Shown here: positions 1-64,000 of the stretch, piece after piece
Numbering within the stretch: the first letter of the stretch is position 1
Layout: the number at the start of each line of letters is the position of its first letter
NCBI GenBank assembly: GCA_004212075.1
Contig: RXIF01000012.1
Coordinates: 1-64,000 of the forward strand
Direction of reading: 5' to 3'
Length of the DNA: 64,000 bases
Origin: Candidatus Methanoliparum thermophilum
GTDB lineage: Archaea > Halobacteriota > Methanoliparia > Methanoliparales > Methanoliparaceae
Translations under genes and position numbers: made by a program
Notes under the pieces: generated by a model
The model's database searches: none
The model's input: only the letters and a program-made list of their open reading frames with translations
What the model was told of the DNA's origin: nothing

Positions 1-69
1 AGAGGAGATAAGCAGAGAGGATGGAAAGAGTTCAAACATATCGTGGATAGAGATCTACCTATCGGCTAA
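1..69 (+). CDS. Possible 3' end of an upstream gene
   Basis: The first 69 bases read as an open frame ending in TAA, with codon choice (AGA for Arg, GAT, AAG) like the rest of the window. The frame starting at base 2 is also open to a stop at 73, so the reading is not certain. The peptide is too short to assign a family. A T-rich run follows at about 88-101 and could end the transcript. Confidence 0.3.
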   Translation, partial: RGDKQRGWKEFKHIVDRDLPIG

Positions 70-299
70 TTAATAATCAGCATCAATCTTTTTTTTATTT
101 TTATACATATATGCAGTAAAGGGGGCTATATGAAACATTTGTTTTATAGTTATGGATCTATATAAGACTATTTTTGATAATCTGATACCGAATAATTTGG
201 GAATACAAAAGTTTTTATATTATTAATATATATTCATAGATATTTTAAATAAGGATAATTTACTCTTATAGATCTATTTAGCGATAAAGGAGATATAAA
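70..299. other. Intergenic region upstream of the Mrp gene
   Basis: No gene is seen. A T-run at about 88-101 may terminate the upstream transcript. A TATA-like stretch lies at about 212-220, and a strong Shine-Dalgarno AAAGGAG at 286-292 serves the ATG at 300. The rest is AT-rich without recognisable structure. Confidence 0.5.
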
Positions 300-1094
300 A
301 TGAGCGAAAAAACTAAGGATAAAAAAGCTATAGAAGCACTTGATTTAGGAAACATAAAGCATATTATCATGATAATATCTGGAAAAGGTGGTGTTGGAAA
401 ATCTACTGTTTCTGTGAACTTGGCTTATACGTTGGCTAAAAAAGATAAACAGGTAGGATTATTGGATGCGGATATTCATGGTCCTACTGTACCAAAATTG
501 TTAGGAGTATCCGATAGAAAACTTGAAGCAACAGAAGATGGAAAGATTAAACCGATAGATATCACCCCTAATCTAAGAATAGTTTCCATGGGATTTTTGT
601 TGCCCAATAGTGATTCGCCGGTCATATGGCGAGGTCCTATGAAATACAACGCTATACGACAATTTTTACAAGACGTGGATTGGAACAACTTAGATTATCT
701 TGTTGTCGATCTTCCACCTGGGACAGGAGACGAGGCAATAAGTATAGCCCAATTAACCAAAGCAGATGGTTCTATAATAGTTACTACCCCTCAGAACGTG
801 GCTTTACTGAACTCTAGAAAAGCTATAGGATTTGCACAAAAGCTAGATATCCCGATAATCGGTATAATAGAGAACATGAGCGGTTTTATATGTCCTAACT
901 GTGGTTTTAATATCAATATCTTTGGAGAGAATGGAGGGCTAAAAGCTGCTAAAGAGTTTGGTTTAAAATTTTTAGGAAAGATACCCCTAGATCTTAAAAT
1001 ATATCAGAGTGGTGAGAATGGTAATCTGTTAGAAGAGGGCGAAGTTTTTAAAGAGATAGCCGATCAAGTATTAAAATTTTATAAAGATCTATAA
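300..1094 (+). CDS. Mrp/NBP35-family Fe-S cluster carrier ATPase
   Basis: This is a P-loop ATPase of the Mrp/NBP35/ApbC family, which binds a labile [4Fe-4S] cluster and passes it to apo-proteins in the cytoplasm. The deviant Walker A motif GKGGVGKST lies at residues 28-36. A conserved CPNC motif (C198, C201) near the C-terminus would bridge the cluster in the dimer. The length of 264 aa is usual for archaeal single-domain members. The ATG start has an AAAGGAG Shine-Dalgarno 7 bases upstream. The next gene converges on it, so it is probably monocistronic. In archaea this family is annotated as Mrp or ApbC; the client proteins cannot be read from the sequence. Confidence 0.93.
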   Translation: MSEKTKDKKAIEALDLGNIKHIIMIISGKGGVGKSTVSVNLAYTLAKKDKQVGLLDADIHGPTVPKLLGVSDRKLEATEDGKIKPIDITPNLRIVSMGFLLPNSDSPVIWRGPMKYNAIRQFLQDVDWNNLDYLVVDLPPGTGDEAISIAQLTKADGSIIVTTPQNVALLNSRKAIGFAQKLDIPIIGIIENMSGFICPNCGFNINIFGENGGLKAAKEFGLKFLGKIPLDLKIYQSGENGNLLEEGEVFKEIADQVLKFYKDL

Positions 1095-1117
1095 ATACAT
1101 TATTTATAAAACATCGT

Positions 1118-1399
1118 TTATAAAATCTTTGGACTTTTTACGTAATCTTTCTCTTTTTTTGGTACATTTTTTAGTACATCCTCTCTATCTAAGGACGGTT
1201 TAACATCATCTTCTCTAAATACGTTTTTTAATCCGAAAACATGAAAAGTTGGTTCGACAGTCTCTGTCTCTACGCTGTTTATCTCATCGAACAGGTCTAA
1301 TATAGACTGCAACTGCGGTAAGAATTCATCTATATCCTTATCATCAAGTTCAATCTTTGCAAGCTTGCCTATATGTTCCAGAGTCTTCTTATCGATCAA
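1118..1399 (-). CDS. gatC: Asp-tRNA(Asn)/Glu-tRNA(Gln) amidotransferase subunit C (GatC)
   Basis: GatC is the small subunit that stabilises GatA on GatB in the GatCAB amidotransferase, which converts misacylated Asp-tRNA(Asn) (and, in bacteria, Glu-tRNA(Gln)) to the amide form. The 93-aa protein shows the family pattern: an N-terminal helix with HIGKLAKIEL, a FLPQLQSILDLFDEI segment and a C-terminal REDDVKPS stretch. The start is TTG at 1399, with an AGAGG Shine-Dalgarno 8 bases upstream. gatA and gatB are not in the window. GatD, from the archaeal Glu-tRNA(Gln)-specific GatDE enzyme, lies at 49 kb, so both systems appear to coexist, as in many archaea. Confidence 0.9.
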   Translation of the reverse strand: MIDKKTLEHIGKLAKIELDDKDIDEFLPQLQSILDLFDEINSVETETVEPTFHVFGLKNVFREDDVKPSLDREDVLKNVPKKEKDYVKSPKIL

Positions 1400-1455
1400 T
1401 CTATCAACCTCTTTATTTTATATTTTTACTGATAATAATAAATTATACCATATTT

Positions 1456-3153
1456 TTAATATAGCTTATCTTTCAATTCTTCCAGCGGATACGTGTTTAT
1501 CAGGTCTTCTTTTTCCAACCAGCCTCGTCGAGCGATACTTAAACCCAATTCCATATATTTCATCATTCCTTTACTATGCGTATCTGTGCCTAAAGACATC
1601 TTTATTCCATTCTCTTTTGCTTTTTTACAATTTATATCGTTAAAATCCATCCTGTTAGGATACGAATTAATCTCAAGAATGGTATCTGTACTTTTTGCAT
1701 CATTTATCAATCTTTCTATATCCATCTTGTATCCTTCTCTAGAATAGATGACTCTACCTGTTGGATGTGCGATTATATCGACGTTAGGATTCTTCATAGC
1801 TGAGAGCATCCTTTCATTTATATTATTTTTGAATCCCTGATGGATAGCCGCGATGACTATATCTAACTCTTCTAGTATATCGTCAGGATAATCTAAAGAA
1901 CCGTCTCTCAATATATCTACCTCTGTGCCTTTCAAAAGGACTATATTCTTTTTGTTGTTATCTTTATTAATCCTATCTATCTCTTCATTCCTCCTTTTTA
2001 ATCTATCTATACTCAATCCTTTAGCATATTTGACAGATTGAGAATGATCTGACACGGAAACATACTCATATCCATAAACACTCGCCTCTTTAACAATATC
2101 TTCCAATGTTAATGTGCCATCCGAATAATTTGAATGGACATGAAGATCCCCTTTTATATCTTCCATCTTTACAAGATTAGGCAATTTTCCAGATTTAGCC
2201 GCCTCTATCTCTCCAGTATCTTCTCTTAACTCTGGTGGTATCCATGGTAAGCCTAAAGCATTATAAACATCTTCTTCAGTCTCTCCTGCAATTTTTTTAT
2301 CACCATCGAAAACACCGTACTCGTTCAATTTAAACCCTTTCTCTCTTGAAATCTTTCTTAGCTTTATGTTATGCATCTTTGATCCGGTAAAATATTGAAG
2401 TGCAGACCCGTAAGAGTTTTTATCTACTATCCTCAAATCTACTTGTGTTCCTTTTAGGATGATAGACCCTTTTGTAGCGCCTGAAGCAATTACTCTTTCT
2501 ATATCTGGCATTTTAATAAAGGTCTCAATAAGTCTATCTTTATTATCAGAAGATGCAAGTAGATCTATATCTCCGATGGTCTCTTTTCTTCTCCTTAATG
2601 ATCCTGCTATCTCTATAATTAGCCCATCTTTATTTAAATAACGTACCACTTCTTCTGCAAGTATTAAAGCATCGTTGATAAGCAATCTTCCTTTTGTCTT
2701 ATCTAAAAACTCGATACTTTTTTTTATGTTCTCAACACGTTTTTCTCCCATTAAGGGAAGAGTTGCAAGGCTACCATCGTTTATAACCCTTCTAAGATCG
2801 TCTAAAGATCTAATATGCAGTTTTTCATAGATCAAACGGAGCGTTTTTGGACCAATTCCTTGTATATCCATCAATTCAAGAATACCTTCCGGTACATCTG
2901 AAATCGCCTTTTTGTAAGCTTTGATCTCACCTGTATTCAAATATTCTTTTATCTTATTAGCGATGGATTTTCCTATTCCTGGTATCTCTTCTAATCTCTC
3001 ATCTTTTGCTATCTTCTCTATATCTTGAGATAAATTACGTATGGCTCCGGCAGCTTTTAGATATGCAGAAATTTTGAAAGGATTCTCGCCATTAAATTCA
3101 AGAATTTTAGCCATTTTTTCTAAAATTTCCGCTAACTCTTTATTTTTTGTCAT
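1456..3153 (-). CDS. polX: Family X DNA polymerase with PHP domain (PolX)
   Basis: PolX is a gap-filling repair polymerase with a C-terminal PHP phosphoesterase domain, used in base-excision or double-strand-break repair. Helix-hairpin-helix segments cover about residues 1-150. The nucleotidyltransferase palm follows, with GSLRR at 184-188 and catalytic Asp candidates D195, D197 and D239. The PHP domain begins at about residue 335 with metal ligands H338 and H340. The length of 565 aa is typical of the bacterial/archaeal PolX-PHP architecture. The start is ATG without an obvious Shine-Dalgarno. It is the only gene between gatC and the divergent pdxS and looks intact. Confidence 0.94.
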   Translation of the reverse strand: MTKNKELAEILEKMAKILEFNGENPFKISAYLKAAGAIRNLSQDIEKIAKDERLEEIPGIGKSIANKIKEYLNTGEIKAYKKAISDVPEGILELMDIQGIGPKTLRLIYEKLHIRSLDDLRRVINDGSLATLPLMGEKRVENIKKSIEFLDKTKGRLLINDALILAEEVVRYLNKDGLIIEIAGSLRRRKETIGDIDLLASSDNKDRLIETFIKMPDIERVIASGATKGSIILKGTQVDLRIVDKNSYGSALQYFTGSKMHNIKLRKISREKGFKLNEYGVFDGDKKIAGETEEDVYNALGLPWIPPELREDTGEIEAAKSGKLPNLVKMEDIKGDLHVHSNYSDGTLTLEDIVKEASVYGYEYVSVSDHSQSVKYAKGLSIDRLKRRNEEIDRINKDNNKKNIVLLKGTEVDILRDGSLDYPDDILEELDIVIAAIHQGFKNNINERMLSAMKNPNVDIIAHPTGRVIYSREGYKMDIERLINDAKSTDTILEINSYPNRMDFNDINCKKAKENGIKMSLGTDTHSKGMMKYMELGLSIARRGWLEKEDLINTYPLEELKDKLY

Positions 3154-3307
3154 TTGAACTGTTAATATCTTTATTTTATTGATAATATCATAAAGGTTAT
3201 ATAAATTTTCTTTTTAAAAAATTTAATATATCACGAGAACGTCAATATAGATATAATATAACATAAAAATATTTATTAAGATTTTAAAAAAGGAAAAGGA
3301 GATTTAA

Positions 3308-4207
3308 ATGGATAAAAAATTAGAATCTTTAAGATACGGAACAGACCTAATAAAACTTGGTTTTGCAAAAATGCAGAAAGGTGGTGTCATAATGGATGTA
3401 GTCAATGAAAAACAGGCAATTATTGCGGAAAATGCGGGAGCTATTGCGGTTATGGCACTACATGCAGTTCCTGCAGATATTAGAAAAGCAGGCGGTGTTG
3501 CACGAATGGCAGATCCTGCAATAATTGAGGAGATTATGAACGCTGTTACTATTCCTGTAATGGCAAAAGTTAGGATAGGTCATTTTGCAGAGGCTGAAAT
3601 TTTGGAAGCTTTGGGCGTAGATATGATAGATGAATCTGAAGTCTTGACTCCTGCAGATGAGAGCCATATCGATAAGAAAAGGTTTAAAGTTCCATTTGTA
3701 TGTGGTGCAAGGAATCTGGGGGAGGCATTGCGTAGGATAGATGAAGGGGCAGCAATGATAAGAACTAAAGGAGAGGCTGGAACAGGAGATGTTAAAGAGG
3801 CTGTTCGGCATTTTAAAGCAATTATGGGTGAAATAAGATCGTTAAAAGGAAAAACTAATGAAGAGCTTAAAGATGTTGCATACAAGATAAATGCACCTTT
3901 TGAGATTGTCAAAGAGACTGCAATATTGCAGAGACTACCTGTCGTCAATTTTGCTGCGGGCGGTATAGCGACCCCGGCAGATGCAGCTTTAATGATGAAA
4001 CTCGGTGCAGACGGAGTTTTCGTAGGGTCTGGTATATTCAAGTCAGAAAATCCACAAAAAATGGCTGAAGCGATAGTAGAAGCTGTTGAGTCATATGATG
4101 ACCCAAAAAGACTTTTAGAGGTATCTAAAAGACTTGGTGAACCTATGAAAGGGATTGACATAGAAAGTTTGAGCGATAAAGAGATGTTACAAACCAGGGG
4201 ATTCTAA
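3308..4207 (+). CDS. pdxS: Pyridoxal 5'-phosphate synthase subunit PdxS
   Basis: PdxS condenses ribose 5-phosphate, glyceraldehyde 3-phosphate and ammonia to make pyridoxal 5'-phosphate in the DXP-independent pathway. The TIM-barrel protein has 299 aa, a normal length. The substrate-binding Asp (D30) and two catalytic lysines (K87 in VMAKVRIGH and K154 in [11 protein letters not shown]) are present. A Shine-Dalgarno AAAAGGAG sits just upstream of the ATG. pdxT follows one base after the TAA stop in the +1 frame. The pair forms the usual PdxS12/PdxT12 complex, with ammonia channelled from PdxT. Confidence 0.97.
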
Positions 4208-4211
4208 TATT
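4196..4211 (+). promoter_or_regulatory. Shine-Dalgarno and ATT initiation site of pdxT
   Basis: AGGGG at 4196-4200 lies inside the last codons of pdxS and is followed after 8 bases by ATT at 4209-4211. The ATT is the residue-1 position of PdxT by homology. The pdxS TAA stop (4205-4207) falls between them, so terminating ribosomes could re-initiate here. Confidence 0.55.
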
Positions 4212-4808
4212 AAAATAGGAATTATAGATATTCAAGGTGATGTTAGAGAACATTTAGATGCGTTTAAATCGTTAGACGATAGTCTCGATTTGATCAGGAT
4301 AAAAAACGCAGGCATATTACCATACTGTGATGGGATTGTCATACCTGGCGGGGAGAGTACTACTATCGGGAAAGGATTGAAGAAGAAAGGAATGTTTGAT
4401 GAGATAAAAGATTTTGGTATGAATGGAAAACCTATCTTGGGAACCTGTGCAGGTTTAATCTTGCTATCCAAAGGGGTCTATGGGGAAGAGAGAGACGATC
4501 TTATCGAACTACTCGATGTCTATGTAGAAAGAAACTCATACGGAAGACAGAGAGAGTCTTTCGAGATAGAAGTTCGTTTTCAGAACAGATTATTTAATGC
4601 AGTCTTTATAAGAGCGCCTGTAATCAAAAGAGTGGGAAATAATGTAAAGGTGTTAGCAGAGTATAATAATAGCCCCATTGCTGTATTAGAGGGCAATATT
4701 ATGGGATTTTGTTTTCATCCAGAATTATCAAGAGATCTTATCTTTCAAGATCTATTTTTGGAATTGGTAAGATCTAATCTTAGAAAATTAAAAACGAATA
4801 AAATATAA
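4209..4808 (+). CDS. pdxT: Pyridoxal 5'-phosphate synthase glutaminase subunit PdxT, apparent ATT start
   Basis: PdxT hydrolyses glutamine to feed ammonia to PdxS. Class I glutaminase features are present: GGES at about residues 47-50, nucleophile Cys in GTCAG (about C80) and the FHPEL His/Glu pair near the C-terminus. The family N-terminus (KIGxxxIQGDVREH) is encoded from 4212. No ATG, GTG or TTG occurs in this frame between the stop at 4170-4172 and that sequence. The codon at the expected Met position is ATT (4209-4211), with AGGGG at 4196-4200 upstream. The first conventional start is TTG at 4290, which would delete about 27 conserved residues. An alternative is a +1 frameshift at the pdxS stop (TTC TAA), making a PdxS-PdxT fusion. 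Confidence 0.9.
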   Translation: MKIGIIDIQGDVREHLDAFKSLDDSLDLIRIKNAGILPYCDGIVIPGGESTTIGKGLKKKGMFDEIKDFGMNGKPILGTCAGLILLSKGVYGEERDDLIELLDVYVERNSYGRQRESFEIEVRFQNRLFNAVFIRAPVIKRVGNNVKVLAEYNNSPIAVLEGNIMGFCFHPELSRDLIFQDLFLELVRSNLRKLKTNKI

Positions 4809-4823
4809 TACAGAAGAGGTTTT

Positions 4824-5183
4824 TCATGCCTCTCCTTTCATTCCACCAAGAATATTTTGTAGCTGTTCTTGGAGTTGATTTAACCTATTTTTCAATCTCT
4901 CTTCCTGTCTATCTAGCGTTTGTTTTCTAATATTCATCATCTCTTTCTTCTCGGTTAACTCTTTTATTGCATCATCTTTAGTGCTCTTTACTAATATCTC
5001 TCCGACGCTTTTATAAACTATCTCGTCATCCTTTGCTTTATTTAACTCTTCCAAAGCATCATCACTATCTCTCAAGATAGCTTCTATCTGCGTTTTTTGT
5101 TCTTGCAATGCCTGTAACTGTACTTGTATTTGCTGTAACTGCATTATTTGATTTTGTAGTTGTGGTGGTATCTGTCCACTAAT
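4824..5183 (-). CDS. pfdB: Prefoldin beta subunit, apparent ATT start
   Basis: Prefoldin beta forms the alpha2-beta4 hexamer that hands unfolded proteins to the thermosome. The protein is a coiled-coil hairpin: an N-terminal helix rich in Gln, a central SVGEILVKSTKDDA hairpin and a C-terminal helix with RQEERLKNRL. Starting at the first ATG (5144) gives only 106 aa and loses the family N-terminus. Extending to 5183 restores SGQIPPQLQNQI in the correct place and gives 119 aa, the usual size. The start codon there is ATT (5183-5181), 4 bases after a full GGGGGTGAT Shine-Dalgarno. It overlaps the pcc1 stop (ATTAG). It is the last gene of the exosome superoperon. Confidence 0.92.
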   Translation of the reverse strand: MSGQIPPQLQNQIMQLQQIQVQLQALQEQKTQIEAILRDSDDALEELNKAKDDEIVYKSVGEILVKSTKDDAIKELTEKKEMMNIRKQTLDRQEERLKNRLNQLQEQLQNILGGMKGEA

Positions 5184-5445
5184 TTAAATCACCCCCTTTT
5201 ACTATTTTGTAAATATCTTCTACCACTTTTATAAATCTAAGCCACGTATTTATATTGGCTCTTAATGATACTATATCATTAGATACTATATTAAGCTTGA
5301 AAGATCCTTTTTCTCTCCGTATCTCTATCCCACATCTGCTTGCATAAGACTTTTCCGTCTCGATGATCAGATTGTTATATAGCAACTCTATTAATCTGGT
5401 ATCTCCATCTATCGATAGATTAAACTCATATTTTTGTTGCATCAT
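5179..5445 (-). CDS. pcc1: KEOPS complex subunit Pcc1
   Basis: Pcc1 is the small dimerisation subunit of the KEOPS complex, which makes the universal t6A37 modification of ANN-decoding tRNAs together with Kae1, Bud32 and Cgi121. The 88-aa protein shows the alpha/beta family pattern, ending with NDIVSLRANINTWLRFIKVVEDI, the characteristic SLRAxxNxxLR segment. It starts ATG-ATG at 5445 just after rpoP and overlaps the pfdB ATT start by one base. Pcc1 is commonly placed between rpoP and prefoldin beta in euryarchaeal superoperons, which supports the call. Confidence 0.9.
   Translation of the reverse strand: MMQQKYEFNLSIDGDTRLIELLYNNLIIETEKSYASRCGIEIRREKGSFKLNIVSNDIVSLRANINTWLRFIKVVEDIYKIVKGGDLN
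5181..5196 (-). promoter_or_regulatory. Strong Shine-Dalgarno in front of an ATT start codon (pfdB)
   Basis: On the minus strand GGGGGTGAT (5196-5188) is followed by TTAA and then ATT (5183-5181). The spacing matches other genes in the window, for example GGTGAT-GAAA-ATG at 33923-33935. The Shine-Dalgarno has no alternative ATG, GTG or TTG in the pfdB frame at that distance. Confidence 0.7.
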
Positions 5446-5451
5446 CTCTAC

Positions 5452-5586
5452 TTATTCTGCTTTAACCTCTTTTATAAACGCTACCGGTCTTTCTTTCAAA
5501 AAGATACGATTTCCACAAAAAGGACATCTTATCTCTCTATGATCACTTATCTCGACAACTTTATTGCATTTTATGCACCGGTACAA
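5452..5586 (-). CDS. rpoP: DNA-directed RNA polymerase subunit P (Rpb12 homologue)
   Basis: This 44-aa zinc-ribbon subunit of archaeal RNA polymerase is homologous to eukaryotic Rpb12. The translation begins MYRCIKCNKVVEI and has two Cys pairs, CIKC and CPFC, plus the family C-terminus with RIFLKERP. The start is TTG at 5586, 8 bases after a GGGGGT Shine-Dalgarno; a TAA lies two codons upstream in frame, so no longer start exists. It lies between rpl37ae and pcc1, the position expected in the archaeal superoperon. Its size makes it easy to miss. Confidence 0.92.
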   Translation of the reverse strand: MYRCIKCNKVVEISDHREIRCPFCGNRIFLKERPVAFIKEVKAE

Positions 5587-5600
5587 GTATCCTTACCCCC

Positions 5601-5855
5601 TTATTTGGACTTATTTTCTAAAGATAAGTAAACAGGCGTTTTAGGCACGTAAGCTCCTCCGGAGAAGGTATAACCACATTTAGAACATTTCCAAATGGCT
5701 GTACCAACTCTTTTTACTGCATAATGCCCACAATGTGAGCATTTATACCTAACACGCATCTTATCTTCTATATCTGCAGCCAATTTACGAATTTTTCTGC
5801 CGTATCGAGGTCCATACTTTCCAGCAGATCTTATTTTTTTACTTTTTTTTGCCAT
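5601..5855 (-). CDS. rpl37ae: 50S ribosomal protein L37Ae
   Basis: L37Ae is a zinc-ribbon protein of the large subunit. The N-terminus MAKKSKKIRSAGKYGPRYG is characteristic, and the zinc ribbon uses CSHC and CSKC. The ATG at 5855 has an AAAGGAG Shine-Dalgarno 7 bases upstream, preferable to the in-frame GTG at 5861. The protein has 84 aa; the tail after TFSGGAYVPKTP is slightly long. It precedes rpoP and follows rrp42, as in other archaea. Confidence 0.94.
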   Translation of the reverse strand: MAKKSKKIRSAGKYGPRYGRKIRKLAADIEDKMRVRYKCSHCGHYAVKRVGTAIWKCSKCGYTFSGGAYVPKTPVYLSLENKSK

Positions 5856-5885
5856 ATACACTCTCCTTTAATAAATAAAAATTGA

Positions 5886-6692
5886 TTATACTGTTATATT
5901 ATTCTCTAATGCTTTTAATAATATCTTTCTTATTTTTTCTCCCATATTTATAGAAGAATCTATAATATTAGGAAGAGTTTCAACAGGAATTCTACCTATA
6001 CCGCTCTTCTGCATTCCACATAATTCTCCTTTACTAGTAATTATAACCGTTAATGCAACATTTGCAGCATTTTCTTCATCTAAGCATGGATCAAAGATAA
6101 AATTATTATCTATCTCTGTTGAGGTGGTTGCTATAGGAATATCGTTTATAGCCAATCTTTCATCATCTTTATCTATACCAAATTTGGTGTTAGGAATTTT
6201 AGTATTGAACAAAGCAGCTATGGCAGCAAGTGATGACGCATCGACAAGGTTTCCATTATGATCGAGTATATGTAGATCTATAAATACCATCCAGACCTCT
6301 TTACCAGGATCTATGCATAATTTATCGAGATCTATAGCGTTAGAACTTCTTATGCCCCTATCTACGATCCTTGCAAGTTCTATTGCATTCTCATCAGGTG
6401 GTCCTGGCTCAAATGTTGGTGATGCAAGCGGTATCAATTCTGCATTTGTTATTATCACACCTTGATCTGGTGTATCTGGAAATGGCTCACCTATCTGCAT
6501 CTTAACACCCGCCAAAACATCAGTAGTTCCTAATTTTACGCGTGCAGATCCCTCCGCTCTTTCAATAGGACCAATTTCTATATTTATCTCCCTGTACTCA
6601 TCAAATTTTCTTCCGTCTATCCTCTCGCCGTTTCTTACCAACCTATAGATATAATCTCGGCGGATTTCTGATAATATATCTTCGCTACTCAT
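5886..6692 (-). CDS. rrp42: Exosome complex component Rrp42
   Basis: Rrp42 is the non-catalytic RNase PH-fold partner that alternates with Rrp41 in the hexameric archaeal exosome, which degrades and tails RNA with phosphate. The 268-aa protein has the family N-terminus (GERIDGRKFDEYREI) and the EPFPDTPDQGV region, and lacks the catalytic Asp arrangement of Rrp41. The ATG follows the rrp41 stop almost directly and the two are probably translationally coupled. GTGAT just upstream serves as Shine-Dalgarno. Confidence 0.96.
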   Translation of the reverse strand: MSSEDILSEIRRDYIYRLVRNGERIDGRKFDEYREINIEIGPIERAEGSARVKLGTTDVLAGVKMQIGEPFPDTPDQGVIITNAELIPLASPTFEPGPPDENAIELARIVDRGIRSSNAIDLDKLCIDPGKEVWMVFIDLHILDHNGNLVDASSLAAIAALFNTKIPNTKFGIDKDDERLAINDIPIATTSTEIDNNFIFDPCLDEENAANVALTVIITSKGELCGMQKSGIGRIPVETLPNIIDSSINMGEKIRKILLKALENNITV

Positions 6693-7424
6693 CTAATCAC
6701 TATCTAATTTTTTATATTTTGAGATTAAACAATCTCTCTGTATATCATAAATCTGACTACATCCCCTCTTTGCTAACTCCATCGCCTCTATAAACTCATT
6801 TTTGGTAAAAATCCCGTCCATCTGTAGTAAAGTTACCTCACCACTTTCAACAATCATAGCAACCGGCATATCTGCATCTCCAAAATTATCTTCTATCTTA
6901 TTAAGATCCAGTACTACTTCACCGTCCACTTTACCTACGGATATAGCAGATACAAGATTTCTCATTGGTATTCCTGCATCAGCCAATGCAACAGATGCAG
7001 CGGTAATTCCTGCAGCTCTCGTTCCTGCATCTGCCTGCAAAACCTCTACAAAAACATCTATCGAGGATCTTGGATATTGTTCAAGCATTAAAACTGGCTC
7101 TATAGCCTCTCTGCTAACCTTAGATATCTCTATACTCCTTCTATCAGGACCAGGCCTCCTTCTTTCATCTACTGCAAAAGATGCCATATTATAGCGATAC
7201 CTTAAGATAGCCCGGTATGTTTCCTGTAGATGGCGTGGATGTACCTCTCTCGGACCATAAACAGCGGCAATGATCTTATTATTACCCCACTCAATATAAC
7301 AGGATCCATCGGCCCTATTCATCACACCCGCTTCCATCTTTATTGGCCTAATTTCATCTTTTTTTCTTCCATCAAGCCTAAGACCATCTACTATAAATCT
7401 CTCAGGTTTTTCATCTATCTCCAT
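6693..7424 (-). CDS. rrp41: Exosome complex exonuclease Rrp41
   Basis: Rrp41 is the catalytic phosphorolytic 3'-5' exonuclease and polymerase subunit of the archaeal exosome. The protein has 243 aa. The RNase PH fold is recognised by [16 protein letters not shown] near the N-terminus, the RNA-binding [23 protein letters not shown] region and the phosphate/metal site around [11 protein letters not shown]. It overlaps the 3' end of rrp4 by 14 bases and abuts rrp42, so the three exosome core subunits are co-translated. Confidence 0.97.
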
Positions 7425-8070
7425 CTTTATCTATCTCTCTGGTTATTTTTTCTGAAATGTTATCAAAACACCCATCCTTTTCAACCATTTTTATAATATT
7501 TATTGCTAATTTAATCATCTCATCACTGCCATTTATCCAGACTCTTCCATTTTGTGCTACATAAATATCGCAGTTTGTTTTTTTCTTTATTAAATTTATT
7601 GTAGATCCTCCTTTTCCAATTATATCTGGAATTTTGGCATAAGAGACATCAATTACAACACCAGTGCGGATTATTTTACATCTATTATCATTCATGGTCA
7701 AATTTATCCTTATGGGCATCTCTATCTCTTTTACCTTTGCAATAACCGTCTCTCCGATCCCAATCTCTTTAGACATATCTTCTTTCTCTATCTTTTTGGT
7801 ATAATCAGATAGATGTAAAAATCCGTAATATGGTGAATTTATATCAAGTATCCACATAGAAAACGTTATATCTGTCACTATTCCTATCAGTAAGTCTCCT
7901 TTTTTAGGATTATATTTACCTTTTAAAGAGATAACCTCTATCTTATTGTTCACTCTTTTTGCTATCCCATAAACTGCCGAGTAAACTCTATTACCCTCCT
8001 TAAAAGTACCATCTCCACCATTTATATCCTCACCAAGCAGATATCCCGGTATAACAATATCTTTACTCAT
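7411..8070 (-). CDS. rrp4: Exosome RNA-binding component Rrp4
   Basis: Rrp4 is a cap subunit that sits on the Rrp41/Rrp42 ring and guides RNA into the pore. The 219 aa hold an N-terminal domain ([16 protein letters not shown]), a central S1 domain and a C-terminal KH domain with the [16 protein letters not shown] loop (about residues 150-165). Its ATG overlaps the SBDS stop by 4 bases and its 3' end overlaps rrp41. The other cap protein, Csl4, is not in this window. Confidence 0.96.
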
Positions 8071-8786
8071 TTTTTACCACTCAAATCTTTAATTAACTTT
8101 ACTTCACCCTCACCTCTCGTTAACTTGTTAACCAATCCGTAAAATTCTGATTGTAACGATGCTGAGACCTCCACTAATGCCATCCATGATCCATCTGCAC
8201 CCCACTCTTCTCGTTTTATATTTGCAAAATTTGCGATCGCTCCGTATGATCTTCCAGCATATTCTGGAGGAATTTTGACTGCAATTTTTAATTTTTCAAA
8301 TTTTATAGGAATTATTGGTCTTATTGCCTTAATTACCTCTTTCAACAACTCTTCTGTATTTTTAAAAGGATCTATATTTACTTTTGCCTCCTCTATAGCT
8401 CTTTCTATTCGTGCAGGTGGATGAGGTGTATTTGTTTGAGGATTTATTGCATCTTTAGCGATCAATGAAATAATTTGCATCTTCTTTCTATCTTGCATAT
8501 CTTTTCTTTGTTTAGCAGTTAATCCTAATTCTCCCTTCTCTATAATCTTCTTTGCCACATCGTATATATCGTCTGTCTTGAAAACCTCGAGTAAATCCTC
8601 TCTTGAGGCTCTTTTTCCCTCTTGAGCGTTTTCAAATATCTCTTCCACTGCTAACAATTTATCCAGGTCTACATCCTCTATCTCTCTAGTACGTAATGCA
8701 AAAGCAAGGTCTGGGTCTGCAAAAATCTCAAACTTCTTACCGTAACCCTTATACCTAACAATTATTGAATCATCTAAAGTTACCAC
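8067..8786 (-). CDS. Ribosome maturation protein SBDS homologue
   Basis: The SBDS homologue assists late 60S/50S maturation, by comparison with the eukaryotic protein that helps release the anti-association factor eIF6. The three-domain protein begins with the FYSH domain (VTLDDSIIVRYKGYGKKFEI, DPDLAFALR). Two in-frame GTG starts exist. GTG 8786 has GAGTGATC 6 bases upstream and yields MVTLDD, which matches the usual archaeal N-terminus. GTG 8798, overlapping the psmA stop, adds four residues and has a weaker Shine-Dalgarno. I use 8786. Its place between psmA and rrp4 is the classical archaeal order. Confidence 0.95.
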   Translation of the reverse strand: MVTLDDSIIVRYKGYGKKFEIFADPDLAFALRTREIEDVDLDKLLAVEEIFENAQEGKRASREDLLEVFKTDDIYDVAKKIIEKGELGLTAKQRKDMQDRKKMQIISLIAKDAINPQTNTPHPPARIERAIEEAKVNIDPFKNTEELLKEVIKAIRPIIPIKFEKLKIAVKIPPEYAGRSYGAIANFANIKREEWGADGSWMALVEVSASLQSEFYGLVNKLTRGEGEVKLIKDLSGKK

Positions 8787-8794
8787 AGAATAGA

Positions 8795-9556
8795 TCACTC
8801 TTTGTCTTCTTTGTTTATCTCATCTTTATACAAATATTTTACTTTTTCAACATATTCTCGTACATCTTTCGGGTCCATCTTTCTAACTATTGCATCTTTG
8901 ATCAGGATGTATCCTATCTCTATAGTTTCTGCATTCAATTTATCTTTTGCAATATTATATAGGCATTTTAACCCTAAAAATATAGAATCCTCGAATGAAA
9001 TTCTTTTTTCAGGATCAATCTCCTCTTCTAAAAGTTTCAAAACAGTATCCCGCCCTTCTCCAATGGCCGTGGCCAAGTACTCCACCAAGGCTCCGCTTGG
9101 ATCCGTCTCAAATAGTCTTGCTCCATTATTATCCACGCCTGCAATTAACAGTGCTGCACCATATGGTCTGACTCCGCCGTATTGTGTATATTGTTGTTTA
9201 TGATCGCTTATCCTTTTTGCCAACCCCTCTACTCTTATAGGTTCATCATAAGTCAGTTTATTAATCTGACATTCTAGTCTTGCTCTATCTACTAAAACAC
9301 GAGAATCTGCTACTAAACCAGACGTTGCTATAGCGATATGGTCATCTATTTTGAATATCTTCTCGATGGATTCTGGTATTAATAGATTACTGGTTATCCT
9401 TTTATCTACCAACAACACCACACCTTCACTTGATTTTATGCCTATTGCGGTAGTACCTCTTTTAACTGCCTCTCGTGCATATTCTACTTGAAATAGTCTT
9501 CCATCTGGGCTAAATACTGTAATAGCCCGATCATATCCCATTTGTGGTCCCATCAT
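8795..9556 (-). CDS. psmA: Proteasome alpha subunit
   Basis: PsmA forms the outer rings of the 20S proteasome and gates substrate entry. The N-terminus GYDRAITVFSPDGRLFQVEYA is the conserved alpha-subunit gate and signature. The protein has 253 aa. The ATG has a GGAG Shine-Dalgarno 10 bases upstream; a second ATG lies one codon later. The protein ends in a charged tail rich in Lys and Glu. Its gene starts the SBDS-exosome part of the operon. The beta subunit is not in this window. Confidence 0.97.
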   Translation of the reverse strand: MMGPQMGYDRAITVFSPDGRLFQVEYAREAVKRGTTAIGIKSSEGVVLLVDKRITSNLLIPESIEKIFKIDDHIAIATSGLVADSRVLVDRARLECQINKLTYDEPIRVEGLAKRISDHKQQYTQYGGVRPYGAALLIAGVDNNGARLFETDPSGALVEYLATAIGEGRDTVLKLLEEEIDPEKRISFEDSIFLGLKCLYNIAKDKLNAETIEIGYILIKDAIVRKMDPKDVREYVEKVKYLYKDEINKEDKE

Positions 9557-9596
9557 TTTAAATTACTCCTTTTGTTCTTATCTATATTTTATTATT

Positions 9597-9929
9597 TTAT
9601 GTCCTTATATACTTTTTATTAACTTTTTTAATACTTCCTCCAACACCTAATATGTTTACTGCAACTTTTTTATCGTTTATTTTGTCTATGATAGTTAATA
9701 TAGCTCTTAATGTATCCACCTCTTCACGAGCGCAACTTATGATACCTCTTTTACCCTTATAATCTATCATACGTATGTTGCATAGGCTCATCTTGTACGC
9801 ACCCACTAAAAAAATGCCTGTGGACCATATTGTATCTATTAAATCCTTCTCATCTATCTTTTCATCACAAACAAGCTCAAACGCGATATACCGTCTTTTA
9901 AATCGGAGGGAAGATGGTAGAATCTTCAT
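9597..9929 (-). CDS. rnp2: RNase P protein component Pop5 (Rnp2)
   Basis: Pop5 is a protein cofactor of archaeal RNase P, which matures tRNA 5' ends; it works as a heterotetramer with Rpp30. The 110-aa protein has the RRM-like fold pattern, with the N-terminal LPSSLRFKRRYIAFEL strand, a central LVGAYKMSLCNIRMID segment and GIISCAREEVDTLRAIL. The ATG overlaps the stop of rpp30 by 4 bases, and the pairing of the two genes supports both calls. Confidence 0.92.
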   Translation of the reverse strand: MKILPSSLRFKRRYIAFELVCDEKIDEKDLIDTIWSTGIFLVGAYKMSLCNIRMIDYKGKRGIISCAREEVDTLRAILTIIDKINDKKVAVNILGVGGSIKKVNKKYIRT

Positions 9930-10642
9930 GATATTATCTCAATACCTTCGGATACCAGTCTTCCGTCTCTATACTTCTTGTTCTTTTTTATTATGTTACA
10001 TATAGCTCTCAAAGATCTCAAGCCATCATCTCTCTCCATTCCAAAGAATCTGGATAAAGCCAATATCTGCCTATATGGTCTCACTCCAAACTTATCTCTC
10101 CCGCCACTGGAGAGGATGGTCATACCTCCATATTTCTTGACAAGCATTAAATTTTTCCTCATTTTTCCAAGCATCGCCGGTAGCGATCGTTTATTATAGA
10201 TTAGATTACCAATACAGAAGTCTATCATGACATCGTTTTCTGCAGCAAATCTCGCAGTAATATGATCTATCCCTTTACCTTGATCCGTATTCCTAATAAT
10301 ATCTATATATCTTTCTTTGGATGCCATTCTATTAATCTTATCATCACCACCATTAACCGCGATGATATCTATCTTATCTCTATAATCCGATATCTTTCTC
10401 TTCAGGTTTGATAAAGACTCTACTCTTATCTCTAAACCATGAAATACATCAAAATTTTTGGGCGTTATAAACGTTAATTCTCTGATAATATCCTTATCAA
10501 AGTTCTCTTCGTCAAAAAAGACTACCGCACCACTGAAACCATATCTCTTTAACAACCTGAGCATCTCGTAAGTACTGCTAATGCTATTGTAAAAGATGCA
10601 ATCGTAGATTCTTATCTTGTGTTTACTTTCCTTTTCTATCAT
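9926..10642 (-). CDS. rnp3: RNase P protein component Rpp30 (Rnp3)
   Basis: Rpp30 is a TIM-barrel protein that pairs with Pop5 in archaeal RNase P. The 238-aa sequence has the expected [10 protein letters not shown] beginning, a [16 protein letters not shown] segment, the [11 protein letters not shown] strand and the C-terminal [15 protein letters not shown] region. It overlaps the 3' end of rpl15e by 20 bases, and pop5 overlaps its own stop by 4 bases, indicating tight translational coupling. Confidence 0.92.
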
Positions 10643-11213
10643 TAGATCTTATACTTGGTCGCATTTTTTCTGTACCTATCCCTCTTTTTGATAATCCTCT
10701 TCCTTTCTTACCAGCGCTCGTTTTTCCTCGATATACTCGCCTATTATTACTGGGTGTACAGATCCAGTTCAAATTTTTATCCGATTTTATTACAGGATGA
10801 TTTGGATCTATCAGAATGATCTCGTACCATTTGGATATCCCATCCTCTCCAACCCAGTAACTATTCAAGACCTCCAAATTAGGGAACTTTCGTGCTGCCC
10901 TTTCTTCGGCAATTCTTTGAATACTCTTACCCATCGTCTTCTTATTGATACCCATCCTTTTTGTTCTTCTACGACGATAAAACCTTGATTTTCTGAGACC
11001 ACCACGTCTAACTCTGACCCTTGCCGTGATGATACCCTGTTTTGCCTTATATCCAAGAGATCTTGCCCTATCAATCCGTGTTGGATGGTCTATCACCACA
11101 ACGGCTGGCTCTTTTCTCCATCTTTGAAGCCTTGTCCATTGGATATCCTTAACATAAGTGTCTCTTGGTCTATCCCATGCTTTGCTTATATAACTATACA
11201 TCGATCTTGACAT
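10623..11213 (-). CDS. rpl15e: 50S ribosomal protein L15e
   Basis: L15e is a basic large-subunit protein specific to archaea and eukaryotes. The start chosen is ATG 11213, giving [16 protein letters not shown], which matches the family N-terminus and has AAGGA 6 bases upstream; the ATG at 11219 would overlap that Shine-Dalgarno. The 196-aa protein is rich in Arg and Lys, with [18 protein letters not shown] and the RRRRTKRMG block. It is the first gene of the superoperon that continues through rpp30 to pfdB. Confidence 0.96.
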
Positions 11214-11232
11214 CGTCATTCCTTGCCTTTCT

Positions 11233-12210
11233 TCATATTTTCATCATATCTCTTAATTTTTTGCCTACTACTTCTATCAACTCATCTTTTTCTAACTCTC
11301 TATACCTCTTTAGTTGATTCATATCTGTTCTCTGTTCTAATATCATATCCCTTCCATACCGTCCGCTTCTGATAAAATCGAGCATATCCTTCATATTCTC
11401 CTTTACCGAATCATCAATAATCGCTTTTCCATATACTCTACCACCATACTCGGCAGTATTACTGACCGAATACCACATATTTTCAAGCCCACCGCTATAT
11501 ATCAAATCCACAATCAACTTAAGCTCATTACAACATTCAAAATAAGCGATCTCTGGTTGATATCCTGCATCTACAAGTGTATTGAATCCTGCTTTGATCA
11601 ATTCTGCTACACCACCGCATAAGACTGTAATCTCTCCAAACAGATCAGTCTCAACCTCTTCTGTAAATGTTGTCTCAATTATCCCTACACGTCCCGATCC
11701 TATCGCAGAACCCCATGCCAAAGCTTTTTGTAGAGCCTCGCCGGTATAATCTTGATATACGGCAACGGCAGATGGGACACCTGATCCACCAATATAAGTA
11801 CTCCTAACCGTCGGTCCAGGTGCTTTCGGCGCTATCATTACCACATCTATATCTTCTGGTGGTTTTATCAGTCCATAAAGTATGCTGAATCCATGACATA
11901 CACCAAGCGTCTTTCCTTCCGTGATATTGTTCATCATCTCTTTATAAACCGATTCGTGTAATTCATCTGGTACAGTAAGTATTATTAAATCTCCCTTTTT
12001 TGCTGCATCTGAAGCGGATATTACCTCAAAACCATCTTTTCTAGCCTCTTCTGCAGATTTTCCCTCTCTTTGGCCAATAATTACATCAAATCCAGAATCT
12101 CTTATGTTCAACGCTTGATGTCTTCCTTGACTTCCATAGCCTATCACAGCTATCTTCTTCTCTTTTAAAACTTCTAATCTTATATCTTTGTCATAAAATA
12201 TTTTTGCCAT
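11233..12210 (-). CDS. ilvC: Ketol-acid reductoisomerase (IlvC)
   Basis: IlvC catalyses the isomeroreduction of acetolactate or acetohydroxybutyrate in valine and isoleucine synthesis. The 325-aa class I enzyme has an N-terminal Rossmann motif [17 protein letters not shown] and a C-terminal knotted domain with the metal ligands in [14 protein letters not shown] and the [10 protein letters not shown] region. The ATG has a GGGAGGAT Shine-Dalgarno. It is the last gene of the leuA/cimA-ilvB-ilvN-ilvC operon, separated from ilvN by 3 bases. The [11 protein letters not shown] segment after the second strand may set cofactor preference. Confidence 0.97.
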
Positions 12211-12213
12211 TTT

Positions 12214-12717
12214 TTAATCCTCCCTCTCTATTTCTGTTGCTTTTTGTCCTCTTGCAAGAGCCACTAGTCCTGTTCTTGCCATCTCCTTAATACCAAACCG
12301 TCGCATAATATCTACGAACGCATTCACCTTATCTTCATCACCAGTTATCTCTATAATCAAAGATCTCGTAGAAACATCTATTATTTTTGTTCTAAATATC
12401 TCAGATAATCCGATTATCTCACTCAAAGACTCTTTATCTACGGCTACTTTTATCATTGCTAACTCTCTACCTACCATCCTATCTTGAGATAAATTGCTAA
12501 TCTTTATTACCTCAATCAGCTTATTTAACTGTTTTATGACCTGTTCAACCACATTGTTATCTCCGTTTACTACAATAGTCAATCTTGATATACCTGGATC
12601 ATCTGTCTCTCCAACAGCGGCACTTTCTATATTAAACCCTCTTCTTCTGAATAGATTAAGTATCCTTGCAAGGGTACCAGGCTTATTCTCTACCAATGCC
12701 GCCAAAACATGTCTCAT
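12214..12717 (-). CDS. ilvN: Acetolactate synthase small (regulatory) subunit
   Basis: This is the ACT-domain regulatory subunit of acetolactate synthase, which activates the catalytic subunit and confers feedback inhibition by valine. The 167-aa protein starts with the ACT motif [17 protein letters not shown] and continues with [12 protein letters not shown]; the C-terminal half is the second domain. The ATG overlaps the ilvB stop by 4 bases, so the two subunits are translationally coupled. The symbol ilvH is used in some genomes. Confidence 0.96.
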
Positions 12718-14423
12718 CTTTTATCAACCTCGATTATGTTTGTCAGAGTTTTTCCTGCAGGTACCATAGGAAAGACGTTCTCCTCTTCCTCAACTCTAAA
12801 ATCTATCAAGACAGGACCATCATACCTAATTGCCTCTTGTATTGCATCATCAACCTCACTCTTCTTTGTGACCCTTATGCCTTTTGCATTGTACGATTCT
12901 GCAAATTTTACAAAATCAGGTAAGTATCCAAGTCTTGTATTTGAATATCTTCTATTATAAAACAACTCCTGCCATTGTCTTACCATTCCTAAATAACCAT
13001 TGTTTATTATTGCAACTTTTACATCAATATTGTTTTGAACTGCTGTGGCAAGTTCTTGGCAGTTCATTTGAAAACTTCCATCTCCTGCCACATCAAATAC
13101 TAAACTGTTAGGTAAGGCTATTTTTACCCCAATAGATGCAGGAAAGCCGTATCCCATAGTGCCGAGCCCACCAGACGATATAAACTGCCTGGGGTTTTTA
13201 CATAGATAATACTGAGCAGTCCACATTTGATGTTGTCCCACTTCTGTAACTATGATTGCATTCCCTTTCGTAATCTCATAAAGCCTTTTTATAACGTATT
13301 GTGGCTTTAATGTGTCTGTTTTTTCATTAAAATGTAATGGATGTTCCATCTTCCATGTAGATACCTTTTCAATCCATTTTTTATATCTACCTTTATTCTC
13401 ATTACTAATCTTTGTTTTTAAAATACTTAACAATGAATTAAGGATATTTTTGGAATCCCCCACGATAGGCAGATCTACTCTTACATTCTTTCCTATCTCG
13501 GCTGGATCTATATCTATATGGATTATCTTTGCATCTGGTGCAAATCGGCTTGCATCCCCCGTTACTCTATCACTAAATCGCGTACCTATAGCGAGTATAA
13601 GATCTGAATCCGATACGGAATAGTTTGCATATGTGGTACCATGCATTCCTAGTATGCCCAACGATAATGGGTGATCTTCAGGAAAAGTACCTTTACCCAT
13701 TATTGTTGTAGCAACCGGGATGTTTAATAACTCCGACAAATTTATAAGCTCTTTATTTGCTCCAGATATTGTTACTCCACCACCAGCTATTATAATAGCC
13801 CTTTCTGCGTTTAAAATCATATCTGCAGCTTTTTTTATCTGAACAGGATGTCCTTTGTAAGTTGGTTTATATCCTCTTAGGTTTACAGTAATATTAGGAT
13901 CATACTCCGTCTCTCCAGTTTGAACGTCTTTAGGTAAATCTATCAGTACAGGCCCAGGCCTTCCAGTAGAAGCGATATAAAACGCTTCTTTTATAATCCT
14001 TTGTAACTCATCTACATCCTTGACAAGATAATTATGTTTGGTAATTGATAGGGTTATTCCAGTAATATCTGCCTCTTGAAATGCATCGTTACCAATAGAT
14101 ATAGTCTCTACCTGTCCTGTTAAGGCAACCAATGGTACAGAATCCATATATGCTGTTGCAATTCCGGTAACAAGATTTGTAGCACCAGGACCAGATGTAG
14201 TTGTACATACACCTGTTTTACCGGTAGCACGAGCGTATCCATCTGCAGCATGAGCGGCCGCCTGTTCGTGTCTCATTAAGATATGCTTTATATCCGAATC
14301 ATAATATTCGTCATATAGTGGTATAATCGAACCACCTGGAATACCGAATATATATTCTACCTTCTCATCCTTCAAAGAGTCGACGATTATCTTTGTTCCT
14401 TTTACTTTTTTATTTTTAGACAT
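12714..14423 (-). CDS. ilvB: Acetolactate synthase large (catalytic) subunit
   Basis: IlvB is the ThDP- and FAD-dependent enzyme that starts branched-chain amino acid synthesis. Domain evidence includes the N-terminal FGIPGG and [19 protein letters not shown] (ThDP activating Glu), a central FAD-binding region, and the ThDP motif [19 protein letters not shown] near residue 440. The ATG at 14423 has GTGAT 7 bases upstream; an in-frame GTG at 14435 overlaps the upstream stop but lacks a Shine-Dalgarno. The length is about 569 aa, normal. It lies between leuA/cimA and ilvN. Confidence 0.97.
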
Positions 14424-14431
14424 AACAAAAA

Positions 14432-15901
14432 TCACTTCAACAGTCTATTTATACCCGATATTACGGCATCTATAGATGCTTTTATTATATCGACATCCAC
14501 GCCACTTGTAGTGATACTCTTTCCGTTTCGTGATAATTTTACAGATACATCTACCAAGGCATCGGTTCCACCACTTATCGCATCAACATGATACTCGTCT
14601 AATGAGATATCGGTTATCTCTGATATAGTCTTTCTTAACGCATTTATCGCGGCATCTACCGGTCCAACACCAACATCTGCCTCTATATGCTCTTTATCGT
14701 CTATATCTAGAATCATCGATGCCGTAGATTTTATCTTATTTCCAGTAACTACGTTGTATTCTATAAGCCTAACTCTCTGTCTATATGATAACGCAAGAAC
14801 ATTTTCAGCGATTGCTAGGAGATCGCCATCTGTTATCCTCCTGCCTCTATCTCCTATCTCTTTAACCCGTTTAAATATCTCTTCTAGATCTTCTTTGCTA
14901 AATTCCAGTCCAAATCCTTTAAGTGCAATCTCTACAGACTTTCTTCCGGTATGTTTTCCAAGAACAATCCTTCTTTCCCGCCCGACTAACTCTGGTTTTA
15001 TAGGCTCATATGTGGACGGATCCTTGGCAATACCATGAACATGGATACCTGCCTCATGAGTAAAGGCATTATTACCAACTATTGCTTTATTGGGCTGAAC
15101 ATTGATCCCTGTTATTTTTGAGACTGTTCTAGATACCTTGTATATCTTCTCCATCTTGATATCTATATCTTCTTTGTATAAAAATTTTAATGCAGATGAG
15201 ACCTCTTCTAAACATGTATTTCCTGCTCTCTCTCCAAGCCCGTTTATTGCAACATGCACCTCAGATGCTCCATTCCTTAACGCAATTATCGAATTTGCAG
15301 TAGCCAATCCGAAATCGTCATGTGCATGTATCGCTATCGGTATAGATATCTCTTTTTTGATCTTTGAAAATATTTCTTCTGTTCTTTCAGGAATCAAAAT
15401 TCCTACAGTATCGCATAGACATATTCTATCCGCCTTGTATTCTTCTCCTTTTTTATATAATCTTATTAAATTATCCAAATTGGCTCTTGAAGCATCTTCC
15501 CCGCTTAATTCTACTATCAAACCATGGTCTTTCGCATATTTTATGGACTCGATAACCATATCTTCTACTTCTTCACTATTTTTTCCTATCTTTCTCATAT
15601 GGAGTTCTGATGTAGGAACGACCAGATGTATCGAATCGACATTACAATCCAGTGCGTAATCTATATCAGACCTGATAGCCCTTGAATATGTGCATATCTC
15701 CGCATTTAATCCTTCTTTTACAATATCTTTTATTGCAGATCTCTCGCCATCTGAAACAGCCACAGCACCTGCCTCTATTATGTCCACACCCAGAGTATCC
15801 ACTTCTTTTGCAATCAACAGTTTTTCATCCTTTGTTAGAGAAATTCCGGGAGTCTGTTCCCCGTCTCTTAATGTTGTATCTAAAAAAAGTATTTTATTCA
15901 T
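14432..15901 (-). CDS. 2-isopropylmalate synthase / (R)-citramalate synthase family (LeuA/CimA)
   Basis: This enzyme condenses acetyl-CoA with a 2-oxoacid. LeuA uses 2-oxoisovalerate (leucine pathway) and CimA uses pyruvate (isoleucine pathway by citramalate). The N-terminal HMGL-like barrel has [12 protein letters not shown], metal ligands in HAHDDFGLA and GLGERAGN, and a regulatory LeuA dimer domain fills the last 110 residues. The length of 489 aa and the sequence resemble methanogen CimA most closely, and its place in the ilv operon suits isoleucine synthesis, but specificity cannot be settled by eye. The start is ATG 15901, overlapping the stop of the upstream M42 peptidase gene (TGATG). 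Confidence 0.93.
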
Positions 15902-16959
15902 CAAAGATCCACATCTTTTAGTGCCTGAACAATTAATTCAACTGTATTATCTATATCCTTTATACTGAGTACTTCTACTGGAGAGTGAATATATCTTGTA
16001 GGAATGCTTATCACACCTGTTGGTATTCCTGCCCTTGATAAATGGATAGATGTGGCATCAGTCGTTCCACCTTCTGATACTTCCAGTTGATATGGTATAT
16101 CTTTATCTTTGGCAACGTTTATAAGCCAATCGATTATCTTTTCAGGTGCGATTAATCCTCTTCCTGAAGCATCTGCTATAGTTATTACCGGTCCTTTATC
16201 TATCTCTATCATGGATCTTTTCGGATCGATACCAGGATGGTCTTGAGGTATGGTTGTATCTATAACAAGTGCAAAATCAGGATTAATCTCAAAAGATGAT
16301 GTTTTCGCTCCTTTTAATCCTACTTCTTCCTGAACTGTTCCTACTGCATATATATCACAGTCAAGATGGTCTATTCTTCTCATAAACTCTATTAATACAG
16401 TCAGACCTGCCCTATTATCTAAAGATTTACCAGTTACTCTATCGTTCAACAGATCTTTTAATGATACATCTATCGTTACAGGTGTTCCTTCCCGTATTCC
16501 TGCATTTCGTACTTCCTCTCTATTCTTTGCACCGATATCTATAAACAAATCTTCTAATCTTATTTGCTTTTTTCTCTCTTCTTCGGAGAGTATATGTGGA
16601 GGTTTAGATCCAATCACTCCTTTTATGGGCCCATTTGATCCATGTAATATAACTTGAGTATTTAACAAAGAAGGATAAAACCAGCCACCAATCCCTATAA
16701 ACCTTATAAATCCATCATCATCGATATACTTTACCATTAAACCGATTTCATCCATATGTGCGGCCAACATTACTTTTTTTCTTGTTTCTTTTGGTTTTTT
16801 ACCATATTTAATGGCAATAAGATTGCCTAGTGCATCCTCCTTTATCTCATCAACACAATCTTTCATCTCGTCTTCCAAAATCTCTCTTATATTGCATTCT
16901 CTACCAGAAATACCACAGGCATTCGATAGTTTTTCTAGAGTCTCTCTTACTCTTTCCAT
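15901..16959 (-). CDS. M42 family metallo-aminopeptidase (TET-type)
   Basis: This is a zinc-dependent aminopeptidase of the M42 family, which assembles as dodecameric tetrahedral particles that trim oligopeptides released by the proteasome. The 352-aa sequence has the AAHMDEIGLMV metal motif (His-x-Asp), the bridging Asp in SLDNRAGL, EE in VGTVQEEVGLKGA and DTTIPQDHPG. The start is ATG with GAGGGGGAT just upstream. It overlaps leuA/cimA downstream and is therefore the first gene of the branched-chain operon; a functional link is not evident. M42 endoglucanase annotations of such proteins are generally incorrect. Confidence 0.93.
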   Translation of the reverse strand: MERVRETLEKLSNACGISGRECNIREILEDEMKDCVDEIKEDALGNLIAIKYGKKPKETRKKVMLAAHMDEIGLMVKYIDDDGFIRFIGIGGWFYPSLLNTQVILHGSNGPIKGVIGSKPPHILSEEERKKQIRLEDLFIDIGAKNREEVRNAGIREGTPVTIDVSLKDLLNDRVTGKSLDNRAGLTVLIEFMRRIDHLDCDIYAVGTVQEEVGLKGAKTSSFEINPDFALVIDTTIPQDHPGIDPKRSMIEIDKGPVITIADASGRGLIAPEKIIDWLINVAKDKDIPYQLEVSEGGTTDATSIHLSRAGIPTGVISIPTRYIHSPVEVLSIKDIDNTVELIVQALKDVDL

Positions 16960-17160
16960 TTATCCCCCTCTTTATGGTTTATTATTTATAGCCAAATATT
17001 AACTTTTTTATACTTTTTTATCTATGTCAAAGATAGAAGTTATCCAGAAGAAAGCGTTATCCCTCTATTAATCAAATCGATCATCGTAGATCATTCGCCA
17101 CGATCTTAAAAGGTTAATATATTTGGTTCTTAACTATAAAATAATCGTATTTAAATTCGT

Positions 17161-17706
17161 TCATTCTAATATTGAATGTCTTTTCTTCATGTCTGATTCT
17201 GTTTTACCCATCTTATTCATTAATTCTGCAATAACACCATCTGTAAAGACCATTACTGTATCTTCAAAAAAAGTGTTAAGCGGTGCCAATGAGCATGAAT
17301 TTGCTACCTTTGGAATAAATACTACCTTATCAGACAAGTTCCCTATAAGTGAGTCTGGATTTGAAGTTATAGATACAACTGTCATACCTACTTTTTTTGC
17401 TAGCTTTGTAATCTCTATCAATGATCCTTTATTACCCGAACTGGATATAACGATTAAAAGATCTTTGTTAGATGCAGCGGGTGTAATCGTTTCCATCACC
17501 ACATATGTATCAATACCTATATGCATAAGCCTCATAGCAAAACCTTTAGCAACCAATCCAGATCTACCTAATCCTATCAAAAAAACCTTAGATGCAGTTA
17601 ATATGGCATTTTCTAAGTTTTCTACGTCATTTTTATCTATCTGTTCGACCGTATCGTTTATAACTCTAATAATAACCTTTACGGACTCTTTATATATTTC
17701 ACTCAT
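17161..17706 (-). CDS. hxlB: 6-phospho-3-hexuloisomerase (SIS domain)
   Basis: HxlB (Phi) interconverts hexulose 6-phosphate and fructose 6-phosphate. In archaea the reversed ribulose monophosphate route supplies ribose phosphate or handles formaldehyde. The 181-aa SIS protein has VFLIGLGRSGLVAKGFAMRL, a VISSSGNKGS phosphate-binding loop, and a C-terminus KKRHSILE that matches the catalytic His region of archaeal Phi. The partner hexulose-phosphate synthase (or Fae-Hps) is not in the window. It starts with ATG just downstream of the isopentenyl phosphate kinase gene on the same strand. Confidence 0.9.
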   Translation of the reverse strand: MSEIYKESVKVIIRVINDTVEQIDKNDVENLENAILTASKVFLIGLGRSGLVAKGFAMRLMHIGIDTYVVMETITPAASNKDLLIVISSSGNKGSLIEITKLAKKVGMTVVSITSNPDSLIGNLSDKVVFIPKVANSCSLAPLNTFFEDTVMVFTDGVIAELMNKMGKTESDMKKRHSILE

Positions 17707-17723
17707 TTTTACACGACATTGTT

Positions 17724-17746
17724 ATCACAAATCTTCGATTCGTGAT
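17724..17746. repeat. Hairpin repeat copy embedded in a gene 3' end
   Basis: ATCACAAATC-TTC-GATTCGTGAT is an inverted repeat with one mismatch. It shares the ACAAATC...GATT core with the repeats at 37958-37976, 41961-41981 and 52300-52316. It encodes the last five residues and stop of the isopentenyl phosphate kinase gene. Confidence 0.7.
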
Positions 17747-18468
17747 GGTTTTATAATCGTCCCGCCTACGGGTTCCCCGCTTAAAAAGCGGTTTATGTTT
17801 CCAACGGTTGATCCGTTAAATATTACGCTTTCCACAGACAACCCCCACAACTCTTTAATCTTGCCCAGCATTCCTCCAGTGACATCGTGTGTCTTCCCTA
17901 GATGATAATCTTGGTTCAGGACTTTTGATATGTTCTTTTCGGTTATCTCTTCTAAAACCTTGCCGTCCAGATAGACACCATCCACGTCCGTGGCTAAACC
18001 CACCTTATCTACATCCAACCTCCTTGCCAGATAGCTTATTATCTGATCACCTGAAACTATACAGAATTTCCGCACACGATCAAAGACTATATCACCGTGA
18101 ATTACGGGCAGAATATCGTTTTCTAACGCGTTTTTTATACAATTAATATCAAAAGCAGTTATTCGTCCATCGTTTGCGATCACCACGTTCAACGGATGAA
18201 TAGGAACTACTGGAATCTCATCGGATAAAAAATCCAAAAATATGCTGTTAAGCTTTGATACCGCCCGATGCGTGTTATAGATATCACAAATCTCTGATTT
18301 ACCTAAAAGGCGATCCGCCTCTGGATGCCCACAGTAACCCGCACCATGTACTAAAACAAGTTTGTTCTTATTTGTAATCTCTTTGGCAATCCGCTTGATC
18401 GATGATATGTCAGCCCCTGTCTTGTTTGTCAGTATACTACCGCCGATCTTCAATAATGTTTTATTCAT
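17725..18468 (-). CDS. Isopentenyl phosphate kinase
   Basis: This kinase phosphorylates isopentenyl phosphate to isopentenyl diphosphate, the last step of the archaeal mevalonate pathways that feed ether-lipid synthesis. It is an amino-acid-kinase-fold protein with N-terminal LLKIGGSILTNK, the LVHGAGYCGHP motif containing the catalytic His region, and DVTGGMLGKI. The start is ATG 18468, which overlaps the methyltransferase stop by 8 bases. The last five codons (RIEDL) and the stop are formed by a copy of the hairpin repeat at 17724-17746. The phosphomevalonate dehydratase small subunit at 55.5 kb belongs to the same pathway. Confidence 0.94.
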   Translation of the reverse strand: MNKTLLKIGGSILTNKTGADISSIKRIAKEITNKNKLVLVHGAGYCGHPEADRLLGKSEICDIYNTHRAVSKLNSIFLDFLSDEIPVVPIHPLNVVIANDGRITAFDINCIKNALENDILPVIHGDIVFDRVRKFCIVSGDQIISYLARRLDVDKVGLATDVDGVYLDGKVLEEITEKNISKVLNQDYHLGKTHDVTGGMLGKIKELWGLSVESVIFNGSTVGNINRFLSGEPVGGTIIKPSRIEDL

Positions 18469-19384
18469 CAAATTCAATCAACTTGGGAGAATTAAACTCT
18501 AAGAAGAATTCTTTGATTCGTTTTTCTGCCAACTTTACGTATTCTTCATTTATTTCGTATCCGACATAATGGCGCTTTGCTTTTATCGATGCGATTGCAG
18601 TTTGTCCGCTACCTATAAACGGATCCAAAACAACATCATCCTCAAAAGTGTAAAGTTGGATCAGCCTGTAAGGCAGTTCTACTGGAAATGGTGCAGGATG
18701 CCCAACTTTTGTTGCTGGCTCTGCAGCAAATGTCCACACGCTCTTTGTAGATTCAAGAAACTCCTCTTTAGAAATTGTACTTTCTCTTCCAAGACATTCC
18801 CTTGAGAACATCCCTTTGGAAAAGACCAAAATATACTCATGAATATCCCTAAGTGTAGGATTTTTAGCTGAAAGCCAACTACCCCATGCGGTTGAATGAC
18901 TACCACTTGAAGCTTTATTCCAGATAATTTCACCTCGCATCAAAAATCCTAAATCAAGCATATCATCAACGATAAATGCATGGAGAGGAATGTATGGTTT
19001 TCTTCCAAGATTGGCGATATTAATACACACTCTTCCACCGGGGACAAGAACTCTTTTAACTTCGCTCCATACTCTTTTCAAGAATGCTCTGTACTCACTC
19101 AGGGTAAGATTCTCATCGTACTCTTTTCCCACATTGTAAGGTGGAGAAGTAACCATTAGATGAACACTATTATCTGGCAATTCCTTCATTTCTTCACTTG
19201 TTTTGCAAAAGACTTTATCAAGAAATTCAGAGGGTATTGGATTCTCCACATACTTGATTCTCTCCTCCTTGGGCAGTCCTTCGTATAACCTGCTTGTGTA
19301 AAATGGAGTAGAATCATGATTAATTCTTCCCGGAGAGCCGAATACACTTGTTCTCGTCCCATCTTTTCTCTTATAGTTTCCCAT
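18461..19384 (-). CDS. Type II DNA methyltransferase (N4-cytosine or N6-adenine, beta class)
   Basis: The protein methylates an exocyclic amino group in DNA to protect it from the adjacent endonuclease. Motif IV TSPPY is at residues 79-83 and precedes the SAM-binding motif I (DPFIGSGQT, 254-262), the beta-class order. The length is 307 aa. The SPPY form is often linked to N4-cytosine methylation, but N6-adenine cannot be excluded. The gene begins directly after the endonuclease stop with GGGAGGAT as Shine-Dalgarno, and its 3' end overlaps the isopentenyl phosphate kinase start. The R-M pair is therefore inserted into a run of core genes, consistent with horizontal gain. Confidence 0.93.
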   Translation of the reverse strand: MGNYKRKDGTRTSVFGSPGRINHDSTPFYTSRLYEGLPKEERIKYVENPIPSEFLDKVFCKTSEEMKELPDNSVHLMVTSPPYNVGKEYDENLTLSEYRAFLKRVWSEVKRVLVPGGRVCINIANLGRKPYIPLHAFIVDDMLDLGFLMRGEIIWNKASSGSHSTAWGSWLSAKNPTLRDIHEYILVFSKGMFSRECLGRESTISKEEFLESTKSVWTFAAEPATKVGHPAPFPVELPYRLIQLYTFEDDVVLDPFIGSGQTAIASIKAKRHYVGYEINEEYVKLAEKRIKEFFLEFNSPKLIEFDE

Positions 19385-20017
19385 TTAATCCTCCCTCCAG
19401 AGATCAACCCATCTTTTATAAGGATTAAACTCAATCTTTGTTTTTTGCCAATTTATTACGATTCTTTTGGACATACTATCCTCAACTAAACCCGATAATG
19501 CTTCTTTAGTAATTTCAACACCTCTTGGATTTGTTCCGGGTTTTGGAAGTTTAATATAATTTTCTCTGCCTATTTTATCAAAAAGCCGTTTTTGAGTTGC
19601 CAATGGAATATAATAAAATCCTCCTGTGTCATTCCAGCTGATTTGGACAAGTAGAATATCGCAATGCGGATAATAGCTCTCACGAAATTCTTTTGCTTTC
19701 TGAGCATCTACAGTCCATATAAGCTTAACTCCTCCGAAATTTTTACCTGTAATTGTTTTTATAGATACTGGCTCTTTAAACAACTTTATATCCACTTCTG
19801 GCTCAGTAATAGGAATTTCAGTCTCTACATTTGCTTCACCAAATTTATAGATGAGCAAAGCAACGATTATTCGTTCACGGACCGAGCCAACCTCCATTCC
19901 TATCTTACCTGCTCTTGAACTTTCTAATTCTGCAAGTTGGAAGAGGTAGGGTAAACGCCTTCTTATCTTCTCTACAAGTTTTGTGTCTTCAAATATTTCT
20001 ATCAAGCGACTAGGCAT
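19385..20017 (-). CDS. Type II restriction endonuclease, ThaI-like
   Basis: The 210-aa protein is encoded immediately before the methyltransferase and is its cognate nuclease by position. The SRAGKIGMEVGSVRERI segment (about residues 34-50) followed by a VDIK...VSIK arrangement (D76, K87) looks like a PD-(D/E)xK core and recalls the ThaI family, whose prototype cuts CGCG. That family call is from memory and moderate. The N-terminal region contains basic residues that may bind DNA. The frame is intact and the gene looks functional. Confidence 0.75.
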   Translation of the reverse strand: MPSRLIEIFEDTKLVEKIRRRLPYLFQLAELESSRAGKIGMEVGSVRERIIVALLIYKFGEANVETEIPITEPEVDIKLFKEPVSIKTITGKNFGGVKLIWTVDAQKAKEFRESYYPHCDILLVQISWNDTGGFYYIPLATQKRLFDKIGRENYIKLPKPGTNPRGVEITKEALSGLVEDSMSKRIVINWQKTKIEFNPYKRWVDLWRED

Positions 20018-20104
20018 TTTTAATCATGCTATCATCTCTAACATCTTTTCTATCTTATCAAACTTTTCGGGTAGCTTTTTTAGGATATTTTTATAAGTTT
20101 AGTA

Positions 20105-20872
20105 TTAGATGTAATACCCAAAAGATTCGTCTTTCTCCTTTACAGCACCTTTTGCAGTATATTCTGCCTCTTTCAATTTTTTTATTATCTCTTCCATATC
20201 TTCTGCTCGTTTTTCTAGATCTTCTAAACTTATTTCAATATCTAGAATCTGGCAAAGTGTTTTTATAACCTCTTGTGCACTCTTCGGATCTACAAGATAA
20301 CCTGATGTGACACCCATAATACATATTCCTTCGATACCGCGTAATGCTCCTAAACCAAGCATCAATCCAGCTGCACCAACAATTCCTCCACCTGGCTCCT
20401 CCTTTTTAAATTCGATATTATAACCTTTTAGCTCATCTAACAGACTTTCGTTATTTACTGCACAGATGATGGATGGTTTTTCGAGGATATAACCAACACC
20501 ATACCCTCCAATCGTATATATCCGTTTTACGTTATATTCTTCTGCTATATCCAAATAAGTATTGGTTAATTCATAATGTCCTTCTGAGGAGACACTTTGA
20601 AAATCTCCAGCGAGAAATAAAAGATCATCTCCTCCTTTATCGTTTTTCCATGCATAAACCTCATTCTTTACCAAGTGTGCTACTGAGTTATTATCAATTA
20701 AAACTTGTGGAGGAAAGTACTTCGAATAAATTTCTATAATCTTTTTAGCATGCAACTCTTTAATCAAGTGATCTACTACCAATTTTCCAACGTATCCCAC
20801 TCCTGGAAGACCCTCTATATAAATAGGGCTTTTTAAATCAACTTTTTCTATCTCTCTTCTAATTACATCCAT
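20105..20872 (-). CDS. PAC2 family protein (proteasome assembly chaperone-like)
   Basis: This is an archaeal PAC2-domain protein of about 255 aa. The motif IYIEGLPGVGYVGKLVVDHLI at the N-terminus and GGYGVGYILEKPSI in the middle are typical. A coiled C-terminus (SLEDLEKRAEDMEEIIKKLKE) precedes an extra tail ending GYYI. The family is related to eukaryotic proteasome assembly chaperone 2, but the archaeal function is not established; some members belong to an ATP-grasp-linked group. ATG 20872 has GGTGGT 4 bases upstream and overlaps the end of nop10 by 14 bases. Confidence 0.9.
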   Translation of the reverse strand: MDVIRREIEKVDLKSPIYIEGLPGVGYVGKLVVDHLIKELHAKKIIEIYSKYFPPQVLIDNNSVAHLVKNEVYAWKNDKGGDDLLFLAGDFQSVSSEGHYELTNTYLDIAEEYNVKRIYTIGGYGVGYILEKPSIICAVNNESLLDELKGYNIEFKKEEPGGGIVGAAGLMLGLGALRGIEGICIMGVTSGYLVDPKSAQEVIKTLCQILDIEISLEDLEKRAEDMEEIIKKLKEAEYTAKGAVKEKDESFGYYI

Positions 20873-21044
20873 TTTTACCACCATAATACTCTTTGTATTT
20901 CAATCTTCTTCTATATATTCCATACCGGTCTTCAAGAGAAAACTTTGCCGGAGTTGGATCGAAAGTTCTTTTCTTGCAGATCGGACAATACTCTTTTAGA
21001 GTATATCTGTTACATTCAAGACATTTACGAAATTTGGATCGCAT
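20859..21044 (-). CDS. nop10: H/ACA ribonucleoprotein protein Nop10
   Basis: Nop10 is a small zinc-ribbon protein that binds Cbf5 in archaeal H/ACA RNPs guiding rRNA pseudouridylation. The 61-aa sequence has CLECNRYTLKEYCPICKK, giving two Cys pairs, and the family segment TFDPTPAKFSLEDRYGIYRRRLK. It lies between aIF2-alpha and PAC2, the conserved archaeal order. The tail KYKEYYGGKNGCN is slightly longer than in many homologues. Confidence 0.95.
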   Translation of the reverse strand: MRSKFRKCLECNRYTLKEYCPICKKRTFDPTPAKFSLEDRYGIYRRRLKYKEYYGGKNGCN

Positions 21045-21096
21045 TTTTTTTAATCATTAATTGTTTGTTTTTACGTATTAATAAAAATTTAGTATA

Positions 21097-21885
21097 TCAA
21101 GCCTTTATGATATACCCTTCTCCTTCGTTCATCTTGATAATCTCTATTGCCTTATCGGCAGCTTTTTTTAAAATTTTTTCAGCGTTTTTATAATCTGCAC
21201 TCTCTACCACGATTAAATATCTTGGCGCACCGATGTATCTAATATCAAGCGTTAAATCTTTCCGTCGTGTTACTCTCTTTGCACTCTTCAACGCTTTTTT
21301 AATTATTTCTATCCCCTCAGGATGAATTGTGCTTAGCATTACCTGTGTAGAAATTTTCATCAAAGGAGTTTTGATATTTGTCTGTGCCGTTGCCAAAATC
21401 TCATCAATTATCTCCTCATCGATATCTAATTTATCAAAAGCCTTTCTTCCTTTTTCAAAAGCCTCATCAAAAGCATAATATATTCCTGAAAAGTGATCGT
21501 AAAGTTTTTGTCCTATCTCCTCAACAAAACTATCTTTATCTTTCCCTAATTTTTTGGCAATTAATCCAAGCCATTTTATAGCTTTTTGCTCGTTCTTCCA
21601 TATATGCATCCTTTCTCTTGCCTGATGTTCATTGACATCTTTTAAAGATAGTTCAATTCTTCCTCTGTTAGGATCTACCTCTAAAACTTTACAGACTACT
21701 CGTTCCCCCTCTTTTACATGATCTCTTATATGTCTAATCCAACCAGGTGCTATCTCGGATATATGTATCAATCCTTTCTTCTTTCCAAAATCATCTAATT
21801 CGACAAAAGCCCCAAAATCCTCCACTCTCGAGACGACACCTACTACTAGCTCTCCTACCTCAGGCCATTTATCTTTTAAAATCAC
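21097..21885 (-). CDS. eif2a: Translation initiation factor aIF2 subunit alpha
   Basis: The alpha subunit belongs to the heterotrimeric aIF2, which delivers initiator Met-tRNA to the small subunit. An N-terminal S1 domain ([39 protein letters not shown]) is followed by a helical domain and an alpha/beta domain. The correct start is GTG 21885, overlapping the TGA of rps27e, with AGAGG 7 bases upstream. A longer ATG reading at 21966 would run through the S27e gene in another frame and add 27 unrelated residues. The mature length is 262 aa. Confidence 0.96.
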
Positions 21886-22049
21886 TCCAAAACCTCTTTT
21901 ATCTCTGCATTTATTTGTGCTTTTCCTCCTGTTGGCTTTGCCAGTGTTCTTCCACAGATAGCACATTTAACAATTGTAGTAGCCCTATCAAACACAATTT
22001 GTTCATTCTCGCAATCTACACATTTCACCCTCAAAAATCTACTTTTCAT
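21882..22049 (-). CDS. rps27e: 30S ribosomal protein S27e
   Basis: This 55-aa zinc-ribbon protein reads [20 protein letters not shown] and continues with a second Cys pair, CAIC, and the family ending [14 protein letters not shown]. The C4 zinc site (CVDC and CAIC) is complete. It lies between rpl44e and aIF2-alpha, with its TGA overlapping the GTG start of aIF2-alpha. Short genes like this are often missed. Confidence 0.96.
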
Positions 22050-22066
22050 TGTCAATTCTCCATAAA

Positions 22067-22345
22067 TTATTCTTCCAACTCAAATTTAGATACCCTGAAG
22101 CCTTTACGGAGATGCGCTTTTTTACACTCGTTGCATCTATACCTTATATTGACTCGTTTGGTAGGTTTGTCCCCACCAGGAACCTTAGAAAATTTCCCCA
22201 TATTTCCTATACCGCCCCGTCTGCTTTTTTGTCTATTAATCCATTTTAAACCAGATTGAGGGCCCTTTTTAACTCTTTCTATCGTATGTTCCGTCTTTTT
22301 TTTACAGTATGGGCAGTTTGTATATATCTTCTTAGGCATCTTCAA
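22067..22345 (-). CDS. rpl44e: 50S ribosomal protein L44e
   Basis: L44e is a zinc-binding protein near the E site of the large subunit. The N-terminus [20 protein letters not shown] and the second pair CNEC in [16 protein letters not shown] form the C4 site. The start is TTG at 22345 by homology (MKMPK), with GAGG about 9 bases upstream in the gins51 end; ATG 22339 would lose only two residues. Length 92 aa, usual. Confidence 0.95.
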
Positions 22346-22346
22346 T

Positions 22347-22985
22347 TTAATCGTCCTCTATTATTACATTTATCTTAACAACCATATTTTTTTTTATTAA
22401 CATATCTGTCACTTTATCAGATAAGACTACGATATCTTCTTTTTGTATTATATATTTTTTTCTATCGATATCTACAAATTCTGGAATATCTTCAATCGCA
22501 CGTACGATCGTGTTTTTATTTTTTATATTATCAACCGCTTTATCTGTATTTATTTTTTCACTCTTCTTGCTTATATCTTCAATCGAGATAGGATTCCCCT
22601 CTTTGTATATAGTATCTAATATAATTTCTCTTGCAGATTTGATGCTCTTTATTAATAAATCCAATATCTTTTCTTCATCGGTAGATAAATTATAGATATA
22701 CTCAGAATCTTTGATCTTGCTATCCGTTCCTTTTGCCATTCTCGCAGCGATATTTATTATCTTGCCTAATCTTTTCTCAAAAAAAAAATTAAAAATTTTT
22801 TCTGCACTGTTGAGCTCATCTATAAGATAAAATCTCTTTTTACTCGTACTGTTAGTCTCGTTGATCTGTCTCTTCAACCTGCTGAAGTATTCTTTTACCT
22901 CTTTATATATCTCTTTATCTACAGGTTGAAGTGCCTGTTTTGATCTTTCTTTATCAAGCAGGTCTTTCAACAAAATTATATCCAT
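22347..22985 (-). CDS. GINS complex subunit Gins51
   Basis: Archaeal Gins51 is part of the CMG replicative helicase, with MCM and the RecJ/Cdc45-like protein. The protein is about 212 aa, with a helical A domain (residues about 1-110, including the conserved [17 protein letters not shown] and ARMAKG segments) and a small B domain at the C-terminus ([20 protein letters not shown]). ATG 22985 is preferred over an in-frame TTG three codons upstream. It is located directly after priS, an arrangement conserved in many archaea and the main support for the call. Confidence 0.85.
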
Positions 22986-23007
22986 TTTATTCAATCTTTT
23001 TTATCTA

Positions 23008-24204
23008 TTAATCTTCTAAATAGGCAAGTCCTCTACATATTAAGAACAAACATACAAATTCAGGGAGTTTATTCTCATCTTTTCTGATCTTATATTTATT
23101 GTCTTTCATCGATATATCTGTATCTACTATAGATATAATCTTCTTATTCTCATCTGAAAAAACAATTGCATCGTTTAAAGGATCAAAATTATCAATATTA
23201 TCTACCAATTTAGCCTGAAATCCAGTCCCACCATGTAGAGACCCAGGCAACCTTATTAATCTCTTTATATCAGTTGTTACAGGATTATCTGTATTTTTAA
23301 TAGGAAGCATATTTAATTCGTTCTCAACGATTCGCTCCACTAAGTTTTTAAAAAATTTATCCGTCGTTATTTTTCTATCTTTTTTCATTAATTCAACAAT
23401 ATTTGATTTTTTTAACATTTGATACATCTCTAATGCGTCTTTTTTGCTTAAATCCTTCACAAATTTATCTCTTTTTCCAATTTTTAACTCTTTGATCTTT
23501 TTTATTGCATCATTCTCATTCATATTTCTTATTTCATCCAGAAAAGTTATAACACTACTCCATACCCGTTCTCCCCACGATGAATCTACCATCCCATAAT
23601 AGTATCCCCTCTCTATGCCGTAGTCTCCAACAACTTCTCTCTTCTTCAGAACATTATCTATGTTCAACGAGTTTGCAGAGAGATAATCTATCATTTCTCT
23701 TCTTTCTTCACTTTTTAACTTTAATACAGATCTATCTCTTACGTGTATATGGTATCCTCTTCCTCCTGAAAAGACAATCTGGATGTCATTTAATCCAAAA
23801 TCACTCTTTAAAATATCGTATAATTTTATAACTTCATCCTTTGCCAATAAAAGCATTTTTTCATATTTTAAATCGTTTTTTATATTCATATCTATATCAA
23901 ATATCAAATCTGCTCCCTTCCATCCTTTTTCACTCATTTTTTTAATATCTGGATGTTCATAATAGGCGGATGAATAATAAAGATGAAGAGGAGTATTTTT
24001 TAAAAAAAATTTTTTCATCTCACCTAAATTTTGAAATGAGAGATGCCTCCACATTCTTTTATATCTTATAGGTATAAAACCCCATTCTCTCTCGTTAAAA
24101 GATGGAGGAATACATGATAGGAAGTTTTTATTTTTAAAAAGGTTCGTATAATATTCATTAAATTTTCTTATTAAGTATATAGTTGATACCTCGTTCATAT
24201 CCAT
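23008..24204 (-). CDS. priS: DNA primase small (catalytic) subunit PriS
   Basis: PriS is the catalytic subunit of the archaeal/eukaryotic-type primase that makes RNA or DNA primers for replication. The 398-aa protein has the catalytic motif LIFDIDMN (Asp-x-Asp), the SGGRGYHIHV motif with the nucleotide-binding His, and a C-terminal VTTDIKRLIRLPGSLHGGTGF segment, all characteristic. The two possible ATGs are 6 bases apart (24204 and 24198). It heads the priS-gins51-rpl44e run and is divergent from the polyferredoxin gene. PriL is not in the window. Confidence 0.96.
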   Translation of the reverse strand: MDMNEVSTIYLIRKFNEYYTNLFKNKNFLSCIPPSFNEREWGFIPIRYKRMWRHLSFQNLGEMKKFFLKNTPLHLYYSSAYYEHPDIKKMSEKGWKGADLIFDIDMNIKNDLKYEKMLLLAKDEVIKLYDILKSDFGLNDIQIVFSGGRGYHIHVRDRSVLKLKSEERREMIDYLSANSLNIDNVLKKREVVGDYGIERGYYYGMVDSSWGERVWSSVITFLDEIRNMNENDAIKKIKELKIGKRDKFVKDLSKKDALEMYQMLKKSNIVELMKKDRKITTDKFFKNLVERIVENELNMLPIKNTDNPVTTDIKRLIRLPGSLHGGTGFQAKLVDNIDNFDPLNDAIVFSDENKKIISIVDTDISMKDNKYKIRKDENKLPEFVCLFLICRGLAYLED

Positions 24205-24363
24205 CTCTTTATCCTATCTTTCTTTTTCTTAATTATTACAAATCGATAAATAAATATATATCAAATTCATGAAAATTTTACAAAGAATAAATAATAAAAC
24301 TATTTAAACACAAATTTTTAATAATACGTAAGTGATACTATAGTATAAATTTGGTGAAATGAT

Positions 24364-25461
24364 ATGCAAATAGTTATTTCTGTATTACCTTTCGAGGATA
24401 AAGCTATATGGGAGAGAAGATCTTCTGAAGAGACGAGAAGACTGACACTAGATTATGCAAAATGCAGCGGCTGTGGAAGTTGTGCCATCTCATGCCCACA
24501 GGATGCCATATCTATGGTAGCAGTCGGTGCAGAAAAGAAGAACGATATTGTTATTGATATGGATAGATGTGTGTTTTGTAAGACATGTACTACTATCTGC
24601 CCTTTCAATGCATTGGAACTGGATATAAATGGGATAAAATATAAATCCATCGTATCAGGAGATTTTTCAGCAGATTTTATCGATAAATGCGAACGTTGTC
24701 TAAAATGCTTGGATGCTTGTCCAAGAGACTCTTTAATCTTTGAAATACCTGAAGGACGGATTACTAAAACCAAAGAGGGATTGGTAAGACGAGATGAAGA
24801 TTTATGTATATATTGTGCTAGATGCGAGGCAGCTTGTTGCGATGCTAAGGTTATATCAGTCAGAAAACCTGCGCGTGGAAGTATCAAAATCGACCAAGAA
24901 CTATGTGACGGATGTGGAACATGTATCGATGCTTGTCCTACCAATAATATCTCTTTTGCTGTTAAGACGCAGTTGTGGGATGCTGTGGATCCCATTCTAA
25001 TAGGAGAGAATGTAGCAGGTATCAATCTTTTAGTAAACTATCATCGAGAGGTAGGCGAGGCAAAATTCAACGATTATTGTATCTACTGTGGAAAATGTGA
25101 ACTAGTCTGTCCAGTAAATGCAATTAAAGTAGATATTGAATATTTTGATAAAGGGATTGTCGGTCCGTGGAGCGAGGCATTAGAGAGAAGAAAAAATAAA
25201 AATAAACGCCCTCCGCTTAAACAGAGAAAAATAGATGTAGAAAAATGCCATGCATGTGGTGATTGTGTCGTTGCGTGTCCTGTACGAGGCAAGGTCTTAA
25301 AGATAGTCAATGGGATGGTCTATATATTGGATGAAGATGCTTGTTCTGGGTGTGGTCTCTGTGTGAATTATTGTCCAGGTAATGCAATGAAGTTGTATGG
25401 ACCAGAAATACGGAAAAAAACGATAATAAAAGAGGTTCCTGAATTATTGGAGATCGTATAA
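24364..25461 (+). CDS. Polyferredoxin with eight [4Fe-4S] motifs, FwdF/FmdF-like
   Basis: The 365-aa protein carries eight ferredoxin-type motifs (CxxCxxCxxxC), beginning with CSGCGSCAISCP and ending with CSGCGLCVNYCP, so it may hold eight [4Fe-4S] clusters. This number and length match FwdF, the electron-distributing subunit of tungsten/molybdenum formylmethanofuran dehydrogenase in methanogens and relatives. Motif four (CIYCARCEAACC) has Cys in place of the usual Pro. The gene stands alone, away from other fwd genes, so a role as a stand-alone electron carrier is possible. GGTGA serves as Shine-Dalgarno, with a TATA-like element about 60 bases upstream. Confidence 0.82.
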   Translation: MQIVISVLPFEDKAIWERRSSEETRRLTLDYAKCSGCGSCAISCPQDAISMVAVGAEKKNDIVIDMDRCVFCKTCTTICPFNALELDINGIKYKSIVSGDFSADFIDKCERCLKCLDACPRDSLIFEIPEGRITKTKEGLVRRDEDLCIYCARCEAACCDAKVISVRKPARGSIKIDQELCDGCGTCIDACPTNNISFAVKTQLWDAVDPILIGENVAGINLLVNYHREVGEAKFNDYCIYCGKCELVCPVNAIKVDIEYFDKGIVGPWSEALERRKNKNKRPPLKQRKIDVEKCHACGDCVVACPVRGKVLKIVNGMVYILDEDACSGCGLCVNYCPGNAMKLYGPEIRKKTIIKEVPELLEIV

Positions 25462-25545
25462 GACCTACCTTTTTTACTTTTTATAAATGTTTTTTTGGGA
25501 TCTTTCTATGGTTTTAGTTGCTTAGTTTTATCGACATGAATGTAA

Positions 25546-26892
25546 TTATATAACTTTTACATCTTTAACAAGTAAAGATGGTGTGATTATATTAAAGATC
25601 TTTCTTTGATCTTTTCCGCACATTACTGTTTTATTCAAAAGATCAAAGAAATTTCCGTAAACCATCAAAGATCTTATAGGATATTTCAACTCGCCATCTT
25701 CTATCTTGAACGAGTTTTTTCCCTCTAAAGAAAAGTCGCCTGTTATCTCGTTTGCAGTATGCGCACCAATAAAAGAATTTATCAATATACCGTCTCTCGT
25801 CTCGTCTATCAAGTTGCCTTTTTCCTTATGATTAATTATCAAGTTTCTTATATCTATCCTTGGAATAGAAGCGTAACTATCCCTTATAGCGTTACCAGTA
25901 CTCTTCTTGCCTATCTTTCCTGCAGTATAATTATCATAAATGAATCCTTTCAATATACCGTCATCTATTATAATATTTTCAAGACTATTTACTCCCTCAT
26001 CATCGAAAAGAGAACTTCCTATCCCTCCATAATATAACCCATTATCTACTATGTTTAATCCTGCATTACTTACAGACGAACCGATATCGTTGGTAAAATG
26101 AGACCTGCCCTTTAACACCTCGTCGCCTTTTATGTTATTTACAAATATATTATCAAACAAATCTGAAACGGCAAAAGGGCATAATATGATATCATATTCT
26201 TTAGAATCTATTTTTTTTCCGTTCATAGACTCTTTTGCCATCTTAGCAGCATTTTCTCCAATCTTAAAAAAATCTATGTTGTTGTTATGTGATACATCAA
26301 ATTCATATGCTGAAGATGAATTATTTTTGTCGTTAGATATTATTACATCAGAAAAACCGTATATCATCGTCGTTTCTGACTCTTTATCTATGCCCTCTGA
26401 ATTTATTATCCTAATCTTACTATTAGACTTGAAGATACTATTACTTACAGGATTTACTCCTTTTATAGATCCAATCCCGTTGTTTATCTCGTCTACAAAC
26501 TCCATCATATCTTCTTCGTCTAATTCTTCTACTTTTTTATCGTATATACCTAGATCTAAACTATATTTATCTTTCTGATCGTAATCTTTGATGAAACCTT
26601 TCCACCATTCATCTCTTCCTTTTATCTTTGCATTTTTTTTAGCCGACAGGATCTGAGCCTCTATCTCTTTCTCGATAGATGTAGTTGAAAATCCGAAACT
26701 ATTATTAAAACTAACTCGAATTCCATAACCTTTGGTATAATCTCGAACGAATCTCTCTAACGCCTCGCATCTTGTTTTTATGCTTAGGCTCTCCTCTTTA
26801 TATATATATATCTCAATCCCTTCCGTACCGATCTTTTTGGCATACTGCCTAAGCCCCTCTGATGATAATAGGTCTATCTTACTCGCCTCCAA
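25546..26892 (-). CDS. pmbA: PmbA/TldE family protein
   Basis: PmbA (TldE) is the inactive-site partner of the TldD metalloprotease; the heterodimer degrades small unfolded peptides. The 448-aa sequence lacks the HExxxH zinc motif, as expected for TldE, and has family features such as GRSHFTNDIGSSVSNAGLNIVDNG and IGAHTANEITGDFSLEG near the C-terminus. The gene overlaps tldD by 14 bases. The conventional start is TTG 26892 with no Shine-Dalgarno. An ATA at 26877-26875 lies 8 bases after GGAGG and would give MDLLSSEGL, so the true start is uncertain. Confidence 0.9.
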   Translation of the reverse strand: MEASKIDLLSSEGLRQYAKKIGTEGIEIYIYKEESLSIKTRCEALERFVRDYTKGYGIRVSFNNSFGFSTTSIEKEIEAQILSAKKNAKIKGRDEWWKGFIKDYDQKDKYSLDLGIYDKKVEELDEEDMMEFVDEINNGIGSIKGVNPVSNSIFKSNSKIRIINSEGIDKESETTMIYGFSDVIISNDKNNSSSAYEFDVSHNNNIDFFKIGENAAKMAKESMNGKKIDSKEYDIILCPFAVSDLFDNIFVNNIKGDEVLKGRSHFTNDIGSSVSNAGLNIVDNGLYYGGIGSSLFDDEGVNSLENIIIDDGILKGFIYDNYTAGKIGKKSTGNAIRDSYASIPRIDIRNLIINHKEKGNLIDETRDGILINSFIGAHTANEITGDFSLEGKNSFKIEDGELKYPIRSLMVYGNFFDLLNKTVMCGKDQRKIFNIITPSLLVKDVKVI

Positions 26893-28195
26893 CTATGACA
26901 GATTTTATCGCGATATGTGGAGAGCCACTACCAACAGGAACGATCTGTCCGTCTTTGCCACAATAACCACCGTTGATTTTCAAATCGTTTCCTACACCTA
27001 TTATATTTTTTAATATCGTAAGCGTATCTCCAGAGAGTGAGACATCTTTTATCATATTTCCGATCTCACCATCTTTTATTATATACCCTTTTTCGGCATT
27101 AAAATGAAATATCCCTTCTCCTGTGTTAACTTCACCTCCTCTTGAGCCGCATAAATATACACCGTTACCTATCATCTCTAATAATTCGTCCATATTCATA
27201 TCTCCATTCTTTATGTATGTATTACTCATGCGTGGAATCGGTACGTCACCAACTTCTGCCCTGCCGTTGCCTGGCTTTCCATGCATCAAAGATGCCGTCT
27301 CTCTATTATGTATATTCCCCACCAAGATACCATCTTTTATTAAAAGACGCCTCTCAGGTCTTATTCCCTCATCATCAAATGGATAGTGTCCATATTCCTT
27401 CATAGACGGATCGTCATATACATTAACCAGCAAAGATCCTATCTTTTCACCAATTTTGTCTTTTAATATAGAGTTGCCTGCCAAGATAAGATCAGCTTCG
27501 GTAGCATGACCAACCGCCTCGTGTATGAATACACCACCTAAATTCTGATCAAGTATAACATCCTTCATCCCTGAAGGCGGTGACGACGCATTCAATAAAT
27601 CTAAAGAAGTAAGTGCCGCTTTTTTAGCAAGAAGATATGGTTTCTCTCCGTCCAAGATCTCTGACCCCCCTATAATATAATCCCGTTCAGATCCAAATTG
27701 GTGTTCATTACCATCTTTAGAGAGAACAACTATCGAATATCTCGTCCTTTCCATCTCATAAAACTCCTCGTTAAGATCGTCACTATAATATACCATATCT
27801 AACTTAGTAGATTTATAATCGATCCTAGTACTTGCCACCCTCTTGTCCACTCTGGAACTACGTTCTATCTCCTTTAAGAGCGATATTTCCTCCTCCTCTT
27901 CTGACATCTTACCAATCAAGCAATTTTTTGGAGTGGTATAAGTCTCATATCTCTTTAAAAACGTTTTATTAGCCTTTTTAGATGAGATCTTAGCTAGTCT
28001 TATTGCATCTTTCAATAAATCTTCCGTCTTTCTATCATAATTTGATGAAACGACTCCCCATCCTCCGTCATAAAAAGCTCTTACAACTACAGAAAAACCT
28101 ATAGAGGTTGAGATATATTCAACATCTCCATTCTCGATAAGATATGCCTTATCTTCCGTATTACTCTTCCTAACATCCCAAAAATCAGCCTGCAT
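26879..28195 (-). CDS. tldD: TldD family zinc metalloprotease
   Basis: TldD is the catalytic subunit of the TldD/TldE peptidase. The zinc motif [17 protein letters not shown] (HExxxH) is intact in the middle of the 438-aa protein, and the C-terminal [16 protein letters not shown] and [10 protein letters not shown] segments are typical. The ATG overlaps the 3' end of lonB by 11 bases and pmbA follows with a 14-base overlap, so LonB, TldD and TldE form a proteolytic operon. Confidence 0.94.
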
Positions 28196-30125
28196 GTAAA
28201 TCTCTTATTGATGATGAGATTACTCCATCCAATCTATCATCGGCGATCTTTTTTATTTTGTTGAATACTTTTGTCTTAGACGGATAAACCAGGCTATGTT
28301 TTAATACCTCTGACATAGTACTAACCGGTATTATCTCTATCTTTTTCTTATCTTCTTCTGTTATCATTATATCTCCTAAATTAGATTTAGGAACTATAAC
28401 TTTTTTTAAATTGGCAGCGATAGCAGCCTCTATTTTATATGTAATCCCACCAATAGGCAGAACATCTCCCCGAACAGATAAAGACCCCGTCATTGCTAAA
28501 GATTGATCTACAGGAATATTTCTTAATGCTGATATCACTGCTGTAGCCACTGAAATGCTTGCTGAGTCTCCTTCTACTCCTTCATAGGTACCAATAAACT
28601 GTATATGTATATCTTTATTCGATATATATTCGCCATCCATAATTTTTATTATGGCAGAGACGTTTTGTACGGCCTCTCTTGCTATTTGTCTGAGCTTACC
28701 AGTAGCGATTATCTTACCCTCTTCTTTAGATTGGGCAGGTGTTACCTCCGCTACTATTGGTAATACGATACCTGCATCGTTTCCAACCACAGCGAGACCG
28801 TTGACCCGTCCAACTTCTACTCCTTCTTTGTTGAATAATTTATAATCTTTTCTCATCTCTACATATTGTTTGACTACCTGCTGTTCTACCGACTGTGCTA
28901 TCTTTTTTGCCTTGATTACATGTCTTGCAGATACCATATCTGCCTTCTCTTCCAGTGCAATATCTCCTGATGCACGTATCAACCCGCCTAAATCTCTTAA
29001 CATCAAAGTCAAGTTATTTTTTCTTCCTGATCTTCTCTGTGCCTCTAATATTATCTCACTGATAGCACTTCTATCGAAAGGAGGTATTTTACCATCATTC
29101 TTTATCTCTTGCGCAATATACCTGACCAGCTTTCTTCTATTTTCTGGTGTATCATCTATCGTATTTCTCATATATATCTCGTATCCATCCCCCTTGATCC
29201 TCGATCTTAAAGCAGGATGCATACCTTTTACGGCATCCATGTTACCTGCACAGACCATTATAAAATCACATGGTACAGGATCTGTCTTTACCATAGCTCC
29301 AGAGCTTCTTTCTGATTGTCCTGTTATCGGATATTTTCCTTCCTGTAAAGCAGTAAGAAGATTTTGTTGTGATTCCAATCCAAGCGTATTTATCTCGTCT
29401 ATGTACAATACACCTTTATGGGCTTTGTGTATTGCTCCCGCCTCTACACGCATATGTGCAGGAGTTTCTAACCCTCCTGACTGATATGGATCATGTCTCA
29501 CATCACCAAAGAGCGCACCAGCATGAGATCCCGTTGCATCTACAAATGGAGCGGTATCTTTATCAGCGTTTGATATAAGAAGCTTGGGAATGTTTACATC
29601 TTTCCTATTAGATGGATTGTATCTCAGTGCCATGTATATAAATGCTGCAGCAATTAACGAGTAAAAAAACGCCATTATATTTCCCTGTAGTGATAATATC
29701 ATACCAAAAACAACAATACTCAATATTATTAATACGGATAGATTATTTCTACTCTGTGAGGCCTTTCTTTCCTCATTTTTATAAGCATTGACAATATCTT
29801 TCCCTTTTCCAGCTGGAACCATCCTTATTTTTGGATTATTCGAATCCTCTGGATTATTATATACCAAGACATCTTCCAGATCTTCTTTAGGTAGAAGTTC
29901 AGCCATAGCCTTTGCCAGCATAGATTTCCCAGTTCCAGGATCACCTATCATCATTACATGTCTCTTCTGCTTAACTGCTTTTTTTACTATCTCAGATGCA
30001 TGTTCTTGACCGATGACTTGATCGATCAATTTTTTAGGAATATCTATCTCTTTGGTAGATTGAATATCCAATCCGCCTAGAAGATCATCTTTATCTCCTT
30101 TTTCCTCTATTTTGTTATCTTCCAT
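28185..30125 (-). CDS. lonB: Archaeal membrane-bound Lon protease (LonB)
   Basis: LonB is the essential membrane-anchored ATP-dependent protease of archaea. The 646 aa include an AAA+ domain with Walker A GDPGTGKS at residues 61-68, an insertion with two membrane helices (about 129-147 and 150-168), Walker B/sensor regions ([20 protein letters not shown]), and a C-terminal Ser-Lys protease domain ([12 protein letters not shown] about residue 535; the Lys in [14 protein letters not shown]). It starts with ATG and is the first gene of the lonB-tldD-pmbA operon. Confidence 0.96.
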
Positions 30126-30324
30126 TTATACCCTATCCTTTAAATATCACTATATGAAAATTATAAATACAAAATTTTAAAATTATATAAAAACGATCAT
30201 CTCTTTGATCCTTATTCTTCACTAAATCTAAAGGTTATAATAATCTTCTCAAAAATCTCTCTCTATATGTTACAATGTAGTATCATCTTTAATAAATATT
30301 GCTATATTGTTATCCCTTTGATAT

Positions 30325-31548
30325 CTAGTACTCGACCAATTTTCTTAATTCGGATACCATTAAAGGTAAAAAAGATCCTATATCCGCAACTATACCCACC
30401 GCCTGTATAGACCCTCTATCTACCAACTTGGTGATTACTAATGGGTTTACATCTATTACGATGGTCTCTACAAATGATGGTAACATATTTCCGACAGCAA
30501 TCGAATGAAGCATCGTTGCCATCATCATTACCATGTTACTATATTTAAGCTTTTCTCTCATCATCTTTTTTGCAACCATAGTATCTGTTATCGTATCAGG
30601 AAGAGGTCCGTCGTCTCTTATAGATCCAGCAAGAACAAATGGTATATCTTTAACTATACATTCATAAAATATACCTTTTTTAAGGATGCCTCTCTCTACG
30701 GCATTTTTAATGGATCCTGCCTTTATTATCTCGCTTATCGTATAGATATGATTCTTATTTCCGCCTACAGTAGGTTCGCCCTTCTCAATATCCATTCCTA
30801 AAGAGGTTCCATACAAACTTTTCTCGATATCATGAACAGCAAGAGCATTGCCTGCCAATAACAAATCTACAAAACCATTTCGTATCATCCATTCGAGAGA
30901 CTCTGATGCTCCGGTATGGACGATTGCAGGCCCTCCAACGACTGTTATCTTACCCTCATCCTCTTTTATTCTTACTATCTGTTGGGCAATCTTCTTGGCG
31001 AAAGAGATATTTGGTCTCTCTGAAGATACTTGATTTGTCATAAATCCAAAAAATGGATTTTTCTCTCTAGGTCTTGGTGGAGGAACAACTTTTATTCCTG
31101 TTCTTCCAACTAAAACTTTATCTCCCCTCTTTATCTCGTCTATCGGCTTACATATCGCCCTATATCCTTCTATCGTAATTAAACAATCCATTCCTATATT
31201 CTCGACCTCAACCCATTTATTATTTATCCTGACAAAAGTAGGATGATTTGTGGTTGTATAAAATCCGCTTGGAACGATCTTGTCCCCTATAGCTTCTTCC
31301 CAGATAGCATCATTTATATCTGGGACTATTGCACCTAAATTATGAACAGCAGTCAAAATATCTTCTAATACTTCTCTCATCTCTGATATTATCAAAATTC
31401 TTGCATAACTTGGATCCTTTTTATGTTTGCCGATCTTAAACTCTTTAACTTCAAAATCGCCGTTTAGGTCTATTATAGTATCAAATACTTTGTTTAATAT
31501 ATCTGAGTCTATTATATGGCCTTTTAATTCTATTTCAGCTATTTCCAA
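30325..31548 (-). CDS. TIGR00300 family protein (archaeal ornithine cyclodeaminase / LOR-SDH domain)
   Basis: This 407-aa protein matches the archaeal family annotated TIGR00300 or LOR/SDH bifunctional domain; one methanogen member is reported as an ornithine cyclodeaminase that makes proline. An N-terminal domain of about 110 residues (IELKGHIIDSDILNKVFD) precedes a Rossmann-like domain with ITVVGGPAIVHTGASESLEWMIRNGFVDLLLAGNALAVHDIE. The start is TTG 31548, 9 bases after GGAG, which lies in the end of the LarA-like gene. Ornithine cyclodeaminase activity would fit a genome with argB/argJ/argH, but is inference. Confidence 0.85.
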   Translation of the reverse strand: MEIAEIELKGHIIDSDILNKVFDTIIDLNGDFEVKEFKIGKHKKDPSYARILIISEMREVLEDILTAVHNLGAIVPDINDAIWEEAIGDKIVPSGFYTTTNHPTFVRINNKWVEVENIGMDCLITIEGYRAICKPIDEIKRGDKVLVGRTGIKVVPPPRPREKNPFFGFMTNQVSSERPNISFAKKIAQQIVRIKEDEGKITVVGGPAIVHTGASESLEWMIRNGFVDLLLAGNALAVHDIEKSLYGTSLGMDIEKGEPTVGGNKNHIYTISEIIKAGSIKNAVERGILKKGIFYECIVKDIPFVLAGSIRDDGPLPDTITDTMVAKKMMREKLKYSNMVMMMATMLHSIAVGNMLPSFVETIVIDVNPLVITKLVDRGSIQAVGIVADIGSFLPLMVSELRKLVEY

Positions 31549-31554
31549 CTTATT

Positions 31555-32811
31555 TCACTCCTTCTTTACGATCATAAAATCTGCTGATGGTATTATCCCT
31601 ACATTACCACCTTTTAAAACGTTTGATACTTCATCTAAAGACTCAATAGGGATTATGCCCCATTTTTTAATGATTTTTTTATATATTCTTGATAACAGAT
31701 ATATCTTATTACGTTTTAGAATATTTTTTAAATAATATGCCTTATGCCCACCTAACTCAAAACAACTCTTAATCTTTTCTTCAGTCTCTTCTAGACTTGC
31801 AAAATCATGCATCCATCTTTCAAACGTATAATCTCCGATCCCCTCCTTGCATTCGGCTATTAGAATGATATTTCCTCCAGGTTTTACACCATGTTTAACC
31901 ATCTCTAGAGCTTTTACGGCTTGATATAAGTTTATATCTCTTGGATAACCACCAGAACTTACAATTATACTATCAAAACAATCTTTTATCTCAACACTCA
32001 TCATTTTTTTAGCAATCTTCACTAAATAGTCAAACACGGTATTTAAATCTCCTGCTGCCGCAGTAACTATCTCTTTCTTATTATCCGCTATTACATTTAA
32101 TGAAAAATCTGGATATATCTTGTACGATTCGTTACGCATATTTATGATTTCTAACATATCCAAATGGACCGGATTACCTTCTAAATTTCCCATAAATGCA
32201 TTTTTATCCAACAGAAGACTATGGTTCTTTTTTATAGTATTCCTACCAGCTAAGCCTGGAATGATACTCTTCCTTCCACCACCAAACCCTGCATAATAAT
32301 GAAGCGATATATCTCCAGTTATAATTTTCAAATTTGATGATAAATATGTTCTATTTATATAAACTGGCGTCCCATAAGATGTTTTTCCAAAAAAGGCTAA
32401 ATTATCTAGATTATCACAGTCATGATGATCTATCTGTACCTTTTTTAAAATATCTTTCCCCAGTATCCGTTCTATCTCATCATTAGTAGGTTTTCTATGG
32501 GTTCCCGTTGCGAATAATATCTTTATATCCTGTATATATCTTCCTATTATCTCTACTAAGACATCTATCATCAATTTTGTGGGCGTATCCCTCGTTTGAT
32601 CATCTACTACAATCACACAATTTTCTTTATTTTTGCATAATTCTTCAATCGTTTTACTTTGTAAAGGTCTTTCTATCGCTCTTTTAATCTTTTCTTTAGA
32701 ATATTTAGTATCAGACATCCCTGCCTCTTTCACAGGTTTTATAATCTGCATATTTTCTTTTACAACTAACTCTAAAGAAGAATCCCCATAAGGTATCTTT
32801 ATTCTATCCAT
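31555..32811 (-). CDS. larA: LarA-like nickel-pincer-dependent racemase family protein
   Basis: The LarA family uses a nickel-pincer nucleotide to racemise or epimerise 2-hydroxyacids. The 418-aa sequence has the DDQTRDTP strand, HHDCDN (first His cluster), and HYYAGFGGGRKSIIPGLAG containing the His and pincer-linking Lys. LarB, LarC and LarE, which make the cofactor, are not in the window. Many archaeal members lie outside the lactate racemase group, so substrate is unknown. It is followed after 6 bases by the TIGR00300 gene. Confidence 0.87.
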   Translation of the reverse strand: MDRIKIPYGDSSLELVVKENMQIIKPVKEAGMSDTKYSKEKIKRAIERPLQSKTIEELCKNKENCVIVVDDQTRDTPTKLMIDVLVEIIGRYIQDIKILFATGTHRKPTNDEIERILGKDILKKVQIDHHDCDNLDNLAFFGKTSYGTPVYINRTYLSSNLKIITGDISLHYYAGFGGGRKSIIPGLAGRNTIKKNHSLLLDKNAFMGNLEGNPVHLDMLEIINMRNESYKIYPDFSLNVIADNKKEIVTAAAGDLNTVFDYLVKIAKKMMSVEIKDCFDSIIVSSGGYPRDINLYQAVKALEMVKHGVKPGGNIILIAECKEGIGDYTFERWMHDFASLEETEEKIKSCFELGGHKAYYLKNILKRNKIYLLSRIYKKIIKKWGIIPIESLDEVSNVLKGGNVGIIPSADFMIVKKE

Positions 32812-32848
32812 AAAAACTTCTCTCCTTTATCAAAACTATAATAAAAAT

Positions 32849-32912
32849 CCGTGCCTCAGGTACAACACCTTCATCATTAAAATCAGACTGCCCATCATTC
32901 ATCATCGGCCGG
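32849..32912 (-). ncRNA. C/D box sRNA 1 (2'-O-methylation guide), downstream of tRNA-Pro
   Basis: Reading the minus strand: stem CCGGCC, box C ATGATGA (32905-32899), 12-nt guide ATGATGGGCAGT, box D' CTGA (32886-32883), spacer TTTTA, box C' ATGATGA (32877-32871), 11-nt guide AGGTGTTGTAC, box D CTGA (32859-32856), stem GGCACGG. All four boxes are perfect and the stems pair as CCG-GCC with GGC-A-CGG. The layout is that of archaeal dual-guide C/D sRNAs, which direct fibrillarin, Nop5 and L7Ae. It begins 10 bases after the 3' end of tRNA-Pro on the same strand, so co-transcription is likely. Its rRNA or tRNA targets were not identified. Confidence 0.85.
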
Positions 32913-32922
32913 GTTTTTTTGA

Positions 32923-32997
32923 TGGGGTCGCTGAGATTTGAACTCAGGTTTCCAGCGCCCCATGCTGGGAGGATAGTCCAGGCTACCTTACGACCCC
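32923..32997 (-). tRNA. tRNA-Pro (anticodon GGG)
   Basis: The cloverleaf closes fully: acceptor GGGGTCG/CGACCCC, anticodon stem CCAGC/GCTGG around loop ATGGGGC (anticodon GGG), T-stem CTGAG/CTCAG with loop TTCAAAT, discriminator A, no encoded CCA. The D-arm has an A10-U25 pair and a U13-U22 mismatch, as is common for archaeal tRNA-Pro. A C/D box sRNA follows 10 bases downstream. Confidence 0.95.
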
Positions 32998-33000
32998 GTT

Positions 33001-33423
33001 TATATAAAATATCATGATCTTATTATCAATATTAATATTTATTTAAATTTTGATCCTGCTCGAGATACATCTTTAATTTTGCATTTAAATAAAATATTTA
33101 TTCTTCTATTTAAATTTATAGGTATAATTATATGCTATGTCGAACAATTTAATAGATCTATTAACTGATAGTCTAAAACTTTTATCTCAGCTCAGTTTAT
33201 CCTTGTAAGCATATCATAAAAGAGATGCGGAGATCTTTACCAATTTTTCGTTATTTTATTCTTCTTCCAATCTCTATCTCTTATATCACGTTCCTTTCAA
33301 ACAGTATAATCTTTTTGATTTAAAACTTACAGTATATTTGATACAACAACAAAACCAAAAGCTTTTTAAACTCATAATATTTTATAGTGTTGTAAAATAT
33401 CAAATGATATAGAAGGTTAAAAA
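33001..33423. other. Intergenic region between tRNA-Pro and the cold-shock gene
   Basis: No gene is supported. The region holds the upstream sequence of tRNA-Pro (read leftward) and the promoter of the cold-shock gene (read rightward). A 23-codon open frame at about 33134-33208 has no Shine-Dalgarno. An inverted repeat (ATTTGATA at 33336-33343, TATCAAAT at 33398-33405) brackets the cold-shock promoter. Confidence 0.5.
33336..33405. promoter_or_regulatory. Inverted repeat around the cold-shock gene promoter
   Basis: ATTTGATA followed by CAACA (33336-33348) and TGTTG with TATCAAAT (33388-33405) are inverted copies. A TATA-like CTTTTTAAAC at 33362-33371 lies between them, about 55 bases before the ATG at 33424. 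The arms could be an operator or a leader RNA element. Confidence 0.35.
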
Positions 33424-33630
33424 ATGCGAAAAACAGGAACGGTTAAATGGTTTAGCCCAAGCAGGGGATACGGTTTTATAGAGTTAGATGATGGAACAGG
33501 AGACATATTTGTGCATTTCTCTGCAATTATGGGCGAAGGATTTAAGACCCTTAATGAGGGAGATAAAGTAAGTTTAGAAGTTGTAAGTGGTAAAAAAGGT
33601 TTACAAGCTGAAAACGTCAAAAAAGAATAG
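33424..33630 (+). CDS. Cold-shock domain protein (CspA family)
   Basis: This 68-aa single-stranded nucleic-acid-binding protein has the cold-shock OB fold with RNP1 (RGYGFIEL) and RNP2 (DIFVHF). The N-terminus [15 protein letters not shown] is typical of bacterial CspA. Cold-shock proteins are patchy in archaea, found mostly in mesophilic or cold-adapted lineages and some methanogens, so acquisition from bacteria is likely. Its own promoter lies just upstream. AGAAGG is the likely Shine-Dalgarno. Confidence 0.95.
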
Positions 33631-33932
33631 GTAAAAAATAAAAAGATTAAAAGAAAAGATACTTTTTAAGATTTTGGAGGAGTTGATAGAAGAGGGGCTG
33701 AGAAAGGTTTTTGCTTTTTAGTTTTTATTTTGCCTTTTTGTATTTATAATTTAATTAATACCTATTTAGATTATATAAATACGATAGATAGAGACATCTG
33801 TATAAAAGAGATTGTAAGCGAGATAAAAATTGGTAGATGATCTCTCGTTTTTTTTTAAATACGTTGATCATAAAAAGAAAAATAGAAACATAGATAAAGA
33901 AGTATGAATCTATATTTGATAAGGTGATGAAA
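33631..33932. other. Intergenic region with T-runs and a TATA box upstream of the LEA14-like gene
   Basis: T-runs after the cold-shock gene (about 33704-33726) may terminate it. A good TATA box, TTATATAAA at 33771-33779, is followed by CGAGA (33819-33823), TCTCG (33843-33847) and nine Ts at 33848-33856, all before the LEA14-like start at 33933. No open frame of note is present. Confidence 0.45.
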
Positions 33933-34373
33933 ATGGCCAAAGGTAGATGGATAGTGGTAGGAATAATAGTAGTTCTTCTTGTGATAGGCGGAGTATTATG
34001 GTATTTTAACAAAGAAGCGTTGCAAAGCTGTGAAGTGAGTGTAGTCGATGTAAGGGTAGGATCTATTGGAGCTAAGAGTGCAACACTCGACATCGTATTT
34101 GAGATATACAATCCGAGCAATAATACTGCATACCTTGATGAGATTGAATATGACGTATATATAAATGATGTACATATCGGTGATGGAGACGTAGAAGAAA
34201 GGATCATTATTCCAGCAAATCAGACAAAAAAGATAGATAGTAAGCTTGTCTTGGAGTATGAAGATGTTGGATCTGCTATTACAAATGCTATAAGAACAGG
34301 GCAGGCAAAGTATAACGTGAAAGGGACAGCATCGTTTGGGAATACAACAGTAGATATAAAATTCGCTGCATAA
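33933..34373 (+). CDS. LEA14-like membrane-anchored protein
   Basis: The 146-aa protein has one N-terminal membrane helix (about residues 5-25, WIVVGIIVVLLVIGGVLWYF) and an extracytoplasmic WHy/LEA type 2 beta domain (VRVGSIGAKSATLDIVFEIYNPSNNTAYLDEIEYDVYIND). Related domains occur in desiccation-tolerance proteins and in archaeal surface proteins; the function is unknown. The start is ATG 33933, 4 bases after GGTGAT. A TATA box at 33771-33779 suggests an untranslated leader of more than 100 bases. Confidence 0.8.
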   Translation: MAKGRWIVVGIIVVLLVIGGVLWYFNKEALQSCEVSVVDVRVGSIGAKSATLDIVFEIYNPSNNTAYLDEIEYDVYINDVHIGDGDVEERIIIPANQTKKIDSKLVLEYEDVGSAITNAIRTGQAKYNVKGTASFGNTTVDIKFAA

Positions 34374-34556
34374 TAATAAACTTCTTTAATTTTAATTATT
34401 AACTATATTTTTTAAATTAATTATATTTTTTTATCTTATTTTTACTGTTAAAATCATTTTTAATATAGATGTTTTGCAAGCTCTAATGTTTTCTTATCAT
34501 ATATCCAACTTAAAAAGATTTATAATATCTTTATACTGTAACTAAAAAAGGTCATT

Positions 34557-35804
34557 ATGAATAAAGCACAGACAATGGTAGAGAAAATTTTATCTAATAA
34601 AATAAAAAAAGACGTTTATGCTGGAGATATGATTATTTCACCGATAGATTTAGCATTTGCCCACGATGGAACGCTACCTTTAGCAATAGAGAAGATGGAG
34701 GAGATGGGAACTACAAAAGTCTTCAATAAAGACAGAGTTCTTGTAATATGCGATCATGCATCTCCATCACCAAGCGAGAAAGTGTCTAACGTTCATATAA
34801 TGATGAGAAGATTTGCAAGAGAGAATAGATTGAACTTATACGAGAATGGTGACGGAATATGCCATCAGATTGTCTTAGAAAAATTTTCAGCTCCGTATAA
34901 AGTGATTGTAGGGGCAGATAGCCATACATGCACCCATGGCGGGTTGGGTGCTTTTTCTACTGGAATGGGATCGACAGATATAGCCGCGGCAATGATATAT
35001 GGAAAAACCTGGTTCAAGATACCGGAAGCATATAAAATAGAAGTAAACGGAGCTTTAAAACATAATGTCTTCTCAAAAGATTTGTTTTTATATATAGCAG
35101 GTAAAATAGGTGCGGATGGTGCCACTTATATGTCTCTAGAATTTTTAGGATCTACTATTAAAGATATGAGCATAGAGTCTAGATTAACCATGACAAACAT
35201 GGCAATAGAAGTTGGCGCAAAATGTGGGATTATGGAAGGAGATGAGAAAACAAGAGAGTTTTTAAGAAGATATGGAAGAGAGAAAGAGTTTAAAGAAGTA
35301 TCTCCAGATAAAGACGCGGTATATAGGGATGAACTTTACATCGTTTCAGAAGATGTTGAGCCGATGATTGCCTATCCTCATAAAGTGGATAACGTTGCCC
35401 CAGTATCGGATTTTGCTGGTTTGGATATAGATCAGGTCTGTATTGGAAGTTGTACAAATGGACGGTTAGAAGATTTAAGAATTGCTGCAAAGATTCTTAA
35501 AGGAAAAAAATCAAAGTGCCGGTTAGTAGTATATCCTGCAAGCAGGGACGTCTTGTTAAAGGCGATAAAGGATGGATTAATAGATATTTTTGTTGAAGCA
35601 GGTGCTGCCGTATGTCCTCCTGGTTGTGGTTTCTGTATTGGACGAACTATAGCATTAGGAGACGGCGAAGTGGTGTTATCTACTCAGAACAGAAATTTTA
35701 AAGGACGAATGGGAAACAACAATGCTGAGATTTATCTTTGTTCTCCTGCCACTGCAGCTGTAAGTGCACTAAATGGTAAGATTACTTATCCAGAAGGTGA
35801 TTAA
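34557..35804 (+). CDS. leuC: 3-isopropylmalate dehydratase / homoaconitase large subunit
   Basis: This is the [4Fe-4S] large subunit of a LeuCD/HacAB-type dehydratase. The 415-aa protein has VGADSHTCTHGGLGAFSTGMGSTD and cluster ligands in IGSCTNGR and PPGCGFCIGR. In methanogens related enzymes act in leucine synthesis, in citramalate isomerisation for isoleucine and in 2-oxosuberate synthesis for coenzyme B. Specificity depends on the small subunit. AAGGTC precedes the ATG. The small subunit follows one base after its stop. Confidence 0.93.
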   Translation: MNKAQTMVEKILSNKIKKDVYAGDMIISPIDLAFAHDGTLPLAIEKMEEMGTTKVFNKDRVLVICDHASPSPSEKVSNVHIMMRRFARENRLNLYENGDGICHQIVLEKFSAPYKVIVGADSHTCTHGGLGAFSTGMGSTDIAAAMIYGKTWFKIPEAYKIEVNGALKHNVFSKDLFLYIAGKIGADGATYMSLEFLGSTIKDMSIESRLTMTNMAIEVGAKCGIMEGDEKTREFLRRYGREKEFKEVSPDKDAVYRDELYIVSEDVEPMIAYPHKVDNVAPVSDFAGLDIDQVCIGSCTNGRLEDLRIAAKILKGKKSKCRLVVYPASRDVLLKAIKDGLIDIFVEAGAAVCPPGCGFCIGRTIALGDGEVVLSTQNRNFKGRMGNNNAEIYLCSPATAAVSALNGKITYPEGD

Positions 35805-35805
35805 G

Positions 35806-36306
35806 ATGTCCTCAGAAATATTAAGAGTTTTTCCTTCAGATATAAACACAGACGAGATAATATCTGGAAAATATAAATATGACGAGCTTGATATGAATAA
35901 ATTAGCTGTGCATACGTTTGAAAGTATAGATAAAAATTTTTATAACGATGCAAGATCTAAGAAAGATCCTATAATAGTTGCTGCAAAAAATTTTGGATGT
36001 GGCTCGAGTAGAGAACAGGCACCACAGGTTTTAAAAGCGTGTGGCATCTCTTGTATAATTGCAGAAAGTTTTGCAAGGATTTTTTACAGGAATTGCTTTA
36101 ATATCGGTCTTCCTGCGATAGAATGCAACGATATAGCTGAGAAAGTAAGCAAGGGTGATAAATTGGAGATTGATTTTGAGTCAGGAACGATAAAAAATTT
36201 AACTAAAGGTGATATTTACAAATTCAAACCTATACCTGAATATATTAGAAAGATTTTAGACGCAGGAGGACTTATACCATTTTTAAAGAATAATGATGGA
36301 TTTTAA
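35806..36306 (+). CDS. leuD: 3-isopropylmalate dehydratase / homoaconitase small subunit
   Basis: The 166-aa swivel-domain subunit has FPSDINTDEIISGKY (substrate-loop region) and NFGCGSSREQAPQVLKACG, the conserved phosphate/carboxylate binding motif. The loop after NTDEII reads SGKYKY. In the literature this loop distinguishes isopropylmalate isomerases (YLRT-type) from homoaconitases (YLVY/YLRR-type); SGKYKY does not exactly match either, so substrate is open. The start is ATG 35806, with the Shine-Dalgarno in the leuC end. Its partner LeuC is immediately upstream. Confidence 0.92.
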   Translation: MSSEILRVFPSDINTDEIISGKYKYDELDMNKLAVHTFESIDKNFYNDARSKKDPIIVAAKNFGCGSSREQAPQVLKACGISCIIAESFARIFYRNCFNIGLPAIECNDIAEKVSKGDKLEIDFESGTIKNLTKGDIYKFKPIPEYIRKILDAGGLIPFLKNNDGF

Positions 36307-36312
36307 ATAAAA

Positions 36313-37920
36313 ATGGTCGATAAAACAGATAGTATAGAGAAAATTGTGAATGAGTTAATAACAAGTAGAGCATTTGAGGAGATAGAAGGAGATATCGGAA
36401 AAACAAGGGTAGAACAGATGATGAATAGATATAAAAAAGATATTTCGAAGAGGACTGGTGTAGATAAACTCTTAAAAAATTCTGAAATCTTAAAATATCT
36501 GAAAGATAAGCGTATCAAGAAGTATCTAATAAAAAAACCTACAAAAACAATAAGTGGTGTTGCAGTTATTGCAGTAATGACCTCTCCTGCTGATTGTCCT
36601 CATGGAAGATGTATTATGTGTCCAGGTGGATTAGCCAACAATACTCCTCAAAGTTACACAGGTTTCGAGCCTGCTGCACTGAGAGGCGCTCAATGTAATT
36701 ATGATCCTTACCTTCAAGTCAGGCATAGATTAGAACAGCTCTATACTATAGGGCACCCGATAGGAAAGGTTGAACTTATCGTTATGGGAGGAACCTTCAC
36801 ATCGAGAGATCTATCATATCAAGAATATTTTATCAAAGAGTGTCTGAGAGCTATGAACGAGTTTTATGAAGATCACGGTCAGAAAGATAAAAACCAAATT
36901 GTAGAGAATGAGATGGCAAAAATAAGAAACGTTGGTATTACTTTTGAAACAAGACCTGATTATTGTAGAGAAAAAGAGATAGATACGATGCTTAATTTAG
37001 GCGGAACAAAGGTAGAACTTGGTGTTCAAACTGTATATGACTATATTTTGGAAAAAATTAAGAGAGGACATACTGTAAAAGATTCTATAAAAGCAAATAG
37101 GTTGTTAAGGGATAGTGGCTTGAAAGTCGGCTTTCATATGATGCTAGGGCTTCCATCTTCTGATTTTGATAGAGATTACGATATGTTCTATGAGATATAT
37201 AATAACGAAGATTTTAAACCTGACTATTTAAAGATATACCCTACTCTCGTTACAAAAGGAACAGAACTATACGATTGGTGGAAAAAAGGGTTATATAAAC
37301 CTTGTTCAACAGAAGATGCCGTAAAATTGATTACAGAAATAAAAAAGATCACGCCTCCATGGGTTAGAATTCAGAGGATCCAGCGAGATATACCAGCTCC
37401 GTATATAGTGGATGGAGTTAAAAAGAGTAATATAAGACAGATGGCACAAGAGATTTTAATAAAGGAGAATAAACGATGCAGATGCATAAGATGTAGAGAG
37501 GTAGGGCATGTGGATAAGGAACCTGAAAATATCGATCTTTCTCTGATAAAATACGATTGTTCTGGTGGAGAAGAGTTTTTTATATCCTATGAAGATATAG
37601 CCAACGATATACTCATAGGTTTTACACGTTTAAGATTTCCTGCATCACCATATAGAAGAGAGATCAACAAAGATACGGCTTTAATAAGGGAACTCCATAT
37701 ATATGGACAGATGTTAAATATAGGCGAGAGATCGGATGATGAAGATAAAAAGATATGGCAACACAGGAATTATGGAAGATTACTGATAAGTAAAGCAGAG
37801 GAGATAGCAAAAGATAATGGATTTAAAAAATTGGTTATATGTAGCGGTATCGGAGTACGAGAATATTACCGAAAGTTAGGTTATAGTCGTGATGGGATTT
37901 ATATGTCTAAATATCTTTAA
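36313..37920 (+). CDS. elp3: Elp3-type tRNA uridine(34) acetyltransferase
   Basis: Archaeal Elp3 is a radical-SAM and acetyltransferase enzyme that makes carboxymethyl-type modifications at wobble uridine 34. The 535-aa protein has the radical SAM cysteines in CPHGRCIMCPGG (about residue 95), the GTKVELGVQTVYD barrel strand, and a C-terminal GNAT domain (RNYGRLLISKAEEIAKDNG, GVREYYRKLGYSRDG). It starts six bases after leuD, with no clear Shine-Dalgarno. The three-hairpin repeat begins 16 bases after its stop. Confidence 0.95.
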   Translation: MVDKTDSIEKIVNELITSRAFEEIEGDIGKTRVEQMMNRYKKDISKRTGVDKLLKNSEILKYLKDKRIKKYLIKKPTKTISGVAVIAVMTSPADCPHGRCIMCPGGLANNTPQSYTGFEPAALRGAQCNYDPYLQVRHRLEQLYTIGHPIGKVELIVMGGTFTSRDLSYQEYFIKECLRAMNEFYEDHGQKDKNQIVENEMAKIRNVGITFETRPDYCREKEIDTMLNLGGTKVELGVQTVYDYILEKIKRGHTVKDSIKANRLLRDSGLKVGFHMMLGLPSSDFDRDYDMFYEIYNNEDFKPDYLKIYPTLVTKGTELYDWWKKGLYKPCSTEDAVKLITEIKKITPPWVRIQRIQRDIPAPYIVDGVKKSNIRQMAQEILIKENKRCRCIRCREVGHVDKEPENIDLSLIKYDCSGGEEFFISYEDIANDILIGFTRLRFPASPYRREINKDTALIRELHIYGQMLNIGERSDDEDKKIWQHRNYGRLLISKAEEIAKDNGFKKLVICSGIGVREYYRKLGYSRDGIYMSKYL

Positions 37921-37935
37921 TATGAAAACAAATGT

Positions 37936-37998
37936 TACGAAGCCTTGCTTCGTAGCTCACAAATCTTCGATTTGTGATGCAGGAACGTAGTTCTGCAT
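37936..37998 (+). repeat. Three-hairpin repeat element, copy A
   Basis: The element has three consecutive inverted repeats: TACGAAGC-CTT-GCTTCGTA (37936-37954), TCACAAATC-TTC-GATTTGTGA (37957-37977) and ATGCAGGAAC-GTA-GTTCTGCAT (37977-37998, one bulge). The same order and near-identical sequence occurs inverted at 41939-42002. It sits between elp3 and tRNA-Arg, ending 6 bases before the tRNA. Confidence 0.88.
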
Positions 37999-38004
37999 AT
38001 TCAA

Positions 38005-38077
38005 GGACGCGTGGCCCAGAGGATAAGGCGACGGCCTCCTAAGCCGTAGATCGGGGGTTCGAATCCCCCCGCGCCCG
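38005..38077 (+). tRNA. tRNA-Arg (anticodon CCT)
   Basis: Anticodon stem ACGGC/GCCGT encloses loop CTCCTAA (anticodon CCT, reading AGG). The T-stem is GGGGG/CCCCC with loop TTCGAAT, discriminator G. The acceptor is GGACGCG/CGCGCCC, so position 3 (A) faces C70: one mismatch in an otherwise perfect stem. No CCA is encoded. A T-run follows at 38078. Confidence 0.94.
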
Positions 38078-38206
38078 TTTTACCTTTTATTATTATGATT
38101 TTGTCTTTATATAGGTCAAGTCCCTATTAATTATAAATATTTATTTTAATAGAACTAGTTATTACACAATCTTTAATGTCTTGATTGGTATCAAGAAGTA
38201 ACAAAA

Positions 38207-38601
38207 ATGATAGGATTTCTTCAGATAAGCCTGTTTGATATAGTAAATCTACCCTCTATTATACCTATAATATTAAGATCTCATCAAGTAATTTTTCCGC
38301 TTTTTTGTACGATCGGTCTATTTACAACTCTTGTCTTAATGTTTTTGTTACCTATTCTATCAAAGAAGATAGGCAGGAATATGGAGCCTTTCTTTCTTTT
38401 AATGGGAATAATCTCACTTACAATCTCCCAATTTTAATAAGCTTATTAATCTCTGGAGGTATGCTTATTCCTGAAAATATTCCAAATATAGTCTGTGCGA
38501 ATAAATTAAATATATCCGGAAAAGAATGGGCTAAAATAGGCGTACCAATGGGTTTTATATTCTTAGTCATATATTTTGTGATTTTATTTCTACCTACTTG
38601 A
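38207..38601 (+). pseudogene. Remnant of a DUF1646 membrane transporter gene
   Basis: Two fragments of one family lie in different frames. Frame one (38207-38437) encodes an N-terminal piece with membrane helices and EPFFLLMGIISLTIS. The next frame (about 38395-38601) encodes the family C-terminus, GGMLIPENIPNIVCANKL and KEWAKIGVPMGF. DUF1646 proteins (putative cation or dicarboxylate-type carriers) have about 350 aa, so roughly 200 central residues are deleted at the junction and the frame is lost. The family is recognised by the GMLIP-NIPNI and EWA-GVP patterns. No function should be expected. Confidence 0.7.
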
Positions 38602-38668
38602 GCATAAAATCTTTATATGATGTATGTTAGATCGATATAAACAAAAAAATAAAGCAAGAGTGAGTATT

Positions 38669-39796
38669 ATGAAATCTTTAAAAGCAGCTCTTCTTTATGA
38701 TGGTATCAATACCAAAAAAGATGTATATATCGTCTTCAACAAAAGGATAGTAGATATAACAGATAAGAAACCAGATTGTGAGATAATAGGTGAGGGGATT
38801 GTGACACCTGCTTTCATAGATGGACATTGTCACATAGGTCTTGAAAGATCAGGAGAACCATACTACGAAGGGGAGACAAACGACGAACTCCAACCGATAT
38901 CTCCTTTGAACAACGTTATAAACTCGATCTATATGGATGACCTCTCATTCAAAGAGAGCTTAGAGTTTGGTGTATTGTACTCACACGTCATGCCAGGAAG
39001 CGGAAACATAATAGGAGGCAGAACAGCCTTGATAAGAAACTGGCGTACGAACATAGAAGATGCCTTGTTTTGTGAGATAGGTATTAAAGCAGCGTTGGGT
39101 TACAATCCTAGATCAACACATGATTGGAAGGGAGAACGGCCTACAACAAGGATGGGTGCTATCGGATTGTTAAGAAGAGAACTTTATAAAGCAATCAAGG
39201 CAAGAGATTTATTAAAAAAGGGAAAAAAGGATATAGAAGAGATCGATCCTACTACTGAGCATCTAATACAAATTATTGATGACAAACCTCCTCTTATGGT
39301 GCATGTTCATAAAAGCGACGATATCATTGTTTTAAAAAAACTTGCAGACGAGTTCGGTCTTAATGTTATTGCAAACCATTGCGGAGACGTCTATCTTGAA
39401 GAGACATGGACGATGATAAAAAACTCAAATATTCCCGTAATTTATGGACCTATCGATTCATTTGCCTCTAAAGTAGAATTGAAACATAGTTCTTGGAGAA
39501 ACATTAAAAACCTTATTAAAGTCAGCCCAAAATTTGGTTTGATGACAGATCATCCTGTTATGCTCCAAAGAGACCTTTTTCTTCAATTAAGACATTTTCT
39601 AAGGTTTGATATGCGGAAAGAACGGGCTATATCCTTGATAACCAAGGAGACTGCAGATATTTTAGGATTAAAAGATCTTGGTACCATCGAAGAAGGTAAA
39701 ATCGCCTCTTTGCTATTATGGGATGGTGATCCTTTCTCGTTAGAATCGAGAGTTAAGACCTGCGTATGTGAAGGTAACGTCATTGATATAGAATAA
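38669..39796 (+). CDS. Amidohydrolase family protein
   Basis: The 375-aa protein is a metal-dependent hydrolase of the amidohydrolase (imidazolonepropionase-like) superfamily. Metal ligands appear as DGHCHIGLE (His-x-His), MVHVHKSD and ANHCGD, with the late catalytic Asp in LMTDHPVM. The C-terminal LGTIEEGKIASLLLWDGDPF is the usual beta-sandwich return. The start is ATG 38669; an in-frame ATG at 38624 adds 15 residues that do not look conserved. The substrate is unknown. Confidence 0.88.
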   Translation: MKSLKAALLYDGINTKKDVYIVFNKRIVDITDKKPDCEIIGEGIVTPAFIDGHCHIGLERSGEPYYEGETNDELQPISPLNNVINSIYMDDLSFKESLEFGVLYSHVMPGSGNIIGGRTALIRNWRTNIEDALFCEIGIKAALGYNPRSTHDWKGERPTTRMGAIGLLRRELYKAIKARDLLKKGKKDIEEIDPTTEHLIQIIDDKPPLMVHVHKSDDIIVLKKLADEFGLNVIANHCGDVYLEETWTMIKNSNIPVIYGPIDSFASKVELKHSSWRNIKNLIKVSPKFGLMTDHPVMLQRDLFLQLRHFLRFDMRKERAISLITKETADILGLKDLGTIEEGKIASLLLWDGDPFSLESRVKTCVCEGNVIDIE

Positions 39797-39855
39797 AGGA
39801 TAGAAAATAAAGATAAATCCTATTCTTGAGATCGATTAATATAAAGATACCAGAG

Positions 39856-40731
39856 TTATATATGGACCATGCTTCCTATTCCTTCATCTGTAAACAACTC
39901 CAGAAGTAGAGAATGCGGTCTCGATCCATCGAGTATGTGTGCCTTATCTACACCTTTTCTAACCGCATTTATAGAGGCATTCAGTTTCGGGATCATTCCA
40001 CCCGTCACAATCTTATCTTTTATTAGAGACTCCACCATCTCGGTGGAAAGATCAGATATCACTTTATCATCTTTTATCACGCCAGGAACATTCGTCAATA
40101 GTATCAGCTTTTTTGCTTTTACCTCTGCAGCTATTTCTCCTGCCATATTATCGGCATTTATATTAAAATGGTTTCCATGAAAGTCGGTAGCGATCGGTGA
40201 TACAACAGGAATATACCCATTATTTATGCTTATCTCCAGTATTTCTGTATTAACCTTTTCTATTTCTCCAACCAATCCTAAATCAACCTCTTTTTTATCT
40301 TTTTCGTTCAAAACTTTTCCTATCTTTTTAGCAGATATTAAGAGACCATCTATCCCTGATAATCCAACTCCTTTCCCCCCATATTTCACTATATATCTAA
40401 CAATATCTGTGTTAATCCTTCCAACAAGGACCATCTCTGCTATTTCAAGAGTTTCGTCGTCTGTTACTCTTAATCCATCTATAAAAACTGGTTTTTTTCC
40501 AAATTTCTCCATATTATGCGTTATTTCTGGTCCACCACCGTGTACTATTATCGGTTTTGCTCCTACACACCTTAAAAAGACCACATCTCGTACCACACTC
40601 TCCATTATCTTACGATCGATTATTGCATGCCCGCCAATCTTTATCAGTATCTTTGCGTCTCTCAACATCTGTACGTATGGAAGCGCCTCTATCAACACAT
40701 TTTCTATCTTGTACCCATTATCCGTACTCAA
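39856..40731 (-). CDS. argB: Acetylglutamate kinase (ArgB)
   Basis: ArgB phosphorylates N-acetylglutamate in arginine synthesis. The 291-aa amino-acid-kinase protein has ILIKIGGHAI at the N-terminus, IVHGGGPEI, and DNMAGEIAAEVKAKKLILLTNVPGV. The start is TTG 40731, overlapping the TGA of argJ by 4 bases, with GGAG 10 bases upstream. With argJ and argH (47.6 kb) it covers three steps of the pathway, though the genes are split. Confidence 0.97.
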   Translation of the reverse strand: MSTDNGYKIENVLIEALPYVQMLRDAKILIKIGGHAIIDRKIMESVVRDVVFLRCVGAKPIIVHGGGPEITHNMEKFGKKPVFIDGLRVTDDETLEIAEMVLVGRINTDIVRYIVKYGGKGVGLSGIDGLLISAKKIGKVLNEKDKKEVDLGLVGEIEKVNTEILEISINNGYIPVVSPIATDFHGNHFNINADNMAGEIAAEVKAKKLILLTNVPGVIKDDKVISDLSTEMVESLIKDKIVTGGMIPKLNASINAVRKGVDKAHILDGSRPHSLLLELFTDEGIGSMVHI

Positions 40732-41900
40732 GTTCTATACGCTCCATTTATTTTTACGTAATCATAACTAAGATCACAACCAAAAGCGGTTGCTTCTTCT
40801 CTTCCTTTGCCTAAATCTACCTCTATAAATATTCTATCTTTTGACATTATATATTTAAGGTTGTCTTCATTAAATCGTTGTACGCTTCCATCTATGATGA
40901 TGTCTTCATCTATTCCTCCCGCATGCATGAGAAGGGATATCTTATTTTCGTCCACTTTTGCGCCCGAATACCCTACAGCAGCGACAATCCTCCCCCAATT
41001 TGGATCACCACCAAATATTGCAGTCTTTACTAAATTTGACTCTATAATTGATTTTGCTGCTCGTTTTGCATCTGTTTTATCTATCGCTCCCTTAACATGA
41101 GCCTCTATATATTTTGTTGCACCTTCTCCATCTTCTGCAATCTTTTTAGCCAGTTCTATACATACTATATCAAGAGCATCTTGAAACTCATCCTCTTTTG
41201 CGGATAGAGCATTAGTCGATGTGATGATCACCGTATCGTTCGTGCTCATATCGCCATCTATACTCAACATATTGAAACTTTTATCCACCGCCTTAAACAG
41301 GCATCTTTTTAAGACCTTAGAAGAAAAATCTGCATCGGTATAGATAAGAGATAACATCGTAGCCATATTTGGGGCTATCATGCCTGAACCTTTTGCAATA
41401 CCTCCTACCCTCATATCGTTATATTCGACCGCAAAATCTTTTTCTTTTGTGTCTGTGGTCATTATACCTCTGTTTGCAAATTTAGAAGACTCCTCTGAAG
41501 AGTCTAAACCTGAAAAGACCTTATCAAAATTTTTTTCGATCCAGCAAAGGTCTATCCTCTCGCCTATAACACCAGTTGATAACAGACCGATCTCGTCTAT
41601 AGGCGAATCTATTCTATCTGCAAGCAACTTAGCCATTTTTATAGCATCTTTGTATCCTTCTTCTCCAGTAAAAGCATTCGCAGATCCACTATTGGCAATA
41701 ACTCCTCTAAGCCTGCCTTTAAGTGCAAGATTTTTTTCCGTTAAAACAACAGGAGCAGCTTTTATTTTATTCGTGGTAAATACCCCTGCAGAACATCCTT
41801 CAGCAAGAATAATACTTAAACCTTTCTTTTTTTCTTTAATACCATTAGCTTTAACCCCTTCTACTGCACAGATTCCACCTTTTAACGTTATAAGACCCAT
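40728..41900 (-). CDS. argJ: Bifunctional ornithine acetyltransferase / N-acetylglutamate synthase (ArgJ)
   Basis: ArgJ recycles the acetyl group from N-acetylornithine to glutamate. The 390-aa precursor cleaves itself before Thr181 (in APNMATMLS) to form alpha and beta chains. Other conserved segments are GVIANSGSANAFTGEEG and STGVIG. ATG at 41900 with GGAGTATAAT upstream. Whether it is bifunctional or only transfers acetyl groups cannot be told from sequence. argB follows with a 4-base overlap. Confidence 0.96.
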   Translation of the reverse strand: MGLITLKGGICAVEGVKANGIKEKKKGLSIILAEGCSAGVFTTNKIKAAPVVLTEKNLALKGRLRGVIANSGSANAFTGEEGYKDAIKMAKLLADRIDSPIDEIGLLSTGVIGERIDLCWIEKNFDKVFSGLDSSEESSKFANRGIMTTDTKEKDFAVEYNDMRVGGIAKGSGMIAPNMATMLSLIYTDADFSSKVLKRCLFKAVDKSFNMLSIDGDMSTNDTVIITSTNALSAKEDEFQDALDIVCIELAKKIAEDGEGATKYIEAHVKGAIDKTDAKRAAKSIIESNLVKTAIFGGDPNWGRIVAAVGYSGAKVDENKISLLMHAGGIDEDIIIDGSVQRFNEDNLKYIMSKDRIFIEVDLGKGREEATAFGCDLSYDYVKINGAYRT

Positions 41901-41938
41901 ATTATACTCCTTGTCAAACTAATACCTGTTTTTCAACT

Positions 41939-42020
41939 CTGCAGAACCAAGGTTCCTGCATCACAAATCAAAGATTTGTGAGTTACGAATGTTTGATTCG
42001 TAGCACTTCTTTGAAGAGTG
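41939..42020 (-). repeat. Three-hairpin repeat element, copy B
   Basis: Read on the minus strand the element is TACGAATC-AAA-CATTCGTA, then TCACAAATC-TTT-GATTTGTGA (41981-41961), then TGCAGGAACC-TTG-GTTCTGCA (41960-41939). It matches copy A hairpin by hairpin, with compensatory changes in the first stem. A further imperfect hairpin, CACTTCTTTGAAGAGTG, lies at 42004-42020. It follows the 3' end of the ABCE1 gene on the same strand. Confidence 0.88.
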
Positions 42021-42035
42021 AAGAACCGAAGGTTT

Positions 42036-43790
42036 TCATGCATAATAATACTCTCCTCTCTCTTTCTGTTCTCTATCCAACCTCGAGTTTAACTTGTTTA
42101 TCCGTGGTCTTTTAGTCTCTTCATCTCGCCTGAAAGTTATACCCAGCATCTTTAAGAACAAATTCATACCATCTTTCATCTCTAATGGACCAGATGTCTT
42201 ACCTTTAATCCCAGGATTTCCCAAAAATACTAAGAGTCTATCGCTTACAAGATCGATCAGATATATATCATGATCTATGACCAGGGCTGTTGCCTTTCTA
42301 TCCTCTATAGACCGTCTTATAATCTTGCTTATCTGTATTCTCTCCTCTACATCTAAATGCGCGCTTGGTTCGTCGAGTATATACATATCAGCATCTCTGA
42401 TTAGGCATAAGACTATAGCAACCCTTTGAAGCTCTCCTCCACTGAGTACAGACAACTTTTTATTCATCAATAGATCTAACCTCAGCGGTTTTAGATACAT
42501 CTCATAAAATTGGTTATCCAGCGTATACGTGCTTAATACATCCGATACAAGGGTATCAGAATCTCCTTTTACGTATTGTGGCTTATAAGATACCTTTAAC
42601 CCGAAATCTAGCTCTCCTTCAGTAGGTTTTATAACTCCTGCAAATAATTTAGCAAAAGTACTCTTTCCTATAGCATTAGGCCCTACTCCTCCGATTATCT
42701 CTCCTTTTCTGAACTCACCCGGGGTTACTTCAAGAGAAAATCCTTCGTATCTTTTATAAATTTGATCAAATTTTTTCAAAATTTCTAACTCTACGTTGGA
42801 TCTTGGAGCTCGAACCTCAAATCTTATACTCTTATCTCTTATCCTTATATTCTCATTTTTGAGATACCCATCTATATACTGGTTTATTGCCGATCTGCTA
42901 CCAATGGGTTTTGTCGTTATACCGTATACTCCTGGCTCTCCATAGATTATCTGGATGGTATCCGTCAAGAGATCGAGTATGGCTAGATCATGCTCTACAA
43001 TCAAGACATTATTACTCTGTGAGAGCATCTGTATTATATTTGCAATCTTTATTCGTTGAAATATATCCAAAAAAGGAGTCACCTCATCAAAAAAGTAGAA
43101 ATCAACATCCTTGAGAAGTGATACTGCGATTGCAACTCTCTGTAGTTCACCTCCACTTAGGTCAGAAACGTTTCTATTATAAGCACTCTTTAAATCGAGT
43201 AATTCAACTATTTTTTCAATATCTTCATCGCTTCTTTCGCTCTCTTTTTTCAAAAAGGATGATACTTTACCGTAGAATTTTTGAAATAAATCTATATTCT
43301 GTATTTTATGAGAACATCTGATCTTGCCCTCGATCAGATTTTTAAAATAATTTTGAAGCTCCGATCCTGCAAAATACTTTAATAATTCTTTTTTATTTAC
43401 ACCCTCCTTTTTTCCCAAGTTTGGTCTTAAATTACCTGTTAGAATTTTGATAGAGGTACTTTTACCGATACCGTTCGATCCGAGTATCCCTACAACACTA
43501 CCTTTATGAGGGATAGGAAGACCAAAAAGGGCGAATCCGTTCTCTCCAAATCGATGAACTTCCTGCGTCTTTAATTTTTCAGGCAGATTGACAATCTTTA
43601 TCGCTTCGGCAGGACATTTTTTAATACAGATGCCACAACCGACGCATAATATTTCTGAGATTATAGGTCGGTCATCTTCATCGAATATTATCGTCTCATC
43701 TCCTGTTCTAACTTTAGGACAGTATTTAAAACACTCCTTAGAACATTTTCTAGGCTGACAAAGATTTCTATCTAATACTGCAATCCTCAT
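42036..43790 (-). CDS. ABCE1/RLI ribosome recycling ATPase
   Basis: ABCE1 splits ribosomes after termination and takes part in initiation. The 584-aa protein has two N-terminal ferredoxin motifs (CQPRKCSKECFKYCP and CVGCGICIKKCP), then two ATPase domains with Walker A GSNGIGKST and GPNAIGKST and identical signatures LSGGELQRVA. The start is ATG 43790 (MRIAVLDRNLC), the family N-terminus; the ORF extends five codons further. It is followed downstream by repeat copy B. Confidence 0.97.
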   Translation of the reverse strand: MRIAVLDRNLCQPRKCSKECFKYCPKVRTGDETIIFDEDDRPIISEILCVGCGICIKKCPAEAIKIVNLPEKLKTQEVHRFGENGFALFGLPIPHKGSVVGILGSNGIGKSTSIKILTGNLRPNLGKKEGVNKKELLKYFAGSELQNYFKNLIEGKIRCSHKIQNIDLFQKFYGKVSSFLKKESERSDEDIEKIVELLDLKSAYNRNVSDLSGGELQRVAIAVSLLKDVDFYFFDEVTPFLDIFQRIKIANIIQMLSQSNNVLIVEHDLAILDLLTDTIQIIYGEPGVYGITTKPIGSRSAINQYIDGYLKNENIRIRDKSIRFEVRAPRSNVELEILKKFDQIYKRYEGFSLEVTPGEFRKGEIIGGVGPNAIGKSTFAKLFAGVIKPTEGELDFGLKVSYKPQYVKGDSDTLVSDVLSTYTLDNQFYEMYLKPLRLDLLMNKKLSVLSGGELQRVAIVLCLIRDADMYILDEPSAHLDVEERIQISKIIRRSIEDRKATALVIDHDIYLIDLVSDRLLVFLGNPGIKGKTSGPLEMKDGMNLFLKMLGITFRRDEETKRPRINKLNSRLDREQKERGEYYYA

Positions 43791-43805
43791 TATGATAAAC
43801 ACCAA

Positions 43806-44180
43806 TTATACGTTTAAAAATATCGTAAATGATATGTACCATGCTAAAAAAGTCATTACGGAGATATAAAACCAATCTTTTACCATAAATTTGCTGACTA
43901 CAAGACGAGGTAGAGCGATATATCGTTCTACTAATATTAAAAATATAACTAACAAGACGGCATTAAAAGCAAAATTTTTAAAGATAGATACAATCGAAAT
44001 AGCACCGCCGATCACTCCAAAAGCGGTAGGTACCATGGTTTTATATACGTTCTCAAGATACGCTCTACGTCCTGTGACAACAATCTCTTCTTCACCTTTT
44101 TTTCTCTCTCTCTGGGTCTTTTTTAACTCGCCATCCCTTTTATAATCCCTTTTTCCTTTAACTCTACCTTTTTTCGCCAA
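43806..44180 (-). CDS. Small membrane protein with a basic N-terminus, unrecognised family
   Basis: The 124-aa protein begins with about 35 mostly basic residues (MAKKGRVKGKRDYKR) followed by three predicted membrane helices (about residues 50-70, 74-94 and 103-122). The start is TTG 44180, 7 bases after GGGGTGA. The layout resembles small archaeal membrane proteins of the EMC6/Rab5IP-like type, but I cannot assign a family by eye. It lies just upstream of the ABCE1 gene with a gap of 15 bases, so the two are probably co-transcribed. The basic tail could touch ribosomes or RNA. Confidence 0.75.
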   Translation of the reverse strand: MAKKGRVKGKRDYKRDGELKKTQRERKKGEEEIVVTGRRAYLENVYKTMVPTAFGVIGGAISIVSIFKNFAFNAVLLVIFLILVERYIALPRLVVSKFMVKDWFYISVMTFLAWYISFTIFLNV

Positions 44181-44202
44181 ACATTATTCACCCCATCTCT
44201 GT

Positions 44203-44967
44203 TTATATATTGAATAGCGTATGAATATTCTCAGACACCTGTCTTTCTACTTCACCTATATCTATACCTTTTAATTTTGAAATTTCACGGTATACTATAT
44301 TTACATTTTGTGGAACGTTTCTTTCTCCATCTATGCGTGATAAGAAAGGAGAATCTGTCTCTGTTAATAATAATTTCAACGGAACAGACTTTGCTGCCTT
44401 CTTCATATTTTTATTCCTCTCGATGGATGTTGCAAGAGATATATAATAACCCTCTTCCCATATCTCTCTTGCTAATTTTGTTCCACCAGAAAAACAATGA
44501 AATACTGCTCTCCGTATGTCCTCATTCTCTATAATGTTCAGTCCATCAGAGATTGCTTTTCTTGTATGGAGAAGCACGGGCATATCGATCTCTTTTGCAA
44601 GCTCTAAAAATGATACAAATATTTCTTTCGATCTTTTAATCTCAGATTTATCCTTTATCCAATAGTAATCCAGACCGATCTCTCCAATACCTATAATTTT
44701 ATCTCTATTTTTCTTAATAAACTCTATATATTGTTCTAAATCTTTATCGCTATATTTATTAGCATATATCGGATGAAAACCTAACATAAGATACAAAAAT
44801 CCTTTATTTTTCTCATACAAATCCAAAGCTTTTTTGGAATCTTCTGGATTGACCCCACTTGTGATTACCGCCTTTAATACCTTCTTTGCATCAATTATAA
44901 CGAGATCCCTATCTTTATCATAATCTTCAAAAGTTAAATGCGAATGAATATCTATCATATTCTTCAA
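44203..44967 (-). CDS. TatD family metal-dependent hydrolase
   Basis: The 254-aa TIM-barrel protein has the metal motif MIDIHSHLTF, the central IGIGEIGLDYYW and the late HCFSGG and TETDSPFL. TatD relatives are DNases or D-aminoacyl-tRNA-linked hydrolases; the exact role in archaea is unclear. The start is TTG 44967, preceded by GGTGTTATAAAA, the same arrangement as GGTGTCATAAAA before the acyl-CoA dehydrogenase ATG. ATG 44958 is an alternative three codons later. Confidence 0.9.
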   Translation of the reverse strand: MKNMIDIHSHLTFEDYDKDRDLVIIDAKKVLKAVITSGVNPEDSKKALDLYEKNKGFLYLMLGFHPIYANKYSDKDLEQYIEFIKKNRDKIIGIGEIGLDYYWIKDKSEIKRSKEIFVSFLELAKEIDMPVLLHTRKAISDGLNIIENEDIRRAVFHCFSGGTKLAREIWEEGYYISLATSIERNKNMKKAAKSVPLKLLLTETDSPFLSRIDGERNVPQNVNIVYREISKLKGIDIGEVERQVSENIHTLFNI

Positions 44968-45005
44968 TTTTATAACACCAACCTATCTTTTATCTTGCTA
45001 TAAAC

Positions 45006-45950
45006 TCATATATTCTCTTCGTTCATCAATCTAATCTTGATATTATGTACGATCTCATCTATGGTAATATGGCCGTCTACAGTTGCACCGCTTGCATAAA
45101 TATGCCCGCCACCGCCAAACATCTTAGCAAGATCGCGGGTATTAAAATTTGTCTGTGTTCTAAATTCAATCTTTGTTATATTGTCAAAATAAAATACCGT
45201 TAAAATAAGATCGAATGGAGCATCTTTATGATCCATCAATTTATTGTATACATGATAGACGGGTAACGATTTATCTGATGTGACCACTGCAACCTTTAAA
45301 TCATCCACTCTATATATATTTAAGTAATTGACGATGATCTCGTCGATCTCTTCTAATGTTTTCTTGTAAAGATCTATCATAGATTCGTAATACGCATTAT
45401 AAAGTATGTCAAAGCCGGTACATGCAAGATCTTCTGCAAATTTATATAATTTTTCAAATAATATCTTACCTCTGTTCTCATCTCGTAAATAAGATACGAT
45501 CGTTCTGATCTTCTCACCATAATCTGTTTTTATATTGTTAGTATCTATCTCATCTGCCACATCTTCAAAATAGTGAGTTGAGAGATATTCGGATACAAGT
45601 CGACATGCACTATTAGAGGTAGGATCGATATAAAACTCGATATTTTCAGGTTTTTTTACTATCTCCCAATGATGGTGATCTATCCATACGGCTTTTTTAT
45701 ATATGGATGCAGATATAATGCTCTCTCTATAACCAGAAAGGTCAAAGATATAGAGCATTTCTAAGTTATTCACCCTTCTTTTATTTAATATGGATATTAA
45801 GATAGTATTTAACAGATTAACCGGGGATGTGAAATAGACGCTTAAAGCATCTTTTTTAACCTCCTCAACGCTACGAGTATATCTTAAAAAAGTAGCTAGA
45901 GATAATATACCATCGGCATCCATATGTGTTATAACTGTTGTTTTTTTCAT
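45006..45950 (-). CDS. DHH family phosphoesterase
   Basis: The 314-aa protein has the DHH motifs: HMDADGILS near the N-terminus, the D-H-H-H motif in WIDHHHWEI and a DHHA1 C-terminal motif GGGGHIYASGATVDG. Family members are manganese-dependent nucleases or cyclic-dinucleotide/nanoRNA phosphodiesterases. This one resembles the archaeal RecJ-like or NrnA-like type, but substrate is unknown. It starts with ATG and is divergent from the TIGR00284 gene. Confidence 0.9.
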   Translation of the reverse strand: MKKTTVITHMDADGILSLATFLRYTRSVEEVKKDALSVYFTSPVNLLNTILISILNKRRVNNLEMLYIFDLSGYRESIISASIYKKAVWIDHHHWEIVKKPENIEFYIDPTSNSACRLVSEYLSTHYFEDVADEIDTNNIKTDYGEKIRTIVSYLRDENRGKILFEKLYKFAEDLACTGFDILYNAYYESMIDLYKKTLEEIDEIIVNYLNIYRVDDLKVAVVTSDKSLPVYHVYNKLMDHKDAPFDLILTVFYFDNITKIEFRTQTNFNTRDLAKMFGGGGHIYASGATVDGHITIDEIVHNIKIRLMNEENI

Positions 45951-46056
45951 TTATCTACTCTATACAATTAAATTAATAAAATATTTTACTATGGTTTTTG
46001 ACTGTTACATTTTACCTAATATCTTTATTATATATAAATTGCATGTCTTAAGATGT

Positions 46057-47547
46057 ATGAGAATACTCATAATAACAGGAAAAAAATCCGAGAGGATAGT
46101 AAAAGAGATTGTTGAAGAGTGTGCAAAGGATTATGCAGATGTTTTGGTTTGTAATAGAAATATAGCAGCATTTATAACTCCAACAATCTTAAAAAAGACA
46201 TTGAAAGAACAAGATATTGATTTAAAATTATACGGGCTAATTTTAATCCCTGGATTAATAACAGCCGATTTTACTAAGTTAGAAGACGAGATTAAAGTAC
46301 CTATAAGGCTTGGACCAAAAAATGCGTATGATTTGAGATATATTCTTCCAGAGGCAAATAAAATAAAATTTTCCAGCAAGATACCTGCATGTGAATTGTT
46401 ATCTCACCTAAAAGTAGAAAATGCAAAAAAAGATGTTATAAGATTAGAAAAAGATGCAGATTATTTGTTTAAACTTAAAGGGTTGAAACTGGGAAAATCT
46501 TCTAGAATGAAAGTATTGTCCGAGATAGTAGATGCAGATAAATACGATACAGACGATCTTGTACAAAAGATAAAATATTACCTCTCAGAAGGTACAGATA
46601 TGATCGATCTCGGCATATCGCTCGACGCTGATATAGACGATGTTGAAAAAATTTTAGATACAATCTCAGGTTTTAAAGTTCCTTTTTCGATAGATACCAG
46701 CATACCAGAATTTTTGGTTCTTGGATCTAATAAAGCAGATATGTTGCTCAGCGCAAATAAAGACGTTCTTGACAGGATTGGAAAAAAATTGGCAGATACG
46801 GACTCAGCGGTTGTAATAATACCAGATGATGACAAATTAGATGATAACATAGATCTTGCAAAGAGTATTGGAATAAAAAAAATTATTGCAGACCCTGTAT
46901 TAGATCCGATAAACATGGGTTTATTCAAATCTTTGATTAGATACAGAGAGATAAATTTAAGATATAAAGAGATACCATTGTTTTTTGGCATAGGAAACGT
47001 ATCTGAGTTGATAGATACAGATTCAACAGGTGCAAATGCAATTTTAGCTGGAATAGGCGCAGAATTAGGTGTAAGTATTTTATTTACACCAGAATACAGC
47101 AGAAAATGTTTTGGAAGCATATATGAGCTTAAAAAAATCTCTGAGATGATGTTTCTTGCGAAGAATAGAAAGATGCCACCTAAAGATTTAGGAATCGATC
47201 TAATCTTATTTAAAGAGAAGAGAATAAGAGAATTTATCGCTGATATTAGTGATAATATAATAATCGCGAAAGAGAACAAAACCTGGCATATAGATCCATT
47301 AGGTGGATTTTCTATAAGATTGAAGGATGGTAAAATATATGCAACGCATAAAGATGCTACCATAGTAGGAAAGACTGCAAAATCTGTGCTTGATACCATA
47401 ATCTCAGAAAAGATGGTGAGTTTAAAAGAACATGTTGCATACTTGGGTAGAGAACTGATGAAAGCAGAAATCTGCCTCAAGATGTGCAGGAGTTATATCC
47501 AAGACGAAGAGTTTAGATATGTTTATCCGTTTTTGAATGAGGTTTAA
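46057..47547 (+). CDS. Dihydropteroate synthase-like protein (TIGR00284 / MJ0107 family)
   Basis: The 496-aa protein belongs to the archaeal DHPS-related family thought to act in tetrahydromethanopterin synthesis, where a pterin is joined to an aminobenzoate-derived ring. A DHPS-like barrel is seen in the middle (GTDMIDLGISLDAD, VPFSIDTSIPEF, DSTGANAILAGIGAELGVSILFTPEYSR), with an N-terminal domain (MRILIITGKKSERIVKEIV) and C-terminal extension. ATG 46057 fits this N-terminus; 22 upstream in-frame residues look untranslated. Presence supports a methanopterin-using organism. Confidence 0.87.
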   Translation: MRILIITGKKSERIVKEIVEECAKDYADVLVCNRNIAAFITPTILKKTLKEQDIDLKLYGLILIPGLITADFTKLEDEIKVPIRLGPKNAYDLRYILPEANKIKFSSKIPACELLSHLKVENAKKDVIRLEKDADYLFKLKGLKLGKSSRMKVLSEIVDADKYDTDDLVQKIKYYLSEGTDMIDLGISLDADIDDVEKILDTISGFKVPFSIDTSIPEFLVLGSNKADMLLSANKDVLDRIGKKLADTDSAVVIIPDDDKLDDNIDLAKSIGIKKIIADPVLDPINMGLFKSLIRYREINLRYKEIPLFFGIGNVSELIDTDSTGANAILAGIGAELGVSILFTPEYSRKCFGSIYELKKISEMMFLAKNRKMPPKDLGIDLILFKEKRIREFIADISDNIIIAKENKTWHIDPLGGFSIRLKDGKIYATHKDATIVGKTAKSVLDTIISEKMVSLKEHVAYLGRELMKAEICLKMCRSYIQDEEFRYVYPFLNEV

Positions 47548-47579
47548 AATAAATTAAATTTAGTATACAAGAGGATACA

Positions 47580-49058
47580 ATGAGAGACATATTAAGAAAT
47601 AGGCTGAATGAGAAGGAAGATGAGCTTTTTAAAGAATATACGTTATCCCTCGATGTAGATAGATGGATATTCGATGCAGATATTTATGTAGATCTTGCTC
47701 ATGTGATAATGCTTGGAGAACGTGGCATTATAGATAAAGAAGAGAGAGATAAGATAATAAAAGCTCTTTTAGAGGTAAAAAATGAAGATATTGAGATAGA
47801 AAACTACGAAGATGTTCATGTTGCCATTGAAAGCAAGATTATTGAGAAATTGGGCAGTATCGGGGGAAAAATACACACCGCCAAATCAAGGAACGATGAG
47901 GTAGCCACTTGTTTAAGATTTAAATCGAGAGAAGAGACGATAAATATTATGAAATTAATAATAGACCTCCTCAATACCATACTAAAATTTTCAAAGGATA
48001 ATTTAGATGTTATCATGCCAGGCTATACTCATATGCAACATGCACAACCGATACTCCTGTCTCATCATTATTTAGCTCATTATGACGTTTTCAAAAGAGA
48101 TCTTGACAGGTTAAAAGATTTTTATAAAAGGTTAAATCTTTCACCGTTAGGATCAGCCGCTTTTGCAGGTACAGGCTTTAAAATAGATAGAGAAAGAACG
48201 GCATACCTGCTGGGATTCGATGATATAGTAGAGCACTCAATGGACGCTGTAAGCACAAGAGATTTTATTTTAGAGATGATCTTTGATGTTACATTGATAA
48301 TGATCGACGTAAGCAGATTGGCAGAAGAACTCATCCTTTGGTCTACATCGGAATTTAATTTCATAGAAATAAACGATTCTTTTGCATCTACAAGTTCCAT
48401 TATGCCTCAAAAGAAAAATCCAGATTCTCTTGAACTCATGCGAGCAAAATCTGGGAGTTTGATAGGATACTTGACGGCTACTTTATCTATATGCAAAGCT
48501 ATTCCGTTTTCCTATAATTTAGATAATCAAGAGGTCTCAGTACATCTATTACAATCCATTAATATTGTAAAGATCACTTTGAAGATTTTAAGCAGAATAA
48601 TAGATACGTTGAAGATAAATAAGGGTGTTATGTTGGAAGAATCTGACAAAGGTTTCACGACTGCAACAGAGTTGGCAGATATCATTACCATTAAAACAAA
48701 GATCCCATTCAGAGTTGCACATTCGATCGTAGGAGAGTTTACCAAGAATTATAATGGTCATAAAAATTTTTATGACATAAAAAAGGTAACAGACGGATTG
48801 AATGATATTTCTTTGAAAAAGATAGGAAAAAAATTGAGTGATCTTGGATTGAAGAGTATTGACGTAGAAAATGCTTTAAATTCTACTAAGAATATAGAGA
48901 GACGAACGAGTATCGGAGGAACATCTCATTTTGAAGTTAAAAGGATGATAGAAGAGAGAGAGAGTATTTTAAAAAAGGATGAGTCTGAAATAAATGATCT
49001 GGCTCAGAAAATAAAAGGAAGAATAAATGAACTTTTAAGTATATGTAAGGATGTTTGA
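47580..49058 (+). CDS. argH: Argininosuccinate lyase (ArgH)
   Basis: ArgH releases arginine and fumarate in the last step of arginine synthesis. The 492-aa protein has the superfamily signature SSIMPQKKNPDSLELMRAK (about residue 280), the N-terminal VHVAIESKI and KIHTAKSRNDEVAT regions, and the TATELAD segment near the end. GAGG precedes the ATG by 5 bases. gatD starts at the stop, so the two may share a transcript. argG is not in the window. Confidence 0.97.
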   Translation: MRDILRNRLNEKEDELFKEYTLSLDVDRWIFDADIYVDLAHVIMLGERGIIDKEERDKIIKALLEVKNEDIEIENYEDVHVAIESKIIEKLGSIGGKIHTAKSRNDEVATCLRFKSREETINIMKLIIDLLNTILKFSKDNLDVIMPGYTHMQHAQPILLSHHYLAHYDVFKRDLDRLKDFYKRLNLSPLGSAAFAGTGFKIDRERTAYLLGFDDIVEHSMDAVSTRDFILEMIFDVTLIMIDVSRLAEELILWSTSEFNFIEINDSFASTSSIMPQKKNPDSLELMRAKSGSLIGYLTATLSICKAIPFSYNLDNQEVSVHLLQSINIVKITLKILSRIIDTLKINKGVMLEESDKGFTTATELADIITIKTKIPFRVAHSIVGEFTKNYNGHKNFYDIKKVTDGLNDISLKKIGKKLSDLGLKSIDVENALNSTKNIERRTSIGGTSHFEVKRMIEERESILKKDESEINDLAQKIKGRINELLSICKDV

Positions 49059-49059
49059 T

Positions 49060-50319
49060 ATGATCGATATAGAAGAGGGAGATTTAATAAAGATAAAAAA
49101 AGATGGTGTAGAGTATAAAGGAACTGTAATGCCTTCTATAGACGATACAATAGTCTTAAAACTTGAGAATGGTTATAATATAGGAATTAACATCGATGAA
49201 AAGACGTTTATAGAGATTATAAAGAGTAAAAAAGAGATTGATTCTTCTATACTTGATAATAAAAATCAGGATCTTACCGCTAAAGAAAAGGGTTTACCCA
49301 ACGTTTCAGTGATTTTTACAGGTGGAACAATAGCAAGCCGAATAGATTATAAAACAGGTGCCGTTACGAGCCAATTTAAAGCGGACGAGATTATAAAGAT
49401 AATACCAGAACTTTCTGATATTGCTACTATCGATACAGATCAGCTGTTCAACATATTGAGCGAGAACATCTCTCCAAAAAATTGGGTTGATATAGCAAGA
49501 GCTGTCTATGATAAGATAAAAAAAGGATCTTATGGTGTGGTTATTGCGCATGGAACGGACACGATGAATTATACCGCATCTGCATTATCTTTTATGCTTA
49601 GAACACCAATCCCTGTTGTTTTAGTTGGTAGCCAACGAAGTTCGGATAGACCAAGCAGCGATAGTTATGTAAACATGATTTGTGCCACAAAAACGGCAAC
49701 ATCAGATATAGCAGAGGTTTCTGTTGTGATGCACGGTACAATTTCGGACGATTTTTGTTTGATACATAAAGGAACGAATGTAAGGAAGATGCATACCTCT
49801 AGAAGGGATGCGTTTAGATCAATTAACTCTGTACCAATTGGAAAGATAAACTACCCTGATTTAGAGATAAATCTGTTTTCGGATAGGTATAAAAAGAGAG
49901 ATGAAGAAGATTTAAGATTATACGATAAAATAGAAGAGAAGTGTGCTCTCATAAAATTTTATCCTGGCTGTGATCCAGGCATCATCGATTTTTTTGTAGA
50001 AGAAGGATACAAAGGAGTGGTGATTGAAGGCACTGGTCTAGGGCATGTCTCTTCAGCATGGATACCACATCTAAAGCAGGATATTCCCATAGTAATAACA
50101 TCCCAGTGTTTAAACGGACGGGTCTCTAATAGAGTGTATGATACAGGTAGAATGATGATAAAGGCAGGAGTTATAGATTGTGAGGATATTCTTCCTGAAA
50201 CAGCTTTAACAAAGCTCATGTGGGTTTTAGGACAGACAAAAGACTTAGAAGAGGTTAAAAGATTAATGAGAACAAATATGAGAGGAGAGATATCTAAATC
50301 AACAGGTTATATATTTTAA
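49060..50319 (+). CDS. gatD: Glutamyl-tRNA(Gln) amidotransferase subunit D (GatD)
   Basis: GatD is the asparaginase-like subunit that releases ammonia for GatE in the archaea-specific GatDE amidotransferase, making Gln-tRNA(Gln). The N-terminal AnsA-like tail domain (LIKIKKDGVEYKGTVMPS, VLKLENGYNIGI) is followed by an asparaginase domain with VIFTGGTIASRID and IAHGTDTMNYTASAL, which hold the catalytic Thr residues. ATG 49060 is used; an in-frame ATG at 49051 overlaps argH. GatE is not in the window. Confidence 0.96.
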   Translation: MIDIEEGDLIKIKKDGVEYKGTVMPSIDDTIVLKLENGYNIGINIDEKTFIEIIKSKKEIDSSILDNKNQDLTAKEKGLPNVSVIFTGGTIASRIDYKTGAVTSQFKADEIIKIIPELSDIATIDTDQLFNILSENISPKNWVDIARAVYDKIKKGSYGVVIAHGTDTMNYTASALSFMLRTPIPVVLVGSQRSSDRPSSDSYVNMICATKTATSDIAEVSVVMHGTISDDFCLIHKGTNVRKMHTSRRDAFRSINSVPIGKINYPDLEINLFSDRYKKRDEEDLRLYDKIEEKCALIKFYPGCDPGIIDFFVEEGYKGVVIEGTGLGHVSSAWIPHLKQDIPIVITSQCLNGRVSNRVYDTGRMMIKAGVIDCEDILPETALTKLMWVLGQTKDLEEVKRLMRTNMRGEISKSTGYIF

Positions 50320-50375
50320 TTTTATATAGAAATATTTTTATATAAATAAATCATAACAATATAAAGGTGTTTAAA

Positions 50376-52295
50376 ATGGAAGAAAATAAATATTTAGAAC
50401 GACCTTGGTTAAAGGAGCATGAATTATTAGGAGCACCAGAGACTCTAGAGCCTTATCCAGATATGAGATATACAGAGTATCATCTAGATAGACCAGCAAG
50501 AAGATATCCCAATCAGTTAGCATTGGTTCAATTCGATTACGAGATGAAATATAAAGAGTTGAAAGACCACGTTGATAGGCTTGCCACGGCATTAGCAGAT
50601 TTAGGTATTAAAAAAGGAGACGTAGTAGCTACTGTTCTTCCTACTTCTATCCAAGGGGTATTAGCAGACCTTGCTATCCCTGAAATAGGCGGTATATGTA
50701 CTTTACAGAGTGTTATCGATTCTGTAGATGGTCTTGTCGATAAATGGACGAGAGCTGGAGTAAAGACGGTGATATGCTGTCATACAAATGTAAAAGATAG
50801 GGACGTGTTGGATAAGGTCAAAGAAGCAAGCGGGAAGGTAGGGGTAGAGAACATAATCGTGACGAAGACTGAAGATTATTCTATGAGCCCGCCTATACAC
50901 GAGGAAGAGGAGGGTATAATCTGGCTTACCGACCTGATCAAGAAGTATCCTCCCAACCCGCCCAAAGTCGATATCGATCCTAAAAACGATGCGGCTGTAC
51001 TCTTCTTTACTGGTGGTACTACAGGGATACCAAAGGGTGTTATGTTGTCACATAAGGGATTAGTAGCACAATCGGAGGCGGTTATGAATACAGCCTTTCC
51101 AAGGTCCCTTGTAAAATTGATGGAGGGGTTAGGTAGAGCAATCATACCCCTTCCGTTGTTTCATGTATACGGACATGGTGAGACCCTTCTATGTCTGAGC
51201 ATTGGGCTTACAGCCCTACAAGTAACCGATCCGAGAGATACAAAAGAGTTTGTCAGGCTGGTAAAGAAGTACCATCCTGTATTATGTATTGGAGCACCGA
51301 CTCAATTCTGGAAACTCTTAAAAGAGGAGGAGGCAAAGGACTTTGGAATGATCTATATCTCTGGTTCGGCAGCACTCGCTCCAGAGATACATAAATCTGT
51401 AGAAGAGAAAACAGGAAGTATAATGGGTGAAGGATACGGTTTATCAGAGTTTGCCCCTGTAACACATGTTCCATCCGTCGTATCGATGTTGGTACCGATA
51501 CTCGGCAGTAGAGAGAACGTAGGAAAGGTATTGCATATAGGTAACAGATTACTAGATCTTCCCGGAATGGATAGCATATTAAAGACAGTGAAATCTTTGA
51601 TCGGATCAGATAATTTTGGAAGACTTGCAAACATCTTAATATCTTTTGGAACGAAGAATATAGTTACAACGGAGGAGGGTAGAAAGAAAGAGTTAGTAGG
51701 ATCGATAGGGATACCTTGTGTTGATTTGAAGGTAAAGATAATAGATGAAGATACAGGAGAGGTGATACCGATATCTCGGGTAGTAAAAGAAGGATTGAGA
51801 GGAGAGATGTGTCTTGATGCGCCTTGGAAGATGTTAGGATACTGGCCTGATGTGGGGTCTGGTATGGATGGAGAGGGATATGTGCATAGCGGGGACGTGG
51901 TGAAGATAGACGAGTGGGGTCATTTCTATGTCGTGGATAGAACGAAGGATATGGTGAACGTATCTGGATACAAGGTATACACGAGAGAGATGGATGATTT
52001 ACTATACGAGTACCCTGGAGTAGATGAGGTTGCAGTGGTAGGAATACCCGATCCGGAAAGACCTGGCAGTGAACGCGTAAAAGCTTTTATCGTTCTGAAA
52101 CCCGAATACAGAGGTAAAATCAAGGAAGATGATATAGTACAGTATCTGAAAGAGAGAGTACCACCTTACGCCGTCCCAAAATCTGTAGAGTTCAGAGATG
52201 AGGAATTGCCAAGGACTATAACGGAGAAGATATTCAAGAGAAAACTGAGAGATGAAGAGATAAAAAAGATGAAGAAGCAGGGTTTGTTGAAGTAA
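50376..52295 (+). CDS. Long-chain acyl-CoA synthetase / AMP-forming CoA ligase
   Basis: The 639-aa adenylate-forming enzyme activates a carboxylic acid to its CoA thioester. Motifs are FFTGGTTGIPKGVMLSH (P-loop, about residue 205), GEGYGLSEFAPVTH, YVHSGDVVKIDEWGHFYVVDRTKDMVNVSGYKV and the final PRTITEKIFKRKL with the catalytic Lys region. This is consistent with fatty-acid or aromatic substrates. The gene uses more G and C, and codons such as CCC and CTG, than its neighbours, which suggests later acquisition. AAAGGTG is the Shine-Dalgarno. With the acyl-CoA dehydrogenase at 60 kb it hints at fatty-acid oxidation. Confidence 0.92.
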   Translation: MEENKYLERPWLKEHELLGAPETLEPYPDMRYTEYHLDRPARRYPNQLALVQFDYEMKYKELKDHVDRLATALADLGIKKGDVVATVLPTSIQGVLADLAIPEIGGICTLQSVIDSVDGLVDKWTRAGVKTVICCHTNVKDRDVLDKVKEASGKVGVENIIVTKTEDYSMSPPIHEEEEGIIWLTDLIKKYPPNPPKVDIDPKNDAAVLFFTGGTTGIPKGVMLSHKGLVAQSEAVMNTAFPRSLVKLMEGLGRAIIPLPLFHVYGHGETLLCLSIGLTALQVTDPRDTKEFVRLVKKYHPVLCIGAPTQFWKLLKEEEAKDFGMIYISGSAALAPEIHKSVEEKTGSIMGEGYGLSEFAPVTHVPSVVSMLVPILGSRENVGKVLHIGNRLLDLPGMDSILKTVKSLIGSDNFGRLANILISFGTKNIVTTEEGRKKELVGSIGIPCVDLKVKIIDEDTGEVIPISRVVKEGLRGEMCLDAPWKMLGYWPDVGSGMDGEGYVHSGDVVKIDEWGHFYVVDRTKDMVNVSGYKVYTREMDDLLYEYPGVDEVAVVGIPDPERPGSERVKAFIVLKPEYRGKIKEDDIVQYLKERVPPYAVPKSVEFRDEELPRTITEKIFKRKLRDEEIKKMKKQGLLK

Positions 52296-52299
52296 TATT

Positions 52300-52338
52300 A
52301 CAAATCGAAGATTTGTGGTTCACGAATTAACATTCGTG
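52300..52338 (-). repeat. Hairpin repeat element, copy C (two-hairpin version)
   Basis: On the minus strand CACGAAT-GTTA-ATTCGTG (52338-52321) is followed by ACAAATC-TTC-GATTTGT (52316-52300). These are the first two modules of copies A and B in the same order; the third, GCAGGAAC module is absent. It lies 5 bases after the acyl-CoA synthetase stop and is followed by T-rich sequence, so it may also act as a 3' end. Confidence 0.8.
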
Positions 52339-52410
52339 ATATTTTTGATTTTTATATTTTTTAACTTTTTATTTATTATTTTTTATTTATTATTTTATTA
52401 AGCATTCATA

Positions 52411-52478
52411 AGATGCCTCAGAACTCATAGGGTTCATCATTTTTTTAAATCAGGTTTTTAATTCATCATCGGCTATCT
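52411..52478 (-). ncRNA. C/D box sRNA 2, predicted guide for Cm34 of elongator tRNA-Met
   Basis: On the minus strand: stem AGATAGCC, box C ATGATGA (52469-52463), guide ATTAAAAAC (9 nt), box D' CTGA (52453-52450), spacer, box C' ATGATGA (52440-52434), guide ACCCTATGAGTT (52433-52422), box D CTGA (52421-52418), stem GGCATCT. The ends pair as AGAT-A-GCC with GGC-ATCT. The D guide pairs with GACTCATAGGGT in the intron-containing tRNA-Met precursor (63421-63432, minus strand): 11 Watson-Crick pairs plus one U-G. The nucleotide opposite the fifth guide position upstream of box D is C34, known to be 2'-O-methylated in archaeal elongator tRNA-Met. Box C overlaps the pyrF stop codon. Confidence 0.9.
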
Positions 52479-53110
52479 TGTAATATCTCATTTCTTATAC
52501 GTTTCGCAGCCTCTATTGGGTTTTTTGCTGTATAAATACTCCTGCCCACTATTAAATAATCAGCCCCGGCAGAGAGTGCCTCACGTATCGATCCTCCTTG
52601 AGCACCAACACCCGGACAGATCATCCTCAGATTTTTTACATATCTTCTGATTATTTTTAATCTTTCAGGATCGTTTGCAGGAGCAACCACACCTGTTACT
52701 TTATATTTTACTGCCATTTTACAAAGATTTTTAGTATTCGGTCGGATAAACTCGTCTGCGCCCGGATTGCTCATATCTACTACAACGTATATCTCTCCAT
52801 CGTATTCTTTTGCAGTCTCTATACAAGCTTTTAAAGAGTAAGATCCTGTAAACCCATGTGATATAACGGCTTTGGCACCATTCTCAAAAGCTATTCTACA
52901 TATCATCTCGTTAGTATAAGGAATATCGGCAACTTTTAAGTCTGCGATCACTGGAGAGTATCTTGAAAGATCGCCTATTATACCGATACCTGCAGATAAG
53001 ATCAGGGGATAGCCTACTTTTACATAATCTATAAACTCGCTTATATCTTTTAACAGATTTAATGATCTATACTTATCTGTAAGATCCATTGCAAATATTA
53101 AACCGCTCAT
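52466..53110 (-). CDS. pyrF: Orotidine 5'-phosphate decarboxylase (PyrF)
   Basis: PyrF makes UMP from OMP. The 214-aa TIM-barrel protein has FAMDLTDKY, the catalytic ADLKVADIPYTN (Asp-x-Lys-x-x-Asp) and CPGVGAQGGSIREALSAGADYLIVGRSIY. The ATG overlaps the deoxyhypusine synthase stop by 4 bases. The TGA stop lies inside box C of the C/D sRNA that begins here, so the sRNA could be processed from the pyrF mRNA. Confidence 0.97.
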   Translation of the reverse strand: MSGLIFAMDLTDKYRSLNLLKDISEFIDYVKVGYPLILSAGIGIIGDLSRYSPVIADLKVADIPYTNEMICRIAFENGAKAVISHGFTGSYSLKACIETAKEYDGEIYVVVDMSNPGADEFIRPNTKNLCKMAVKYKVTGVVAPANDPERLKIIRRYVKNLRMICPGVGAQGGSIREALSAGADYLIVGRSIYTAKNPIEAAKRIRNEILQDSR

Positions 53111-54045
53111 TGAAATCTATCGATCAATGCGCCGTATATCAATGGGAGCGCTATAGTTGCATCTGAATAAACTACTGCTGATTTTCCACTATATTTTATC
53201 TTTCCCCATGAGACTGCCTCTTCAAGGGTTGCTCCTGACAACCCGCCTGTTTCAGGTCTATCCATCGTTATCTGTATAGCATAATCGAACCCGCTATCCG
53301 GTTTTAATAGCATCATCTGAAGTATAAAATTTTTAGGCACGCCACCACCAACGATCAAGACTCCGTTTTTATCAGATTCGAAGCATATATTGGTTAAATC
53401 ATTCAAATCATCGAATGCTCCCACTTTAAATTTGTGCGTCTGTCCATACATCCATACTTGTAATCCAAAGATCGAATCGGCCAATGCTGGGCAGAATATG
53501 GGAACATCCTTCTCGTAAGCCTTACCTATAATCGAATTTTTATCTTTAAGTCGAGCACCAATCTCTTTGATAAGATTGCTTATTGAAATATTCTCTTTTT
53601 CTCCGATATCGTCTAAAATCTTCCATAAATCCTCTTCAAAATTTATAAACGCATCATTAGTGATAAACACGTCATAGATTCTACTTATCCCCTCCTCTAA
53701 CAGATCGGAATCTGATAAATGTTTATACTCTTTATTATTGGAGTTATTCATATAATGATGATAACCGAATGCTTCTATAAGATCGTGCGTCAAATTTGCT
53801 CCAGTGGTTACAAGAACATCTATCCATCCTCTATCCATCATATCAACTATAATCTGTCTCATTCCAGCAGGAACCATCGCGCCTGCCAAACCAAAAAATT
53901 TTTTTGCATCCTTTTCGATCATCTCTGCATATATATCTACGGCACTTGCCAATCTTCTAGAATTGAATGCAGTATTTTTAAAATAACTTAAAAATTCTCC
54001 CAGGTTCATATTTTTCTTTAATCTTATCTGATCAATCTCTTTCAT
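53107..54045 (-). CDS. dys: Deoxyhypusine synthase
   Basis: The enzyme transfers the aminobutyl group of spermidine to a lysine in initiation factor aIF5A. The 312-aa sequence has the NAD-binding VTTGANLTHDLIEAFG segment, FGLAGAMVPAGMRQI, GGGVPKNFILQ, and the catalytic lysine region EEAVSWGKIKYSGKSAVVYSDATIALPL. It begins with ATG and overlaps pyrF by 4 bases. aIF5A is not in the window. Confidence 0.96.
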   Translation of the reverse strand: MKEIDQIRLKKNMNLGEFLSYFKNTAFNSRRLASAVDIYAEMIEKDAKKFFGLAGAMVPAGMRQIIVDMMDRGWIDVLVTTGANLTHDLIEAFGYHHYMNNSNNKEYKHLSDSDLLEEGISRIYDVFITNDAFINFEEDLWKILDDIGEKENISISNLIKEIGARLKDKNSIIGKAYEKDVPIFCPALADSIFGLQVWMYGQTHKFKVGAFDDLNDLTNICFESDKNGVLIVGGGVPKNFILQMMLLKPDSGFDYAIQITMDRPETGGLSGATLEEAVSWGKIKYSGKSAVVYSDATIALPLIYGALIDRFQ

Positions 54046-54090
54046 TTTATACCCTATCTTATCTTCTTTTAAATTTCTATGTTATCTGTA

Positions 54091-55437
54091 TTAATAGATA
54101 TATCCCCAAGACTGCCATAATATTGCGGATAATATAGATATGAATACCAAAATTCCTAAAAAGTTAACTACCGTATGTGACATCCTTCCTGCCCATTCTT
54201 TATTTTTTGTTATCTTGCTAAAGGTTTTAAATAGAGCTTCTCGTAAAATGTACCCACCATCTAGAGGTGTAGCCGGTAAAGAGTTGAACAATCCTGCAAC
54301 GAGGTTTATCCAGCCTATCCATAAGAGTATCTTTGCAATCCAGAAGAATCCGCTACCAAATATAGAGGCAAGTCCAACAGGTACATAGAACGTGGCAAGA
54401 TTATTCAAGAATCCCATATATAGAAGAGGCAACCCATATAAAGCCAACCAGCCATCCAATGTCCCGAGCGTCTTAGGCAGGTTTTTTATAGAATTCAAAC
54501 TCCCACCGATATCGTATACCAAAAGGCCGGGATAACCTTCTGCAAGCACTATATTGTACTCTCCCTTATCTGTCACGATTGTAATCGTATCTCCTGGTGC
54601 GGTACTATCCATATAAACAAAAAAATCGTTTATAGTCTTTATCTCCTGCCCATTTATACTTTTTATTATCTCTCCATTATCAATACCAGCATTAGCAGCA
54701 GGAAAACCCTCCATAGTATAAGATACTGCAACTCCTTCATTTATTGGAGCGATTGATCCTAACACAGGACCAAAAAATAATAAAAATGCGATTAATGCTA
54801 TAAAAAAATTGCTTATCACGCCTGCCGACAAAATTCGGATTCGTTCCCCACTTTTAGCAACCTTTTTTGGTTTTACTTCTTTTTCCTCGTTTATTTCTTT
54901 ATCAGATTTACCGAACAATTCATCTTCGTCTATCTCTGTAGCAGCACCGATTGGAATGATAACGGTAAGCAACGCGAGGGATTTTACTTTTATATCCTCT
55001 ACCTTCGCAAGTATTGCATGGGCAAATTCATGGACCACTAGAGTGATGATCAATCCTATAATCCCCTCTACTAATGGGATATACGTATTTAATCCTGGGA
55101 TTAAAAGGATGTTTCTTGGTGATGTGAGAGAATTCGGCGGTGGCGGAGGTTGGGTGAATGTTATCAGAATGACTCTCATGAAGAGGATAAACATAAATAT
55201 CATTGCTATAAATACTATCGGGATTCCTATAGATGCAAAACCTCGCCAGAATCGCTTCGGTTGAGCAATTTTTCTTAAAAAGTTTTGGCCTTTGTACGTC
55301 TTAAACATCAATATTGGTCCGATAGCAACAATATTATGCCTTTCTAAAAACCCTTTGCGGTCTAATAAATAGATAACGATCCATCGGATTATAAATATAA
55401 ACAATACAATCAGAATTATCTTTGAAGTGGTACTCAT
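54091..55437 (-). CDS. Site-2 protease-like M50 metalloprotease with PDZ domain
   Basis: This is an intramembrane zinc protease. The 448-aa protein has several membrane helices, the zinc motif VVHEFAHAIL (HExxH, about residue 140), a charged cytoplasmic loop (KSDKEINEEKEVKPKK), a PDZ-like domain (EGFPAANAGIDNGEIIKSINGQEI) and the third zinc ligand in LFNSLPATPLDGGYIL. The layout matches archaeal RseP/S2P relatives. The substrate is unknown. It lies upstream of deoxyhypusine synthase on the same strand. Confidence 0.93.
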   Translation of the reverse strand: MSTTSKIILIVLFIFIIRWIVIYLLDRKGFLERHNIVAIGPILMFKTYKGQNFLRKIAQPKRFWRGFASIGIPIVFIAMIFMFILFMRVILITFTQPPPPPNSLTSPRNILLIPGLNTYIPLVEGIIGLIITLVVHEFAHAILAKVEDIKVKSLALLTVIIPIGAATEIDEDELFGKSDKEINEEKEVKPKKVAKSGERIRILSAGVISNFFIALIAFLLFFGPVLGSIAPINEGVAVSYTMEGFPAANAGIDNGEIIKSINGQEIKTINDFFVYMDSTAPGDTITIVTDKGEYNIVLAEGYPGLLVYDIGGSLNSIKNLPKTLGTLDGWLALYGLPLLYMGFLNNLATFYVPVGLASIFGSGFFWIAKILLWIGWINLVAGLFNSLPATPLDGGYILREALFKTFSKITKNKEWAGRMSHTVVNFLGILVFISILSAILWQSWGYIY

Positions 55438-55485
55438 TAGTTATTCAAACCTTTTTTGCTGTATTATTTCAAGCCGAATATGAGG

Positions 55486-55908
55486 TCAGAGATTCGTAAT
55501 CTCTACATATCCTATTTTACCAGTAGCGTCAATCTTCACAAGATCACCCGTCTTAATGAGATTTATATTATCGATCTCTATCATAGGGATCTCCGAAATT
55601 ATCGCTCCTATGGCTACTATTACCTCTGCATTTTTATTGATGATTCCAAGAGGCGCAACACCATTCTTTTTCAGTTGCAATATTATGTACGATCCAACCG
55701 TGCTACCTTTGCCTTTAGGAAAAACCAAGATTTTATCCTTTATACAACATCCTCTTATATCAGAAAATTCATCGATCACAATCCCGGTCTTTGGATCCAC
55801 ACCTCCGAGAAAGGAGATATCTTTCTGTGAAACCAACGCCTCACCCTCACAGCTACCATGGGATATGACCCGTCCAGATCTTTTACATTTTTGACATTTT
55901 TTATCCAT
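55486..55908 (-). CDS. Phosphomevalonate dehydratase small subunit (DUF126, aconitase X swivel)
   Basis: The small subunit pairs with an aconitase X large subunit to dehydrate 5-phosphomevalonate in the archaeal mevalonate pathway. The 140-aa sequence has EGEALVSQKDISFLGGVDPKTG, LVFPKGKGSTVGSYIIL and IVAIGAIISEIPMI, all family hallmarks. An extra N-terminal stretch with CQKC (C5, C8) is unusual. Isopentenyl phosphate kinase at 17.7 kb is a later enzyme of the same pathway; the large subunit is not in the window. A perfect 7-bp hairpin (AGAGATT-CGT-AATCTCT, 55488-55504) covers the last codons. Confidence 0.88.
   Translation of the reverse strand: MDKKCQKCKRSGRVISHGSCEGEALVSQKDISFLGGVDPKTGIVIDEFSDIRGCCIKDKILVFPKGKGSTVGSYIILQLKKNGVAPLGIINKNAEVIVAIGAIISEIPMIEIDNINLIKTGDLVKIDATGKIGYVEITNL
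55488..55504. repeat. Perfect hairpin at the 3' end of the phosphomevalonate dehydratase gene
   Basis: AGAGATT-CGT-AATCTCT has a 7-bp stem and 3-base loop and encodes part of the C-terminal EITNL. It contains GATTCGTAATC, loosely like the dispersed hairpin family, but is not a clear copy. Confidence 0.5.
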
Positions 55909-56314
55909 GCTAAATTCTTTCAGTATATATGCTTTTTTATTATATGAAATCTACGTTTAGGCTAACATTTATAGATGTTCCTTTAGCTGTTTTAGATAAT
56001 ATGCCATGGCAAAGGATATTTGATATAACTCTTACTCTCCTCAAACCTTTTTGTCTTTATCATTAGTTTTATCTTTTTTAATAAAATTAAGAATCCATCT
56101 TTCAAAGAACTTTTTTAAATATGCTTTATATTCTTTGTCTGATTTTAAAAGTATCGGGATTTGCTGAGCTGTCTATGCTGATAAAGTTCTATAATTTTTA
56201 TCATCTTTAAATAAAAAAAATAAGTTGATGGATTTTTGCGTTTTAAACAATCTATCCGTACAACTCTACGATGAATAACTTAGTAGAACGCAAAACTTCA
56301 GCAAATTATCTATT
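55909..56314. other. Gene-poor stretch with nested inverted repeats
   Basis: No intact gene is seen. A minus-strand open frame of about 45 codons (about 56060-56190) lacks a start and is unidentified; it ends in a Lys-rich tail. Outer arms ATTTGCTGA (56159-56167) and TCAGCAAAT (56298-56306), and inner arms TTTTGCGTT (56234-56242) and AACGCAAAA (56287-56295), form nested inverted repeats, possibly a decayed mobile element. Confidence 0.45.
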
Positions 56315-56637
56315 CTATTCTTCTTTTGCTAATTCCATCCAATCCTCTTAAAACGCTCTCTAACCTCTCAAAAGGTATTCCTACTATCATCTCATCATCG
56401 TTTAGCTTAAGAGGTTGTCTGCTTCCCCTGTCAGCTAGACAGAATACGACTTCTCTTGTTAAAGAGCCACGATTGTAGAACAGATCGGTCCCATAAGACC
56501 TTTTGCACTGATTCCTGTCTCGTAAGCTTATGCCTCTATTATTCCCATACCTTCTTTGGCATTACATACTATTACATCTCTAAAAATTCAGGATCTTTTT
56601 CTTTTAAAACTCTCAAAATTGGTGGTAAATTTGCCAT
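56315..56637 (-). pseudogene. Decayed DUF169-like gene
   Basis: On the minus strand, conserved pieces lie in changing frames with stops. The N-terminal piece MANLPPILRVLKEKDPEFLEM ends in TAA. A second piece in another frame reads AYETGISAKGLMGPICSTIV before a stop. The last reads GSRQPLKLNDDEMIVGIPFERLESVLRGL. The GPxC and GSR...DDEM...GIPFERLE patterns resemble the DUF169 family found in many methanogens. At least two frameshifts and two stops make it non-functional. The family call is from memory. Confidence 0.6.
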
Positions 56638-56813
56638 TTTAAATCATCTATAACTTTCTGAAATGATTGCTTAAAAACTTTTTCATTTATCTTTGATATA
56701 GAGTAGATTAAACAAATTTTATTAATTTGATCCTCATTGATCAGATGATCTAATGTAGATTAACCATAAATATTTAATGATAGATATAACAATTATAAAA
56801 TGAGGAGAGAATT

Positions 56814-57995
56814 ATGTTTGAAGAGCCAGTAATAAACATTTGTACAAAGGATGTGGTTACGTTAACCCCTGATACACCAATAACAAAGGCTATCAGTATT
56901 ATGGAAAAGAACAATTTTCATAATTTAGTTATACTTGCAAATGATAATATTTACCTCATCTACCTGCGAGATCTGCTATTCGCATCGAATCCTGAGGTGC
57001 CTGTAGATGAGTATATGTTCAAGCCATACTGTATCCATAAAAATTCCACAATCATCGATGCAATATGTGCCATGATCGATAGCGGACAAAGAGCATTACC
57101 CGTCGTGGATGAGAACGAAAAACTTGTAGGGATAGTTACCGATTATGATATAATGAAGAAAGGCTCCGATTCTCCTATACTTAGAGATATTGAAGTTACT
57201 AAAGTAATGACAAGAGATCCGATATATATTAAGGAGACGGATAGTATTGGTAAAGCAAGAAGTATTATGAGAGAGAACAATATAGATAGATTACCCGTAT
57301 TTGATAAAAAAGGTTGTTTAACTGGTATTGTTACAGATGGTGATATCTTAACCAGAATCTACAAGCCAAAAAAGAAAGCTACTATCGGTGAGGTAAAAGG
57401 AGAAAGGATACCACGAATGGCACATCCAGTCTCTACAATTATGAGTACTCCTGTAATTACAGCAAAGATAGACTCAAATCTTGCAGATGTGGCAGATTTA
57501 ATGCAAAAATACAATATAAGGGGTGTGACAATCGTAAAAGACGATATGTTGAGAGGTATTATCACTGTTAAGGACATAATGAAGTATCTACGAGCGCTTA
57601 AAGAAGAAGCAATGATTGAAGTAGAGATACAAGGTGAGATTGATGAAGAATACCGATTTCTTGCAGAGAGGATCATTGAGACGGAAGTTAGGAAGATTGC
57701 TAGATTTGCGAGAAGATTACATTGGATCAAGATAGTGGTTAATAAAGAGAGGGATAAGGGTGGCATACCCTACTATAAGATCAGTACTTATGTAAAAACA
57801 CCAGATAAGTTGTACGTTGGGCAGGGTGAGCCTGGAGTAGTTAAAAGAGTCGTAAAAGAGAGCGAAGATTCAAAGATAAAGATGTACAAAAAGAGGTGGG
57901 ATCTTATAGATTCACTTAAGAGTTCTTTATTATCCGTTCAAAAACAAATGGAGAGAGATCAGGAGAAACAAATGCAAAAAGAACGGATATATTAA
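56814..57995 (+). CDS. Protein with four CBS domains and a C-terminal alpha/beta domain, possibly HPF-like
   Basis: The 393-aa protein carries four CBS repeats at about residues 8-55, 63-117, 125-183 and 198-255, which usually bind adenine nucleotides. The last 120 residues (starting EVEIQGEIDEEYRFLAERIIE, ending with a Lys/Gln-rich helix) form a beta-alpha-beta-beta-beta-alpha pattern like ribosome hibernation factors (S30AE/HPF). That similarity is inference. A nucleotide-sensing, ribosome-binding role is possible. It has its own start after a gap of over 150 bases and TATA-like sequences upstream. Confidence 0.8.
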   Translation: MFEEPVINICTKDVVTLTPDTPITKAISIMEKNNFHNLVILANDNIYLIYLRDLLFASNPEVPVDEYMFKPYCIHKNSTIIDAICAMIDSGQRALPVVDENEKLVGIVTDYDIMKKGSDSPILRDIEVTKVMTRDPIYIKETDSIGKARSIMRENNIDRLPVFDKKGCLTGIVTDGDILTRIYKPKKKATIGEVKGERIPRMAHPVSTIMSTPVITAKIDSNLADVADLMQKYNIRGVTIVKDDMLRGIITVKDIMKYLRALKEEAMIEVEIQGEIDEEYRFLAERIIETEVRKIARFARRLHWIKIVVNKERDKGGIPYYKISTYVKTPDKLYVGQGEPGVVKRVVKESEDSKIKMYKKRWDLIDSLKSSLLSVQKQMERDQEKQMQKERIY

Positions 57996-58043
57996 CAAAT
58001 TAGTCGTAAACCTTTTTAATATTGAGAAAAGAAGAAATAGAAA

Positions 58044-59108
58044 ATGACTAAGATGAAACTTGGATTATGGCAGAAGTATCTTAGTCTATGGGTTCTTCTA
58101 TGCATAGCTGTAGGAACTACTTTAGGTAGAATGTTTCCACAGATATCCGATATTCTGGCTGCAATAGAAATAGCACATGTCTCAATACCAATAGCGATAT
58201 GCCTGTTTTTCATGATCTACCCGATAATGGTTCAGATAAGTTTTGGAGAGGTAAAAAATGCTCTGAGGTCTCCGAGACCCATAGCAGCAACCCTTGTGAT
58301 GAACTGGGCTGTAAAACCATTCACAATGGCATTTTTTTCATGGCTGTTCATAAACGTGATATTCTTGAGATTTATGTCTGCAACAAGCACCGAGACCCTG
58401 CAGGGGGTAATACCGCTAACGCAACAGTATAATGCAGGTCTTATATTATTAGGGGTGGCACCATGTACGGCAATGGTGCTGGTCTGGAGCTATCTGGCTA
58501 AAGGAAACATGGGCCACACCTTTGTCATGACAGCGATAAATACCATAATGATGGTTATATTGTATGCCCCACTTGCAACCCTGCTTCTTGGAATATCTGG
58601 CATAATCATACCATGGGAGACTATTGCTCTGACAGTTATTGTTTACATATGTGCTCCGCTGGCTGCAGGCTGGTTTACAAGGTGGTACGCTCTGAAAGCA
58701 AAAGGAAGGGTATGGTTTGAAGAGCGTCTGGTACCTTCACTGAGCAGAACCTCAATAATAGCTCTGCTGATAACTCTTGTCGTACTCTTTGCTTACCAAG
58801 GCAATGCTATAATAGAGCTGCCAGCCATCATAGGAATGCTCGCTGTTCCAATATTCATAAACATTGTAGTCATATTCTCTATAGCTTACATTCTATCAAA
58901 AGCTATAGGGCTTGGCTATGAAGATGCAGCTCCAACCGCCATAATAGCGGGCAGTAACCACTTTGAAGTTGCAATAGCAACAGCAACAACGCTCTTTGGT
59001 CTTAATTCTGGGGCGTCTCTATCTACTGTAGTTGGAGTGTTAACTGAAGTACCCATAATGCTATTTCTTGTGTGGCTATGCAAAAAAACAAAGAGCTTTT
59101 TCAGATAG
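58044..59108 (+). CDS. acr3: Arsenite efflux transporter (ACR3/ArsB-type)
   Basis: The 354-aa protein has about ten membrane helices and the ACR3 features: NWAVKPFTMAFFSWLF, GVAPCTAMVLVWSYLAKG with the essential Cys, and GLGYEDAAPTAIIAGSNHFEVAIA near the C-terminus. It exports arsenite. No arsR or arsC lies beside it. Codons are richer in G and C (GCC, CTG, GGC) than in neighbours, which suggests horizontal gain. Confidence 0.93.
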   Translation: MTKMKLGLWQKYLSLWVLLCIAVGTTLGRMFPQISDILAAIEIAHVSIPIAICLFFMIYPIMVQISFGEVKNALRSPRPIAATLVMNWAVKPFTMAFFSWLFINVIFLRFMSATSTETLQGVIPLTQQYNAGLILLGVAPCTAMVLVWSYLAKGNMGHTFVMTAINTIMMVILYAPLATLLLGISGIIIPWETIALTVIVYICAPLAAGWFTRWYALKAKGRVWFEERLVPSLSRTSIIALLITLVVLFAYQGNAIIELPAIIGMLAVPIFINIVVIFSIAYILSKAIGLGYEDAAPTAIIAGSNHFEVAIATATTLFGLNSGASLSTVVGVLTEVPIMLFLVWLCKKTKSFFR

Positions 59109-59316
59109 GTTCTTTCTGGATGCGTCTAAAGAATTAACCGCTAAAGAGTGTGCTATTTGTAAAAATCAGCATCAACAACTTCGTCTACCGCGTTAGTATA
59201 TATAGTTTCAAATCCATTTGACACTTTCTAAAAATCTATCGATCGAACGAAATTATTGATAAAATAGGCAAACGTTTTTTAATAACTTATTCATAAATAC
59301 ATGAAAAAGTGATACC

Positions 59317-60207
59317 ATGACCGATAAAGATAACAAGACTGAAACATCATCATCTATAGATCCAGAACTTTTAATAACACAGATGCGGAGAATAAAAGAG
59401 CATCCCTGCTATGATGAGAAAGCATGCCATCTGTATGGGAGAATGCATCTTCCAGTCGCTCCAAAGTGTAACATGCAATGTAACTACTGCATAAGAGATT
59501 TTGATTGTGTAAACGAGAGCCGCCCTGGTGTTTGTAGTAAATTGATAACACCAAAAATGGCGGTAGAATACGTTAGAGACGCTATAAAAAAGTTTCCATA
59601 TATAAAGGTTATCGGAATTGCAGGACCAGGCGAGCCATTGTACAATAATGAAACTTTTGAGACTCTTAAATTAATAAAAGAGAATTTTCCACATTTGCTT
59701 AAATGTTTAAGTAGCAATGGATTGTTGCTTCCTGAAAAAGTAGATTTATTAAATGAGTTAGATGTTGGAAACATTACAGTTACTATCAATGCCGTCGATC
59801 CAAAGATCGGAGCTAAGATATACTCTTTTATAAATTATCATGATGAGATTTTTACAGGAGAAGAGGGGGCTAAAATACTGCTTGATAATCAATTGGAAGG
59901 GATTAAAAAAGCAATCGAACTTAAGATGATCATTAAAGTAAATACCGTATATATACCTGGAATAAACGACGACCATATCATAGATATAGCAAAGAAAGCA
60001 AGAGAGCTGGGTGTGTATCTTCAGAACATAATCCCTCTGATTCCACAGTATAAGTTTGCAAATTTAAGATCCCCAACAGTTAAAGAAATAAGGAAAAAAC
60101 AAGCCGAATTAGATGGTATTATCAAACAAATGAAGCATTGCAGACAATGTAGAGCGGATGCAATCGGTAAATTGGGGTGTGATGTGCAGGAACAGGTTTA
60201 TGAGTAA
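59317..60207 (+). CDS. nifB: NifB, short-form radical SAM protein
   Basis: NifB makes the 8Fe-9S-C precursor (NifB-co) of nitrogenase cofactors. The 296-aa protein is the short archaeal form without a NifX domain. Radical SAM cysteines are C51, C55 and C58 (CNMQCNYC). Ligands for the other clusters are in HPCYDEKACH (C31, C37), CVNESRPGVC and the C-terminal CRQC. It starts with ATG after AAAAGTGA. No nifHDK genes lie in the window, so either they are elsewhere or NifB has another role, as has been discussed for methanogens. Confidence 0.94.
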   Translation: MTDKDNKTETSSSIDPELLITQMRRIKEHPCYDEKACHLYGRMHLPVAPKCNMQCNYCIRDFDCVNESRPGVCSKLITPKMAVEYVRDAIKKFPYIKVIGIAGPGEPLYNNETFETLKLIKENFPHLLKCLSSNGLLLPEKVDLLNELDVGNITVTINAVDPKIGAKIYSFINYHDEIFTGEEGAKILLDNQLEGIKKAIELKMIIKVNTVYIPGINDDHIIDIAKKARELGVYLQNIIPLIPQYKFANLRSPTVKEIRKKQAELDGIIKQMKHCRQCRADAIGKLGCDVQEQVYE

Positions 60208-60214
60208 TATTCAT

Positions 60215-61366
60215 CTATAATTTTCCGATGATATTGTTGGCGATAACCATTCTTTGAACTTCGCTGGTACCTTCGTAAATCTCCGTGATCTTTGCATCTC
60301 TATAAACCCGTTCTACATCGTACTCCGCCATATATCCGTAACCACCATGCATCTGCATCGCTTCATCAGCTACTTCTACCGCTACACGGGATGCAAAACG
60401 TTTTGCCATAGCGGTAAACACCGGATCTGGTTTATCATAATCGGCTTTCCATGCTGCCCGATACACAAGCAATTTAGCGGCATCTATCTTTGCTGCCATA
60501 TCGGCTACTCTGAATTGTAATGCCTGGAACGATCCTATCGGAACTCCAAACTGTTTTCTCTCTCTTATGTATGATAAAGTCTTATCAAAAGCACATTCAG
60601 CAATTCCAAGTGCTTGAGCAGCTATTTCAATCCTACTCTCGTTGAAAAAGTTCATTGCCTGATAGAAACCTTTGTTTTTTTCTCCAAGAAGATTCTCTTC
60701 TGGTACTTCTACATCGCTGAACGCTATTTCGCAGGTACTGGAAGAACGAATACCAAATTTCAATCCTACGTCTGTAATAGATACACCATTCCTATTTTGG
60801 AGATCGTCTATTATAATCATGCTTTGGCCTCTGTGTTTTGCTCCCTCTTGTGTTTGAGCCAGAGTTGTGCCAAAATATGCAAGTTCTCCGTTAGTAATAA
60901 ACGTTTTAGTCCCATTAATAACCAAATTTCCATTTTTTAAAACAGCGGTAGTGTCTGATGTTGCAATATCACTACCATGATTTGGTTCGGTGAACATCCC
61001 TGAAGATATCCATTCTCCACTGGTTACTTTTGGTAGATACTTATTTTTTTGTTCTTCATTACCATATAACAGAATAAGCTCGCTAGCAAATTTAGGTAAG
61101 AATGTTGCAGTGCCTAATGTAGAATCTACCCTGCAAAGCGTCTCCACGATTAAAGCATTTTCAAACCAGCCTAAACCTTGCCCGCCATATTCCTCTGGAA
61201 AGTGTACGCATATAAATCCGTTATCTGCTGCCTTTTTAAATAATTCTACCGGTTTTTTATGTTGTTGATCACATTCTCTTGCATAATCGATATCGAATTC
61301 TTTTTCTGCAAACTCCCGTACTGCATTAACTATATCTTGTTGTTCTTCTGTTAATTTAAACTCCAT
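60215..61366 (-). CDS. Acyl-CoA dehydrogenase
   Basis: This is a FAD enzyme that oxidises acyl-CoA to enoyl-CoA. The 383-aa protein shows the usual N-terminal helical domain, FTEPNHGSDIATSDTTAVL in the beta domain, IRSSSTCEIAFSDVEVP, and the C-terminal EIYEGTSEVQRM with catalytic Glu365. The length and motifs are typical of short/medium-chain members. GGTGTCAT precedes the ATG. Partners such as ETF are not in the window. With the acyl-CoA synthetase at 50 kb it suggests use or production of fatty acyl-CoA. Confidence 0.95.
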   Translation of the reverse strand: MEFKLTEEQQDIVNAVREFAEKEFDIDYARECDQQHKKPVELFKKAADNGFICVHFPEEYGGQGLGWFENALIVETLCRVDSTLGTATFLPKFASELILLYGNEEQKNKYLPKVTSGEWISSGMFTEPNHGSDIATSDTTAVLKNGNLVINGTKTFITNGELAYFGTTLAQTQEGAKHRGQSMIIIDDLQNRNGVSITDVGLKFGIRSSSTCEIAFSDVEVPEENLLGEKNKGFYQAMNFFNESRIEIAAQALGIAECAFDKTLSYIRERKQFGVPIGSFQALQFRVADMAAKIDAAKLLVYRAAWKADYDKPDPVFTAMAKRFASRVAVEVADEAMQMHGGYGYMAEYDVERVYRDAKITEIYEGTSEVQRMVIANNIIGKL

Positions 61367-61696
61367 TTTTATGACACCTTTACTATTAGTTAATCGATGT
61401 ATTTAGTTTATTTAAAGTTTATGAAACTTCTTAATTCACTTTTTTTATTCATTAATAAATATTAGGCAAATTATAAAAATCTATTTTTAAGCATCTTTAT
61501 AAACCCGTTTTATAGATATTGATTTAAGTTAAACATCGATTAATTATATAATTTATACATTGTGTTATGTTTTTATAGAGAAAAGTAAAGTTTAATATAA
61601 GATTCTATTATAAATATCAAACAAATACCGACAGAAGTTTTAAATATCGATTCTTCTTTATGTTGTGTTTAGAAGATACGATTATTTTTATAAGAT
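61367..61696. other. Divergent intergenic region: acyl-CoA dehydrogenase and tRNA-Lys promoters
   Basis: No gene is seen. TATA-like CTTTAAATAA on the minus strand (about 61407-61416) serves the dehydrogenase; TTTAAATAT at 61639-61647 on the plus strand fits tRNA-Lys. Two inverted 11-base sites (61390-61400 and 61533-61543) may bind a regulator. Confidence 0.45.
61390..61543. promoter_or_regulatory. Paired inverted 11-bp sites upstream of acyl-CoA dehydrogenase
   Basis: TTAATCGATGT (61390-61400) and its exact inverse ACATCGATTAA (61533-61543) lie upstream of the minus-strand dehydrogenase gene. The first falls between the TATA-like element and the start codon, where a repressor could block initiation. 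Confidence 0.35.
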
Positions 61697-61770
61697 GGGC
61701 CGGTAGCTTAGCTAGGTAGAGCGACAGACTCTTAATCTGTAGGTCGAGGGTTCGAATCCCTCTCGGCCCG
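61697..61770 (+). tRNA. tRNA-Lys (anticodon CTT)
   Basis: The acceptor GGGCCGG pairs with TCGGCCC (one G-U), anticodon stem ACAGA/TCTGT encloses CTCTTAA (anticodon CTT), T-stem GAGGG/CCCTC with loop TTCGAAT, discriminator G. No CCA is encoded. A TATA-like element is about 50 bases upstream and a T-run follows. Confidence 0.96.
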
Positions 61771-61880
61771 TATCTTTTTTACCTGTACAATGTTGAATAT
61801 ATTTTTTGAACCCTGAATGAAGGATATACCTACAATATTTAAATTATTCAACAATAAATTAATAAAACTAAAATTAATTA

Positions 61881-61898
61881 TTATAATATATATTATAA
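61881..61898. repeat. Perfect 18-bp palindrome upstream of the MgtE-like gene
   Basis: TTATAATATATATTATAA is exactly self-complementary. It lies about 140 bases upstream of the transporter gene. Being composed only of A and T it may be chance, but it could bind a regulator. Confidence 0.3.
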
Positions 61899-62034
61899 CT
61901 ATAAAACCTTTTTATATATCCAAGAATATATAGATGATAAACTTTAAATATAAAATTTAAAAATAGTTTTGTTCTTAAAAAGGAGCGAATAGACACAAAG
62001 ATGAGAAAGAAACCTCCAGATACCGTGGGTATGA

Positions 62035-63327
62035 ATGATGTATCTAAAAAAGATATCTGTATCTATTGCAATATTATACGATGTAAAAGTAGCCACGGCT
62101 ATAAAAGAGAACATAAGAAAATCATCTAAAATAATAAAAGAAGGCTTTTTTGCTCTGATTATTGCTATTTTAATAGAACTTTTTGCAGGTGTTTTTCTCG
62201 GCGGTATCAAAGATCTTTTTTTTACTCTTCCTGGACTGATGGTTATAATTCCTGCTACAAGAGCCTCATGTGGAAACATATTCTCCTCTATTGGATCTAG
62301 AATCTCTACAAGGATGCATACCGGTGAGATAAATCTGGTAGAATTCAAGAATATATATAAAGACCCGATAATTAAAAAAAATAGGATCGTTTCAATCATA
62401 CAGACATTAAATATATCTTTTTTAATAGCATTGATTGGATATATCATCGGTAAAGTCTTCAAATTTAAAATGATGCCTTTTCAGGATTTGATAATGATAT
62501 CTATGACTACAGGAATCCTAGCAAATATTATATTAAGGCATTACACAGTATTCATAGCATCTAAGAGTTTTGAAAGAGGATGGGATCCTGATAACATCAG
62601 TACTCCTTTAATCGCGGCATTCGGTGATCTCGTTACGATACCGATACTTTTTTTTGCATCAATCTTCTGCTCTTTCATAAAAGGATACAATACAGCATAC
62701 GTAATCTTACTACTTGTTTTTATATCAGCCAGTGTCTTATCGTTAATATATGGATTAACCAAGAAAAATTTGGCAGATACTATTATTCAGTCGCTCCCTG
62801 TATTGATGATCTGTATCATTATCACAATAGTGAGTGGTATCGTCTTGGAATACAATATTAATATGATAACAGTAGTTTATCTTGTTATACTGATAGCAGT
62901 ACCATCTTTTTCTACATGGGGTGGCAATTTAGGAGGAGTTTTTGCATCAAGGATGATATCATCACTTTATACAGGAATGACTATAAAATTTAGATTTTTA
63001 CCAAGTTTTGATGCAGTTAAAGGATTTTTTCCGTATATCTTTTTATCTATATGTATATCTCTTGTATTGTCTATAATATTGCATATCATCTCTTTTATTT
63101 TTGGTATATCCAGTCCAGGATTCTCTAATCTCTTTTATATCTGTGTTATAACGGGAATGATCATAAGTTTAATCTCGCTCTTGATCTCGTATCTGCTAAT
63201 CTATTTATCTTGGCAATTTGGATTAGATCCCGATAACATAGTCATCCCGCTCATTGCAAGTATAATGGATGTTATTGGAACGACCTGTCTGATTATATCA
63301 TCGAACATAATATATTTAATAGGATAA
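62035..63327 (+). CDS. Duplicated MgtE/SLC41-type divalent cation transporter
   Basis: The 430-aa membrane protein holds two tandem MgtE-type membrane domains, like eukaryotic SLC41, and no cytosolic N/CBS sensor. Repeat one has LPGLMVIIPATRASCGNIFSS and GWDPDNISTPLIAAFGDLVTIP; repeat two has VPSFSTWGGNLGGVFASR and GLDPDNIVIPLIASIMDVIGT. The DPDN...D pattern in each corresponds to the Mg-binding Asp of MgtE. It probably carries magnesium or another divalent cation. The start at ATG 62035 lacks a Shine-Dalgarno; stops upstream in frame rule out a longer form. Confidence 0.85.
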   Translation: MMYLKKISVSIAILYDVKVATAIKENIRKSSKIIKEGFFALIIAILIELFAGVFLGGIKDLFFTLPGLMVIIPATRASCGNIFSSIGSRISTRMHTGEINLVEFKNIYKDPIIKKNRIVSIIQTLNISFLIALIGYIIGKVFKFKMMPFQDLIMISMTTGILANIILRHYTVFIASKSFERGWDPDNISTPLIAAFGDLVTIPILFFASIFCSFIKGYNTAYVILLLVFISASVLSLIYGLTKKNLADTIIQSLPVLMICIIITIVSGIVLEYNINMITVVYLVILIAVPSFSTWGGNLGGVFASRMISSLYTGMTIKFRFLPSFDAVKGFFPYIFLSICISLVLSIILHIISFIFGISSPGFSNLFYICVITGMIISLISLLISYLLIYLSWQFGLDPDNIVIPLIASIMDVIGTTCLIISSNIIYLIG

Positions 63328-63350
63328 AAATAGGTACTTTACTATTAAGA

Positions 63351-63462
63351 TGCCGGGGGCGGGATTCGAGCCCGCGACCTTCAGATTGCCCAGGCGTCTT
63401 TTTAATCATTTATCAGATTCACCCTATGAGTCTGACGCCCTAACCAGCTAGGCCACCCCGGC
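63351..63462 (-). tRNA. tRNA-Met, elongator (anticodon CAT) with a 38-nt intron
   Basis: Exon 1 is 63462-63425, intron 63424-63387, exon 2 63386-63351. The mature 74-nt tRNA has acceptor GCCGGGG/CCCCGGC, anticodon stem TCAGA/TCTGA, loop CTCATAA (anticodon CAT), T-stem GCGGG/CCCGC and discriminator A. The intron interrupts after position 37, the usual archaeal site for splicing endonuclease. The G1-C72 pair and lack of initiator features point to elongator tRNA. Its anticodon region and first intron bases match the guide of the C/D sRNA at 52411-52478. Confidence 0.95.
63387..63424 (-). other. Intron of tRNA-Met
   Basis: The 38-nt intron begins GGGTGAATCTG and lies after anticodon-loop position 37. 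Its first four bases (GGGT) form part of the predicted pairing with the sRNA guide, so methylation by that guide would have to precede splicing. Confidence 0.85.
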
Positions 63463-63711
63463 ATTAAAACATCGTCTATTATTAATACTTTATCTTTGTA
63501 ACAAGGTAAATAACAAAGATCTTCTGTTTATATATAATCTTTTTGTTTATTGCTATGGGAAGTTTTGATATAAAAACCTCGCCATTTAAAGCCATTAGTT
63601 TACACACTCCGTACTTCGACATTATTCTTAAGTATATCTTGATAATATATTTTAATAATAAATTAGATGATAAAATATAACAGAATAGATTGAGAATGGA
63701 GAGATTTACTT

Positions 63712-64000
63712 ATGAAAAGAGGATTAAATAATCTGATATCTATAGAAAGAGCAATAGAAATAATAAAGGATAATATTAATCCGATCGATAGGAATAATAG
63801 AGTAACTATCGAAAAGGTTACTGGTAGGGTGTTGGCTACAGATATAGTAGCAAATTTTGACCATCCTCGATATAACAGATCTGAAATGGACGGATATGCA
63901 TTAAAATCGGAAGAAACAACGGATAAAAGAAGGTTTAAGATTGTGGGAACTATCTTTGCAGAAGATACTATGAATATAGTTATAGAACCTGGTTGTTGTG
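63712..64000 (+). CDS. moeA: Molybdopterin molybdotransferase MoeA (5' part)
   Basis: MoeA inserts molybdate or tungstate into adenylated molybdopterin. Only the first 96 residues lie in the window; the gene runs off the end. The N-terminal VTGRVLATDIVANFDHPRYNRSEMDGYAL segment contains the family signature. GGAGAG lies about 11 bases upstream of the ATG. Its presence fits an organism with a molybdenum or tungsten formylmethanofuran dehydrogenase. Confidence 0.95.
   Translation, partial: MKRGLNNLISIERAIEIIKDNINPIDRNNRVTIEKVTGRVLATDIVANFDHPRYNRSEMDGYALKSEETTDKRRFKIVGTIFAEDTMNIVIEPGCC

Follow-up and report, generated by a model that had tools for sequence, protein, structure and literature searches.

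A box C/D sRNA gene of Candidatus Methanoliparum thermophilum that very probably guides Cm34 on the intron-containing pre-tRNA-Met before splicing

Box C/D sRNAs that guide Cm34 on tRNA-Met are already known, and so is the idea that they act before splicing (Rfam, PMC2584109). A review (PMC4033218) ascribes Cm34 in haloarchaeal elongator tRNA-Met to an sR-tMet-type guide, citing Joardar et al. 2011. According to the 2008 RNomics study of Haloferax volcanii (PMC2584109), the guide for Cm34 of the intron-containing tRNA-Met is an sRNA encoded outside the intron. Part of the intron pairs with the guide there, and methylation must therefore precede splicing. The same study gives 18 Cm34 guide candidates and makes a comparison with Pyrococcus sR49. 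The C/D guide of tRNA-Trp (Cm34/Um39) likewise acts on a pre-tRNA before splicing, but in that case the intron itself serves as the guide, whereas the tRNA-Met guide is a separate gene.

We analyzed a 64,000-nucleotide stretch of Candidatus Methanoliparum thermophilum (contig RXIF01000012.1, positions 1 to 64,000), here called the window. It contains a box C/D sRNA gene. Since both the guide type and the pre-splicing idea are known, this sRNA is a new member, a newly seen but ordinary representative of the sR-tMet/sR41 guide type that is conserved across many archaea. We put at about 93% the probability that the locus is a box C/D sRNA guiding Cm34 on the elongator pre-tRNA-Met before intron removal. 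An initial annotation had placed a C/D sRNA within 52411-52478. A complete C/D architecture was found there on the minus strand. The boxes were placed from the sequence and the D' guide from an alignment of relatives.

52415-52473, minus strand: box C/D sRNA gene, sR-tMet/sR41-like, with terminal stem GCC...GGC included and complete boxes C, D', C' and D
52463-52469, minus strand: box C, ATGATGA, with the pyrF stop codon TGA (52466-52468) inside it
52454-52462, minus strand: D' guide or spacer ATTAAAAAC, 9 nt
52450-52453, minus strand: box D', CTGA
52434-52440, minus strand: box C', ATGATGA
52422-52433, minus strand: D guide ACCCTATGAGTT, 12 nt, with the conserved core CCCTATGAGT at positions 2-11
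52418-52421, minus strand: box D, CTGA
52466-53110, minus strand: pyrF, orotidine-5'-phosphate decarboxylase (NF010386, 274.4 bits, cut-off 208)

From box C to box D the sRNA spans 52418-52469 on the minus strand. Read from 52473 to 52415, it is GCC-G-ATGATGA-ATTAAAAAC-CTGA-TTTAAAAAA-ATGATGA-ACCCTATGAGTT-CTGA-GGC, where TTTAAAAAA is the 9-nt linker from box D' to box C'. It has the RUGAUGA boxes C and C' and the CUGA boxes D and D' of archaeal C/D sRNAs in the correct order. Boxes C and D are joined by the short terminal stem, 3 bp of GCC/GGC (52471-52473 and 52415-52417), which is retained in most relatives. The guide before box D falls within the usual 10-12 nt; it is 12 nt and fully paired to its target. 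The D' guide is almost entirely A/T, is not conserved and probably has no target.

The strict C/D pattern matched twice in the window and not once in 60 order-2 Markov randomized windows. On both strands of the 64 kb, tRNA-Met is the guide's only mismatch-free partner, its own complement aside. These two results argue that the match between guide and target is not due to chance. The motif RACTCATAGGG has three copies in the 1.26-Mb genome. Two are the tRNA and the complement of the guide itself; the third lies elsewhere on the same contig in apparent coding DNA. The intergenic DNA is AT-rich and the D' guide nearly all A/T, as might be expected if the sRNA and its match were chance resemblances. 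That explanation is so improbable that it can be set aside: the randomized windows gave no strict match, and homologues that share the core, from dozens of genera, already refute it.

The window also contains a second C/D sRNA at 32856-32905 on the minus strand (ATGATGA-ATGGGCAGT-CTGA-...-ATGATGA-AGGTGTTGTAC-CTGA). Its best Rfam match is sR1, at 34.4 bits. It lies closely downstream of tRNA-Pro(GGG) at 32923-32997, and the two possibly form a dicistronic tRNA-sRNA.

The target of the guide is an elongator-type tRNA-Met, identified with Rfam RF00005 (58.5 bits) and by parsing the pairing of its arms. ARAGORN, run on the window, did not report a tRNA-Met at 63351-63462.

63351-63462, minus strand: pre-tRNA-Met (CAU), elongator type, intron-containing
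63425-63462, minus strand: exon 1 of tRNA-Met
63387-63424, minus strand: intron of tRNA-Met, 38 nt, at canonical position 37/38
63352-63386, minus strand: exon 2 of tRNA-Met
63421-63432, minus strand: guide target GACTCATAGGGT, G30-A37 plus the first four intron bases
63428, minus strand: C34, the predicted 2'-O-methylation site

The initial annotation had proposed that the D guide pairs with the pre-tRNA-Met at 63421-63432, across the exon-intron junction, and sets methylation on C34. We reproduced this pairing in full. ACCCTATGAGTT and GACTCATAGGGT form 11 Watson-Crick pairs and one U-G, the U-G adjoining box D, and A37 and the first four intron bases are all paired. Within this duplex the guide core CCCUAUGAG pairs with CUCAUA and the intron GGG, as in sR-tMet and sR41. 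The fifth guide base before CTGA is a G opposite C34 (63428), which is the methylation site predicted by the D+5 rule (PMC7994747). The match links two features 11 kb apart, as the initial annotation had pointed out; the spacing itself has no evident meaning. This tRNA-Met has a T loop that begins with C54 (GGGCTCGAAT) and not the usual T54, a feature common to relatives of the same family and to genome G047. A possible degenerate C/D motif in the intron (CTGATAAATGATTA) was treated as chance because it is missing from the introns of the same family.

Among described guides, the sRNA is closest to sR41 (RF01126, Pyrococcus type) and haloarchaeal sR-tMet (RF02163). In sR41 the consensus GCCCUAUGAGcg stands directly before box D in the same compact layout, but the two guide bases beside box D are cg and not the TT of the window copy. 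The haloarchaeal sR-tMet has the same core (CCCUAUGAGU) and a 12-nt D spacer, with the consensus GCCCUAUGAGUG preceding a CCGA box. PMC4033218 gives it the same target, C34 of the intron-containing elongator pre-tRNA-Met. It differs in its TGACGA and CCGA boxes and its longer C'/D' region, where the window copy has canonical ATGATGA and CTGA. The PMC2584109 candidates are, like this sRNA, predicted, encoded outside the intron and partly intron-pairing. Against Rfam models drawn from narrow lineages, the window sRNA scored 47.3 bits with sR41 (E 1.8e-10), below the gathering score of 54, and 26.1 bits with sR-tMet, below the gathering score of 50. A gathering score is a database cut-off and not a functional feature, so these values lower only the claim of belonging to the Rfam entries as drawn. 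A haloarchaeal relative reached 80.5 bits with sR-tMet and passes the gathering score.

The gene immediately upstream of the sRNA is pyrF, whose 3' end overlaps it. Among 152 distinct homologous loci, 79 have the C-terminal signature of pyrF just upstream, and box C often contains the pyrF stop codon. This adjacency was found in Methanosarcinales, Methanoperedens, Methanomicrobiales and the window's own family; it was not seen in the Thermoplasmata or haloarchaea among these loci. The arrangement suggests processing from the pyrF transcript, and the sRNA is probably cut from it. Precedents exist for C/D sRNAs that lie close to the end of a protein gene or overlap it (PMC7994747). Our literature search found no paper on a pair of pyrF and a guide sRNA, and the arrangement may be new.

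To assess conservation, we surveyed 295 genomes from the phylum, whose family and genus labels are anonymous, scanned named genomes, and searched with a covariance model of our own. Some searches demanded the core; the covariance model recovered it in families where the pattern searches had come up empty. The core CCCTATGAGT is present in Methanosarcinales, Candidatus Methanoperedens, Methanothrix, Thermoplasmata and Methanomicrobiales, and also in haloarchaea, with boxes TGACGA and CCGA. In copies with a 12-nt spacer, the ten bases of CCCTATGAGT are kept, and position 1 (beside box D) and position 12 vary freely. Yang et al. reportedly put at about ten, in 2016, the number of guide-target pairs used by archaeal C/D RNPs, and the ten-base core agrees with this. 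Six loci (L145, L153, L185, L187, L193 and L195), from Thermoplasmata and unclassified Euryarchaeota, share a second guide of about AGAGGGTCAG before box D'.

In the proposed mechanism, the sRNA would be bound by L7Ae, Nop5 and fibrillarin. The D guide would anneal to the intron-containing precursor across the 5' splice site and place C34 opposite the D+5 nucleotide, and fibrillarin would make Cm34 before the intron is removed. We infer that the sRNA is expressed, that methylation takes place and that splicing follows it. The initial annotation had held that modification must come before splicing. Duplex energies are predicted at -19.3 kcal/mol for the precursor and -8.7 kcal/mol for the mature (spliced) tRNA-Met, a difference that argues strongly for that order and stops short of "must." The 3' part of these introns carries TGAG or TGGG, able to pair with C32-A35. 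Because that pairing occupies bases the guide would also cover, guide binding and the splicing motif should, to judge from the sequences, exclude each other. Such exclusion would enforce methylation first and splicing second.

We also considered that the sRNA acts on mature tRNA-Met as well, so that the order would not be enforced. Eight pairs would remain there (seven Watson-Crick and one U-G). The drop in duplex energy makes this unlikely, and so does the CCC with which the guide pairs to the intron. It is as conserved as the rest of the guide, loci found with the profile included. The absence of the guide from all 19 intronless genomes also speaks against action on the mature tRNA.

Methylation of the precursor before splicing is the reading we prefer, and the initial annotation had proposed checking whether guide and intron co-vary in related genomes. 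It had named relatives with a changed intron start and an unchanged guide as evidence against the pairing. We parsed tRNA-Met genes from relatives and compared the intron start with the presence of the guide core CCCTATGAGT. Of the 68 genomes with a tRNA-Met intron beginning in GGG, 61, from 22 families, carry the core. It was present in 0 of 25 genomes lacking that start (19 intronless, 6 with another intron start). No relative among those parsed combined a changed intron start with an unchanged guide. The Fisher p is about 1e-16 by genome and 6e-7 by anonymous family, both too optimistic because relatives are phylogenetically non-independent. The intronless genomes belong to families f5, f6 and f12 and to genus g65 of f14. 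Family f14 provides the best single contrast: genus g21 has intron and guide, and genus g65 is intronless with no guide found. Seven genomes have a GGG intron with no guide detected: five in g37, one in g13, and one that is 61% complete. The splicing helix or motif may be a further reason for keeping GGG at the intron start, and intron conservation alone is ambiguous; the CCC in the guide is therefore the cleaner evidence.

One C/D sRNA (L120, genome G031) has a changed core, CGCCGTATGAGTG, and the tRNA-Met intron of that genome starts with AGACAG. The changed core does not match its own intron, with which only eight pairs are possible. Several other matches were rejected. One, to CCCTATGAGT, comes from the intronless genome G057, where the surrounding DNA lacks a second box pair. 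Another, in G282 of family f5, has no proper boxes, and the tRNA-Met of that genome was not recovered. In genus g37 and in f5 genomes, what the profile picked up were other C/D sRNAs, whose guides differ.

Copies from Methanomicrobiales depart from this layout. Where other copies have one base between the core and box D, these have two, three or four, giving 13-15-nt D spacers (L128, L144, L149, L163, L198, L242, L244-L258 and others). The shift is real, because the terminal stem fixes box D. It puts D+5 on U33, C32 or A31 instead of C34. In the three-base cases the added bases rarely lengthen the pairing (position 2 matches A29 in 1 of 36), and the intron-pairing CCC is retained. As a tentative explanation, to which we assign well below even odds, either the guide was re-aimed from C34 to a neighboring base, mostly C32, or the RNP of this lineage departs from the D+5 rule by looping out the extra bases. 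The rarely pairing extra bases and the kept CCC slightly favor looping out. The shift may be new.

Retention of the core in Methanomicrobiales with D+5 off C34 is also what might be expected of a real sRNA whose main role is that of an antisense or chaperone. Such an sRNA would keep the 5' splice site open and time splicing, with methylation secondary. The pairing does extend over the splice junction, and the C32-A35 helix of the splicing motif would have to compete with it. We regard this role as very unlikely to be the main one. The 12-nt spacer sets D+5 exactly on C34 here and in most relatives, and PMC4033218 attributes Cm34 of haloarchaeal elongator tRNA-Met to such a guide.

The shift of box D offers a natural variant in which the D+5 rule can be tested directly, and several Methanomicrobiales genera have cultured species. 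At the scale of the phylum, a separate guide RNA is tied to a tRNA intron, and the guide is absent where the intron is missing or starts differently. This tie provides a concrete reason why the tRNA-Met intron may persist.
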